Shown: piece after piece, positions 1-64,000 of the stretch
How the letters are laid out: each line of letters starts with the position of its first letter
Numbering within the stretch: the stretch's first letter is position 1
Assembly (NCBI GenBank): GCA_963969395.1
Contig: OZ017796.1
Coordinates: 43,948,243 to 44,012,242, forward strand
Length of the DNA: 64,000 bases
Reading direction: 5' to 3'
Source: Pseudoscleropodium purum
Taxonomy: Eukaryota; Streptophyta; Bryopsida; Hypnales; Brachytheciaceae
Position numbers and translations under genes: made by a program
The notes under the pieces: model-generated
What the model was told of the DNA's origin: nothing
What the model saw: only the letters and a program-made list of their open reading frames with translations
Databases searched by the model: none

Positions 1-1210
1 TCGTACTCCATGTCTCCATCAGGGGTGACAATTGGCGGAGGTGGTGTCTGGCGTCGTCCTATAATAGTGTTTGGCCGATATCTCTCAAGGAGAGACACAT
101 GGAAAACATCATGAATGCGCAATGTTGATGGTAATTTGAAACGGTAAACGACATCAGAAATTTTTCCCATCACTGAGAATGGCCCCAAAAACTTAGAGGC
201 CAACTTCCGGGATGGTGCCGTTGTAGAAATATTGTCATGGCGGAGGAGGACCTTGTCACCGATTTGGAACGTTGGTTGCAATTTTACCGCCTTGTCATAA
301 CTTCGCTTAGCTTGTTCCCCAGCAATTGTAACCATTACTTTTAATTCTTCGTGGACTTCATGTAAATGCCGAATTCTCTCCTCCACTGTCGGGACCGTAG
401 ATGTAGTTGGAATCGAAAATGACAAAGACGGGTGGTATCCATATGTGGCGTAGAATGGTGAAAATCCTGTTGCAGAGTGGCACGCATCATTATATGCAAA
501 TTCGGCTAAGGGAAGAAAATCCACCCAATCATCTTGACGCTTAGTTGTAAACATCCTTAAAAATTGCTTAAGGACTTGATTTACTCTCTCAGTCTGCCCA
601 TCCGCGTGAGGATGGAAAGCTATAGTTGGAGAAGGGTGAATTCGTAAAAGCTGGCATAACCTCCTCATGAACTTTGATACAAAAACTGCACCGCGATCCG
701 ATATCACGTCGTCTGGTGTCCCGTGGTGCTTCCATACATTGTGTAAATATAAGGAGGCAATACCATTAGAATCAATTGTTTCGTTGGTTGGAATAAAATG
801 AGCTAACTTGGTGTTTTGTCCACAACCACCATGATGGAATCATATCCTCCACTATTTGGTAATTTCACTATAAAATCTGTGGAAACTCGTTTCCATGGTG
901 CTTGTGTAGCCGGTATTGGTTGCATCAAACCATATTGTGCATGGCGTGTAGCTTTAGATCTTTGGCACAAATCACAGCCGTCGACATAGCGATGGACATA
1001 TCGTCGAAGGGTGGGCCAGTAGAAGGTTCTCATCACTAATTCCAAGGTTTTTGTTCGCCCTTGATGGCCCGCCGCTAGAGCATCATGTCTAGACCTCAAA
1101 ATTTGTCGTTTGAGCTCTTCGTCATCTGGTACATAAATTAGATCTCGAAATCGAAGAAGGCCATCGTGAAAGGTGTATTCTTGAAAACGGCGGCGAACGT
1201 CTAATGGAAC
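1..1210 (-). pseudogene. pol: gypsy integrase, frameshifted and cut by the window edge
   Basis: Integrase joins element DNA to the host chromosome. The frame continues from RNase H after the TAG at 1211-1213. It contains an HHCC zinc domain (Arg-His-Asp-Ala-Leu-Ala-Ala-Gly-His ... Cys-Asp-Leu-Cys-Gln) at about 1100-950, then the start of the catalytic core (Ser-Thr-Asp-Phe). A one-base loss near 810-815 shifts the frame. In the new frame the core stays open to position 1, with the second catalytic Asp (Ile-Ser-Asp-Arg-Gly) near 690 and a Phe-His-Pro-His-Ala-Asp-Gly-Gln motif near 600. The C-terminal part near position 100 has the Phe-His-Val-Ser-Leu-Leu motif seen before gypsy chromodomains. 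Confidence 0.93.
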
Positions 1211-3628
1211 CTACTTTAAATTTTGAAAGAAAGTCAATATGGGTTTCAATGTAGCATCTTCTTTAATGGCCACCCTAAGGTGTTCCAAAATGTGGATATC
1301 CGTCCAAACTGGCTCCTCAATTGCAGCCAGCCGTAAGAGTGGTCGCCTTTCCTCATGTCTTCCTTCTATGATGTCTATCCTTCTTGAGAGAGTGTCCGCC
1401 CTTCCATTCAAGGATCCCGGTCGATGTTCAATTTCAAAATTAAACGCTGATAAAAATTCCGACCAACGTGCCTGTCGTCGATTTAGTTCCTTAGTTGTGA
1501 GAAAATATTCTAAATTTTTGTGATCCGAAATAACTTGAATCTGGTGCGGGGAACCTTCTAAATATACTCGCCAATCTTGGAATGCTAAAACTATACTTAG
1601 TAGTTCTTTATCATAAATGTCATAGTTGTGCTCAACTGGGGACATCTTCGAGCTTCGATAGGCACAAGGATGCCAATATCCATCATCCCCTCGTTGCGAG
1701 AGAATTCCCCCTGTTGCCATATCAGATGCATCTGTTTCAATCACAAAAGGTCTTTCAAAATTAGGGTGGAGTAATACCAGTGCTTGTAAGAAACGGGAAC
1801 GGAGTTCTTTAAATGCTATATCCGCTTGGGTCGTCCATTCAAACGGTTTATTTTTGCGAGTTAAAGTTGTAAGGGGCACTGCAATTCGAGAGTAATCACA
1901 AATAAAGCAACGGTAGAAATTTGCGAACCCCAGAAAAGACTGAATTTCCTTGACTATACTTAGAATGGGCCAATCTTTAATAGCTTGTACTTTATCTTGA
2001 CACATCTCCAAGCCCTTTGAGGAAACAATCATTCCCAAGAACTCCACAGACTCGCAATGGAATTGACACTTGGATTCTTTAGTATAAAGCCCGTGGTTCT
2101 TGAGTCATTTTAGCACCTCCCGCACCACTTGTATATGCTCCTCCAAAGTCTTTGAAAAAATCAAGATATCATCTAGATAGATCACCACTGAGATATCAAG
2201 GAGATCTCCAAAAATGCTCTGCTTGTGGGATTGAAAATGAGCTGGTGCATTAGTTAAACCAAAGGGCATCACAAGATATTCAAAAAGACCGTAGCGGGTT
2301 TTAAAAGCTGTCTTGTACTCATGTCCCAAAGCCATACGTATACGGTGATAGGCTTGTCTTATATCTAGCTTCGTGAATATGGTGGATCCCACCAATCTAT
2401 CGATAAGTTCGAGAATGAGCGGCAAGGGATAACGATTTTTCACAGTGACTTTGTTCAAATTACGGTAGTCTATACAAACCCTAATAGAACCGTCTTTTTT
2501 CTTAGTGAATACAATAGGGGCAGAAACCGGAGACTTTGACCACCTTATCCACCCTTTTCCTAGGTTCTCTTCTAAATACCTTCGAAGTTCTTCTAATTCC
2601 ACAGGAGACATCGGTCGTAGGTTGGTGTTTCGGGGTTCCTGTCCCTCTTTAAAATCAATTTTCATGTCCGAGGGACCGTGGTTGGGCAATTCATTGGAGG
2701 CCTGCTCGTTGAATGCCTCACGAAAGTCATGGTAATCGGTTGGAATCGATATTAACTCCGGTTCCATACACTCACAGATTTCTAAAGCATAAATCTCGGC
2801 ATCCTTCGCTGACAACTGAAATGCCGCTGCTGACACCATTGCATGCTTGGGCGCATCTAATGAGGATGTTCGCTTGGATCCACAAGGATCAGGAGGCACC
2901 AGCCCGATCCCTCCTCCTCCCCTTGGCCGCTGGCTGCTCTCGAATGGGGGGGCATCTGCTTGCAAGAGCCCCCCAAATCGCTTCTTGACATTGGCCACTT
3001 GCAAGCATGGCCCGTGTCTTCCGTATCCCCCCCAGCTATCGGCAGTCTCCGCAGCTTCCGGCTCCGTAGCCCCGGCGGCCGTAGCGAGGATCCCGTTGTC
3101 GATGGCCCAAGGCCAAATCCCTCTTGCCTCTAGGGAGTCCGTTGGTTGCTGGAAGCAATTTTCTTGACAAAATAAAGAATCAAACTGCACCTTCCTCCGA
3201 GACCAACGAATAGTGGGGTTGTGGCGTATGAGCCACGGGGTACCTAACACACAGGAATATCTTCCGGTGTTCATGATATCCACGGTCAGTGTTTCACAAT
3301 GCCCTTCTACTTTGAGCTGAATAGTAGCTTCCTGGGTGATGAGCCCAGAGTTTATTACTCTGCCGTCAATCACTCTGACTTCACGCGGGTGTTCTTTGGT
3401 CTCTACAGCCGCATTGCATTCTTGTGCAAAATGTGGATGAATAAAAATACCAGTGGCACCAGAATCCACCAATGCAAGAGCTGCCACACCATTCACCTCA
3501 ACATCCAAAGTTAGGTGCGCCCCTAGGTAAAGGGTGGCACGCAAGTAATGAGGGTCAGTTTCGGCTTCGAGTTCCAATGAAACTGGTGGATCCGGCGATT
3601 TTCGCTGAGTCCTCTGGCCCAACCCCAC
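1211..3628 (-). pseudogene. pol: gypsy pol: protease, reverse transcriptase and RNase H, broken
   Basis: This part of Pol cleaves the polyprotein and copies element RNA into DNA. From the N-terminus there is an aspartic protease with the active site Leu-Val-Asp-Ser-Gly-Ala-Thr. The reverse transcriptase has Lys-Leu-Asp-Ile-Arg-Gln-Ala-Tyr and the catalytic box Tyr-Leu-Asp-Asp. The RNase H has the Thr-Asp-Ala-Ser start and the Asp-His-Lys-Asn-Leu motif. A TGA at 2105-2107 splits the reverse transcriptase from RNase H; the frame continues unchanged to a TAG at 1211-1213. Both stops are one C-to-T change from Arg or Gln codons. A frame change separates this part from the zinc-knuckle part of gag. 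Confidence 0.95.
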
Positions 3629-3723
3629 CCATGACTGACTGAACCCTTGTTCTTTGGGGAAGCTCCCTTTCAGGATCGTCGTAGCTGCTTTTTGGACGGG
3701 GCCCGGGTATTGAACCTCTCCAC

Positions 3724-4604
3724 TTAGTCCCGGGCTTTGCCTTTTCCCGAGGAATCGCCTCCTTCTCCTTCTATGGATGCAATGGACAAAGGCTTAGAGG
3801 GGTTAGTGAAACACCGTGAGCGCACATGGCTGATTTCACCGCAGCCCCAACAGCGCCCCTGACGTTGATAGTCCAACCTTTCTGCAGCTATCTTGGCCAA
3901 CGCCGTACTCACTCGCATCGCCCAAGCTCCATCAACACTGGCCCTGACGTCCCATGGTTAGCAGAAGGTCTTCCAACTGCTTCTCGAGGTATAGAGGATG
4001 GAGTTCTAGAAACGAATGAATCTTGTTGAGGTTGTCGGGCCTGACGCCAGCCCTATAACCTTTCGTTGATTCGTGATGCCATCGCCATCCAATCTTGGAG
4101 TCTCCGGGGTTGGCTTTCTACGGTGGCCACGGAGTCCAAAACCTCGTCCTTCAACCCTCCCCTAAAACGCGCTATCAAACTAGGTTCATTCCAATTGAGT
4201 TGCGCCGCGAGCTCGTTGAAAGTGGAAATATAAGTTGCTACCGAGCCAGTCTGACGTAGTCTTCCAATTTTGTCTTCAGCATTACCTCATCTATCCAAGT
4301 CGCCATACACGGCAATGACCGAATCCTGGAAAGCGTTGTAATTGATTAATAATTCATGCTCATGTTCCTCATCAAGAGCTTGCAGTAAGGGCATGGCCCA
4401 ATTCTGAGCGGCCCTGGTCATGTAAGAAAGTGCATATGCCACCTTATCCGCATCAGAGTTGTAAGTTCGCGGTTTACCTCGGAAAACTAATCGTAGCTGC
4501 GCGAACCAACGATACACCTCATTCCCTTTCTTCCCAGAGAACTTCTCCAGATCGACTACTTTTGATTCTCGACCCTCAAAATCAGATTTGCGATGTCCTC
4601 CCAT
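3724..4604 (-). pseudogene. gag: gypsy gag polyprotein, broken
   Basis: Gag forms the virus-like particle and binds element RNA. The 4604-4287 part is a typical retrotransposon gag domain (Trp-Ala-Met-Pro region, then an Asn-Ala-Phe-Gln-Asp motif). A TGA at 4287-4289 interrupts it, and the same frame continues past it with gag-like sequence. A later part in another frame (3918-3724) has a zinc knuckle of the form Cys-X2-Cys-X4-His-X4-Cys (Cys-Trp-Gly-Cys ... His ... Cys). The frame change lies near 3950, after a second in-frame stop (TAG). Position directly upstream of the protease fits gag. Confidence 0.82.
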
Positions 4605-4684
4605 TCTAGGATATGCTCATTCATCTCCCCTGATAGAGGTTAAAGGAGATTGTTGTCAGGGTATTGCAGCCACTTGCTCGGAAA

Positions 4685-4696
4685 TCTGCTATACCA
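4685..4696 (-). other. Degenerate primer-binding site (tRNA-iMet type)
   Basis: The minus strand reads TGGTAT then AGCAGA two bases after the proposed LTR end. The usual plant gypsy site begins TGGTATCAGAGC; here one base appears lost after TGGTAT. It supports the LTR boundary but is too short to stand alone. Confidence 0.35.
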
Positions 4697-4698
4697 AA

Positions 4699-5458
4699 TG
4701 TGGAATCTCATATTGGAAGACAGACTGAATCTGCTGCTGGATGAACGACGTAAATTCTGCACCCCCAGTTTCCGGCACCAAGGGCTCTCCAAGTGCTCCA
4801 TCCAAATGCTCCCGATCCATCACCAAGTCGATTTCCCAACCAATCAACTCCCAGTGATGGCGCAGTTATTTCTGACGAAACTCCTGCTGGTCCCCTACGA
4901 GATCATACTGGTGAGCTATCCCCTGCGGCCACCACGGCCAGTCCCGGTGGCAAACACGGCCCGCAGCAGACCCCTTCCTAGAACATGGGCAACTCACGGA
5001 TGCGGCACAGCCCGCAGCAGACCCCTTCCCGAAACATGGGCAACTCACGGATGCGGCCTGCAACAGGGACTGTTCTCGGAGCGCAAGCCAATCAGTGATA
5101 CGGCATTATGTCAAGGTTTGAGGATTCCTGGCTTCCGCTCTAGCCATTCGGGCGAACTGGCTTGTCAGGAAGGCAAGCGTCGCGGCAAGCTTTCGGCTTG
5201 CGGATCCATCTATCGAAGATTGAGCGAGCAGGGGAATCCGAGAGAACGCATATCCACGATTAATGCAACCTATAGTCTAACGGAGATTAATACGATCATG
5301 CCAAAGTCATGCAAGAATCAGAATTATATTCAACAAAATGCCGTATGAGGAACAAACCTCCTCTCGTGGTCTAATAAGGGAAAGGAGAACCTCCTTCCCT
5401 GATAGAACAGTTATAACTGCCCCCTCCTAGTCCAGATGTTACGAACTAGTTCGTAACA
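4699..5458 (-). repeat. Probable 5' LTR of the gypsy element
   Basis: On the minus strand the segment starts TG at 5458 and ends CA at 4699, directly before a sequence resembling a tRNA-iMet primer site. Its outer end is a perfect 22-bp palindrome (5437-5458, centred on ACTAGT). The partner LTR is outside the window, so the boundaries rest on TG/CA ends and position only. Confidence 0.5.
4960..5061. repeat. 51-bp tandem duplication inside the LTR
   Basis: Two adjacent 51-bp units (about 4960-5010 and 5011-5061) share the core GCAGACCCCTTCC followed by ACATGGGCAACTCACGG. They differ at only a few positions. They lie in the GC-richer part of the proposed LTR. Confidence 0.8.
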
Positions 5459-7029
5459 TATTTATTGAAGTGTTTTTTTGAACTTTATGTTTTGAACTTC
5501 AAAAATTAGTTTTTGAAATGAAACATACTTGTAGCCTTTAATCCCTTAAGAACAAGAAAGTAGTTCCCTTGAGTAATCTAAATTTAAAGAATGGTTTTCA
5601 AACAATAGCCATAAAGTATGATCTACAAATCATATCCATATGGTTAGATTAACTACCTCACTAAGCAATAATTTTCAATGATATTTGAAACCAAAAATTA
5701 AAAATTCTTTCTAAAATCAATATAGATTGAATACATGTAATTTTCAAGGGATTTTTATTAGTCACAAAAAGAACTAGAATGTCAAAAAATTACTTAATCT
5801 CCTTGTCATCTCTAAGATTGAAAAGCTCATTTTGAGATCATACAACTATTTTGGCTCAAGTTCAAAAAGACATCTTGAATTTTATCCTTGGAAGGACTTT
5901 GCCTCAATGTTAGGTACTTATTTAAATATATCAAAGAAAATGTCCCTTGAAACATCGTCTCTGAAATTTGTTTATAACTTTTGATTGGAGTCTTAAGATC
6001 TCAAACCACATTTTGGAAATCAAACTTAACTTGATTTAACAACTTTTTCTAGTTCTAAGTTTTTTTTAAAAGTTTATTTTACTATGACAAAATGGGCTCC
6101 AAAGTCTGCTTAATTTTAAATAAAAATGAATTGCAAATGATTAAGTTAAAAAAAAGTTCATTGTACATAGAAATCCAGTTGTGGTGTTATAACTCCTAAA
6201 AGACCAAATGGCATTTTCTTGGCAACATAGCAATAATTATGAGCATGCAACTTATTACAAATGGAGTTTTTCTTGTTTTTCTTCAAAATTTTTACATAAC
6301 ATGTGGTCAAAGAGTTGCTTCAAGCTAGCCACAATAATTTTTGTAACTTTTGACTATATAATTAAAAGTTATTGCATGACATATAATTTTAATTGCTTGG
6401 TGAACAACTTGAGCAACTACAAAAAATTATTTTCTTAAGAATAAAATCCATTCAACTCGGTTTCTTAGATTTATATTTACTTGAAAAGCTTAGAATCATT
6501 GCATTTGTACTAAGATGAAAGGTATGAAGAACTTTATTTTCTAGGCAATTAAGTAATCTCTACTCAAAAATGAAATTTGAAGTCCTTTATTTAATTCAAC
6601 TTGCAATATTTTAAAAACAAACAAAAATTCATTGAACTTAGATTTTTATTAAAACATAACAAACACTGGTATGTAAGTTTTTCAATTCTATAACTAATTT
6701 GTCAATAATGTAGTATTTTAAATCATACTTCACCTCTTTTTTTATAATTTTTTTCAAGCATGACTATAGAATATTTTTTGTTGAAATATTTCTTATTTAT
6801 TTACAACTTATATGGAGAATAACAAGTTATAGGATTTATACATTTTTGTTCAAAAAGTTTGTCATAAAAGATGAAATCTAATTAATCATTTGAGAAGGGT
6901 TGATAGTACTTTTTCTTTGAAATCCAAGTGACATAATATTGCAATTGGTAAGGTTTTCAAAGTATTAACCTTGCCTACTACAATGAAACAAAAACATTCT
7001 AAAAGATCCTGAAAAGATTCCAAAAAGAT
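5459..7029. other. AT-rich stretch without a recognised gene
   Basis: Long A and T runs and short spurious reading frames only. I see no protein motif, RNA gene or clear repeat boundary here. Confidence 0.6.
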
Positions 7030-7200
7030 TCCAAATTCATTGAAATTATGTTGATTTGGTCATTGCACTATCCAAATCAACAGAAAGCGGGTGGTCATTT
7101 TGTTGGTTTTTACAGGAAATCCTTCTAGTGCTCTAAACAACAAAAATGAATAGAAATCCATTGATTTTCTGTTGATTTGGTCATGATTTTTCTACTAGTG
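7030..7200. mobile_element. CACTA-like transposon terminus (right end)
   Basis: The segment ends TTTTTCTACTAGTG at 7200, which on the other strand reads CACTAGTAGAAAAA, the form of a CACTA terminal repeat. Just inside it TTGATTTGGTCAT occurs twice (about 7051 and 7172) and an inverted form lies between, like the subterminal repeats of these elements. No matching left end or transposase was found. Confidence 0.35.
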
Positions 7201-8326
7201 TAAGCATCATTTTAAAGGTTATCTATAACTTTGTATACAGAGGGTTTGAGAATCCAAGCCTGAATAAAAATCCTTTGGCTCAATATGGTTTTACCTTAGC
7301 TTGATACAAATACAAATAAGACTTAGACAAGAGCATTTTTATATGTGATTGTGGGCAATTGTATAGTATGGTATACCAATTATCATCATTCCTTAGGATA
7401 TTTAAAATTTCAAAACATCAATCATTAAAATATGACTTATTATATTGCAAAAAATATTGATATTGATAGAACCTTCTATCCATTACTTGAGAAAAATTTG
7501 AAAATATGAAAAAAAATTCATACTTTAAATGAATCCTTTTATAAATGATGAGTCCATTGTCATACTACTTTGATGCACTTCAAAATCCAAAAAAAGACAA
7601 AGATGAAAAGCTTGTGAATGAAATTTTTAGTTTTAAATTTTCTACTAGACAAATATGTGAGATGAAATCATCAAAAAAATTATTTTTAGCTCATCACTTA
7701 TTTTATATTTATATTTTTTAATGATTCATTATTTCCGTCTATATTGTAATCTTCTTTGATGATTTTGGTTTTGGAATAAAATTTATAATTCAAATACATA
7801 GTTGGTATTTATAATGAAAACCTCATATAGAGAATTAAAACTAGTATTTTTTTAACCTCAAAGTACTATTGTTTACTATAAGAGAAAGGAGAGTTTTAAG
7901 TGAGCTTATAAGTATAATCCTAAACATAAGATTATAAGTAATGACCTTTAATGAGATTTTTAGCAAAATTTTATTAGAAATATAAATAATCAGATGACGC
8001 ACTTCGACAAATGAAGTAAACTTTTGTAAATCTACACCTCAAAGTTTTCTTTTTAGTTGTTTTTAGTCTTTGTACTACTAATGAAGTATACTACAGTTTT
8101 TGCTATTATGCCTAGTTATTAGTTACTATTAGTAGATTGACCAAATTTTCATATTTTCTTGTTGATAAGTGAAAGGTAGTTCTAACACACCAAAGAACGC
8201 AGCATTTGGGTTTCATAAATAAAAGTTATGAAGGGTCAAAGTTTTTTCTAAGAGAGGTTCTAAAATTGTTTCATACACATAGGTACATAGTGATTTTGGA
8301 GATGTACACTAAGTGATAATGGTGGG
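7201..8326. other. AT-rich stretch with one foldback MITE fragment
   Basis: Apart from the MITE fragment at 7877-7985 nothing coding is visible. Confidence 0.55.
7877..7985 (+). repeat. Left half of a foldback MITE (family F)
   Basis: The sequence from TATAAGAGAAAGGAG through CCTAAACATAAGATTATAAG to a run ending GACCTTTAATGAGATTTT matches the left half of the elements at 54938-55148 and 38985-41040. The right half is missing. Confidence 0.65.
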
Positions 8327-9121
8327 TTTTTTTTGGAACAAATGGAAGAACCATTGCATTAAAAAACCCATAGTACATAACAACCAAGCCAAATGACTAG
8401 ACAATGAAGAGAAATGAGCTTAGACTAAATAGGGGCCAAACCAAAGCTAAATGAACAAAAAAGGAGGAGGGGCGTTCTTGTATTGAACAACATGGTATCC
8501 ATTTCTAAGAGCAAGAACAAGTGAATGGATCCAAATACTATCAAAATTCTACCAAATATCACTTACTTGTTGAAGGTGTTGATGAGTTGCCAAATTTGCC
8601 GTCAATTGCACCACGCGATTAGAGTCTAATAAGACATCCCATGGAGTCATCTGAGAAAAATCAAGAAGCTACCAATGTTGATTGAAGACCATATTGTTTA
8701 AATTAGAAATTCATATGATCTACAAAAAGGAGCCACGAAGGAGGGTGCAATTAGTTTTGAGACAATGAACCCGTTTGGAAAAGGTAGATAGAAAGATAGA
8801 TTTGGTGAAATTGAATGTAATATGGATATCTATATTTGGTGCATCTCCCAATAAATAGTGAACAATGGATTGGGCGTATTCCCAAATCCCTTGGGCTTGT
8901 GGACATGTGAAGAAGAAATGGTGAGGAGTTACATCCATCTATGAAGAACAATAGTTACATATGATGTCGATGCCTGGATTAATTCATACTGTCCATGAGT
9001 GGATGGCAACTACATTGTACCATACTAACGAAATAAAAGTTGCCTCTTTCAATGATCTAGCCTGGTGCCAAACATCATTCTAGTCCATAGAAAGGGTAAG
9101 TGGGAGAGAATTTGGCCATTT
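8327..9121 (-). mobile_element. 3' end of a LINE (non-LTR retrotransposon)
   Basis: Read on the minus strand, a coding relic with a zinc-binding reverse-transcriptase tail is followed by about 390 bases of 3' sequence. It ends in TTTTTTAATGCAATGG and a poly-A run (8327-8334 as T on the plus strand). The same end motif occurs again at 50230-50405 on the plus strand. 5' truncation is usual for LINEs. Confidence 0.65.
8720..9121 (-). pseudogene. LINE ORF2 C-terminal zinc domain (zf-RVT type), broken
   Basis: One frame from 9121 to 8720 gives a domain found at the C-terminus of plant LINE reverse transcriptases. It runs Ser-Leu-Lys-Glu-Ala-Thr-Phe, then Trp-Tyr-Asn, then Cys-Asn-Tyr-Cys, then His-His-Phe-Phe-Phe-Thr-Cys-Pro-Gln-Ala ... 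Trp. The metal ligands (Cys-X2-Cys, His, Cys) are kept. Three internal stops (TAG, TGA, TAG) interrupt the frame but there is no frameshift, and each stop is one transition from Gln, Trp or Arg codons. Confidence 0.6.
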
Positions 9122-9924
9122 AGATCATGGTGTTTTTAGGTGAGTGGCGCATTTGGGGTTGCCCACCTTACAATTAGATTTTTTTCCTAATTGGCTTGGG
9201 TGGTTTCTTTGTTCAATAATTGTACAACTAAATGAAGGCTCTCCCTTGTTCAACCCTATGAAGGCACTTTGAAGTCCATATTCAATAGATGATGAATTGA
9301 GTTGTTTAGTTCAATGTTCATCCAAACATGACAAATTTGATGAATTTGAGATTCTGTACATTGGGTTCAAATTTGTCAAACCCTATACAAAATTATTTCT
9401 TTTTCGATTTAATTATCCTTGATTAACTAGATTTAGAATTTTTGAAATTTCATTTCATAAGATGTGGAATATTTTATGACCTTTGGCATTTATATTAGTA
9501 CCCAAGACTTCACCAAATCTTTTGTAATCTTTGTAGTTGGATTCTCACAACGTAGTAAGTTAGCAAAAGGATTTGTTAAGTTTCAATTCCTTTCAATGAA
9601 CATAGTCTCTCTTCAAGGAGGGAGAAAAAGACTAAGTTTAGTAAGCTTATGGATTCTATTTGTATGTATATTATTTATCATTGTTCAGATTTTATTTTTG
9701 AGAATTCCCATTAATTTCAATAATGTTTTCTTCATTACTAATTTATGCTATGTTATAATTTCTGGAAATTTCACTATATGCCATATTTGATCATTTTTTG
9801 AATTATTTTTCAATGAATTTGATCCGAGTATAGGATAAATAAATATAGGTTCAAAGATAAAAATAAAAATGTGCAAATAACTTATTTGGTGGACATCATG
9901 ACTTTTTCTACTTTCAAATTTTAA
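9122..9924. other. AT-rich stretch without a recognised gene
   Basis: A 108-codon frame at 9464-9790 is hydrophobic and AT-driven, with no family motif. I do not call it a gene. Confidence 0.5.
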
Positions 9925-10672
9925 CTAGTGTGCCCCATGCCGTTGCCATGGTTAGAATGAAAGTAAAAGTAATTTTTTAATTTTTCAATTCATAAAAATT
10001 TCAAAATATAATAACTTTCATGCCATAGGTCAAAATGCCACGAAAGAAAGCCCATGCACCCCTCATTGTCAAGAGTTTTCTGAAAATACCAAGAACACAA
10101 CCGAGGGTACACATGGTCTAAGAGATCCCAAACAAACAAACAAAAAAAAAAAAAAATAGCCTATCTTAAAGTATTGACTAGTGTGCCTTGTGCCGTTGAC
10201 ACAATCAAAATATAAATAAAAGTAATTTTTTCATTTAAAAAAATCTATTAATATATAAAACTTTGAAATTCAATAATTTTCACACTTTGAAATTCAATAA
10301 TTTAATTTTGGGATTAAAAAAATCAATAACTTTTATACAATAGGTCTAAATGCTACAAAATTGGCATGAATAGAAAGCTTTACCTACGAAGGAGTGCAAA
10401 GACTTTTTTTTGTGGCATTTGGATATGCAATGCAAAAGTTATGAATTTTACAAAATAAAGGATTATTTTATTTTATTTTTCAATTTATAAAAACTTTGAA
10501 ATTCAATAACTTGCATTGTTAGTCCAAATGCCACAAAATAAAGTCCATGCATCCTTTTGAGCGAAAAGCTTTCAAGCAATACCAAAAATGCCACCAAACA
10601 CCTCACACTTTGTTAGATTTCAATGTATCAAACAAACAAAACAAAACAACCTAATTTAAGGGTATCTATATG
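9925..10672 (+). repeat. Two adjacent copies of a dispersed repeat (family R)
   Basis: Both copies begin CTAGTGTGCC followed by GTGCCGTTG (about 9929 and 10179). They contain repeated lines of the form AATTCAATAACTT ... AAATGCCACAAA, and end in CAAACAAACAAA runs followed by CCTA. The first copy is shorter. A reverse-oriented relative lies at 30340-30560. Class unknown; no terminal repeats or target duplication seen. Confidence 0.6.
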
Positions 10673-10794
10673 GATATGGGTGGCCGATGTAATTGTCTTT
10701 GTTGTAATTCTATGAAATATTGTATTAAACAATTTAAAAATTAATGTAGCCGCTTGTTGGAAATTTACAAGTCTATCTCGTTAAAAATAACTAC

Positions 10795-11100
10795 GGCAAA
10801 TTTTGTTAAAATGGTGGTATTCTATATGCCATTATCACACCTTGACATCTAGGACAAGTGTACATTGCTAACATCTAGGTTACTTTTAGATTTCAAAAAT
10901 CTACGACTAACATAGATATCAAACTAAGCAGTTTGAAAAATCTAGGATTTGAATAGATTCCACATATCTAGGAGGAATGTAGATTTCGAAACTCTAGTAC
11001 TATTATTGATTCTAGTATAGAAAAAACATATCAGATTGTGTAGTCTAAATTGCTAAAAGTGCCAAGTGAACGGAATACTGCCATTTTAACGAAATTTGCC
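10795..11100. mobile_element. 306-bp foldback MITE (family G) with 8-bp target duplication
   Basis: The terminal inverted repeats are about 28 bp: GGCAAATTTTGTTAAAATGG at the left and its near-perfect complement at the right. ATAACTAC occurs directly before (10787-10794) and directly after (11101-11108), a perfect 8-bp target duplication. No coding capacity. An 8-bp duplication suits a hAT- or Mutator-type non-autonomous element. A diverged relative lies at 27968-28272. Confidence 0.9.
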
Positions 11101-11108
11101 ATAACTAC

Positions 11109-12040
11109 AAATACGCTATGTAAAAGTCAAATTCATAAATAAATTAAGTATTTTTTGGGATGTCCAAATGTTTGGAATATTAAAATTGAAATGTCCAAAA
11201 CGTTGCCAAAAATTTTCATCCATATAGTCTAAATTTTTGAATACTTCTGAACCCTATGTCACACCTGATGACCTTCAGCTTCACATGACAGGTTTCTTAA
11301 AACAAAACAAACTAGAAGTTGCTGAATACAAAAGAATTGGGACACCAGAATGCCAAAACCTTTGTAGCAATAATTCTAGCCGCTGAACCCCTTTGCACAC
11401 TAAAAAGAAAGTATTTTGGCACTCAGGTGCCAAAGCAGACCTTCACGTACAGTATTCCTGAACTTACAACCATCAAGGTGAAAGACTGAAAACTATGACC
11501 AAGAATAGGCTAGTCATTAGACACAAAGAAATATGTAGAATAATAGGCTGCTTTTGACTACTTTCTTAATTCGTTGTCGCATAAACCTCAGACTTGCTCT
11601 TTTTGGAATGAAGATTGCACTGGAAATGTACACACATGAGGGACTCTACCCGAAAGAACATAGTTTCGAGACGCAGTTGCAGGAAAGAACTACAGAAGAT
11701 ACAACAATAGGACACACCGAATGCAAAGATGTCAAAGAAGCTAACATCCAGACTTTCTAGAGTCATTTCATTGCACAATTCATGACAACAGAACTACACG
11801 AACTAGCAGTTCGATGGCGAATTCGCAACTGCACGAACTATAATTCCAGGAAACAACGCAATCCACAAACACATTATGAATCACTCAGCAGCAACAGCCT
11901 ACTAACTAAAATAAGGAAAGAGGTACCACACACGTAAGTTGCTACACCATTGCAGAGTTGCAAGAGAAATATTCACACAATTCCTTGAGACAGAGATAAA
12001 CTCATCAGAGAATCACCCACAAGGCCAGAATCTGAAAGCA
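11109..12040. other. Intergenic stretch downstream of LHCII gene A
   Basis: Composition rises from AT-rich towards average near the gene. Short frames on both strands show no family motifs. No repeat boundary found. Confidence 0.5.
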
Positions 12041-12047
12041 ACCATGA

Positions 12048-12053
12048 TTTATT
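12048..12053 (-). terminator. Polyadenylation signal of LHCII gene A
   Basis: AATAAA on the minus strand about 135 bases after the stop codon. Genes B and C have the same hexamer at a similar distance. Confidence 0.6.
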
Positions 12054-12187
12054 TTCAAAATGCCGAAAAGCCAGGAATCATGGGGGACATGGAATTACAG
12101 TAAGCCAAGACGACCGCTACGGTACAAGGGGCAAGCACTTCGCGCCTGCTAGTGTCATTTCGACAGATTTCCAGACAATCAATCGAT

Positions 12188-13145
12188 CTAGCTGCCGGGG
12201 GTGAAGTTGGTGGCGTACGCCCAAGCGTTGTTCGTCACGGGATCGGCCAAGTGGTCGCTCAAGTTCTCAATGGGACCCTTGCCAGTCACGATCGCCTGCA
12301 CGAAGAAGCCGAACATCGAAAACATAGCCAAGCGCCCGTTCTTGAGCTCCTTCACCTTCAACTCAGCGAACGCTTCGGGGTCGTCAGACAAGCCCAAGGG
12401 GTCGAATTGGCCGCCAGGGTAGATGGGGTCAGTCACATCGCCCAAAGGTCCTCCGGCTACTCGGTAGCCCTCCACGGCGCCCATCAGGATCACCTGAGAA
12501 GCCCAGATGGCCAAAATGCTCTGAGCGTGCACCAGGCTGGGGTTGCCCAAGTAGTCCAATCCCCCGCTCGCGAAGATCTGGGAACCGGCCTTGAACCAAA
12601 CCGCCTCGCCGAACTTGACGCCGTTCTTGGCCAACAGCTCGGGAGTGACGCACCCCAAAGCTCCCAACATGGCCCATCGCGCGTGGATGACCTCCAACTC
12701 CCTGTTTGCGGAGAACGTCTCGGGGTCGGCAGAAAGCCCCGCGGTGTCCCAACCGTAGTCTCCTGGGAACTCTCCGGTCAGGTAAGAAGGGGTGTTCTCG
12801 GAGAAGGGGCCCAACCACTTGGCGCGGTCAGCTCCGTACCTGCAAAAACATCAAGTCTCATCAGCATTTCTTTCCCGACAACCGTAGCCAACCCACATTG
12901 TCCCCAAAACAGCAATCTGCGATTGCCCGATGTCCATAACACCCTCCTCACCAGGCAATTGAAAACTACAGAGGAATACAATGTGATTGAGACCCCGCAA
13001 TCAGCACTCACCAGGGGCTTCCGCCGGCCTTGGCCATGGTGACGCGGGCCTTGCCTGCGCCCACCTGCCGGGAGAGCTCATTGACAGGCTTGAGCAGGGA
13101 CTGCCCAGCCAAGGCCGTAGAAGCGCAAGCAGTAGCGGAAGCCAT
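12188..13145 (-). CDS. LHCB: LHCII chlorophyll a/b-binding protein, gene A
   Basis: It encodes the main antenna protein of photosystem II, which binds chlorophylls a and b and carotenoids in the thylakoid membrane. Two exons: 13145-13012 (start ATG at 13143-13145) and 12839-12188 (stop TAG). The intron, 12840-13011, has GTGAGT and GCAG ends, and the splice completes a Trp codon. The 261-residue precursor has a transit peptide of about 37 residues ending Arg-Val-Thr-Met, and the trimer motif Trp-Tyr-Gly-Ala-Asp-Arg at 45-50. Helix B has Glu-Val-Ile-His-Ala-Arg near 94-99 and helix C has Glu168. Helix A has Glu209, Asn212 and Arg214 with Gln226 further on, and helix D has His241. All expected pigment ligands are present. 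The segment between the transit peptide and Trp45 is only seven residues, shorter than in seed plants. Confidence 0.97.
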
Positions 13146-13243
13146 GTCTGCGAATGTATCAAAAGAGAAGCACAAGCTACGATCAAGTTCGCGAACAAGG
13201 TTGAAAGATAGTCGATGAGATGCAGTCGTAAAGGGGGGGATTG

Positions 13244-13254
13244 CTTATATATAG
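13244..13254 (-). promoter_or_regulatory. TATA box of LHCII gene A
   Basis: The minus strand reads CTATATATAAG about 100 bases upstream of the start codon. Gene C has CATATAAGC at the same distance. Confidence 0.7.
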
Positions 13255-13340
13255 TTGACGAGCAAGCATGCTCTGGCGGTAAAATCAGAAATTCGCAGTG
13301 CAGAGACGGATTGCGCTAGGTCGCAATCGTAAATGACGAT

Positions 13341-13410
13341 GATTGGGCGGGCGGGTACACTACACCTGGATTGGCCACTCCGTCGATTTCTTGGATGCTT
13401 GATTTGGCAT
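13341..13410 (-). promoter_or_regulatory. Conserved LHCII upstream block, gene A copy
   Basis: About 70 bases shared with genes B (18851-18922) and C (36115-36183). On the plus strand it runs GATTGGG, a G-rich run, GGATTGGCC, then a TTTCTTGGATG and TGATTTGGC part. On the coding strand this gives two CCAAT motifs. Gene A keeps the CCAAT parts but has CTACACCTGG where B and C have TGCACATGCGTAGG. Confidence 0.65.
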
Positions 13411-13454
13411 CCGCTGGTGGAAGTTACCGTCTGGCCATGAGACAATCGAAATCG

Positions 13455-16400
13455 AGTGAGGAATCGTTTATAGAGTCGTTGGGTTGCGCTCCGAATTGAA
13501 TTCCGTCAGCTTCCAGACACCTTTACAGCTCACGTTGACAATTGTGCGGCTGCCAATTGCTCCGTCAAATGCCTGTCCCACTTTTTAAAAAGCGAATAAT
13601 ATCTGCATTGCCTGGTGGGAGACGTTCGGGACGGGATTGCATTTATTAGTATCCTCTCTATCGATTTGACTGGAGAGCTCTGAGCCTCTGACTCGCAGTG
13701 CAAAGGATTGGTCAATGTGAAACAGAATGTGATTGAGAAATTGGTCATTAGAGTCGAGTTACTGTAAATTGTTAAGTTTGAGGTGTAATTTCTGGTAACT
13801 AGAGTTTAACTCTCTTTCTAGTGCATGTTCTTGTTGATTTGATGCTTGAGTTCAGAGAGAAACTTTTCAAGGTTGTAAGAGCTCGTTCAAGTTTCACCTT
13901 TCGAACGTACTGTACTGTACTGTACAGTGGACCCCCAAACTTTTCCTCCGCGTAACTTTTATCCTCAGAGGTTGGTGACAGGGGGCGTGCTCTAAGTTTA
14001 CCTTGTCTTACAGAATAATTTTTTGGTTGGAATGAACATTGACTTCGCTAATTATCAGAATTACAGACGAGCCAGTATGAGTCAGGCTGCATGGTTGGGA
14101 AGATACTGTTCAGTAATTGCTCCTGTAGTACGAACTGTTGCATTCCAATCTGTAATCTGGAACCCAAATTCACGATTGAATTTTCGAATATGCTCAATGC
14201 TTGTCGGCATGCCTTGAACAGAAGGAAGTCATTCTCAATCCGAGGAAGGCAGGTAGCGGAAGGGCTAGTGAGTTTTCGTGACAGCAGACAGTGAGATCCA
14301 AAATGATCCAAATGATTCACTCCACCAGCCTTGAATGAGGAAAGATTCACATTTCCATGAGGAAAGATTCACCTCATGGACATGTCACATGTAAATCTTT
14401 CCTCAAGCAAGCTTTTATGTTCAACTCATACTGCACCGATTCATTTCCATGGCCAAACACATGAGAATACAGAAAGCTTCTGTGCAAATCCTCATATCGG
14501 GATAGCATTCGGAGCTGTGTTAGAAATAACAGACTTAATTCTCGAACACCTTCCACAATAATGCTTACGTAAGTTCGTCGAAATTCTCTTTCATTTGTTA
14601 CAAAGAATTTGTCAAACTGAGACTAGTCATTTGATAAAAAGATTGCATACCGTAGCGCCTAGAGTATTAAGTGCTCACCCAAAATTACAATGCCCGACTA
14701 TAAAGTCTGCTTTTCCTTGTATGGGAATTAGGCGACGGGGTTAGCAATCTTTTTGGGAGTGCACTGTACATCGATGAACCTCCGGCCCCGACTGTAACAA
14801 TCATCATATCGGAAATCAGTACCAATCGTTTTAAATCAAGTGAGTCACTTGCATTGTGAGAAATTCGGAAGCTTTAGAGGCCGTCCTAGTAATAGTACAA
14901 TGACCATTCATAGCAAACTATTCATGAAAATCACAGAACAAAACAAATCTCAGACACTGAAAATGTTCAGATATAACCTTGCTCCGCATTCAAGGATATC
15001 AAATCAAATGTAACCTGGACACCAAATTTCATAGTGAGTATAGAAGTCAAACCCTGAACTTGGAAACGAGCATTTCCAACTCTTGACTTTGGAAGTGAAG
15101 AGTGTCCACCAAAATTAAAAATTCCGTGCCGCAGATGTGTCAACAAGTACACATGATAAATACTACAAACGGAGAATGTTCTCCGTTGCACAGTAAGGAA
15201 GACCAACCTATTACCACTCTGATGATAAGCAATCTGAGTATGTTGGAGCCAACTCCAACAAGAGCACCTATTCTTCAAAGGTGTGCGCATGTTTCACAAA
15301 TCAAACCAAAGTGGAATTATAATTTTTCGATTAAAATTGTAATTTTTTTGAATTTTTGAAGTTGGTTGCCCTGAAATTACAAAACTGCTCATGGAGTGAG
15401 TCATAAAAGTCAGATCAACAATTCATTATCACCATAAAGAGTATCTATTAATAAATGGATATTCCCCAATCAAAGATTGACACATTACCCAAGATAGAGT
15501 TCATGCTCTGATTTTGTGAGTAAAGTAAGTGGAGTTAGAGAAGTTTTGTGGTGATAATGGAGTCAAAAGTTAGGTGGCAGTAATAGGAAGATGGCAGCAA
15601 TGGGCTGTTCCACCTTATTAGCAACATCAAATATGATAGCTAAAGGTCTGTTTCATCTTGGAGTTAGGGGCCCGTTCTAAAGATAATGAAGGATTTGAAA
15701 CAGGCTGCACATTCTCACCTGCGGTGCTTGGTATTCACCGAACCTACATGTCTTCTGACTTGGAAGGGAAGGAAGAACACTCTTACAGCTATTAAATGAT
15801 ATACCACTTGTGGCCACCACAGCTGAAATCGTTGCTAGCTAGTGCAGGACGTTAAATCCTGCCCACGAAAATCTGTTGTTGTCATATATATTGTTCCGAA
15901 AGGAAACACGAGAACCACGTAGTGGAGCAGGGCTTGACCCAATAGCTGAGATCATCATAAAAAAACTGAAAGAAGTGCACAGCCTGTAATTATGCAACGT
16001 ATTCTCCATAAGTGACAAAGAATCAGTCACTGGGACTTGCACAGCATGAACAATTGCGGACAAGGGTTCTTCATATTCTTCCTCAGAGTCACACAACACA
16101 GGAACTTGTAGCTTCTCATTGGCATGCAGGAGCAACGACAAGAGCCACATAGTAAAGGCCATCATGTTGGTCAAGCTACCGAATTGTTCTATGTTGATGG
16201 CAGAGAAGTTGGTCCTTCAAGTGTATGAAAAAAATATGAATTTGGCATTAGAGATAGTAGAGGCCACAGACACAATTTTTTTACTTGGTAAAAGCGAGGA
16301 CACAGCGGGAAATGACGGTAAGAGAACTCTGAAGAAAATGGAGGAAGCGGCAAGAGAGACATGACGGTAAGAGAAACCTAAACCCAACAGGAACATGCAA

Positions 16401-17530
16401 ATGTTGACTCGAATTCTCAATTTCGATGAGGAAATGCAAATTCAAGCAGTAAATTTCGGAAGACCAAATTATTACAACGAATAGTGATATTTCACCTAAA
16501 TGCGGTGAGAAATCTTACCTGTCGGGATTGCTGGCACAATGACAAAGTCCTTTTTGCCAAAGACTATGCTCTTAGTGCCACTCAGAAATTAAAAGAGGAG
16601 CTCGTAATCAAGCACGCCAACAAGATGACAAAAGAGGCAAGCTAGGATAACACAACCACAATATGCAGATTGTGGGAAGAAGCACTGCAATGACAACTGA
16701 CAGAAGCAAGACCCAAACAATGAAATCGAAGTGGAAAACTGAGACATTCGGCGGCGCTTCGCAAGGTGAAGGAACTCAGAGGAAGAAGACGAGGGCAACA
16801 TTCAAGTGGCAAGAGTGGCTTCATGTGAAAGACCCCTGCTTCAGGCAGCCCCATTACTGCAGAACATCATTCAATTGGGAAGGCCTGCCGAAAGTAGTTG
16901 CAAACATGGCTGATATTACGGGTAAGACTGCGGCTAATGTGAATGTCGCCCAGTATTTTGATACCCCAAAATAAGGAATACTTGCTCCGGTAAGAAAAGG
17001 CTATCACAGCTACACACACACCCTTCTACAAGATGTCTAATTAGTTAAAACTGGGGAGTAATATGTAACACCAAGTGGGAAGAGCCCTTAAGCCAGGTCG
17101 GGCTGAACTGGCCCCCACGCTCGTCCCCTCCAAGGTCATTCCAGGGGTGCAAGTAAAAAAAAAGCTCCCTATTTAGTGCCTGATAAATTCACGTAGTATA
17201 CCCCTCCTAGCTAATTCGGGACCTCTGATTGCAAATGTGAATTTAGAATTTGCAAATTTTATCATGCGTGGCAAATAAAAAATTTCAGTGTTTTCCCGAG
17301 GGGATGAGAAGGGGGTCAGTTCACCCCGGCCTTAAGCCACCTCCAGCACCCAGGATACGTCACATATTAAAGCATCTAAGTTATAGCAACCTAGCGTCAA
17401 ATAAAAATTACACAATCTACTATTGAAAGATCTCCATGGAACCAGACCATGTGAGACCATGTGACACAGCACGGACACCGAACACCACATCAAGAGCGTC
17501 CATCCAAATGTTAACCAGAATTAAATTAGA
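13455..17530. other. Region between LHCII genes A and B
   Basis: Composition is more balanced than elsewhere and short open stretches occur on both strands. I found no complete gene. The best coding hints are the two minus-strand stretches reported at 15990-16590. A direct repeat GTACTGTACTGTACTGTAC lies near 13907-13925. Confidence 0.45.
15990..16590 (-). other. Possible exons of an unrecognised minus-strand gene
   Basis: At 16590-16519 the minus strand reads Gly-Thr-Lys-Ser-Ile-Val-Phe-Gly-Lys-Lys-Asp-Phe-Val-Ile-Val-Pro-Ala-Ile-Pro-Thr and meets a good 5' splice site (ACAG then GTAAGA) at 16519/16518. Further along, about 16110-15990 encodes an acidic stretch with Ser-Glu-Glu-Glu-Tyr-Glu-Glu and ends near an ACAG. 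Neither part matches a family I can name. Ordinary codon use and the splice site suggest a real or recently lost gene, but the exon structure is not established. Confidence 0.25.
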
Positions 17531-17541
17531 CAAACTTGAAC

Positions 17542-17547
17542 TTTATT
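17542..17547 (-). terminator. Polyadenylation signal of LHCII gene B
   Basis: AATAAA on the minus strand, 86 bases after the stop codon of the extended reading frame. Confidence 0.6.
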
Positions 17548-17632
17548 TTCATCCTACAAGGGCACTGTAAAAAAGCCAGCACCCATAAGGCAACACAGAG
17601 ATTGGAAAGGGCTACGATCGATTTCTCCGATT

Positions 17633-18681
17633 CTATGGGCATGGGCATGGGCATGTACATGCCTGCGCTGCAACCTGTGTCACTGCTTCCCCGAGTCCTC
17701 CGACTGCTTCGACAGGTTTGAAGGAACTCCCGGGGGTGAAGTTGGTGGCGTACGACCAAGCGTTGTTGACCACGGGATCGGCCAAGTGGTCGCTCAAGTT
17801 CTCGATGGGGCCCTTGCCAGTCACGATCGCCTGCACGAAGAAACCGAACATCGAAAACATGGCCAGACGACCGTTCTTGAGCTCCTTCACCTTCAACTCA
17901 GCGAACGCTTCGGGGTCGTCAGCCAAGCCCAGGGGATCGAATTGGCCGCCAGGGTAGATGGGGTCAGTCACATCGCCCAATGGGCCTCCGGCTACTCGGT
18001 AGCCCTCAACGGCGCCCATCAAGATCACCTGAGAAGCCCAGATGGCCAAAATGCTCTGGGCGTGCACCAGACTGGGATTACCCAAGTAGTCCAATCCCCC
18101 GCTCGCGAAGATCTGGGAACCGGCCTTGAACCAAACCGCCTCGCCGAACTTGACGCCGTTCTTGGCCAACAGCTCGGGAGTCACACACCCCAAAGCTCCC
18201 AACATGGCCCATCGCGCGTGGATGACCTCCAACTCCCTGTTTGCGGAGAACGTCTCGGGGTCGGAAGAAAGTCCAGCGGTGTCCCAGCCATAGTCTCCCG
18301 GGTACTCTCCTTTCAGATATGAAGGCGTATCCCCGGAGAAGGGGCCCAACCATTTGTTGCGGTCAGCTCCGTACCTGCAAAAACACCAAATCTCATCAGC
18401 ACCTCTTCCACATCTACCGCAACCTCTCTTGAGTTCATTTTACCCAACCCGATCCGCGATCGCCCGATTCGAAAACATCCTCCAACACCAAAAAATTGCA
18501 AACTACACACGAGTATAACTTGAACACATTGCGCAAACATCACTTACCAGGGGCTTCCGCCGGCCTTGGCCATGGTGACGCGGGCCTTGCCTACGCCCAC
18601 CTGCTTGGAGAGCCCATTGACAGGCTTGAGCAGCGACTGCCCAGCCAGGGCCGTGGACGCGCAAGCGGTAGCAGCCGCCAT
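17633..18681 (-). CDS. LHCB: LHCII chlorophyll a/b-binding protein, gene B, with C-terminal extension
   Basis: Same role and layout as gene A. Exon 1 is 18681-18548 (ATG at 18679-18681), exon 2 is 18374-17633, and the 173-bp intron has GTAAGT and GCAG ends. The predicted precursor is 291 residues, longer than the roughly 265 usual for the family. The body up to Asn-Phe-Thr-Pro-Gly-Ser is normal with all pigment ligands. It is followed by about 30 extra residues ending Ala-Cys-Thr-Cys-Pro-Cys-Pro-Cys-Pro. The transit peptide and body differ from A and C at scattered positions, for example Gly for Glu at 23 and Lys for Thr in Ser-Tyr-Leu-Lys. The conserved upstream block is present, but the TATA position is degenerate. 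Splicing or an alternative end could hide the tail. Confidence 0.93.
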
Positions 18682-18799
18682 GACAGAAATATAAGTGATC
18701 ACAAGCTGAATTGGCAAAGTACGTACTTCGATCGAACAAGTTTGAGTAAGTTATCTAGTGACTGAAATTGTTGACGTTGTCCTGAAGACAAGCGGATGG

Positions 18800-18810
18800 T
18801 TTCTATGCAG
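18800..18810 (-). promoter_or_regulatory. Degenerate TATA position of LHCII gene B
   Basis: The minus strand has CTGCATAGAAACC where gene C has CTGCATATAAGC. The change from TATAA to TAGAA should weaken TBP binding. It lies about 120 bases upstream of the start. Confidence 0.45.
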
Positions 18811-18850
18811 TGGGTGTGCTCCGAAGAGGCTGATCGAGGAAGGATGCTGA

Positions 18851-18922
18851 TGATTGGGTAGGGGGTGGTGCACATGCGTAGGATTGGCCCTTCCGTGGAT
18901 TCCTTGGATGGCTGATTTGGCA
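18851..18922 (-). promoter_or_regulatory. Conserved LHCII upstream block, gene B copy
   Basis: Nearly identical to the gene C block, including TGCACATGCGTAGGATTGGC, CCGTGGATT and CTTGGATGGCTGATTT. Sequence on either side is much less similar, which suggests selection on the block itself. Confidence 0.75.
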
Positions 18923-18999
18923 CCTGCAAGTGCCGGTCTATTGAGCGACCATTTTGCAACGGCGGGTTTAATTGCGAGATTTAATTTACGCTCTAGAAT

Positions 19000-20340
19000 C
19001 GGTTGAGGAGGGTTTCGTGAAACTTGTGTAGCGAGGTCTCCCAATGGTATTCCGTCAGAATAAAAAACAAACTTTACATCAAAATAATGTTGACGAGCGT
19101 GCACTGGCTGTCACGCAGGAGGATGCAGGGGAAAGGTGACCTTCCCACTTTTCCAAAAAGCGAGGAATATCTGCAGGCATTGCCTGGTGGGAGGTCTTGG
19201 GGTATGAATCTCAAGGCCAGCCCGCTTGGCTGTGAATTTATTAGTGTTTTCGCCTTCGAATCGTTGGAGGACTCTGACTCGCGGTTCAAATTGTGGAATG
19301 GAATGCGATTTGACAAAACTCCGTCATCATCAGAACTCGATTAGGCTAGTTCGGATTTGCTTTTCGGGCCAACTTGAGTTGACGAAGAAGTAACTCCCCT
19401 CAGGAAATATTTTTTCTATGTAAGGTGGACGTGCCTAAAACGAACCTGCGCCATAAGTGTTCTAATTATGTGTGCGTGAATGCAGAAAACGGTGTATGGT
19501 ACATCATGAAGTTGAGTTTCAAAAATTCATACAAGATATACTCATACATATGCAGAAACTTACAAGCTTTAAAAAAAAACATTCATGATCTTCGTTTGAA
19601 ATCGTGTTGAAAGCATCTCTTGTGTTGACACCACATCAGAGTATGCAAAATTGCTTTTAAGTGGGTGATAATAAGCACTTCCACCTTAGTGCCTGCAACC
19701 CTCGTCTTCGGAACTTACTTTACAGAAAATTCAATCGAGTCGGGATCACGGTCGTTGGTGTGAAATTGAATCCATTCCGTTGTCACAGTGAGTGACAGAG
19801 TAAAGCGTAGATTTCCTGGCCGTTTCTTGCAGAATGATGAATTGCAGGAGTAGGCCCGGTTCACGCTTATAAAGTAGAATCTAAGACTTAATGCTTGGCT
19901 GGCTGCGAGAGGTGGAAGATCCGTCTCCCTTCACTCATAAATTGCACCCATTTCCTGCGTCCCGTTGCAGGCATTCAACTCCGTGCTGCAGCAATCCGCG
20001 TCCACGAGGACTTCAGTTTCTGGTTTCAGGGTTTCAACCATTCGCAACGGCGCAGTAGTTGGTGACGGCTCTAGACAAATCTAGACAAATCGCCGCCTGC
20101 AGTCGCAATCGGGAGAGAGCTAGCTGACGAGCCGTGAGTTTTCGTGGTCGACAGCCAGATTCAAAATGACTCGGCATTAGCCAGGATCGATTTGCCGTTC
20201 ACATTAATTTCCTTATTTGGTGATAAATTTCATCTCAGATTTGCTAATTTTTCAAATAATTGAGTTAATCATAAAGGTCGTCCCAGTGTAACAGTGGTGT
20301 CTGAGGAAGCTTCAACCCCAAAACGCCGGGCTGGTCCTGG
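19000..20340. other. Region upstream of LHCII gene B
   Basis: No complete gene. From about 19974 the plus strand follows a TTGCAG with Ala-Phe-Asn-Ser-Val-Leu-Gln-Gln-Ser-Ala-Ser-Thr-Arg-Thr, rich in Ser, Thr and Arg like a plastid transit peptide, and stays open to about 20085. This may be an exon of another plastid protein gene or a remnant. There is no ATG in frame and no downstream match. Confidence 0.3.
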
Positions 20341-20508
20341 TGCATGGAAATCATGTGCTCTGGTACCGTATAAATTTTTGGATTAAAAAAATCATGTGCA
20401 TGGAAATCATGTGCTGTAGTACCGTGTACATTTTTGGATTAAGAAAATCATGTGCATGGAAATCATGTGCTCTGGTACCGTGTATATTTTTGGATTATAA
20501 AAATGAAA
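20341..20508 (+). repeat. 56-bp tandem repeat, three copies
   Basis: Units start TGCATGGAAATCATGTGCT at 20341, 20397 and 20453. Each goes on through GGTACCGT or AGTACCGT to TTTTTGGATTA. The copies differ at a few bases. The 56-bp period is not a multiple of three and no gene is implied. Confidence 0.92.
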
Positions 20509-21036
20509 AAGCACTCATAGGAAGTGAAGTTCCTATAGAAGACCTTACCTTTTCTTACAATATTTGGAAGATGAATAGTTGCACTTTTGTCCTACACGCA
20601 GTGATTTCTTGTCATTCATCGCCTAGAAAATGGCCATGGCATTGTTTACAGGTTAACTAGAAATGGTATAACGAAACAAAACACCAAATTCCATCTAATC
20701 CCAATTTTGTGTTCTAAGGAGTTTTGTCTTGTATTTTTCTCAAACTCCAACTCATAGACTTATATTACATACATTTCATGTAGAACTCTAATGATTGTTT
20801 GGTGTTACATTAGGGAATTGTGTACAAGCATGTACAACTTTTGATTTTTGGTTTCTACATAACTTACACACATCAACCTTTTCAAGGAGGTTAGTGGATG
20901 TATTTGTGAGATAATTTTTTCACAAAACCAATCACTAGTCACTCTCATAACATTTTTAACTAACGTTTTGGGACCCTTTTGCTCCAACATAAAGTCAGAG
21001 CTCCCTAACTTTGCAACTTTGTAGTATACTAATTCT

Positions 21037-21049
21037 CACTACAAGAAAA
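21037..21049 (+). mobile_element. CACTA-like transposon terminus (left end form)
   Basis: CACTACAAGAAAA matches the usual plant CACTA terminal repeat. No complementary end is visible nearby, so this may be a solitary remnant or chance. Confidence 0.3.
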
Positions 21050-23484
21050 TGGGCATAAACGTGTTCTTTATAGTCATCATCAAGGTGGTTTCAAAACATC
21101 TCCAACAAGCTAATTTTCATTGTTGGGTCACTTTGAAATGACTCATTTGTAGAATTGACTAAGATTATTTCTAGGGTGGTTCTGTGCAATGCCTTTTCAA
21201 TAATATTCATAGCTTTTAGAAGATGGTGTGTGCACCACAAATTGATTAGTAAAAAATGATCTTCAAAATTACTCTATTTTCTTTTTTTCCTCCTCTTCTT
21301 TTTCCACTCAAAATTTTTATTTGTCTTCTTTATTTGTCATTGTACATTTTTTTAAACTTTTTTTAAACTTTTTTCTCTTTTTTTATATCTTTAATCATAT
21401 TATATCTTTTGTAATTGTTGCAATTTTGTCCTTCTTTTTAAATTTGTTTTGTTTTCTCTACAATATTGATTTTTCCTTTGTCTTCCTTCTTTCATCAATG
21501 CTTCTTTATATTCTGAATTTTTTTTCATCTTTTTGAATTTTTTCTATATGTTCTAATTTTTTCCCTTTTTAATGAAAATGATGCATTCTTGCTAGACTAT
21601 TTAATTTTTTTTTAATTAGTATATTTTTTTTCTTCATCAAGTTCTCTTGTATGATTTTATTTACCTCTTTGTACTATGAAAGCAACTATTTTAGGCAATT
21701 AGTGGCATTCTCTAGTGTCATTCGACCACTTCTCTCTACTTCAAACAATTCATAATTGAACAAGTGACAACTATAACTTCTACTTGACTAGACCTATTGA
21801 AATGAAAGTTGTAGTATAGTATTGCATTAAAGTAATGATGCAAAAATGACTATGTCATGTCTTCTATGCTACTAGATTCAAAAAATGTATTAAGAAAATG
21901 TAAAAAAAAAATCCATTCCAATCCTTTTTTCATATTTGTTCATAACTTTTGATTTGAGATTCAAAATTTGAAATGAATTTTCAGAGATAAAAGTGAGATT
22001 GATTTCCCAAATTTTTTTAATTCAAATTTTATTGAAAAAAAATTAATTAATTATGATGTAAGTGTTTATTTACCAACCCTCAATAAATAAGTGAGCATAA
22101 TCATGTTCTAATGTTTTAGGGTTGATTTTTTTATCTATAGTTGCCTAGTGTCAATCCATTGTACTTTCCAAGCAATGAATCTTTTTTCTAAATTCCAAAA
22201 CATTTACAACTTGTAATAGAGACAAAGGAATAAAAGTAAATTGCAATTTCTAGTTTAACTAGGTTAAAGCTAGACGGGCTGCAGTGATTTTGGAATGGAA
22301 ATAATAATAGTCCAAATTTAGCATTTTGAGGTGGTAGGGCTATTATGCCATATAACACAACCATATCCAACCTTTTTAGCAAAAGATATCAATGAATGAA
22401 GTTTAGCCTGTAAGAGACTATCTGAACTTCATTCACCTTTTTAGACTTGCTCTTTATTTCAATTGACTTTGAGTTTTGGATCCTAGTTTTAGATTAATAA
22501 CTCCTAATTAAGTTCCAATTCTGGGTTTGAATGAATTATTTTTACTAACTTCATCCGTTTCCTCATATCAATTTCATCCTTTGTTTATCTTGATGGGTTT
22601 TTTGGTATTTTGAAAGTTTGTATATACTTTGGATTCTTCTAATCTTACATTAAGAGATTATAGACTTAACTTGCTCTTTAGACAGAATTTGAGTACTAAT
22701 TAAAAATTTCCCTAAGTTAAGCCACAACTTTTTCTTCAGCAATTTATTATTTTTAAAATTTTGATATTTTATTCTTATAGGCATCATTTTTAGCTTTCCA
22801 AATTGCTAAGACTTGTTTGGATTGGACCTTCCTAATGAAAGTTATTAGTGGATGAACTTTGACTGCTAATCATTCTTCAAACTTAATCCAATGTTCTTTT
22901 CTATTCTACAATTCAAAACTTACTTTTTTCCACTTTTGACTTTTAACTTTTAACAAACTCTTAAGTTTCCATTCTTTTTCTTTATGGATGAAAACTTCTA
23001 AGTTTCGTCCATTTTGAGGCCCAAACTTCATTCACTTGTAACTTCTTTGTTTTAACTCCAAATTGGGCCTACTTTAGATTTTCAGAAAGTTCTAAACTTT
23101 TTCTATGAGTTTTTAAACTTGAATTTAACCTGACTCTAAGTCTACGTAGTTTGACTTACTTTTAAGCCTTGGCCTCACTTAATTTTACCAATTAACGGAA
23201 ATAAAAAGGCATTAGCGGACTTCTACAAAAATGAGCTCACATATGCCAAAATGAAGTTTAAAATATTACTTGTAACTCAATTCCTACATTTTTCATATCC
23301 CACATGGTTTGTCTTGCCTACCATCACCTCATGTGTATAAAAGTCTTGTTATCTCATCTCTTCATACTTGCATTAAGTGGCTTTGAAAACTATGCTATAT
23401 TTTGCAAAAAATGGTGTTTTGTGTATAGTATATTGTATATTGTGTATTTTTTACTTTCAAATTAATATTCCTTAGGATCTATTT
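21050..23484. other. AT-rich stretch without a recognised gene
   Basis: Includes a strongly T-rich tract at 21280-21640. Hydrophobic frames there are products of the T runs. Nothing coding is supported. Confidence 0.55.
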
Positions 23485-24060
23485 TCAATTCTAAATTACA
23501 ATTAGAATGATATACAAGCATTATTGTTGTAGTTTTGCAACAACAATAAATGATTCTAGTTTGTTGCAATATTATTGCTATTTGGTTTGTTGTTAAATAT
23601 TGTTATATTGTTTTAGAATTGTTTTAGTATAAAAATTGTATTACAAGCAATGCATGATTATTATTTGTATTTAACTTGAATCCAACAAGGAAATATATTA
23701 TTGTAATTTAAATTTTCATTGTATTATTATTGTATAATTATTGAACAATTTTAGTACTGCAATTATATTGCCAAAAAAACTAAAATTCGAATTGACTTAA
23801 TTTACATTTCTCTATGTACCTCATAGTTCTTTATAACACCATTACTCAAAGTTCCATCCGCATATACTAATTTCAATTATGTACTAGCTTTGAACTCAAC
23901 ATCTTTTAATTTATTATGGTTGAAAGAGGCTTATATGTTTTCCCATGGCTTCAGTTACCAATTTGTTATATTTCACTCGCTACATCATTGACATTCATGA
24001 TTCATCTAATATGCTATATTAAAAGTGCACTATTTTAGTATCTCTATTTACTCCTTGAAT
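23485..24060 (+). repeat. Large dispersed repeat (family H), arm 1 of an inverted pair
   Basis: About 575 bases whose reverse complement occurs at 31905-32475 with clear similarity along the whole length. Landmarks include AACTCAACATCTTTTAATTT, TATTATGGTTGAAAGAGGCT and AAATTGTATTACAAGCAATG. The first part is rich in TTGCAACAATA-like words. Confidence 0.75.
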
Positions 24061-24341
24061 GCCCAAGGCTTGTTTTGAGCTTTTTGGAATTTACTCTACA
24101 CTAAACAAACTGCCAACATTATGATAAGTTTTATCAATTTTTTTTTAATTGTAAGCGCAAAAATTCAAATTAGATATGTTAAAGATTTCATAGGAAAGGA
24201 AAACGCAACAATACACTTTACGTAGTGAAAGATTATAATGTTTGACCATAAGGGTGTTAAAACTATTAAAGTAATGTGAAGTCCTTCAATCCTCTTTTCA
24301 CAAGTCAAATCTAGAGAGTTGGTGAGTAAAAAAATATGAGG

Positions 24342-25259
24342 TTAACCCTAAAGTTCTATGACTAGTTCTGTTTTATCGAAAACACTTAGAAATTGTCATT
24401 TTCAGTACAAGTAAAAAAAATTTGAAAAAAAACTTTTTTCCGCATATGTAACTATAGAATCTTGTAGTACAATAAATTGAGAACATGTATTGCAAATTCC
24501 AAAAATTTCCACCACATGGATTGCTAAAAATAAGCATTCAAATTTGCTTAAATCATTTTTTTGGCCGTGCAAAAAGAAGAGCACCTACACTTCACATGCT
24601 CACATTTCTACAAAAAAATTGTTCAAAATGGTCATGCTTCTCTGAATTATTTTTCCTAGACAAGTTGGTCACATTCTTGAAATGATTAAGATCATTTGGA
24701 ATTTTACAACATATAGAAAAAAAATAGTAAATATGTAGTAGTAGATAATGATTCAAAATACTAGATTATTAAGAATTAAATTATGGAATTGAAAAATGCT
24801 AATTCTAGTAGTCAAAATGTTGTAATAAAAAATCTATATCCTATGATTTTATTTTTTTCTAAAAATATTGAAAATTGAAAAAGATAAAGTATTTCAAAAT
24901 TTATTTTAGAGTTGGAAATCCATAATTGCCTGCAAACAAAAAGTCCCAATAAATTTTGGCTCATTGATCAAAGTAGAGTATTTCAAAGCTTTATATGAAT
25001 ACAAAACTTTAGAAAACCAATCAAAAATTATTTATTTTAATCTATTCAATTTGCCTATTTATAAAAAACAAAAAACATATTAGGTTATAACTTTTGACTC
25101 CTATTTCTAAATGTCATAAAATTTAGTGCATATGAAAGATATTCCTTGTCCTCACCTTCTATTAAAATTTGGGTCAACAATGTGAAAATCTCTAATTACA
25201 TGCAATAGCCCAAATTCTTTTTGTAACGAGAAAATGTAGCTTGGTCCTTTACAAGTTAA
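24342..25259 (+). mobile_element. TTAA-flanked piggyBac-like non-autonomous element (copy 1)
   Basis: Starts TTAACCCTAAAG and ends with CTTGGTCCTTT then AAGTTAA. The interior matches copies 39006-39920 and, inverted, 43098-44043. TTAA at both ends plus CCC termini are hallmarks of piggyBac-type elements. The interior codes for nothing recognisable. Confidence 0.7.
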
Positions 25260-25585
25260 AGGGCCTAATAGGTATAACCCAAATCAATTTATGGCTTCCT
25301 CAAATCTACTCTATAAATTTTTCTCCAAAATTTAGCATACTTGAAGCTCATTTCCAAGAGCTTCTAATACTATGGGAAGTCAAGATTGCAATGGGTACCC
25401 TTGCTCAAAATTTTGTATAGAAAAATCATGATCATTTATTTGCAAGATCAAATTTTTTATGCTAAAACTAGATTCAAAGAGGGACTTTTCAAAGATATAG
25501 ACTCTTAAAGAACAAACTTGGTTATGTTTTATTTAACTTCAAAGTTCTGCATACACCAATTTTTTGTGCCTCGCACATTTAGGGG

Positions 25586-25700
25586 TTAATCACTAAAGGT
25601 TTTTCACTATATTTTCATCTAAAACACTCTAACAATGCCATTTCCTATACAAGAACCATGCAAATTTTGTACTTCATAATTGTATTATCCAATATCCAAA
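25586..25700 (+). repeat. Fragment of a TTAA element, left end
   Basis: TTAATCACTAAAGG, then a part ending CAATGCCATTTCCTATACAAG, aligns with the first 110 bases of the copies at 24342 and 39006. Confidence 0.5.
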
Positions 25701-27967
25701 TATACCATACTTTAAGTAAAAATTTAGAAATTGAAGGAGTAGTACTTAATGATACCATTTGTTAAAATGACAAAGTTTCAAAATTTATATTTATTCACAA
25801 AAAAAATGGCCTAAAATCTGACACAATAATGACAATATGAATAGACTTCATTATCCTATTTACTTTTATGACTTTATATGATCCTTCAATGTTTTCAAAC
25901 TATTTCAATACCGGACACTTCACTATATTATCAAATTCTATCTCTTCATACATTCTTACTAAACATAATTCTCCGGTTACATAGTCTTGAACTTCTTTCA
26001 CGTTGCACTTCAAAAGAAGGCAGGGTTGAGCATAGCATGTCCTTTCTAATTCATTATCTTTTTCCATTTGTATTGAAATGTTGCAGAACCATTCTTTTCC
26101 ATGGAAAGATGATGTTGCATGAATAAACGTTGGAGTTGTTTCAAATCTCGAGCTTTGACCATGGCATAGAGCTAAAGATCTATAAACTTATACTATCTAC
26201 AAGCATAATCATATAATGGTGCAATTTTAATTCTAGTATTCATATAGATTTTTATTATTAGGTTTAAAATGTATACTGCGAAATTGAAATATATACTTAA
26301 GTCATTTGTGTACAAACAAACCTCGCCTCCTATCATGTGATTTTGGTGTAGGTGAGTCTCTAAACAAATATTTAAATTTGTAACAATGTCTTCTTGTGAA
26401 ATTAAGTTCATGATTTGTTGTTCTTGGAGGATTATTGTCTGAGGAAATCATTATCGATTGTTAGAAAACTACATGAATTAAAAGATAGGATCCATTTAAT
26501 TTAAAAGTCGAAAATTTTATATAATATATAGGGATACTATAGAGTTCATGAAATTCTACATATTCTATTATATGTAAATTAGGCTAGAACATCATGTAGT
26601 AGGAATTTGTATTAATAAGTTTGCCTTTACAAATAGGGGTTGTGCAAATTTTTAATATTACAATGAGTATAGATGTGGATAGATGATTTCATGTAGATGT
26701 TCAATTGGACACAATCACATGAATCTACAATAAAAAGTACTTGATTGAGATTATACTATGGTACCAATAGTGTATATATCAAAAAAAGTTAATTGCAATT
26801 ATAAGACATTGACCATTGGTGACATAAATTGTCACATTGCACAAGTAGGGAGGTTTACCTTAGCGGGTTCAATGAATTGAAAATTGTACAACACAAGGAT
26901 AGAATTTATAGTCCATTTAACTTCAATCTTTGAAGCCATATTTGTTAAACACATTCATATTGAATGGAATGTTCATGGAATAGCTTGAATGGGGATTCTG
27001 AAGTGTTCAATGGTAAATTTGAAACTTTGAAAGAGGTTGTTTTAGAAGAGGAAAAGTTCAAAACTACCAATTTTTGATGCGTTGTCTAAAATAAAAAATT
27101 AATTTTTTTTTGAATTCCAACCGTATAAAAATGTATTAAACAAATAAAGCAATGTGTGGAAAAAATTCAATCCATTTGATCACATAGATTGAAAGATTAT
27201 AACTTTTGAAGTGAGAGAATTTTTTTTTTTTCAATCTTATGAAACAGGGTAAGCAAACTTTAAGCCCTCTTGAAGTAAAATTTTTTCTCTATACAAAATG
27301 ATGATTTTGACCATTCATAAGTACATGTTGTTAGGTTCATTCTTGAAAAAAATTCAAAAGCAAATATAGAGCCTAGCTTACTATAAATCAATCTGCAATG
27401 AAAGGAGGTAAAGTGCATTGGTAATATACTAGTCTTTTTTGATGATTTTTGATGCAATGAGGAAATTATTTACTTGAAATTCAAATGGTAAGAAATTAGA
27501 GAATAACATTTGGAATATGTGGAAAAAAATTCATGAACTTTAACATCACAAATTGCAAGATAATAGGGCTTTGAGTAAGAAAAAAATGTTTTTTTTGAAG
27601 TCACATAACTTTTTGATTTGTGAACCCAATTAGAAAAATAATTACATTTGAACCAGTAAGAGAATACATATTCACATCTTGTATTGAAATCCTATGAACA
27701 TTCAATCCAAATTGACTTTGTAGGAACCTACCCAAATTTTCAATTGTCTATTCAGTAGACTATTAGCCTTTATGGAGTAAAAATTATCACTTGATCAATG
27801 ACACTTGAATTAATTGATTATTGGTGGTTTTATGGTATAAACTCTATACATGTATAAATTAGAAGGGACAAAAAATAAGTTAATAAGTTTGGGTATGGGA
27901 AAAATTTGACACTTAATTTTCATATATAAGATAGCTCCACTTAAAAATTCACATGATTGAATTTATA
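25701..27967. other. AT-rich stretch without a recognised gene
   Basis: Only short AT-driven frames on both strands. No family motif or RNA gene seen. Confidence 0.5.
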
Positions 27968-28272
27968 GCCAATTTCATTAAAATGGCGGTATTTCGTTAA
28001 TTTGGTACTTCTAGTAGTTCAGACCATCTAATCTGAACTGTTATTCTTATACTAGAATCTATACCAATCCTAGATTTTAGAAATCTATTAGTTCCATAGA
28101 TATTTGAAATCTATACCAATCCTAGATTTTTCAGAATGCTCGGTCTAATATCTATGTTTATCTAAGATTTCTAAAATCTAGAAATGACCTAGATGTTAGC
28201 AATGTAAGTTTGTTTTAGATGTCATGGTGTGAAAATGGCACATAGATTACTGCCATTCTAATGAAATTCACC
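27968..28272. mobile_element. Second copy of foldback MITE family G
   Basis: Inverted ends (ATTTCATTAAAATGGCGGTA on the left, ACTGCCATTCTAATGAAATT on the right) and an interior rich in AATCTAGGATT-like words match the element at 10795-11100 in the opposite orientation. A clean target duplication is not visible, so this copy is older. Confidence 0.75.
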
Positions 28273-28657
28273 ATATTTACAAAAACCATAGGATATTGGA
28301 AATATGTTCCTCATAGATTTTAATGTAAAAATACGATCATCTTAAATACAAAAATTAAGGTAAATAGCCCCATACCAAATACCCTTTTAACTCAAGTGTA
28401 TACCTTAAATTACAAAGAGTGATCTCCCTGAGGATTCTTGATTGTGTGCGTGCACTTTCTATGAGTGTAGACAACTAAAGTTGTTTCATATTCAAATTTG
28501 TCAAAAAACCTACTAGAATGTATTTCCCAAGTTATAAAGATTGCAAAGCCATCCTTCCTTCTTCTTTTTTAATTTTTTTGAAATAGAATTACACATTTGA
28601 TATCTACATACCTTTATGTTTGCAACTTCGAAGTGTTCATATTCATGATTCAAAATA
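28273..28657. other. AT-rich stretch without a recognised gene
   Basis: Nothing supported. Confidence 0.5.
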
Positions 28658-29262
28658 CTAATAAATATATACATAGCACAACACATTTAAAACTCTTTTT
28701 TCATGTACCTTGTCCAATGTTGCATTCTTCCTAATTGAACAAGAAAAAACTCTATTGCTTATTGCATCCTTCTTCAAAGCCTCAAGTCTTTCATTATATT
28801 TTACAATGTGATCAAGGAAATTCTTTCTATTGCTTATCTTATAACATACTTTCACAATAGCTATGTGAAGATGCTCATACATATTTGTACAATATTCCAC
28901 TAGAGCACCGGATTGTTTAATTGAAGTTGCATAACATTTTATATTATAAGATTTTATCAAACTAAAATTTGATTTTTGCCACATTCCTAAATGCATTCTA
29001 AATAACTCAACAATCCCACATAAAATATGTAGTTTTCTATGGTCATTGCAATATAAAAAGTATTGAAAGTACATTTTTACACTTTCATGTTATAAACAAC
29101 AATACATTTCACTTCTATATTTGTGATTTTAAATTGAAAGACACTTTTGTCATACTTACCTTCTCATAGAATTTTCCATAAATATCATCTTATCTTCATC
29201 AAATTCTCTTTGATGGCAAGATACTTCATACCATTCCAAAAAGCTCACAAGAGCTTAAAAAA
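28658..29262 (-). pseudogene. Plavaka-like DNA transposase C-terminal relic
   Basis: A 138-codon minus-strand frame (29074-28658) contains Gly-Ala-Leu-Val-Glu-Tyr-Cys-Thr, then Tyr-Glu-His-Leu-His and Ser-Asn-Arg-Lys-Asn-Phe, and Asn-Glu-Arg-Leu-Glu-Ala. As I recall the family, this resembles the conserved C-terminal box of Plavaka-type (CACTA-Mirage-Chapaev superfamily) transposases: Glu-X-Leu-His, Ser-Asn-Arg-Lys-Asp-Tyr, then a basic end. Upstream, 29260-29161 encodes Glu-Trp-Tyr-Glu and meets a 5' splice site (GTAAGT) at 29159, which suggests a spliced gene. No catalytic residues are in view. Moderate confidence only. Confidence 0.4.
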
Positions 29263-29499
29263 AAATTGGCCCTAATCCCAACAAACAAGATACAATAACC
29301 TACACACAAAAGAGTTTGTTTGGATTAGATACTAAATGAAAATAGTTGAACAATGTGAAAATTACTTTATAATATTTGAATATGATGCAATTACTCTAAA
29401 TGATTTTAATGTAATGAACATTGAAGTTATTATTCTTACATAATAATGTGATAAGAAAATAAAATTAAATGTGGAAAAACTTAATGTACAGTACATTCA

Positions 29500-30200
29500 A
29501 AACAATTCTTAGTTAAGGATATTGTTGCAACCAATATGGCAATAATACCAAATTTTTTAGTATTGCATCAATACTACAAATAAATAGAATTGCATCAATA
29601 TTGCAACAATCAAAATTGTTGCAATATTGCAACATCAACTAATTTTTTAGAATTAAATAGCTACAAATTTTGTACTACATCAATATTGCAAAAACACTGA
29701 ATTTTTCAATAATGAGTAGCTATCTTTTGTATATTGCATTAGTATTGCATAGTAGGGAAACTACATTAGCATTGATGCAATACTATTGCAATGGGAGGGT
29801 GCTTTCCTAATGAGTTACCTACTACTGCTACTAGAACGTGTTTCATCCATTTCTTCATCTAGTGTATAAATGGATGGTGATAACATCAAGAAAAAATTAT
29901 AAATTGAAATAATATTGTTTCAATATTGTAGCAGTAATGAAACAAACCTTTCACAGTCTAGTATTGTTGCAATTTAAAACAATACTTATTTCAATTAAAA
30001 AATGTTTTTATTGATGCATTTTTGAATTTGTATCACAATTCTATATGATTCAATAAAGTTTCAATATGATTATTTTTATTTTGTTCAATGAATGTATTGA
30101 TTTTTTGCAATTAACATTTCAAAATTGTTTTTTAATTGCTATTATTATGAGACAATATTGCAACAATATTGTTTCAATTCAAAGTGCACCAAAAGTCTAC
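29500..30200. repeat. Degenerate repeat rich in TTGCAACAATATTG words
   Basis: Short direct and inverted variants of ATTGCAAC and CAATATTG recur dozens of times here, as they do at 23500-23760 and 32190-32720. It looks like decayed copies of one AT-rich repeat rather than a gene. Confidence 0.5.
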
Positions 30201-30339
30201 ATTTTAACAATCCTAAATGTTTTGTAGTTGTAAATTGCAAGAATTTTCATATGTAAAAAAGGGTTGGATTTGTCCATTTTCAAATATTTAATAACAATAG
30301 ATTGCAAGTACTTATAAATGTACAAAAAATATATCCTTA

Positions 30340-30560
30340 AGATAGGTTATTTGTTTTGTTTGATACGCTAAGATCAAACTTTCATTTTGCGCATTTAGTG
30401 GCATTCTTGGAACTGTTTGAATACTTTTAGCAAGGAGGGCTACACACACTTTGTTTTATCACATTTGGACTTACAGTATGATAGTTATTGAATTTCCAAG
30501 TTTTTATGAATTTGGAAATTGAATGAAATTATCTTTCAATTTTGAAAGTTGTTTTGAAAC
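30340..30560 (-). repeat. Reverse copy of dispersed repeat family R
   Basis: On the minus strand this matches the distal part of the repeats at 9925-10672, including the AAACAAAACAAATAACCTA-like end and TTCCAAGAATGCCACTAAA. Confidence 0.5.
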
Positions 30561-30654
30561 ACCAAGAAACAAAATCCAATAGTTTCCAAACACAAAAAAT
30601 AAAGCCCTTCTATTTTTTTTTATCATATCAAAAATTAGAAAATGACTTTTATTT

Positions 30655-31916
30655 TGATTTTGATTGTGGCAAAGGCACGGGGTATAGTTGTAACCATTGA
30701 AAAATGGCATTTTTTAATTCCGTTACAAAATATACTTAACAAATTGATATTTTGAATCATTTCCTATTTCTTTTTCAACCCCTAAAGGACCATTGTCCCT
30801 TTTGGGGGACAAATGGGATTTTGGGCACATACCTATGAGCTGAATTTTTGTACAGATTTTTTTTAATTTTATATTGAAGATAGAAAAATGGATAAGCTTT
30901 GTGGAAATATAATTTATTTCAATCAATTTTTGGAAACAAAAGTTATGCCTAAATAAGCTCAAAATAAGGAAGAAGAGGTAACAGAAAAATATTTCAAGTT
31001 TTTTTTGTTTTTTTTAATTTTTGATTTTCAAAGACTTTATGTTTGTATACATGGAAAGCTTTGATTCATTCCATTTGGATCTTTTACAAGAAATTTATGA
31101 ACAATCTTGTTTTTTGAGCAATTAGAACATCTTGAAAAAACCCTTGTAGGATTAATTTTTTAATATAATTTTTACAATTTAAAAAAAAGTTCATTTGACT
31201 TAGTTTTCTTGCTTGACTCTCAAATCAAATCTCTACAATAAATATCTAAAGCTCAAAGTTTTTAGTGCAAAAAAATAAAGTTAAAAAGGTTCAAAGTCAA
31301 ATAATCTAGTCATGCAATGTGTTGAAAAACATGTTTTATTAACTTTAAAAGAAAATATCTTGCACTTTGTGTAGTCAAAAATTTTGAATTTTTTTTTTAT
31401 GCATTCTTATACTAGTTAGGTGTAAGATCCTACGGTTAGATGTGTAAAAAAATAATTTTCCAATTTTTACTACTTGCTATAGAAATGGCAGTTTTGAGCA
31501 TTTTTCGCAAAAAAAAAAAGGCATGGGTCCTTTAGAGGTTAATACGTTGTATAATTTTAAATTATCTAAAAAATTTTAAGCATGTAACGAACTTGCCTTC
31601 AAGAATGAATTCAAAGAAGCACCACCAATGTGGACATTTTTTCATTTGAATGTGACCTTGTGAAGTGTAGCTACCTTCTTTTTTTGTGATGACAAAAAAA
31701 AAGATTTTTGTGAATTTAAATGCAAAAATGTTGTAATCCAGTGGAAATTTTTGAAATTTTTTCCACAACTTCTTAAACCAATGTCCTATAAGCTCCTATA
31801 TAGTTACATGTATCCTAAAATAAATTTTTTTCCTATTGAAAATGTGGTTCTTTTATAGGAAATGGCAATGTTAGAATGTTTTCAATCAAAACATAGTCAA
31901 AATTTTTATGGATTAA
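30655..31916 (-). mobile_element. TTAA element (copy 4), interrupted by another TTAA element
   Basis: The parts at 30655-30774 and 31543-31916 align end to end with 43560-44043. The break falls exactly at 30775-31542. The right end has decayed (GGATTAA in place of GGGGTTAA). Confidence 0.65.
30775..31542 (+). mobile_element. TTAA-flanked piggyBac-like element, subfamily B (nested copy)
   Basis: Begins TCAACCCCTAAAGGACCATT (one base from TTAA) and ends GGTCCTTTAGAGGTTAA. The interior, with TTTTGGGGGACAAATGG, matches 40039-40963. Its insertion splits copy 4. Confidence 0.75.
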
Positions 31917-32475
31917 ATAAGATACTAAAATTGTGTAATTTTTAGGTAGTATATTAGATGAGTCTTGAATGTCATTGATATAGTGAGTCAAATGTGACAA
32001 CTTGGTAACTTAAGCCATGTGAAAACATTAAAGCCTCTTTCAACCATAATAAATTAAAAAATGTTGAGTTTGAAGCTAATACATAATTGAAATTAGTCTA
32101 TGGGGATGAAACTGTAAAAATGGTGTCATAAAGAGGTATGAGGTACAAAGAAAATTGTAAATTAAGTCGATTTGAACATTACGTTTTTTGGCAATACAAT
32201 TGCAGTAGTAAAACTATTCAATAATGATACAATAATGATTTTGAAATTTATATTACAACAATACACTCCTGTATGGGATTCAAGATAAATACTAATAATA
32301 ATCATACATTGCTTGTAATACAATTTTTAACCAAAAACAATTCTAAAACAATAAAACAATATTTAACAAAAAAATAGCAACAGTATTGCAACAGACCTAA
32401 ATCATTCAAAATTGTTGTTGTATTGCAATAGTAATGCCTATATACTCTTTCATTGCAATTTGGAACTGAAAAAAT
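31905..32475 (-). repeat. Large dispersed repeat (family H), arm 2 of an inverted pair
   Basis: Reverse complement of 23485-24060, as described there. The arms are about 7.8 kb apart. Confidence 0.75.
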
Positions 32476-34836
32476 ATCAAAAAACTATGATAATTCAAAA
32501 ATGAAACAATATTGAAAAATTTAGATCTAGTTTTGATATTGCAATACGTTTGCTAACATAAATTACTACATTTTATTCAACTTCAATATTTTTGCAATAA
32601 CTCTAGAAAAGCAATACTACAACAAAAAATATTGTTTCAATACTACAATTTGGTTGAAACAGTCTTGACTTTGTACTCCAAACAAAAGTAATTTGCAACC
32701 GCATTGTTTTAGTATTGTTTCAATTGTTTTCACTTTCCCGATGAATTCACCCACTCATTTATATAAATGACTTGTTCACAATGACTTCACGGCCTCAAGT
32801 TGTTCTACAAACATTCTTGTTTGGATTGACTCCTATGCACTCATTTTTTGTAGTCATTTATACCCCCAATTTCTTGTAGATCTACCCAATTTCCACCTTT
32901 ATGCAACTCCTATCTCTCTCCACCTAGCCAATGACTCTCTACAATTTAAACTAAATTCTATTTTAGAGATACTAAGCGAGATTATCCCAATCTCTTAGGA
33001 GGAATGGTTTTAGTTGGTTAACAACATGATAGTCAAATTCACTCCCTAAAAAGTAATTAGACAATGCACAATTATAATTAGCAAGGTCCAATATGCTTAG
33101 TTTCAAATTAAGATCAAATTCAACGATATATCCTATTGTGAAAGTGCAAAGCTATTGTCAATTGCAAAGTTTGTATCAATACAAAAATTTATTTTAAGTG
33201 GAAATTTTTATTATAGTGTAAATTGATATTTTAGCATGCATGATTTAAAAATACAACGACTTTGGTTAATTGGTGCACACATACTAATAGGATAAATTAG
33301 TGTAATAGATGTAAAAAAAAATGGAGAATAACTTGATAGATGATTCAAGTAAATCCTCATATTGAAGAAATGAGAATGTACCTATATAAGGTAGGCATTG
33401 TTGCCCTTTAGTTGATGCATACATTTAGAATTATTTTGATTTATATTTAGTTTTATGCACTGAAGTGGCAATTACATGCATTTCAATCACTCGTTTTTAG
33501 AGGGGGGGAAAAAAGACATTATAGATGGTAAAAAAACAAACATATAGCTTTCTATTATTGTTCATGAAGAAGACTATTCTTACTCATTTAGATAACTAAT
33601 GTGGCTATTGTTTAGAATAGGGAATTCCAAGCTAAAGTGCATTTAGAAGATAGATTGAAAATTTAGCCATAGATAGATTTTGATTGCAAGAGTCCAATTA
33701 ATCATAGAATACCAAGTTGGTCATGCATAAGACAAATCATCCCTTTTGATACTGTATAAATCATTTACCTAAAAGAACCTTAAAGCACTCATTAGAGGTC
33801 AAACTATTGTACAAAACCTCCCCTTTCCACACAAAATTCTAAAGATGAACATTTGCACTTATGACTTACGTAGAAGGATTCTGTCAACCATGGGTCACTT
33901 TTAGGCCACTACAAGGTTACAGGGTTACGCATGCTTCCAATGACACTATTGTTTACAATTTAATAGCGTTGACACTTTCGTCCAAGGACACCCTAAAGTA
34001 GGAGATGATACTCCAGCAGATACCATACACATTTGACTATTTCCCAACTTGCACTTGGACCGTACCGATTCAATTCAAAAGATCTGATACTACCCTCAAT
34101 TCGGAAACAATCAGTCTTTTCAATCATTCTTACTCAAAACAAAAACATTCCTCAATTGCATGTAAAGTTCTGCTGTCCGCCTTAAACTGTCTATGTAACT
34201 GTCATTCAATATTTAAATATGAAAGAGAAATGCAAGTCTCATATTCAAAGTTTACTCAAGTGTTTTGGACTCTTGTATACTTACGTGCAAGCTAATGCAG
34301 TTGGAATGGCATAAGCCAGTCCAGCAATGTCCCAACCCTGAAGTGTTTTTGGTACGTTGAAGGATTCAATATATGCCTCGGTGTTAACAAAGATATCAAA
34401 CAACAATGTCAGGTGTTTCAACGCATGACCAGAGTCACACAATTTGACTTAATATCAATAGACAACACTCTTGCGATGCACCATACTAAATTGTGATATG
34501 GTTGTCTTGTCAGCCAAAGACAATAAGAATAGCCAGATCCATTGCATTCGGTATACAGGAATGTCATTACGGCACATAACGGCAGATGATCCACTGTGGA
34601 TTGAAAACCCGAGAACAAAATCGACATGCTGTTCACGCAGAGGTTCGGTACTCAGGGTATTTTCCATAGCCATAAAACAATCCGACGATGTGAACGTCCA
34701 TGTCAGAGTTAATACCAGGGATACGTACAAAAACATATCATCGCACCTTTCTCTCAAACAAAGTCGAGACATTGCGACAGCACATCAGAGCAACAGTACA
34801 CACCGAAAGGCAACGGAAGCAGAATTCGAGACAATC
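32476..34836. other. AT-rich stretch, then mixed sequence downstream of LHCII gene C
   Basis: No family motif in any frame. From about 34000 composition is more balanced. Overlapping frames on both strands at 34418-34960 give no recognisable product. Confidence 0.5.
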
Positions 34837-34840
34837 AAAT

Positions 34841-34846
34841 TTTATT
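34841..34846 (-). terminator. Polyadenylation signal of LHCII gene C
   Basis: AATAAA on the minus strand, about 142 bases after the stop codon. Confidence 0.6.
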
Positions 34847-34987
34847 TCCATCCACAGAGGCATCGCTAAAAATGCGACAACCACAAGGGCAAACCAGGGG
34901 ATTGCAGAATGCCCAGTCGACCTCCACGGTACAACGGAAACGTCCTCGCGCCTGTCGGTGTAATTTCGACAGATTTCCTGGCAACAT

Positions 34988-35946
34988 CTAGCTGCCGGGG
35001 GTGAAGTTGGTGGCGTATGCCCAGGCGTTATTGGCCACGGGGTCAGCCAAGTGGTCGCTCAAGTTCTCGATGGGGCCCTTCCCAGTCACGATCGCCTGCA
35101 CGAAGAAACCGAACATCGAAAACATAGCCAAACGCCCGTTCTTGAGCTCTTTCACCTTCAACTCAGCGAACGCTTCGGGGTCGTCAGACAAGCCCAAGGG
35201 GTCGAATTGGCCGCCAGGGTAGATGGGGTCAGTCACATCTCCCAAAGGTCCTCCAGCTACTCGGTAGCCCTCAACGGCGCCCATCAAGATCACCTGAGAA
35301 GCCCAGATGGCCAAAATGCTCTGAGCGTGCACCAGGCTGGGGTTGCCCAAGTAGTCCAAACCCCCGCTTGCGAAGATCTGGGAACCGGCCTTGAACCAAA
35401 CCGCCTCGCCGAACTTGACGCCGTTCTTGGCCAACAGCTCGGGAGTCACGCACCCCAAAGCTCCCAACATGGCCCATCGCGCGTGGATGACCTCCAATTC
35501 CCTGTTTGCGGAGAACGTCTCGGGGTCAGCGGAAAGCCCCGCGGTGTCCCAACCGTAGTCTCCTGGGAACTCTCCGGTCAGGTAAGAAGGGGTGTTCTCG
35601 GAGAAGGGGCCCAACCACTTGGCGCGGTCAGCTCCGTACCTGCAAAAACATCAAGTCTCATCAGCATTTCTTTCCCCGACAACCGTAGCCAACCCACATT
35701 GTCCCCAAAACAGCAATCCGCGATTGCCCGATGTCCATAACACCCTCCTCACCAGGCAATTGAAAACTACAGATGAATACAATGTGATTGAGACCCCGCA
35801 ACCAGTACTCACCAGGGGCTTCCGCCGGCCTTGGCCATGGTGACGCGGGCCTTGCCTGCGCCCACCTGCCGGGAGAGCTCATTGACAGGCTTGAGCAGGG
35901 ACTGCCCAGCCAAGGCCGTAGAAGCGCAAGCGGTAGCGGCCGCCAT
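34988..35946 (-). CDS. LHCB: LHCII chlorophyll a/b-binding protein, gene C
   Basis: Exon 1 is 35946-35813 (ATG at 35944-35946), exon 2 is 35639-34988 (stop TAG), and the 173-bp intron lies between them. The 261-residue precursor differs from gene A at only two residues: Ala for Ser at position 3 and Ala for Thr in Asp-Pro-Val-Ala-Asn-Asn near the C-terminus. The intron and part of the 3' region are also nearly identical to gene A, although gene B lies between the two. All pigment-binding residues and the Trp-Tyr-Gly-Ala-Asp-Arg trimer motif are intact. It has a good TATA box and the conserved upstream block. Confidence 0.97.
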
Positions 35947-36048
35947 GTCGACAAGATCAGTGATACCAAGGTCCTATACACTGCACAATCAAGATTTTAG
36001 AAAATGCTGGCTAAAACTGCAGGTGAGATCCAAACGCAATGGCTGATA

Positions 36049-36058
36049 GCTTATATGC
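36049..36058 (-). promoter_or_regulatory. TATA box of LHCII gene C
   Basis: The minus strand reads GCATATAAGC about 105 bases upstream of the start codon. Confidence 0.6.
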
Positions 36059-36114
36059 AGTCGCCGTTGCTTCGAGAGACCATACAGCCAAGTCTGATCG
36101 AGGTGGGATAGAGA

Positions 36115-36183
36115 CGATTGGGTGGGGTGGTGCACATGCGTAGGATTGGCCCATCCGTGGATTTCTTGGATGGCTGATTTCGC
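36115..36183 (-). promoter_or_regulatory. Conserved LHCII upstream block, gene C copy
   Basis: Matches gene B almost base for base: GATTGGGTGGGG, then TGCACATGCGTAGGATTGGC, CCGTGGATT and CTTGGATGGCTGATTT. It lies about 60-130 bases upstream of the TATA box, a usual distance for light-response elements; that role is inference. Confidence 0.75.
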
Positions 36184-36199
36184 TTCTGGAGGTGGCGGG

Positions 36200-38979
36200 G
36201 TTCCGCACCGGTAACCGGGATTCATGTAACTTTTTTTTGGCGCAAAGACGACCGGTATAATTAGGGAATCGGGATTTTTCATTCAGGACCGGTTGAGGAA
36301 TCAGATCGCGGAGTTGTTGCTATATCCGGTGAATGGGGTTCTGTCAGTCGTGTGCAATCTCGCAATCTTTACTTCAAGTGCTGGTCGGGTGTGCGACTGG
36401 TGTTTACTCCGGAGTCTGAACTGGTGCACATTGATTTCATCGAGGATTCGGAAATTCCCGCGTACAGCACTTCAACAGAGGATCATAAAGATCTTCGGGG
36501 GTGAAACACCCCTGTGTGATGTCTAGATAAACTATCAGAATCCGTCCAAACTTTGGATGGAAAGTCTCGAAATTGAACAGGAGGTCAGTAAACTCAGTCC
36601 CCAGGAAACAGTCTTCATCCGAGAGACGGATCTTCGGCGAGTTCCGGGAAGGCTTCACTCGTCCCCAAGGCGGAGATCCACGAACTCTGTGAACTAAACG
36701 ATTCAGAGAGAGGAGCACTTGCCAGAACGTAAACTTCAACCAGGTCGGGGACAGAGCTCGCAGATCTTGCTACTACCTTGAGTAGGTCGCCCTCCTATTG
36801 AATGTCCATTCCAGAGTCTTTGTCTCCCAAGAACAAACTTGTATGCACACAAAATCAGTCAAGTCTTGTCGAATAGGTAGGCCATTTCTGCAGATTTTTA
36901 TATGGAAGTGTGCAATAGTTGCAAGAGGAGGAATGGAATTGTTGACAAAGTTTTACGGTCAAAAGGCTCAGGAAAAGTAGAGGAGGCAACTTTCAAACTT
37001 CCAATAATCTGATTTTAATATTAGACCTAAGTTTTGGGCTCCTTTTAGTTTCAAGACAATAAGATAACATTGCTCCTAGAATGTATTTTCACCTTGCCTA
37101 GGTAGAAGTGTAGACATCATGAAACTTATTGATTCAAGCAATTCTGATTTCTGGAAAACTTAAAAATAATTGATGAGTAACTGACTACTGCTGAAAATTA
37201 CATGATGAGTTTGCACACACAAATTAAATTTTGGGATGCACTTTCTTTTTAAGAAATCGGGAACACAATTTCTGCACACGTGAGTTTGAAAGCATTTTTT
37301 TTTATGAATTATTGAGTGTTTTGACCTCAAAATTCAATTTATGTAATTATTTAAAGGACTAGTGAAAAATTGGCGCTTAAGGCCATTTCACTTCACGTAT
37401 ACATTGACAATCTTTCCATTTTGAGTCCCATAACAAAACTTGATGGTCATGAATAAGTTATACATGGACTACATACCTTTCTTAGAAGGAAAACTTTGTG
37501 AACACTTTTCCTAAACTTATAGTAGTTGTAGAGTGTATTTAAATGGGCAGATTATTTTGAGAATTATGAGTGTAGACCTATGTTTATCATAATAGATCAA
37601 TGTTATTTGGTAATGGTTTATTGTTTTCTAATTTATATCTATGTAATAATATGTAGAAAGAATATTTGATTGCTATGTTATGAATAGTATTAAAAGTGTT
37701 TACTAAAGGCTTGTTACTTTACAACCATGAAGTGCCATTGGTAAAGTAGGAACCATAATTTAAAGCAATGATATAACTACCTCAATCCATGAATTGGATG
37801 CCTATGGCACCGTCAATGTTGTTGAGCATTGCATAGATGGCATTCATTTGCAAGCAAAGAAAGCTAAAGAGCATATCAACGTTTGGGATTTTCTTTTGAG
37901 TTTTACCAAATCTTTTCCTCTAATTCCCATATTGAACTAGTTTTTCACATACCGAGGTCAATTTTTTCTCTAATTTTCTACTCTCAATAGAAAATTCTGA
38001 TAGATTTTTTCACCAATTCTTCAGGAATGTGTTTTCAAATTGCAAACCATATTTTTCCCAATTCCACTTCTCTAGCTAATAATGAACTATCCAGCAGTTC
38101 TCTCCAAACATTAGAGCTCGTAGATTCTGTTGTGAAACTTGTGAAACGTCGACAGACACTCCAATCCAACTGATTTTTGAATGAAGGTCGTTTCCTTTGT
38201 CTTTTTTTTTCTTAAACACATGGACAATTTCCATTGCAAGGAGAAACAGTACAAAACCATAGGGCAAGCCCTCGGTGTAAATATTTTTGAGCATTTTCAC
38301 TAAATATCTGATTTTTAAAAAGACTATTTACTTTCCCTTTTCTTTTTTAAAAACTAAAAGATCCTCCTCCGTCTTTCATTCACTAGAGCTCAACGGCACT
38401 TTCGGCGTCCATCAACCCGAAATCCTGCGTCTGCTTCACCCTCTCCAATCACTGCACTGAAACTCCTTATCCAGGACATCTTTACCGTGGAAATATGATC
38501 CAAATTATTTACTGATTTTCATTTGAAAAGCCTCAGATTAATAAGTATTCTTTTAAATGTCTTAAATATTATATGGGAAATGTCCAAACTATTGCAGAAG
38601 TTTTTCTTCCATATTGCCTAATTTGAAATATTATAAAATTTTGTAAGAAATTGTAAAGAAGATAAGAAAAGTTGTATGAACCAAAACAAGAAAAGTCATG
38701 GTAGATGAAAATAAATAATATTTTTACAACCAAGAGTCCAAGAGTGCTTGGAAATCTAAAAAATGATATTCAACTTGCCCAAACCATTCAACATTGAAAA
38801 ATATGCCATGTGCAAAGTGGAAGATCTACCGCACCATTTTGGTGATACTTAAAAAAAAAACATGTATGGGATAATTAAGGGGTGATTTTAGCAAGTTTAG
38901 CCGCAAATAATTAGCTTTTGCCATTAGACTGTCTTGTAGGATCACTTGATTCGAGTTTTTTTTTATCAATTTGGAGAAG
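36200..38979. other. Region right of LHCII gene C
   Basis: A mixed-composition part (36250-36960) with overlapping short frames is followed by AT-rich DNA. No family motif seen. Confidence 0.45.
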
Positions 38980-39005
38980 TAGACACCCAAAGAGAAAGGG
39001 GTGTT

Positions 39006-39920
39006 TTAACCCCTAAAGGTCGGAGACTATGTTTTCACCATAAACACTCCCAAATTGCCATTTTTGATACAAGCACCAAATTTTAGATGAAAAACATTTT
39101 TGGACACTTGAAACTGTAGGATCTTGTAGTACACTAGTTTGAAAAGATGTGAAAAAATTTCAAAATTTTTCACCATGTAAATTGCAAGATATTAACCTTT
39201 AAAGTGACAAAAATCATTTTTTTGGCCCTGTGAAAATATAGGTAGTTGCACTGCACAAGGTCACATTTCTATGAAAAAATGCCCAAAATGGTGGTTACTC
39301 TTTATATTCATTTTTCAAGACAAGTTGGCTACATGCTTGAAAAAATTTAGATCATTTGGAATTGCACAATATATAGAAAAAAATAGTAAATAGAAAGAAG
39401 TACAAAATGATCTAAAGCATTAAATTTTTAAGAATTTAATTATTAAATTAAAAAAATTCCGATTTCAACAGCAGTGTTGTAGTAATAAACAATATAAATC
39501 ATTTTTTTCCAAAAAAATATTAAAAATTGAATTAAATAAAGGACTCCAAAGTTTATTTTCAATTTTTCAAGTAGAGAATGCAAATTGGAACACCTCATAA
39601 CTTTCATTTCATAACTCAGTGGAAGGATTCAAAAGCTTTCTACGTATATAAAAATCTAGAAAACCAATTTCGAATTTTCATTTTTGAAATAAGTAATTTT
39701 TTAAGAAATTTTTGGGCCAGTCAAACATTGAAAATTACATATCATGCAATAACTTTTGAACCACGTAGTCAAAAGTTATGAACATTGATGGGCCTTAAAG
39801 CTACTCTTTGAATACATTTTGTGTGAAAATTTCAAAGAAAAAAATAGAAATTCCGTTTAAATTGAGCTACTCAAGATCACTATATTGTCAAAAAATGCAG
39901 CTTGGTCTCTTAGGGGTTCA
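39006..39920 (+). mobile_element. TTAA-flanked piggyBac-like element (copy 2)
   Basis: Starts TTAACCCCTAAAGG and ends CTCTTAGGGGTTCA, where TTCA is one base from TTAA. The interior matches copies 24342-25259 and 43098-44043. It sits in the left end of the family F MITE. Confidence 0.82.
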
Positions 39921-40038
39921 GTGAGTTTTTAAGTATTGTCCTAAACATAAGATTATAAGTAACGATTGTGAAAAAGATTTTCAACACGGTTTTAGTAAAA
40001 ACACATATAATTCTAGTAAATTTTTATTGAAAATCTCC

Positions 40039-40963
40039 TTAACCCCTAAAGGACCATTCTCCTTTTGGGGGACAAATGGAATTTTGGGCAAGTATTTGAG
40101 GGCTTAAATTTTTTCCTGATTTTTTGAAATGTTTTTAGAAGATAGAAAAATTAATAAGCTTTGTGGAAATATAATTTTTTTTTCTCAATTGGTGCCTGGG
40201 AACAACAATTATGCCCAAATAAGCTTAAAATAGGGGACATAGGGTAGCTAAAAAAATATTAAATATTTCAATTTGAATTTTTTTTTGTAAAATCTCATAG
40301 ATTATATTTTTTCTAAATAAAAAAATTTGATTCATTCCATTAAGATTCATTATGAGAAAGTTATGGACAATCTTGTTTTTTGGGCAATAAGGAGCATTTT
40401 CTTAAAAAAATAATTTGTAGGATACATTTTTTAATGCAACTTTTACAGTTTTTCAAAAAGAAAAAGTTCCACATATTTTAGTTTGTTTACTAGAACAATC
40501 TCACCATTGGAATTAGTGCATTTTGATTCCATTTTAGAGATATTAATAATTTAGATTTTCCTTCTATCTCGTACTTACTTCTATTTAATAATTTTTTAAA
40601 GGATAAAAATTAAATTTGTTTGAATTTTTTTCCTAGATTCTCAAGTCAATTTTTCACTACAAAGATTTAAAGCTCAAAACTTTTTAGTGCAGAAAATTTT
40701 AAGTTAAAAATGTTCAAAGCTAAAAAATCTAGTCTTGCAATGTACTGAAAAACTTGCTTTGTTCACTTTAAACGCAATTATCTTACAATTTGTGTGGTCA
40801 AAAATTTTGAAATTTTTTCTACACATTCTCATACTAGTTAATTGTAGATCCAATGGTTAGATGCAGGAAAAAACCAATTTAAATTTTTTTTTAACTTTTT
40901 GCTATAGAAATGCAATTTTGAATGTTTTATGGCAGAAAAAGGCCTTGATCCTTTAGGGGTTAA
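40039..40963 (+). mobile_element. TTAA-flanked piggyBac-like element, subfamily B
   Basis: Perfect TTAA at both ends, with termini CCCCTAAAGGACC and GATCCTTTAGGGG as inverted repeats. It shares its interior with 30775-31542. It sits at a second TTAA of the same family F MITE. Confidence 0.88.
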
Positions 40964-41040
40964 AAGGTCATTACTTATAATCTTATATTTAGGACTATAT
41001 TTAAAAACTCACTTAAAACATTGTTTTTTTTTATAATGGG

Positions 41041-43097
41041 TTAGTTGTTTCTTCAATACTTATGTAATACTTGGGTGATACTTGGTGGTGTTTATATTAA
41101 AAATAGGTGAAATCTAGGTAAAATTTGACTCTTGGTTTTAAAATATAAAAGAAGCTTGACTAATTTGACAGAAAAAAGATATTTTCCTTCACAAAAAATT
41201 GCCAACATCTTTTCAATATAGCCAATTGGGAAAAAAAATCATGCAATAAAAAAACACTTGACTTAATTGACCAACATCAATGATAAGCAAACATAAGAAA
41301 TCTAAGGTAGGTTGCTCACAAAGCGATTCTTTAAGGGCTAATTTATGATTACAAAGAATTTCACTTCTTGATATATTTTTGAGTAAATTTTCAATAAAAG
41401 AAAAATGATGTTTAGATCTTATCCAAGTTTCTTTTTATTATTTTTGAACCTTTGTGAAATTAATTAAAAAATTTTAAAATGGAAATGGAGTGGTCACTAA
41501 AAGCATCCCCTTTCCCAAAACCATTTGTACATTGATGGTACACTAATGAGTGCAATATGTACTTCTATGTTAGAGGTCACTTATAGAGCACCCTACCTTA
41601 TTCAACATTTTGAAAGTGCCTAATTTATTAACAACTTATAGCAATATTGTAACAAATGATCAAATTGCAAAATTACAAAATGTGGATTAGTGAGTTATGA
41701 AGAAAGACATATTCTTCTCATGAAAAGGAATCTTGAAAATGAATGTAAATAAGTACCCTACAACCCAGAGGTGAAGATCATGCAATATTGAGGAAAAAAA
41801 ATTCGGTTGATGAAAAAGATTTAAAATGTGCTAATACTTGAAAGGTTCATAAGAAGCAAGTCATCTTCATTACATAATCATAATTTTGTTTGAATTCTTG
41901 AACTCTACATAAAAATTTAACTAGAAATTTTATAAAGTTTTATTTAATATGGAGTCTTTTTCCTTTGGTTGTTGGCCAAACTAAAGCGCAAAAAAATTGC
42001 AAATATTTTTAGAAGTTGATATTTTCTTTATAAACATTACTTCATGACTTGTAAATACTACAACTAAAGAATTCTATGATAGAAACATCTACTCACATTG
42101 CAACATCGTTTGTAATAAATATCATATATTAAATACATAAATAAAAATGTTAAAATATAGGCTAAATTGTATATTGAAGGTTTGAATTAAAATATATTGT
42201 TGTTTCAATTGAGGTGGGTACTTAGCTGGTTTGTACTTGAGAGATGGATCTTAGAGATCAATATACCTTGCACTCTCTCAAATTTGCAACATTGAAATGC
42301 TTCATCAACATGAGCAAGCAATCATCACTATGTTAATAAAGTTACAATGGTTATAATTGAAATGTAAGCACTCACAAAATATCCTTACAAACAGGGTAGA
42401 TCATCTACCAACTTGAGCATTCACAATTCCTATAATTTGAAGTACTTGCAGTTTGAACATAACCCAAGTGTCTTTGATTATTGGGTCTTTTCTTTAATAT
42501 TATGATGACTAGATTTAATATAGTTAGCATTGCCCAATAGATTTATTTCTACACTACCAATATTGAGACAATACCTAACACACTTGCTATAAAAGAATTA
42601 AAGTGGTTAACTTGTATTTGACTTGCCTTCAAAAAGAGCTCTTCTATTTCAAGATCTCAATTGACTATTTGACTATGCATTGTAAAGTGGTAGTAACTAC
42701 CAGTTACAATTTCAAATTGACAAAGCAACTAGTTAATCTTTGTTTTTGGAAATCTTTGGCAATTTGTAGGTCATTTCCACTCAAAAAATGTAGAAAATCT
42801 TTTATCATGTGGACTACATAGAAAAAAATGAGACCTCATTTTATTGTTACATGCCAAAAATGTAATACTTGTCTTTTGTAAAAGCCATTGTGAAATCTAT
42901 AGTTTTAAGTCACAAGCTTTGCAACAAAATATTCTACTAGAGTATAGGGATTAAAAGCCAAAGAGAAAAAGATATAAGGAATAAACACATTCATTTGGTT
43001 GTCATAAAGAGAAAAATCACTATGTAAAAAAAAGAAAAAAGACTACAACAAAATAACAATAATTATTAGATGAATTGATGACTTAAATATACTTTAT
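41041..43097. other. AT-rich stretch without a recognised gene
   Basis: Nothing coding supported. Confidence 0.5.
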
Positions 43098-44043
43098 TTA
43101 ACCTCTAAAAGACCACGGTGTGTTTTTTGGCATCATAACTTTTTTAGGCAAGTGCATCTGTGCATATGAGCGGAGATTTTCATATTTTTGGCTCAAATCT
43201 TAATACAAGGTGTGGACAAGGAATATCTTTCACGTGCACTAAATTTCAAGCCATTTGGAAATATGAGTAAAAAATTATGGCCTAATATTTAATTTATTTT
43301 TCAACTCGTGCAGTCCAAGCAAATCACAAAAAATTCAATTTTCCAAAAATAAAAATTTGAAATTAATTTTCTAGATTTGTATATACATAGAAAGCTTTTA
43401 ATCATTCCATTTTGATCAATGAATTAAAAGTTATGAGGTGTTTTAGTTTGAAGGCAATTAGGATTATCTATTCCAAAATAAACTTTGAGGTTCTTTATTG
43501 AATTCAATTTTCAATATTTTTGAAAAATTAAAAGAATTAAAAAACATATATATGATGATCATTGTTTATTACAACATTATAACCACTAGGATTGGCATTT
43601 TTCAATTCCATAACTAAATTATTAACAATTTAGTATTTTGATTCATTCTCTACTTCTTTCTACTTACTATTTTTTTCCTATATGATGTACAATTTCAAAT
43701 GATCTGAAATTTTTCAAGCATGTAGTCAACTTGCCTTGAAAAATTAATCCAAAGAGTTGCAACCATTTTGGACATTTTTTCATACAAATGTGACCCTATG
43801 AAGTGTAGCTGCCTAATTTTTTGCAGGGCCAAAAAAGGTTTTTTGTCAATTCAAACGCTAATATCTTGCAATCTACATGGGGAAAAATTCTGAAATTTTT
43901 TCTACGTCTTCCAAAATGATCATACTACAAGATCCTATGGTTGGATGTGTCCAAAAATGTTAATTTTTTTTTATACTTGTCCTAAAAATGGCAGTTTTGG
44001 AGTATTTTTGATGAAAACATAGTCAAAGAACTCTAGGGGTTAA
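43098..44043 (-). mobile_element. TTAA-flanked piggyBac-like element (copy 3)
   Basis: TTAACCTCTAAAAGACC at the left and CTCTAGGGGTTAA at the right, 946 bp in all. The interior is the reverse complement of copies 1 and 2. Confidence 0.82.
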
Positions 44044-44315
44044 GAAGACACAAGGAAACAATACAATCCATGATTTACAAGTTCTAACATATTTAAAAGA
44101 ATGATCAAAAGATTTGACTAGTAGAATGTTGGATTGCAAAGACTAGAGCTTGAAATTTTACCAAAATCATTTCACAAGACAAAGCTTCCATTTTCACATG
44201 TTGCATCTTTCACAAAAAGATTCTAAGGCCACAACTATGCTTCAAGGACCCACCAGGGCTCTAGGGTACTGAATACTAGTTATATTTCCTGCAAACACAA
44301 TGACGAGACCCATAT

Positions 44316-44455
44316 ACATATGACCAGCAATTTCCTCCTAATCTATCGTACACTGGTGTTTTGGGTTCCCAAGAACCCTCCCCCACATACATATGACCAA
44401 CAATTTCCTCCTAATCTATCGTACACCAGTGTTTTGGGTTCCCAAGAACCCTCCT
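44316..44455 (+). repeat. 73-bp direct duplication
   Basis: Units start ACATATGACCA at 44316 and 44389 and share TTTCCTCCTAATCTATCGTA and GGGTTCCCAAGAACCCTCC. Only a few bases differ. Confidence 0.9.
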
Positions 44456-44555
44456 TTTTCTATTCATTTTTGTGTGTTACAATACTTACAAGAAAGACTA
44501 GTCAATTTTGTAGCATTTGGAGCCTTTTTCACAATACTACAAGCTTTTGGAATAA

Positions 44556-44598
44556 ATAAAATGAAATAAAATGAAATAAAATGAAATAAAATGAAATA
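44556..44598 (+). repeat. 10-bp tandem repeat
   Basis: About four units of AATAAAATGA, ending 20 bases before the target duplication of the hAT element. Confidence 0.9.
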
Positions 44599-44618
44599 TG
44601 AATAATTGGTATAACACT

Positions 44619-44626
44619 AAAAATAA
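44619..44626. repeat. Left target-site duplication of the large hAT element
   Basis: AAAAATAA, directly followed by CAGGGT. The same eight bases directly follow the right end at 54399. Being A-rich it is weaker evidence alone than a mixed 8-mer, but its placement is exact on both sides. Confidence 0.85.
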
Positions 44627-44765
44627 CAGGGTGGACGAATCTCTACGTCCGCTCCAAAATAGCGTCCGTTTTCCGGACGTCCGGACGCACAGACGCTAGC
44701 GGACGTAGCGTCCCTTCCACCGTCAGAAGGCGGACGGGCACAACGGACGGACGGGGCGGCTTAGA
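44627..44765. repeat. Left subterminal GC-rich repeat cluster
   Basis: CAGGGTGGACGAATCTCTAC, then many GGACG/CGTCC words including GGACGTCCGGACGC. About 130 bases align with the left end of the MITE at 54645. Confidence 0.85.
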
Positions 44766-45273
44766 AAATCCGTTTTGGGTTTTTTGTTTTGATTGTTTTC
44801 ACCAATGAGAGATTGAGAGTGAAGTCATTTGGATTTTGATTTTTCTTATATTGCAATTGCGATTCAATAGAGTTGTATATCACTATTTATATAAAAGCTA
44901 AAATATGAAATATATTTTTAATTTTTTTTGTTGAATTTCATTTTGATTTAAAAACAAAATCACTTTAAAATCCAGCAAGATGTATATCATCAATAAACAA
45001 ACAATTTTATAATAAAATGATTGAAGAAACGATTGTCATTTGTCAACATGAGCTCCATATATCATGAGCAACTAAACAATCAAACATCTAAATTTACATC
45101 TCCACAATTCCTATGGACGCCAATCCACAGCTCCTCTAACCTCAGCCCCACTACTCTCTCTTGCAGCTCTCCGTTCAAAATCTTCATTATTAGAGTCATC
45201 TTCATTGTTGGAGTCCTCTTCATTGTTGGAATCAAGTATCGTTGTCTCCTTCAAGTCTTCTCTCGAAGTAGGT

Positions 45274-45672
45274 TTATTCCCTTCTTTCAAATTTAATTTT
45301 TTTTTTTACTTTGACAAAACGATTAAAGGCTTTTTGAATAGGAACCTTTCTTTTCTTTCTATTTGACAAAGTAGCAACATTTTCATCAAGAGGGGTCCTA
45401 TTCTTCACTGGAGAAATAGCAAAAGGTTGCATTTCTCTTTTCGCTTTCACCTTACTCGATTCTTGAACCATCAATCTCGATGTAGGGTCGACATGTCCAT
45501 GAACGATTATCTTTACTTTGACTTTTTTTTGAAGTAATAGAGTGCCGTTTGTTGATTTGATGGGTTCTTGCGCCATTCCTTTTCCTAAAATGCGATCACG
45601 CAAAGATGCCAATGGCATCCAATCACTATCCGTATCATTTAGGCTTGTAGGTGATGACGCTACTTTCCATAG
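45274..45672 (-). pseudogene. Basic C-terminal segment after the transposase frame
   Basis: A minus-strand frame open from about 45672 to 45274 encodes an unrecognised protein part rich in Lys and Arg (runs like Lys-Val-Lys-Lys-Lys-Ile-Lys). It is in another frame from the transposase. TTTTTTACAG just before it would be a usable 3' splice site, so it may be the last exon of the transposase gene or the result of a frameshift in the A/T run near 45690. Confidence 0.35.
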
Positions 45673-45673
45673 A

Positions 45674-48484
45674 TTACCGCCTGTAAAAATTTTTTTTGGA
45701 AATGTTCACTAGGCGTTTTCCATATCCAAAGCTCTGAGAATCATCCAATCTGACCAATCGTGTGCTAACAGACTTCAACGGTATTGGTGGAAGAGCACTA
45801 GATCTCGGTACTTCAAAAATTGACTTCATTGGCTCTTTTCTTTTATCACTCTTCACAATTGCCAAATTTGTGACTGCCATCCCAACTGAATCACTATTTT
45901 TCTGTACCGCAATATTTGGTTCCCCTTCATCACCACTATTGTTGCCCACATCTTTTGGAACGTCCACCTCCATGACCGCATCTTCTCTTCTGTCGTTTCC
46001 TTGCACTACATTTAATGCCACAGATGGAGATTGAGAAATTAAAACTTCTTCATTTCTCCCATCATCACCAATAGCATTTTCATTGATTTTCACCTTTTTG
46101 GCAATAGCGTTTGCCTTTTCCGATAGAATGTTTTCGCTATTCAAGAATCCCATTCCATTGCAATATGCAGTTAAAGAAGGTAGATTCTCCTCTCCCCCTA
46201 CATTGTCCTTGTCTTCATAAAAGGTATATGCATCGTTTGCATTGTCGAGAACGACATCCTTGCGGTTTAGATGATAATCATGCGCATCATTCACCAAATC
46301 GAGAAAGCCTTCCATAACGTCTTCATCTCCCTATGCTGTTGTACGATTGAAGTCATCTCCGCCATCTACAACTGAAAGGGCCCTTTCCAAATCCTCGTCA
46401 TCATCGTCATCATCGTCTTCTAATGTCGGCCTATCTGAATCCTCTGATTTCATCGGATCCACATTATCATTATACCATTTTTTTTCATCTTTTTCCTTTG
46501 ATGCGTTTAATACTTTAGAATTGGTATACACGTACACAAAATCCGTTGCTCTCTTCGGCTTCAATTTATTTCGAGATTTGTTGTGAACAAAAGAATAGTT
46601 GCTTCAATTCCGTTCACATGAAGATGATGACACCGGTTGAGCCAATATCCTCTTCGCTAATGGAGCTATAAACTTGCCACATGCACCTTCAAAATCCCAC
46701 CAAGCATGTGCGGACAACATTTGATCTCCCGGATTCAACATATTGTGGAATGGAAGTTCCTTGTGTCGAAAAGCCACAAATTCCTTCACCACTGCTGTAT
46801 ATTCATCCGGTTTACATATTCTCTCCAAAACTTTCTTACATCCTGACATTGCATCTGCGTCATCCGCTAGCTCTTTGTCATGAAGAAGGTATGGATTCAA
46901 AAGAGCTGCGGCTGATTGGAGATCGTTGTCCACCATTCTTCTTCGAGCATAAAAAGACTGTACCAATGGAATTGCAAGTTCTTCTAGTAAACAAAATGGT
47001 CGACTTTGTAATCTGTTCACATGCTTCTCTAACTTCCTCATGATATGCAACACCTTCCCCATGCATGGTGATTTTGAATCCAAATCGCGAAGTGCACATA
47101 TGATTGGTTCAACCATCTCCACAGAATTGATGGACCAATTCCAAAAATGGTCATCAAGAACAATTTTCTTCACCGCTAAAGCCAAGTCTTTTGGTTGGAC
47201 TTTGGCTCCACGTTTCTTCTTGAAAGTATGTACCTACTCAACCCATTGCGGATCTACCACCGTTTATTCCAATGCTCCTCTTAATTTTGTCAAACGCTCC
47301 ATCATGATAAATGTAGAGGCGAACCTTGTATCCCCAAGCATCAAAAGACCAAGATTTGGCGAATACTTTTGCAATAGAGCTAGCGGCATATGTCTCTTCC
47401 TGATAAATTTAGCTACAAGAACTCCTTTATCCAATTTGGAAGCAATCCATTTCTATGCAGCCCAATCCTTCAACAACAAATTCAATGCATGTACCACGCA
47501 CCCTTGGTAAAAAATATGAGGATATTTTGCAAATATTACATCCCATGCGAACGGATTCATGGGAGCATTATCTGTAGTTATTAACACGACGTTCTTGGAC
47601 CCCACTTGTTCAATGAACTTTTCCAACACAGCTGCCAAGTACTCCGAATTTTTTTCACAACCACTTGTATCCACAAATCCAAGAAATTCTTTACCTGCAG
47701 ATGATACAAGCATGGCATTGATGAGAGGTCGATTAGTCACTGAGCTCCATCCATCAATGGACAATGTTGCTCCAAATTTTCGAATGCTATCTTCGGTCCG
47801 TGCATTCAACTGTGTCTAAATGTTGGTCTTCGCTTCATTCAACAATTTGTACCGAAGGTCGTGGTATGAGGGAGGAATGTATGGCCTACCAAATGCAGCC
47901 GTTTTCTTCACTGCTTCTTTAAAAGCTGGATTTCGAGCCACGGAAAATGGTATGTTCGTCGAATAAAAAAAATTTGCCCACACTGAATGTAATTAGCATC
48001 TATAATCTTCTTCAAACCCATTCACTAAGCTGCCTTGCCTCTGAGGCCTAGAACTTGATGCCCTCAGGGTTTCACGTTCACCAGAAGCTTCCGTACTCAA
48101 AGTCATTTCAGTTGTGGCACATACCATTGATACCAATTCTTTGGATGCTGGACAAGAGTCTTCGTGGTCAGAATGCAACACAGCCTTTTCGGCCGAAAAC
48201 TCTTAGACATCTGAAGGGCCAGGGTTGCCATCCACATTGTCCATTATAACGCGTTTTGGAAAAACTCCTTCGCAATGCCAAAATAAATCTCGAACTGCCA
48301 TTGATAATCGTAGACAAAGGCTCACCCTTTTATTACGTACACCTTTAGGCCCAAAATAGCCTAAGTGGCTGAACATACGGCTGAGCCTCCTTGACATGAT
48401 CGCTTTGCAAAGCCTACATTTTACTTTACCACCCTCTTGTACACTATACCAAGGAGAAAAATCCCCCGTCGGTTTGGCCACCAT
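45674..48484 (-). pseudogene. hAT-family transposase, eight in-frame stops and no frameshift
   Basis: hAT transposases cut and rejoin element DNA in the nucleus. From an ATG at 48482-48484 one frame runs 937 codons. It has a BED-like zinc finger (Cys-Arg-Leu-Cys ... His, codons ~32-55) and a DUF659-type core with Ser-Ile-Asp-Gly-Trp-Ser-Ser. Then come Thr-Thr-Asp-Asn-Ala, Gln-Gly-Cys-Val-Val-His-Ala, and a hAT dimerisation domain with Ser-Ser-Cys-Glu-Arg-Asn. An Asp-rich, acidic tail follows. Stops fall at 48203, 47993, 47816, 47453, 47264, 47234, 46604 and 46331 (lower coordinate of each). Sequence on both sides of each stop stays hAT-like, so all are internal. The TGA at 46604 falls where the family has Trp. 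Confidence 0.93.
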
Positions 48485-48731
48485 ATTGACAAGTGTATAT
48501 TTTACCTCAATTTCAAAAGAAACCAATAAAATGTTTTAAATTTGAAACCCACAACGTGACAATGTATACAATATCAATGAAATTAGTCACACAAAGCTTT
48601 GAAAATCAAAGCCCCCCCGTCCACCGAACTATGCATTACCAAGCAAGAGACGCAAAAAATTGAAGCTCATAGCCCTTGGAAATCTTAGCGTTCGGTTTTT
48701 CGAGAGTGAATACAAAAGCTTCTCTTCTAAC

Positions 48732-48740
48732 ATTTATAGT
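48732..48740 (-). promoter_or_regulatory. TATA box of the hAT transposase gene
   Basis: CTATAAATG on the minus strand, about 250 bases upstream of the ATG and just downstream (in transcription sense) of the GC-rich cluster. Confidence 0.5.
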
Positions 48741-48784
48741 CCCCTCCAGAAAATTAAAGGTTCATTTTTGGGGTTTACATTCAA

Positions 48785-48960
48785 AAACAAGCAACGGCCC
48801 GGACGAGGCTGAAGCGGACGGGCGGACGAGCGGACAGGCCGGATGGGGCGGGCGGACGGGGCGGTCGGACGGGACTGTCCGCACTGTCCGCCTTCCGACG
48901 CCGTCCGCGCTTTGGACACGCCGACCGCCCCACTTAAACACTAACCGCCGCCGACGTCTG
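48785..48960. repeat. GC-rich GTCCG cluster upstream of the transposase
   Basis: Dense CCGTCCGCCCG-like words, read along the direction of transposase transcription. The word type is the same as in the subterminal clusters. No CAGGG terminus lies here, so it is not an element end. Confidence 0.8.
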
Positions 48961-50229
48961 CCCAGCTGTCCATTGGAGCATCCTATGAAGCCGATATTAC
49001 TCAAAAAGAGCGGTAACATTTCTAAAAAACAACAGCCTGATAATCACTGCTAAATGAGGATCAATGTAATTGATTTATCATTTTATTTAAAAAAAAATGT
49101 AAACCCTAAACCCTATAACCTAATTACCCTAAACCTTTTCTTTTCTCCCCTAAATTGTTTTACGAATGAGGGGAATGTGGTTAAGTTGAATATGTTTGGA
49201 TTATTTACTTATATTATCCTTCTAAATAGGTTTTGAGAAGATCTGAAGATGGTGGGGATTTTTTTAAAGTTCATTAGGAAATCAAATGTTTTGCAGAAAT
49301 AATCAATTCCTTTTTCATCATAAGCAAATTAAATTTTAAAAAAAGGCCCCAATACATAATTAGAATAACAGTTTAATGGATTTCAACCTCATGATATTTA
49401 ATGAAAGGTTGTGATTTCTAATTAGAAGTGCATCACGATCTTCAAATGAACATCGAGTCTTTCATATTTTTTAATGAAATTTTGATTAGATTTGAAAACA
49501 AAGAAAAAGAATCAATGTTTTAACTTTCAAATCATGTATGGCTATATTTTTCCTTAAAAACATAGAAAAATTCGTTACCTGAGTTGGTCGAGTAGAATAC
49601 ATTATACACTTATACATGTGCTATATTTATTTTGAAGGGTAATTCCAATATTCTTATTTCAGATGTTTTTAAATATTAATTTAAAAAAAGAGGGTTCATT
49701 GTTTAAAGATCTAAAAAATTGACAAACATAATTTCTATTATAAATAGGAATTGAATTCGGAATTCGAATTTTGAAATGATTCAAATGAACAAGATATTGA
49801 TAATAAAATATTTCTTCGTTTGAGTTTTCAAAATGAATTTAGGAAACAATTGCAAACTTTTGAACTTAGGTATATGGTATTGTTTTTGGTTTGTACTTTG
49901 TAGAGTATAATACTTCAATTTTAATCCTAAATAAATGAAAAAACTCCACATGAATGAAATGTTTCTATGTATTGCACAAAGATTTCTACCCATTACTATG
50001 ATAATTAAATACATTGTTACATTTCATAAAATATTCTACATAGAAAGAAAAAATCATTTCAGTTTTCAATTATGATAAATGATGTCTTCTACTCTTTCTG
50101 TTATATGTTCATTTTGTATAACGTGTACATTGTACAATTTTTGAGAGCAGGGTAGTTCATTTTTGACTCTCATTGAAATAGAAAATATATTTGGATTTGG
50201 ATTTTGAAATCATTATGTATTCTACGGTC

Positions 50230-50405
50230 TTGCAAGAATGCATCTTGCTCCTTCCTTTGAATCCTTTTGATATTTTCTTTTTTTTCCTTTGCTTTCTCGT
50301 AAGGCTCTTGTTCTCTTGTTTTCTTCATTTGACCAGCCTATTTGGCTTGGCTCTTAGTTTTTTGGTTTTTTTAATGCAATGGTTTACGCATATGTTATAA
50401 AAAAT
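50230..50405 (+). mobile_element. LINE 3' end fragment
   Basis: The part TTTGGCTTGG ... TTTTTTAATGCAATGG, followed by an A-rich end, matches the 3' end of the minus-strand LINE relic at 8327-8500. Confidence 0.45.
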
Positions 50406-50879
50406 ATATATTATTTATTTAAAATTAATATATTGATGAACAAACGCATAAAGGCATTGAATGCTTTCACATTTAAAGTTATAAATCTATCATAAATCAC
50501 TCTTGTAAATTTGAATGATTGAATCGAAAATTTGAAAATGTAATTACAAGAGCTTTCAATTCAATCAATTGTATAAATCATAAATGTTGAAATGCAACTC
50601 GTATGAGTTTAGCATTTATGAAGATTAATTCATGCCATCCACATGCAATTTTCCAATTTAATAAAATGCAATTGAGTACTTCAATTTCTTTCCCTTCAAT
50701 TCTCCAAGTAACATTCACTTCATATCTTTCTCTATTTGTTTATCTATTTTTTGGGAATAAATGAAGAAACCATTTTTGTCTATATTTGAACATGCACTCT
50801 TATTTGATTGATGAAGAATATATTTATGAAATATATATTCATTGATTTGTTCATGTTGATTTATCTAATATATTTTATG

Positions 50880-50884
<5 letters not shown>

Positions 50885-50916
<32 letters not shown>
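50885..50916. repeat. TA microsatellite
   Basis: About 15 TA units. Confidence 0.97.
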
Positions 50917-50918
<2 letters not shown>

Positions 50919-51149
50919 TTAAAGGAGTATGGAAGACAAGATTGACAGATTGTGTTCAAATGTTGTTGATTTTGAAATGATTTAGTACTATATTATTTAT
51001 AAGAATATTATAATAGTATTATGTTATAATATTCCTAAAATAATTGCAACAAATATTAAAATACATGCTAAGTTAGGTTTGTTAGCCTACCAATTGTTCA
51101 TTAATAGACATAATTGAGTAGCCCCCTTAAATAAAACACTCAATATCTA

Positions 51150-51327
51150 ATATTTTACAATCCAAATGGTGGATTTGTCTAAAAATTTTTCCACATTTTT
51201 TCCAACTAATTTACTACAAGATCCTACGGTTACATATGCCCAAAAGTATTTTTCTTCCAAAACTTGGTATTTGCACTACTAATGGCAGTTTTGAAGTGTT
51301 TTTAGTGAAAAGAACTTTAGGGGTTAA
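51150..51327 (-). repeat. TTAA-element fragment, one end
   Basis: The last 180 bases match the right end of 43098-44043 (ATGGCAGTTTTGAAGTGTTT ... CTTTAGGGGTTAA). The rest of the element is missing. Confidence 0.7.
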
Positions 51328-51749
51328 ACATCTATACCGTTAGATTTTGAAAAAAGAACAATTTGCTTCATTGGGGATAACTATAAGTCCATGTTCTTTT
51401 TCGATAGCCAAAACACACTTGCAAAGACTTGGACATTTAGTGGTTTACTAAGTGATTAGACATCAACTAATTCAATTTAATAGTAGAATTTTTATTCAAC
51501 TACCTTCTTACAATTGCTTTATACACAATGCAACGTGAATATTTGGGTACATATATTAAACGTCGCAATCCTTTCGTGAATTTTTGCACATTTTAGCTCA
51601 TATCTTTGTACAAAAATATCATTTACCAAGAATTCATAAATTTGGTCATAAAGGAAGGCTACCTTTTTTAATTTCAAGTTTTACATTGAATGAATGAAAA
51701 GTTAGTTGAACTATACAGTGCCATGAAGACCTCTGTTTATTGTGCAAAA

Positions 51750-52160
51750 TATGGACGTCGGAGCGCTTTAGGGTCAAACCGCCCCGTCCTCCCTCGTACC
51801 CGTCCGCCCAGACCCCGTTCGCTCCGATACCTGTCCGTCGTCCGTCCCAATATCCGTCTACCTCGTCCTCCGTCCACCCTGTCCGTCTGATCCGGTGTCC
51901 GCCCTGTCCGCCCCGATACCCGTCCGCCCTGTCCGTCCGATCTAGCGTCCGCCCTGTCCACCCCGTTACCCGTCCGCCCCGTTACGGCCGATGCATCCAC
52001 CCCCTCCGGACTGTCCGATCGGGCAGACGTCAGATTTGTCCACCCGTGGCTATCCGATCGGGCGGATGGGGCTCTAGGGTTTCGGGGAGGCGGACGGCCG
52101 ATCCGTCCGCCACCCCCGGCCCGTTCGATCGGGAGGACGATTTAGGGCCGCCCGCATTGT
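51750..52160. repeat. GC-rich GTCCG cluster upstream of the kinase-like gene
   Basis: The longest cluster, with many CCGTCCGCCC words in the sense of transcription and a few GATCGGGCGGA-type words at its downstream end. It mirrors the cluster upstream of the transposase. Confidence 0.85.
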
Positions 52161-52351
52161 CACTTTTGTTTTGCCCCTTGTGAATGCAAGGTGGAGCGGA
52201 GAGCTTGGTGGTTCATCCTTCATTGGCTCCTTTCCGAGGCAAGGCAAGAGTGGTTTATTGGGGCCCCCTTATTGTCAATTTTTTTAACATTTGTGCGTAG
52301 AATTCACATTTAAATTAGAAAATTTCATCTATATCAGTTTCATTTGTCACG

Positions 52352-53845
52352 ATGACAAAGAGGAAGAAGAAGGTTGCGAAGCTTAAACATGGAGAGGGAC
52401 CATCAAACTTGGAGGTAGCTCGCCAAAGTCCTTTGGAAGAATGCAAAAAATTCATGATTGAGCGCATCATTCAATTTTATGAATCGGAAACAACATTGTC
52501 TTTAAACAATAAGTACATCAGATATCAAGAGGAGTGCGTGTCTAAATTCAAGGTAGACATGACACAGATGTTGTTAGATGCATTGAATGTGGCGAAGTGG
52601 CATGACGAAATGCATAAAACGTACTTCACCAAATGTTTGGAGAACAAGGTTCATGACGCTTTGTGGAATTCCAAAGTCATTTTGGTTAAATATGGCAAGG
52701 AATATCGACCCAATGACGCCCAGTTTGAAGAAGCGATTTTGAAAGCGGACTTGTTTAGGGGGCGATGTGCTTCATTCACCAAAAAGCACAATCAAGTTGG
52801 TTCAACTGGTTGGTAGAAAAGCAATGATGGAGTTGCTGAAGCGAAAAGGACCAAACGGCACCTCGTAGCACTTCCAAATACAGTACGCGTGATTGCTGTT
52901 GATGATAGAACGATAAGAGGTGGATATGCAACGATTCGAAAAGTCCGTATTGAAGGATTTCCTAGAGTACTTCCTTATTGGGAGTTTGCGGCAAAGAAAT
53001 CCATTCACCACCAAACTCGACCCGATCTTGCAAAGTTAAAACATCAAAACGAATCAATGGCTGTTCGAATTCTACACGCGGGTGTGATACGGTTTGCTGC
53101 GGTGCACGGAACGACGTGTGAAGATTATGTGTATTGGTGGAATGGTGGAACTCTTTGACAAATGTTGAATATGGATAAGGACTTTCCAGACAACATTCAA
53201 ATTCGTTTGATGTATACGAATCCAACCGAAGAGGAGGCTATAAAATTTCACCGTTTAGGGCAATATCAGAAGAAGTGCACAGAGCTGACATAGGCCTTTA
53301 TGCATATAATGTATGCAGTGCATCTTGCTGGACAGTTGCACAATGATCTTTCTCCGGACAACATCTTGTTGCATTTTTCAGAGGATGAGTCACGTGTGTA
53401 TATTGGAGTTTGCGATTGGGGCATGACCACTTTAGCTTCTCAGCCAATGAAGTCTTTGTACACATTTACATCAGCAGATGAGATGAAACAGACTTTGCAG
53501 AGGAGATGGTGGGTGGATCCACGTATTGCGTATTTGCATAAAACAGGTGCAGATGTGGAAGTCATTCCGATGTATTCACGTAAGTCGGAAGAGTATGCCA
53601 TTCGAAAAATTGCTCGGCGGATGAATGAAAACAACATATCAGAGGCGTATTTCAACGTGCTACTTAAAACACCTAGTGCGACACAATTTGCCTTTCATGA
53701 CTTTGCAAAAGTGTTTTATGCTTATTTAAAGCGCATTTCTTCGAAGACTGACAATGAAAATACTAGTTTGGCCCATGTGATTACGCGATTTTCTAATACA
53801 TATCGTTGGCCGATGCCAGATGAACATTTTTGCCATTTATATTAG
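52352..53845 (+). pseudogene. Protein-kinase-like cargo gene, three in-frame stops and no frameshift
   Basis: One frame of 498 codons from the ATG at 52352. The first ~180 codons are a Lys-rich start and helical region I do not recognise. Then comes a kinase fold: a Gly-rich loop (Arg-Gly-Gly-Tyr-Ala-Thr, ~189), a candidate ATP-binding Lys (Ala-Ala-Lys-Lys, ~213-216) and a hinge with Gly-Gly-Thr-Leu (~268). The catalytic loop is His-Asn-Asp-Leu-Ser-Pro-Asp-Asn (Asp332), then Cys-Asp-Trp-Gly in place of Asp-Phe-Gly (Asp355). Arg-Trp-Trp-Val-Asp-Pro-Arg stands at the Ala-Pro-Glu position. Stops: TAG 52814, TGA 53156, TAG 53291. The substrate is unknown. It lies convergent with the right end of the hAT element. 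Confidence 0.85.
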
Positions 53846-54284
53846 ATTGGTAGTACAGAAGTAGTAGTTGAATAGGTTATATAGGCATTAAAAATTAGTT
53901 TAAAAATATAGAGTTGGAATGAAAAAAATTATATGTGCAATTAGCCAAATGTGCACAATGTATGGTATTCTATATTAAATTCAATATATTTTGTCCATAT
54001 TGATTATGTTTGTATTTGTGTTGATCTTGATTTTTTAAATAGTATATATATATATTTGCAGTCACAAACTTTTTTAGTTTGCCTTCTGAAAATGAATTGG
54101 AATTTTTTCATAGTTTCAAGACTATCATGGACTCATGGTCAAACTTTATAATCTTTCAACTTATAAGAGACATTGTTTTAATGACAAATCGCGAACCATT
54201 GCACTTTATTTAACATTTAATTGTTTAAAGATTAAGGGAGTGATTGCGGGGCAGTTTGGGTAGGGCGGTCGGGGGAAATAGGGC
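53846..54284. other. 3' flank of the kinase-like gene
   Basis: AT-rich, with a short TA run at 54043-54054. No gene seen. Confidence 0.5.
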
Positions 54285-54398
54285 CGTCAAAGCGGATGGG
54301 GCGGTCCCGGCGGACGCTGTGTTCACGGGGACCGTGAATGTCAGCGGACGCTGCGGACACAGCGTCCGCGTCCGCGTCCGGACGTCGTGTCAACCCTG
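54285..54398. repeat. Right subterminal GC-rich repeat cluster and terminus
   Basis: GTGAATGTCAGCGGACGCTG and the following ACACAGCGTCCGCGTCCG match the right end of the MITE at 54645-54887. It ends TGTCAACCCTG, the complement of CAGGGTTGACA. Confidence 0.88.
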
Positions 54399-54406
54399 AA
54401 AAATAA
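54399..54406. repeat. Right target-site duplication of the large hAT element
   Basis: AAAAATAA, identical to 44619-44626. Confidence 0.85.
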
Positions 54407-54636
54407 CATATTACAAAAATTTAAGACAGAAAAAAAATTAGGTTAAAAGTTCTTCATGAAATAGGTTGAGAATTCTCTTTTAGAAAATAGACACTTTGAT
54501 GTTTAAATTATTAGAAAAATAGTGAAAACATTCAAAACATTCCAAAAAAATTTGGAAATTCTTAAGAGCCTTAAGAAATAAGATTTTTTTAGAAAATCGA
54601 TTGAAAAATATTTTCAAGTGTCTAAAAATTTGCATG
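54407..54636. other. AT-rich gap between the large hAT element and the MITE
   Basis: Nothing recognised. Confidence 0.6.
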
Positions 54637-54644
54637 AATGTGGA

Positions 54645-54887
54645 CAGGGTTGACGAATCTCTACGTTCGCCCTAAAATAGCGTCTGTAACCCGGACATCC
54701 GGACACCCGGATGCCAGCGGACACAGTGTCCCTCCCGCCATCGGAAGGCGGACGGACGGGACGGACGGGCAGGGGCAGACGGGGGCGGACGGGGCAAGGC
54801 GGACGGTGTCCGCGAATGTCAGCGGACGCTGCGGACACAGCGTTCGCGTCCAGACGTCCTGGACGTCCGACCGTCCTATCAATCCTA
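54645..54887. mobile_element. 243-bp hAT MITE, deletion derivative of the same family
   Basis: The left end CAGGGTTGACGAATCTCTAC and next 110 bases match 44627-44765; the right ~100 bases match 54300-54398. The right terminus has decayed to TCAATCCTA. AATGTGGA lies directly before (54637-54644) and after (54888-54895). No coding capacity, so it would need a transposase supplied from elsewhere. Confidence 0.95.
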
Positions 54888-54937
54888 AATGTGGAGGATA
54901 TAAATAATACTCTTTCCATCCCAAAATGATCTTGTCA

Positions 54938-55148
54938 CTACAAGAGAAAAGAAGTGTATTGAGTGAGTTTCTAAGTGTAGTCCTAGACATAAGATCATAA
55001 GTAATGACCTTTAAGAAGATTTTCAAAAAAATGTAACTAGAAACATATGCATTTTGTTGAAAATCTCCTTAAACATTATTACTTAATTATAATCTAATTA
55101 TGTTTAGGATTATACTTTAAAACTTACAAAAAACACTCTTTTTCTATC
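54938..55148. mobile_element. Foldback MITE (family F), uninterrupted copy
   Basis: Ends CAAGAGAAAAGAAGTGT and ACACTCTTTTTCTAT as inverted repeats, with the two halves forming a long imperfect hairpin. It still has a single TTAA (in CTCCTTAAA) where the copy at 38985-41040 carries an insertion. Confidence 0.85.
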
Positions 55149-56889
55149 AATGCTATTGGTAGTGAGTTAGTTGGTTGTTGCAAAAAATAGTTACTGTTTT
55201 GTCTCAATAATGTTGTTTTTAGCCATAGTACTACCATTACTACAAGTACTATGAATATTGTGTAGAATAAGTGTAGTTTACATCATGAAAATGAATTTAA
55301 AATGAATGAAAAGTCATAAAAAAACCAATAATTTTTTTGAAAAGAAATAAAATTGATAAAAACAAAAACAATGAAAATAATGAAAAATAGTAAAAAATGA
55401 ATTTAAAATAAATTAAAAAATGAAGCTAGAATTGTGTACTACTATTGACTACTGCAAACTACTATAGAGCTAGAGGACAAAACTTATCAAAAAGATGTTT
55501 ACTTAAACATTTTGATTTAGTAATTTAAAAAATCATAATAATGAATTAAAAAATGGCCATTTTCTATACTTTGGTACACTTGAATTGCACCAAATACTTT
55601 TGAGAGGAATTTTTTTTTCATTCTAATCTTTGCGCAATGGACACTCACTTTGAACCAATGTGCATGATACACAATTTAGAATTTCTAGAATCCCTCTTTG
55701 TCATTGTATGCAATGTTAGTACATGACTAACTTTTTCATTTTTTTAATCAAAATTCCCATTTTAGGGTCAAAAATAGTATTCCCCCTCCAAATGCTAAAA
55801 GTAGACATCTAATTAAAGGGTGTTTAAAAATAGTAAACTATTTTTAAGAAGTCCAAAAAAATACTCAATGTTAATGACTATTACATGTATCTTCATTTCA
55901 AATTTCACAAATTTTTTACCTATACCTCCAAATTTCTAGGCAAGAAACTACCTATCCAAATAAAATGGGACAAAAAAAAGGTCAAGTGTTTCTTGCAACC
56001 ATCCTAGTGACAAAAGTCCTTTAGAAAAGTCAAGTAGTTTGGAGTTAAAATTAAGAAGAGAGTCTTCTAGCTCAAATTTTAGCTCAAAGAAGAGTTTTAT
56101 AAGGCAAAAAAAATGAGAAAAAGATGGAGCCCAAGGTTGAGAGACCAACTACCAATTTCCATCCTACATGGACCTTCTCCCAAATATGATCTCTCAAATC
56201 TATTACCCCCTTTGTCCTGAAATGATTGTACACAAATTTGTTGGTATCTTTTTTAGCCAATTTCTATAGTCTAGCTTTTCAGCTTTTTGTAGAACTTTTT
56301 TGAATTTCTATGACATTTCCTATATTATTTATATATATTTTGAGTATTTAGTGTTAAAGTAGTACAAAGTACACTAAAAGTTCCAAAAAGTACAAAGATA
56401 CTTTAGTAAGTAGCCACAAATTAATAGAAAAGGGCAAAAAGGCAAAATAAAAGTTAAAGTAAAAGTTCCAGAAAGAAAAAGATAAAAAGAAAAAGAAAAG
56501 AAAAATAAAAACGAGAGATTTGGAGGCGCGTAAAGAACAACGCGCCGATTGCAAAGCCTCGCACCACCTCCGATCACCCCTCGAATTTCTCCTTTTATTC
56601 CTCTCCTTCTCTCATTTCTCATGCTCTCCCAATGTTTTGTTTTGTTTTTCCGTCTCCTATCAGGGCGTTATGCTATGCGTTGTAATTCAATTTCATAATA
56701 AAATTGTGCGTTTAAAATTTGTGTGAACTTGTGCATTATGCTTGAGCGGAGTGTGTGATTTCTGTTTGAGTGTGTATTTGGTATGTTTTGGTTTGTAATG
56801 GAGAATTGGAAATCACAATGTTAATCATAGAGCTTCCAATTTGAATACTTACTGTGTAGTTAGGGAAGTTGTTCTTAAATTTATGTTTT
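55149..56889. other. AT-rich stretch without a recognised gene
   Basis: A GC-richer patch at 56520-56640 resembles a 5' untranslated region (pyrimidine-rich) but no clear gene follows. Confidence 0.4.
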
Positions 56890-56892
56890 GCC

Positions 56893-57006
56893 GGAGTGGA
56901 AAACTGAGGAGTCGGTGAGTTCTATGAACGGTGGTATTGAGCACCGTATTCTGATTGATCACAGTAGCAAGGCGTACGTGAAGAAATTCTGGAGCCAGTT
57001 GATGTA
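56893..57006 (+). other. Possible terminal exon of an unrecognised gene
   Basis: The plus strand is open for about 38 codons from 56893: Pro-Glu-Trp-Lys-Thr-Glu-Glu-Ser, later Gly-Gly-Ile-Glu-His-Arg-Ile-Leu-Ile-Asp-His and Tyr-Val-Lys-Lys-Phe-Trp, then TAG at 57004-57006. Residue use is protein-like for such AT-rich surroundings. I cannot name a family, and no splice partner is established. Confidence 0.25.
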
Positions 57007-60000
57007 GACGAATCAGGCAACCGACATGGAAGACTGATTGGCTTCGAATACAGCGCAGGAATCAATTGCGAACTCGAATTCGCCCACTTGAGCTGTGAAT
57101 GAAACCGTCAGAGCTTGATCAACCTGTGATTCCCGATTAGGGATTTGATTTCCAATGGACAGAATTTAGAAGATTTGGTGATCGGAGAAGGATAACAAGG
57201 GCTTTCTGCAATTGATTTCATTGGATTGTTGTGTTAAGATTGAGTAACGAGTAATCGGTAACAACTTCTTGGCAACAATTCGAATTTGATAAGAGACAGT
57301 GCGGTATTGCATCAGGGTTACCTAACTGTGTCACTGAATCGTAATTGGAAGTGTTGATCAATAATTCATAGTTCAAATAGGACGAGAATTTAGTGTGATC
57401 ATGAGATCACGAGGAAAAATTGTGAGGAAAATGATGCAATTTTGATCGCCGAAGTCTGGCGCAGACAGCCGCGGTGACAAACCAGACAGGTTGGGTCGCG
57501 AAGTTGGGACCCGTTTGGCAATCCGGGTATTCCACGGGTTTAGGTGGCTCGGGATACGGGTATTGGGTAGTCCAGGTATCTATCCGGGTATCTACTAGGG
57601 TATTGATTGGGGTCTTGGGTGGATATTGTATGGGAAAATGGGGCTTAAAGGCTTTTAATTAAAATTCAAAATCATTCATTAAAAACAAATCAAAATAATA
57701 GGTCAAATTTTTCGAACGGCCCTTTGGGCTGTACCCCTAATTGGGAACTAGATTTAAAATTCTATTAATTATTTTGTATTAATTATTATTAGAATTTGTA
57801 TTGAAAATTGCATATGTATGTGGTAAATTTGAATTTTGGAATTGTAGGAATCGATTAACCCCTATATTGGCCAATATTGTCCCTAGAGTTGCTGAGGGGC
57901 AACCCATTATAAGACTTTCTAAACCCTAAATTCTAATTTCTTTTGAAATACTACAGACCTATATTTGTACTAGTTTCAAAATACTATAGTGGGCTGTACT
58001 GAGATCAAGTCCTGCATCACATACATAAACAAGTCAGTCCACCCTAATATATTGTCCCAGACATATTGCCATGAGCCCTACAACACTAGACAGGACAGGA
58101 ACATACATGCTGAGTCTTTTATCTTATAATGGACTGTTGAGTGTTTCTTGGGCTATTTACTGGGAATAAGAAGGAATTTTTATTCTATCTTCAAAACTTA
58201 AGTACAAAGTGACATTTGAACATACTACACTAACCTTATATAGATCATTCCCTGGTGTTCGAACTTGGTAGCGTTTGGAATAGGGATTCCAAAAACCTAA
58301 CTACAATTTCATTGATCATATTGTAAAGAATATAATTAAGAAACATTCCAAATTTTATATCACTACAATCAATAAAAACATTACATGTATTCATTGCAAC
58401 TTAAATAAAATTAGCCACAACTTCTACAAAGAAGTGTTTTTTTGGCCTATTCAAAACACCCTTAAAAAATCATGACATTCAAAATAGACAATTATTTTGG
58501 GAATGAAGGGAGTATTAGATAAATGAAAGTGAGAGTTAGTAAAGATTAAAGTGATTTGAATTTGTTATAAATTATTCAATTTGAAATAGACTTAGGGTAT
58601 TTTCCAATCATTGGTTGTATAATTAATTGTGTGCAATATAAAAGCTATATTACATTCAATATATTCTATATCAAATCTTTAGGGTGCACATATGAGGCTA
58701 GTCACAATGTATAATTGTATAAGATTGTAAATCATGTTTAAGGGGATACTCATGGCAAGCGCTTGGGGTCCAATGGGTGGTTTGGCATGGTCTATAGATA
58801 CGGATGGCACATGTAGTTCTTTTCTACCCTTCAAGTAGATTGGAAATGAAACATGTGAAAAGGGAGTTGCATAGGGATTTAAAAATGAAAAATCTAATGT
58901 ACTACTTTACTAGCATTGTCCACTTAGTGAATATGCTTCCATTGGTATGTTGATACGTTGTCATATTGAGAGGAGTTTGCTTTGGAAAATCACGGGGAAT
59001 TTTGGCTGCTGCTAAAAATGACTTAAGGGTAGGGATTCTTGCTTGATGTCCCTTCAAACCTTGAATTTTCAACAAATCTTAAATCAGTTTTCTGTTGGTC
59101 TATCCTATTTTGGTTCTATGGGTTCAAGGGTCAGGGAGGGGATAAGAAGCCACAAGATACGGAACGGGTAGAATGGACAGTAGACCACAAACTGAACCGT
59201 CCATGAATATAGCTCCTAAACTTTTAAATTCATGGTCTACTGGTAATCAACCTAGTTTCACTGTGAAAACGACATAAAATTCAAACATGTGGGTCATTAA
59301 TTCCACTTCGTTGCCTACGACACAAAATGAGATAAGGCTATATACGCAATGTCAGACTAACCCGCAAACTGAGTTTACAATGCAAAAATTTGACAAAGCC
59401 ACATATCCACAATACGAAATAATAACAAACCTCCAAATCCGGCTAGGAATAACAAAGTCACAAGCCACAACATAGGTTAGATCCTTGCAAGGTAAATTTT
59501 CACTTAAGTCTTCAAATCTTTACTTGAATCTTCGAATCTTCAAGTCTTCAATCTTTCAATCTTCTCTTTCACCCTCTTCTAGATTAGCAACACTATAATG
59601 AGCACCAAAAACGTTCTAAAGTTTCATTTTAAGTAAGTGATAGTTCTTTTGAAAGCTAAGACAATAAGCTTTAATCTATCAAAATCTCGTTTGAAACAAA
59701 ACTACCGCCTATGAGCTATGTGCTCTCAACGATTCCCTATAAAAAAATTTAGCGGTAGTACTTTACTCCACCTTTCTATTCATAACTTAAGTTATACGAA
59801 TGATATTGACAAGTGTAATAGCTTAATAGAAAGTTAACAACAAGATCTATATTCTATCCAATTTTCACTTTGCTCCAACGAAATTTGTAACTTTAGGAGA
59901 GGTACAAAATCTTTGCTCCTCTTTTTTGGATAGCAACAGATCACTCCTCACTTAAAGACCTATAAAATTTACATACAAGCTTGGAATCAAATGAAATTAT

Positions 60001-60552
60001 CGCCAAAAAAAGCACAACACCACTATATATAACTCCAACAAATTTTGTATTAAAAGATTTCTTCAACAACACATAGCATCCGATCAAAGTTTCAGTTCTA
60101 CGCACTTCAGTACACCACACACACACCAACATCGATGAAAAGAAGGAGCGAATCTCCCCCCTTTTCCTTCCACATAGGCCACATCAGCCCATGTGAGCAT
60201 CTTTCATATTATAGGTTTCCTAAAATATTACTTTTTCAAAATTTTAAATGCTTTTTTGGGTTCACAAACCCCAAAGTCAACTAAAACGAAGTAAACAATC
60301 TACTAACTTTCATCCAATCTAAATAAAAACCAAATGGTAGTAGTATAAAGTCAAAATATAGGTAAAAAATATTTTATCTTAGCACCAAAAATCCAATTTA
60401 AAAATCATTTACTTTACACACTTACGAATTCCAAAATACGCAAAAAAAAGTGTAGCAGCAATGTAATTTGCTCTCCGTTCTATGGTCAGTAGATTGAGTG
60501 GTCCTTGAAGCTAAAAGCAATGGCCTATTTCACTGAAAATATGGCTAACCAT
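57007..60552. other. Mixed then AT-rich stretch without a recognised gene
   Basis: 57480-57620 has GGGTATC/GGGTATT words repeated in a loose tandem. The rest shows only short frames. At 59505-59575 TCTTCAAGTC-like words are repeated. Confidence 0.45.
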
Positions 60553-60831
60553 CTATTTATCATTGTTGTTCTCAAAGCACCCCTTAAACACTATTTGATA
60601 GTTCTTGGAAAGCATAGGTTCAGATTCCAAAACGATCACCAAAGCCTTGTTTTTCAATTGCAAGACTGGTAGTGGAAATTGTTGGGTACCTGGCTTAGTT
60701 CGTGATTGAACACGACGTTTAGAAGGTCCCACTTTATCTCGCAGACGTCGTCTTGAAGTAAATGGTTGAATTGGATCAACCAGTAATTGCAATAACGGCA
60801 ATTGTCAATCGTCAGGGTCCTGTGAATCCAT
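60553..60831 (-). pseudogene. Short basic protein frame with one in-frame stop
   Basis: From an ATG at 60829-60831 one frame of 93 codons is broken only by a TGA at codon 9 (60805-60807). It starts acidic (Met-Asp-Ser-Gln-Asp-Pro-Asp-Asp) and then has a basic part with Arg-Arg-Arg-Leu-Arg-Asp-Lys and Lys-Arg-Arg-Val. No family recognised; it could be a fragment of a transposon protein. Confidence 0.3.
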
Positions 60832-61214
60832 CACTACAAATATTAAAATCCAAACTAAAATTAACTCAAAGTATATTATAAGAAGCAAGACTACTTAGTT
60901 CTTTTTATTCTATATTTAATAGTTTTTTTGAGAAGCTTACTTTCTCTTTAAATACTTCAATCACATCATACTAGCTATCTTTATAATTAAACCAAAATAC
61001 CAACAGTCAAAGGTATATAATTATATAATTATATAATTTATTTATTTATAAAAAATTAATTTTTAAATTTTTAAAATTTTAAATTTTAGTCTCAAAAGAT
61101 AACCTATGTGAGAAAGATTAGACTTAGGAACACTGATTTCATCAATCAAATGCCAAACAATCAACCTATAGTGGTATAAAACCGCCGCGAGATCAACAAC
61201 AGTCGTCAAGTTAC

Positions 61215-61420
61215 GGACTTGGTTGGTTGAAGAAGTCCTCAGTTAGCTGCTGGTCGGTTCTAGGTTCGAATCTTGTCGGATTCGTTGATTTGGTCTAAGT
61301 AGCTGCAACTTGGCACCGCTAGTGAAAGCAGGAAATAAACAGCCAACTAGCCAGCCACCCTGTCCCCCTGAGCTAATTGACAAGATTCAGTACAATCCAA
61401 AACTGTAGACTTCTCCACGA
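61215..61420 (+). repeat. SINE-like sequence with tRNA-type promoter boxes
   Basis: TGGTTGGTTGA at 61220 resembles a Pol III A box and GGTTCGAATC at 61263 a B box, about 32 bases apart as in tRNA genes. The segment does not fold into a full tRNA cloverleaf, so a tRNA-derived SINE is more likely. No target duplication identified. Confidence 0.4.
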
Positions 61421-62724
61421 CCCTACCTTTTTTATCTCAACCCTTTTCTTGTATTAGGGCTCAAGGTTAATCCTTTGATACTTTTACATAATAAAGTTAT
61501 TTACAACAGGATAATGTACTTCAAAAATGGCCTTAAAAGGATAATGAGACCCTACAGCAAGTTACGCATGAGAGTCACTAGCATACCATGCATTCTTCAA
61601 ATTATGAAGTGGCCAACCCTATTAGAGGACTTTATTTTTTTATTGTAGGGTACTTTAGTTGGCCTAGATTAGCTACTCATCAAGTCTATGTTCCTTAGTA
61701 TGTTGTTGTGGAAGTGCTATGACATGTTCATTGCTCTCTTTGTACAAATAGGTTGGTTGTAATTAGAATTACTCCAAAATAGTCATGAAGCTTTGTCTGG
61801 ACCTCTTATCTTTTGATTGTTGTAGTTGCTACATCACCCTACTTGTTGTGACTACCCTAAATGTTTGGATCATAATATCAATTTTCATTGACTTCTATAA
61901 TTTTTGAACACAATTAACTCTTGATCTAGTTAATACATAGTAGCATTTTTCACACTTTAGAAGCTTGACTATTGGTCTAAGTAGCAAGTTTCAAGTATTG
62001 AGTTAATGAAATTAAATATAAAGCTTAGAGTTCTTTAATATTGTGAATTAGTATATTAGTTACATCTCTCCATCTGCTATTGGATATGTTAAAACCAAAA
62101 ATGATGCTAGAATTCATTGACAGCTATACTCATATAAGAATTAAGAATTCAAATCATAAGCTTACTCTATTGAAGCATGTTAATTTGAAACATGTATGAT
62201 AGTTGTCATTTCTTGAACATTTCATAATTACTGCAATATTTTTTTGGAAAAGAAAGAGTCATATATGGAACTATTAAAACCACATGCTAGAAAAAAAAGT
62301 CTATTTCTTAGTTCTAATAGTGAGTCTAATTCCAAATATATTATAGACAATATGAAATGACTATCTCAATCTATTTGGTAGCCAAGATATTAGAGGAAGA
62401 TCCCACAAGTTCACAATCACTTGTATTGCTATTCATTGTTGTTGAACTCAACTAATAGAGATCATGGAGTAGACATGCATCTAAAGATTGGGATGAATCA
62501 AGTGTTGGGTCAATAAACTCTTCTTTGTTGTCCATCATTCTACAAGTGATTTTTACTATTGTAGCCAAATGAATATGGTCACTATAAGGATGCTACTATA
62601 GTATTCATATAGCAATGTCTTTAGTATTTTACATTTATTATATTTTAGTAGTAGTTTTTATGCTCATTTCATTGATAATTAATTTGTGTAATACAAGATG
62701 TATGAAATATTCTTCTAATAATTA
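61421..62724. other. AT-rich stretch without a recognised gene
   Basis: Nothing coding supported. Confidence 0.5.
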
Positions 62725-63540
62725 TTGCAAGGAATGCTTGCCAATTTTCTACCAAATCAGAGAGTTAGTTCTATTTCCAATACTATAGACATTTGGTGCA
62801 CAATTATAAGATGCCCAAATAAATCAAAAACAAAACCTGACACTTTTAAGACCCAAATAAAAATCATAAATATTAGCTATCGAAATCAACTAATTCCAAT
62901 TTTACATCAAAATGAATCCTACACATTTAGGTGTACAACTAGTACCATCTCTAAAATGGAAAATACAAACCCACATTACTACTAAGAAAGTAACAACCAT
63001 TGCGCACAATTCACAAATTGTCCAACCACAATAAAACAAAAAATCAATATAGTCGACACCGTAATAAATGCTGGTATAGCCTATAGCTTCCATGCAGTCC
63101 CATATTTTCTACCAACAATTAAAAAACTAGATAAAAAGATCATTGGAATCCAAAAAACAATATGTAGATTACCAAAATACACTACAAATGTAATAGCACA
63201 ACTCCCACATGAATTTTTTGGCTTAAAAGCCTTTTCACTCAAAAGGGCATATTTATGTTGCAAAAACGAACAACTTTGAAATGCCTTAAATGATTCAAAA
63301 AGACTAGGAATAATATATAAAGGACTCATCCACCAAATTTTAGCCAAATATAGAGGCGTGGAAAACATCCCTAGAATTAAAATACAAGACTGTATTTGAT
63401 TGCCTACAATAAGAACTTTGTTTTTACTAAAATATGAAGCAGGAATCCACTTCAAAAGCATAAAAGAAAGCTTCCAACTACATATGATAGGACTTGAAAA
63501 AGAATGGATGTTGCAAGCTACTATCATTTTACCCCATATA
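62725..63540 (+). pseudogene. LINE-type reverse transcriptase C-terminal region, broken
   Basis: The plus strand encodes, in shifting frames, the part after the catalytic box of a non-LTR reverse transcriptase. It has Cys-Pro-Asn-Lys-Ser-Lys and His-Gln-Asn-Glu-Ser-Tyr (62800-62925), then Leu-Gly-Val-Gln-Leu-Val-Pro-Ser-Leu-Lys-Trp. Later come Ala-Tyr-Ser-Phe-His-Ala-Val-Pro-Tyr, Ile-Lys-Lys-Leu-Asp-Lys and Leu-Pro-His-Glu-Phe-Phe-Gly. Frame changes occur near 62929 and 63015, and TGA codons interrupt at two places. The catalytic Asp-Asp box is not in view, so it is 5'-truncated. Confidence 0.65.
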
Positions 63541-64000
63541 AATCAAAATTTCTCTTAAGATGATATATAAACTCTTATTACATAATATATATAAAATAAA
63601 ACACATTACACTGCCTAATGGCATAAATCTCATGTTACAAGAATACTTCAAAATGTACTATAAAACCCAAACCAAAATAGAAAAAAGCGCTTTACACATA
63701 GTAGAACAAATTTTTTGCTAGCCATAATGTACCCTTGAATGTTCAAACCCTTGCCAAAGACACGCAACACCACGTCCTCTCAAAACACAATATATATTAG
63801 ACAACCAAGATCTAAACCCAAGAACCTTAGCAAACACTCCACACCTAGAACCACCACAAATAATACATCAAGGAAACCCACCTTCAAACATCTAAAACAA
63901 CTTAACTACGCTTCCCATATATATAATAACAAATCATAAAACAAAAGAAACATACAAAATTTCAAAAATATACAATACATATCTGTCATTAGACACTACA
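63541..64000 (+). other. Probable continuation of the LINE relic to the window edge
   Basis: 63599-63720 stays open on the plus strand (Lys-His-Ile-Thr-Leu-Pro-Asn-Gly) and ends at a TAG. The last 280 bases are A- and C-rich without a clear motif. Confidence 0.35.

Follow-up and report, generated by a model that had tools for sequence, protein, structure and literature searches.

Ac, Tam3 and Tip100 are kin of the plant hAT superfamily of the DUF659/BED type, and VANDAL elements are Mutator-like. Where plant DNA transposons have extra genes, these are, to our knowledge, mostly fragments that were captured or anti-silencing factors that bind DNA. In Arabidopsis VANDAL, the extra protein VANC binds DNA and removes silent marks, according to the available part of PMC10398659. 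Two fungal systems are described in the accessible sections of PMC12730594. IS3EU transposons carry a transposase and an alpha-kinase in opposite orientation with a TET/JBP gene between them, and have 6-bp duplications and TAYGG ends. Puccinia hAT7 carries a TET/JBP dioxygenase inside complete ends with a 7-bp duplication, and in three named families the dioxygenase gene has the same orientation as the transposase gene.

Here we describe a hAT insertion in the window (the whole 64-kb stretch of DNA that was analysed) that contains both a transposase gene and a protein-kinase gene. Judged from its sequence, the element is a hAT by its duplication, its ends and its transposase, and the predicted kinase is what is new. 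Like the hAT superfamily, it has an 8-bp duplication, short CAGGG-type inverted ends, repeats near the ends, and DUF659 and hAT dimerisation domains. Unlike plant members of the DUF659/BED type, its second gene is a protein kinase and the relatives of its transposase possess a long acidic tail. As far as the available text of PMC12730594 describes these systems, the gene plan is nearest to that of fungal IS3EU with its alpha-kinase: both are DNA transposons with oppositely oriented transposase and kinase genes. In contrast to IS3EU, however, this locus has an 8-bp duplication, CAGGG ends, an ordinary protein-kinase fold and a plant host, and identity with IS3EU is ruled out by the 8-bp duplication and CAGGG ends as against 6 bp and TAYGG (PMC12730594, same sections). 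Puccinia hAT7 is alike in being a hAT transposon with a second enzyme gene within complete ends, but there the enzyme is a dioxygenase (in three named families in the same orientation as the transposase), the duplication is 7 bp and the host is a fungus, whereas here we find a kinase, opposite orientation, 8 bp and a plant (PMC12730594, as far as the part on hAT7 goes). The likeness to VANDAL/VANC is in outline only: both elements possess an extra gene and have tandem repeats in their non-coding parts, but that of our element encodes a kinase predicted from sequence (PMC10398659, available part). In the open-licence literature, which includes few subscription papers and no preprints, we found no report of a kinase-carrying hAT, and the fungal IS3EU alpha-kinase was the nearest case.

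The features of the locus are as follows.

44619-44626, direct reading: left target-site duplication, AAAAATAA
44627-54398: hAT insertion, 9772 bp (about 9.8 kb), with ends CAGGGTGGAC and GTCAACCCTG and exact AAAAATAA duplications
44627-44766, plus strand: left end, GC-rich, 9 CGGACG/CGTCCG hexamers
45111-48484, minus strand: hAT transposase gene, disabled, with DUF659 and hAT dimerisation domains and an acidic tail with SSGAEV
48780-49000: GC-rich cluster upstream of the transposase gene, 6 hexamers
49001-51739: AT-rich spacer of about 2.7 kb, no gene recognised, dispersed repeats at 51148-51328 and 50319-50404
51740-52180: GC-rich cluster upstream of the kinase gene, 8 hexamers
52202-52351, plus strand: kinase leader, spanned by a tblastn match of relative P0011 and, by eye, similar in another frame to the N-terminal extension of relative P0010
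52352-53845, plus strand: protein-kinase gene, a single 497-codon frame interrupted by 3 in-frame stops, encoding an N-terminal helical domain and then a kinase domain
54228-54398, plus strand: right end, GC-rich, 6 hexamers
54399-54406: right target-site duplication, AAAAATAA, abutting the right terminus
54645-54887, plus strand: non-autonomous relative of 243 bp that has both end types and lies between AATGTGGA copies at 54637-54644 and 54888-54895

Ends of the element and a small relative next door

A sequence-only reading of this DNA had described matching termini and perfect 8-bp direct duplications against both of them. This description is exact: CAGGGTGGAC begins at 44627, GTCAACCCTG stops at 54398, and AAAAATAA lies immediately outside both termini. 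As terminal inverted repeats of the CAGGG type, CAGGGTGGAC and CAGGGTTGAC differ by 1 mismatch in 10. An exact 8-bp target-site duplication, which is the hAT length, was found at the element (AAAAATAA) and at its 243-bp relative (AATGTGGA). We scanned the window for 10-bp inverted ends (at most 1 mismatch), 200 to 15000 bp apart, that are flanked by an exact 8-bp duplication. Fifteen pairs were obtained, and the only one with a hAT-like YARRR start was the 9772-bp element. Twenty first-order Markov sequences gave 0-6 inverted-end pairs each as compared with 15 in the window, and none of their pairs had a CAGGG start. The surplus of the window over the Markov sequences may come from AT-rich repeats. 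Because only 1 of the 15 pairs has a hAT-like start and CAGGG starts are absent from the 20 Markov sequences, chance is a poor account of the element's ends and duplications. The exact 8-bp duplication at the outer ends shows that the whole 9.8-kb unit was inserted as one.

The 243-bp relative begins 246 bp past the large element and has the identical orientation. Its left end shows 79% identity to that of the element over 131 nt; the left-end and right-end scores are 76.5 and 50.5, respectively, and neither was reached in 300 shuffles. Because the relative has both end types together with its own 8-bp duplication, the left and right ends of the 9.8-kb unit form a natural pair. Small non-autonomous relatives usually derive from a larger element by deletion, which also argues that these ends belong together.

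The terminal motifs were sought throughout the 64-kb window with up to 3 mismatches. The 21-base left motif was found at two places, the element and the 243-bp relative, and was otherwise absent; the 30-base right motif likewise occurred at these two places. Neither motif occurred in 100 shuffles. Since the motifs are present at two places alone, the transposase and kinase genes each have no complete recognisable end pair of their own here. This bears on an alternative that the sequence-only reading had raised, two hAT copies with trapped host DNA that were moved by the outer ends. In fuller form, the two hATs would be related, one carrying the transposase and the other, at a distance of about 2.7 kb, the kinase; the outer ends would have moved both together with the intervening DNA, and the inner ends would have decayed. 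At the inner boundaries that this arrangement requires, the terminal motifs are absent (at most 3 mismatches), and the scan for inverted ends with an exact 8-bp duplication gave no pair ending at either of them.

The transposase and kinase genes

The two genes lie inside the ends and are transcribed divergently, the transposase on the minus strand (from 48484 to about 45111) and the kinase on the plus strand (52352-53845). Thus, the earlier placement of divergent genes near opposite ends was correct. The assignment of the first gene to hAT transposases was also borne out by Pfam, in which DUF659 (5.4e-30) and the hAT dimerisation domain (2.2e-07) both exceeded their curated cut-offs. For the BED-like N-terminus, the scores of 15.0 bits (long frame) and 18.8 bits (first open piece) lay below the cut-off of 20.6. 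The gene runs in one frame up to codon 936, with 8 in-frame stops on the way, and then changes frame twice, near 45.7 and 45.3 kb; the tail that follows (SSGAEV...WRP) resembles the tails of relatives. D244 and D305, which do not vary across 16 aligned rows, are present here, as is the E of the CERN motif; the three residues are candidates for the catalytic D, D and E. We found 35 transposase relatives, of up to 1123 residues and with a long acidic tail. The eight with organism names are all from seed plants and at most 34% identical, and Ceratodon was not among these named matches. Among the 20 closest relatives (P0060-P0079), 16 end in or near a SSGAEVKGDSDY-like motif (SSGAEVKGD or similar) after a long acidic part.

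The kinase-fold claim stood as well, through a relative rather than through Pfam: the window copy matched Pkinase at 6.7e-05 with 22.9 bits, below the curated cut-off of 31.7, whereas the predicted model of an intact relative with 68% identity has a protein-kinase fold. Among five kinase relatives, P0057 and P0058 passed the Pkinase cut-off and three failed. The window kinase possesses K215, E234, H330 N331 D332, N337 and D355, at positions that are invariant or nearly so in a 28-row alignment (the window copy plus 27 of the 57 first-search matches). HND and DWG take the places of HRD and DFG in this kinase, the conserved catalytic residues of which are present. The frame is full-length and no intron is visible. 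The three stops fall at columns where the relatives have W (25/27), R (25/27) and W (27/27). If the ancestral codons were TGG, CGA and TGG, the stops would be C-to-T or G-to-A changes. Stop density is alike in the two genes (3/497 codons in the kinase, 8/936 in the transposase; Fisher p 0.76), and both genes are dead in the window copy.

A profile search, which scores solely proteins that have short exact words in common, gave 60 kinase relatives at E ≤1e-3 among 4981 candidates. Those with named organisms are two from Ceratodon (moss) and one from a bacterial MAG. The latter, P0003, is assigned to a Bacilli bacterium MAG. It shares 69% identity with the plant kinase and probably represents plant DNA that was binned with bacteria. 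The cluster of Ceratodon P0035 contains 126 sequences, which are database entries at 90% identity and not genome copies. When the longest contig per cluster was considered, 10 of the 60 kinase clusters had one of more than 9 kb, and none of these equalled in size any contig listed for the 35 transposases. In the kinase tree (35 of 58 rows), the window copy groups with P0002 and P0003, and in the transposase tree (17 of 36 rows) it groups with P0060 and P0070, both with full support. Its branch is longer than those of its neighbours in the transposase tree (0.24 versus 0.13 and 0.18) and in the kinase tree (0.30 versus 0.13 and 0.12), as expected for dead genes. The two trees give similar pictures.

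The sequence-only reading had left it open whether the kinase travels as captured cargo or as a second resident gene. Because 60 relatives were found and the catalytic residues are kept, the kinase does not look freshly captured, and we consider it probable that it is a long-term resident of this element lineage. Plant DNA transposons capture gene pieces and kinases are a large plant family, so that a normal plant hAT could have recently taken up a host kinase gene as a passenger in Pack-type fashion. However, the search, scored on shared short words, gave a narrow family of 60 proteins alone, sequence matches in the PDB were weak, the element's hexamers occur in the region upstream of the kinase, and the gene, at 497 codons in a full-length frame with no intron visible, is not a fragment. 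A recent capture is therefore improbable, and residence fits better. We regard it as very improbable that the kinase came from a different mobile element or a host multi-gene family by nested insertion. The 126-sequence cluster, which may mean that the kinase is repeated in Ceratodon, and the lack of Ceratodon among the organisms named for the 35 transposase matches would fit such an origin; around the kinase, however, no other element's ends or target duplication were seen, and the hexamers that lie upstream of it are the ones present in the hAT ends.

Hexamer clusters and the spacer

Of the 36 CGGACG/CGTCCG hexamers in the window, the left and right ends contain 9 and 6, the upstream regions of the transposase and kinase genes 6 and 8, respectively, and the 243-bp relative 7. 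In the other 53,739 bases of the window there are none. Those 53,739 bases have 9 instances of the shorter GTCCG/CGGAC, and another 5 lie in the 8,799 element bases that separate the clusters. Because the hexamers are confined to the ends, the upstream regions of the genes and the relative, the kinase upstream region bears the element's own signature. In both inner clusters, the hexamers are 0.24-0.55 kb upstream of the start codon, a promoter-like position. We read the clusters as predicted binding sites common to ends and promoters.

These clusters are also where the hypothesis of two adjacent hATs finds its evidence, since 48.8-49.0 and 51.74-52.18 kb are the places where inner ends would be. 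We made 10 comparisons of the inner clusters with 300 shuffles each: three exceeded all shuffles, two were reached by 1/300 and five by 8 to 89. The transposase-side cluster resembles the right end (score 25.0, 0/300 shuffles) in the orientation of a decayed inner right end, and such an end would also give this likeness. The other two paired the kinase-side cluster with the left end in reverse (23.0, 0/300) and the two inner clusters with each other, also in reverse (29.0, 0/300). In contrast, the kinase-side cluster is unremarkable against the left end in the orientation that two adjacent hATs predict (12/300 shuffles). In favour of two adjacent hATs, a TAGGG word is present at 51769. The promoter position of the hexamers in both clusters argues against former ends.

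The spacer contains dispersed repeats, as trapped host DNA would. One repeat recurs at 5 other places in the window with 69-73% identity, and another piece of the spacer has a 77% match at one place. Nested insertion explains these repeats as well as trapped DNA does. The first repeat is old, measures up to about 190 bp around ACTACAAGATCCTA, and lies at 51148-51328 (in the spacer), 39005-39194, 43858-44043, 24364-24529, 31424-31516 and 31741-31833. As a whole, an origin from two neighbouring hATs is unlikely: the spacer repeats and the likeness of the transposase-side cluster to the right end speak for it, but no inner terminal motif does. Because the duplication is exact, the ends are paired in the 243-bp relative, inner terminal motifs are absent, and the hexamers lie at the ends and upstream of both genes, it is very likely that the 9.8-kb unit is a single hAT insertion with the kinase inside.

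A possible role of the kinase

Other hAT transposases bind subterminal repeats. In the same way, the transposase of this element would bind the CGGACG-type repeats at the ends and cut and paste the element. The two promoters may be under the joint control of the transposase, or of a host factor, through the same repeats upstream of each gene. The kinase would be a resident second gene maintained by selection, its N-terminal helical domain may recruit a partner, and the substrate of its kinase domain may be either the transposase or a host protein of silencing or repair. That the kinase acts on transposition or silencing and is not a mere passenger is a possibility to which we give somewhat less than even chances. 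The wider proposal is tentative and rather doubtful: a land-plant hAT lineage would have its own kinase as a second essential gene, the transposase-binding repeats would double as operators upstream of both genes, and phosphorylation would control the transposase or host silencing. Taken overall, we think it reasonably likely that the element is a single dead member of a hAT transposon family with two genes, from a green plant that is most likely a moss, and that the kinase is its resident second gene as proposed above. If true, a hAT with a conserved kinase inside would influence its own transposase or its host in a way that is new for transposons, and could explain moss kinase genes that are possibly now annotated as host genes, such as the Ceratodon cluster of 126 database sequences.

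Elsewhere in the window, chlorophyll a/b-binding proteins (PF00504) are encoded by three closely similar open frames that have no interruption within the domain, at 12188-12850, 17633-18439 and 34988-35650 (minus strand). These three genes mark the host as a green plant, and the two kinase relatives from Ceratodon suggest a moss. At 1211-3793, the minus strand has parts of a retroelement, among them protease, reverse transcriptase and RNase H domains.
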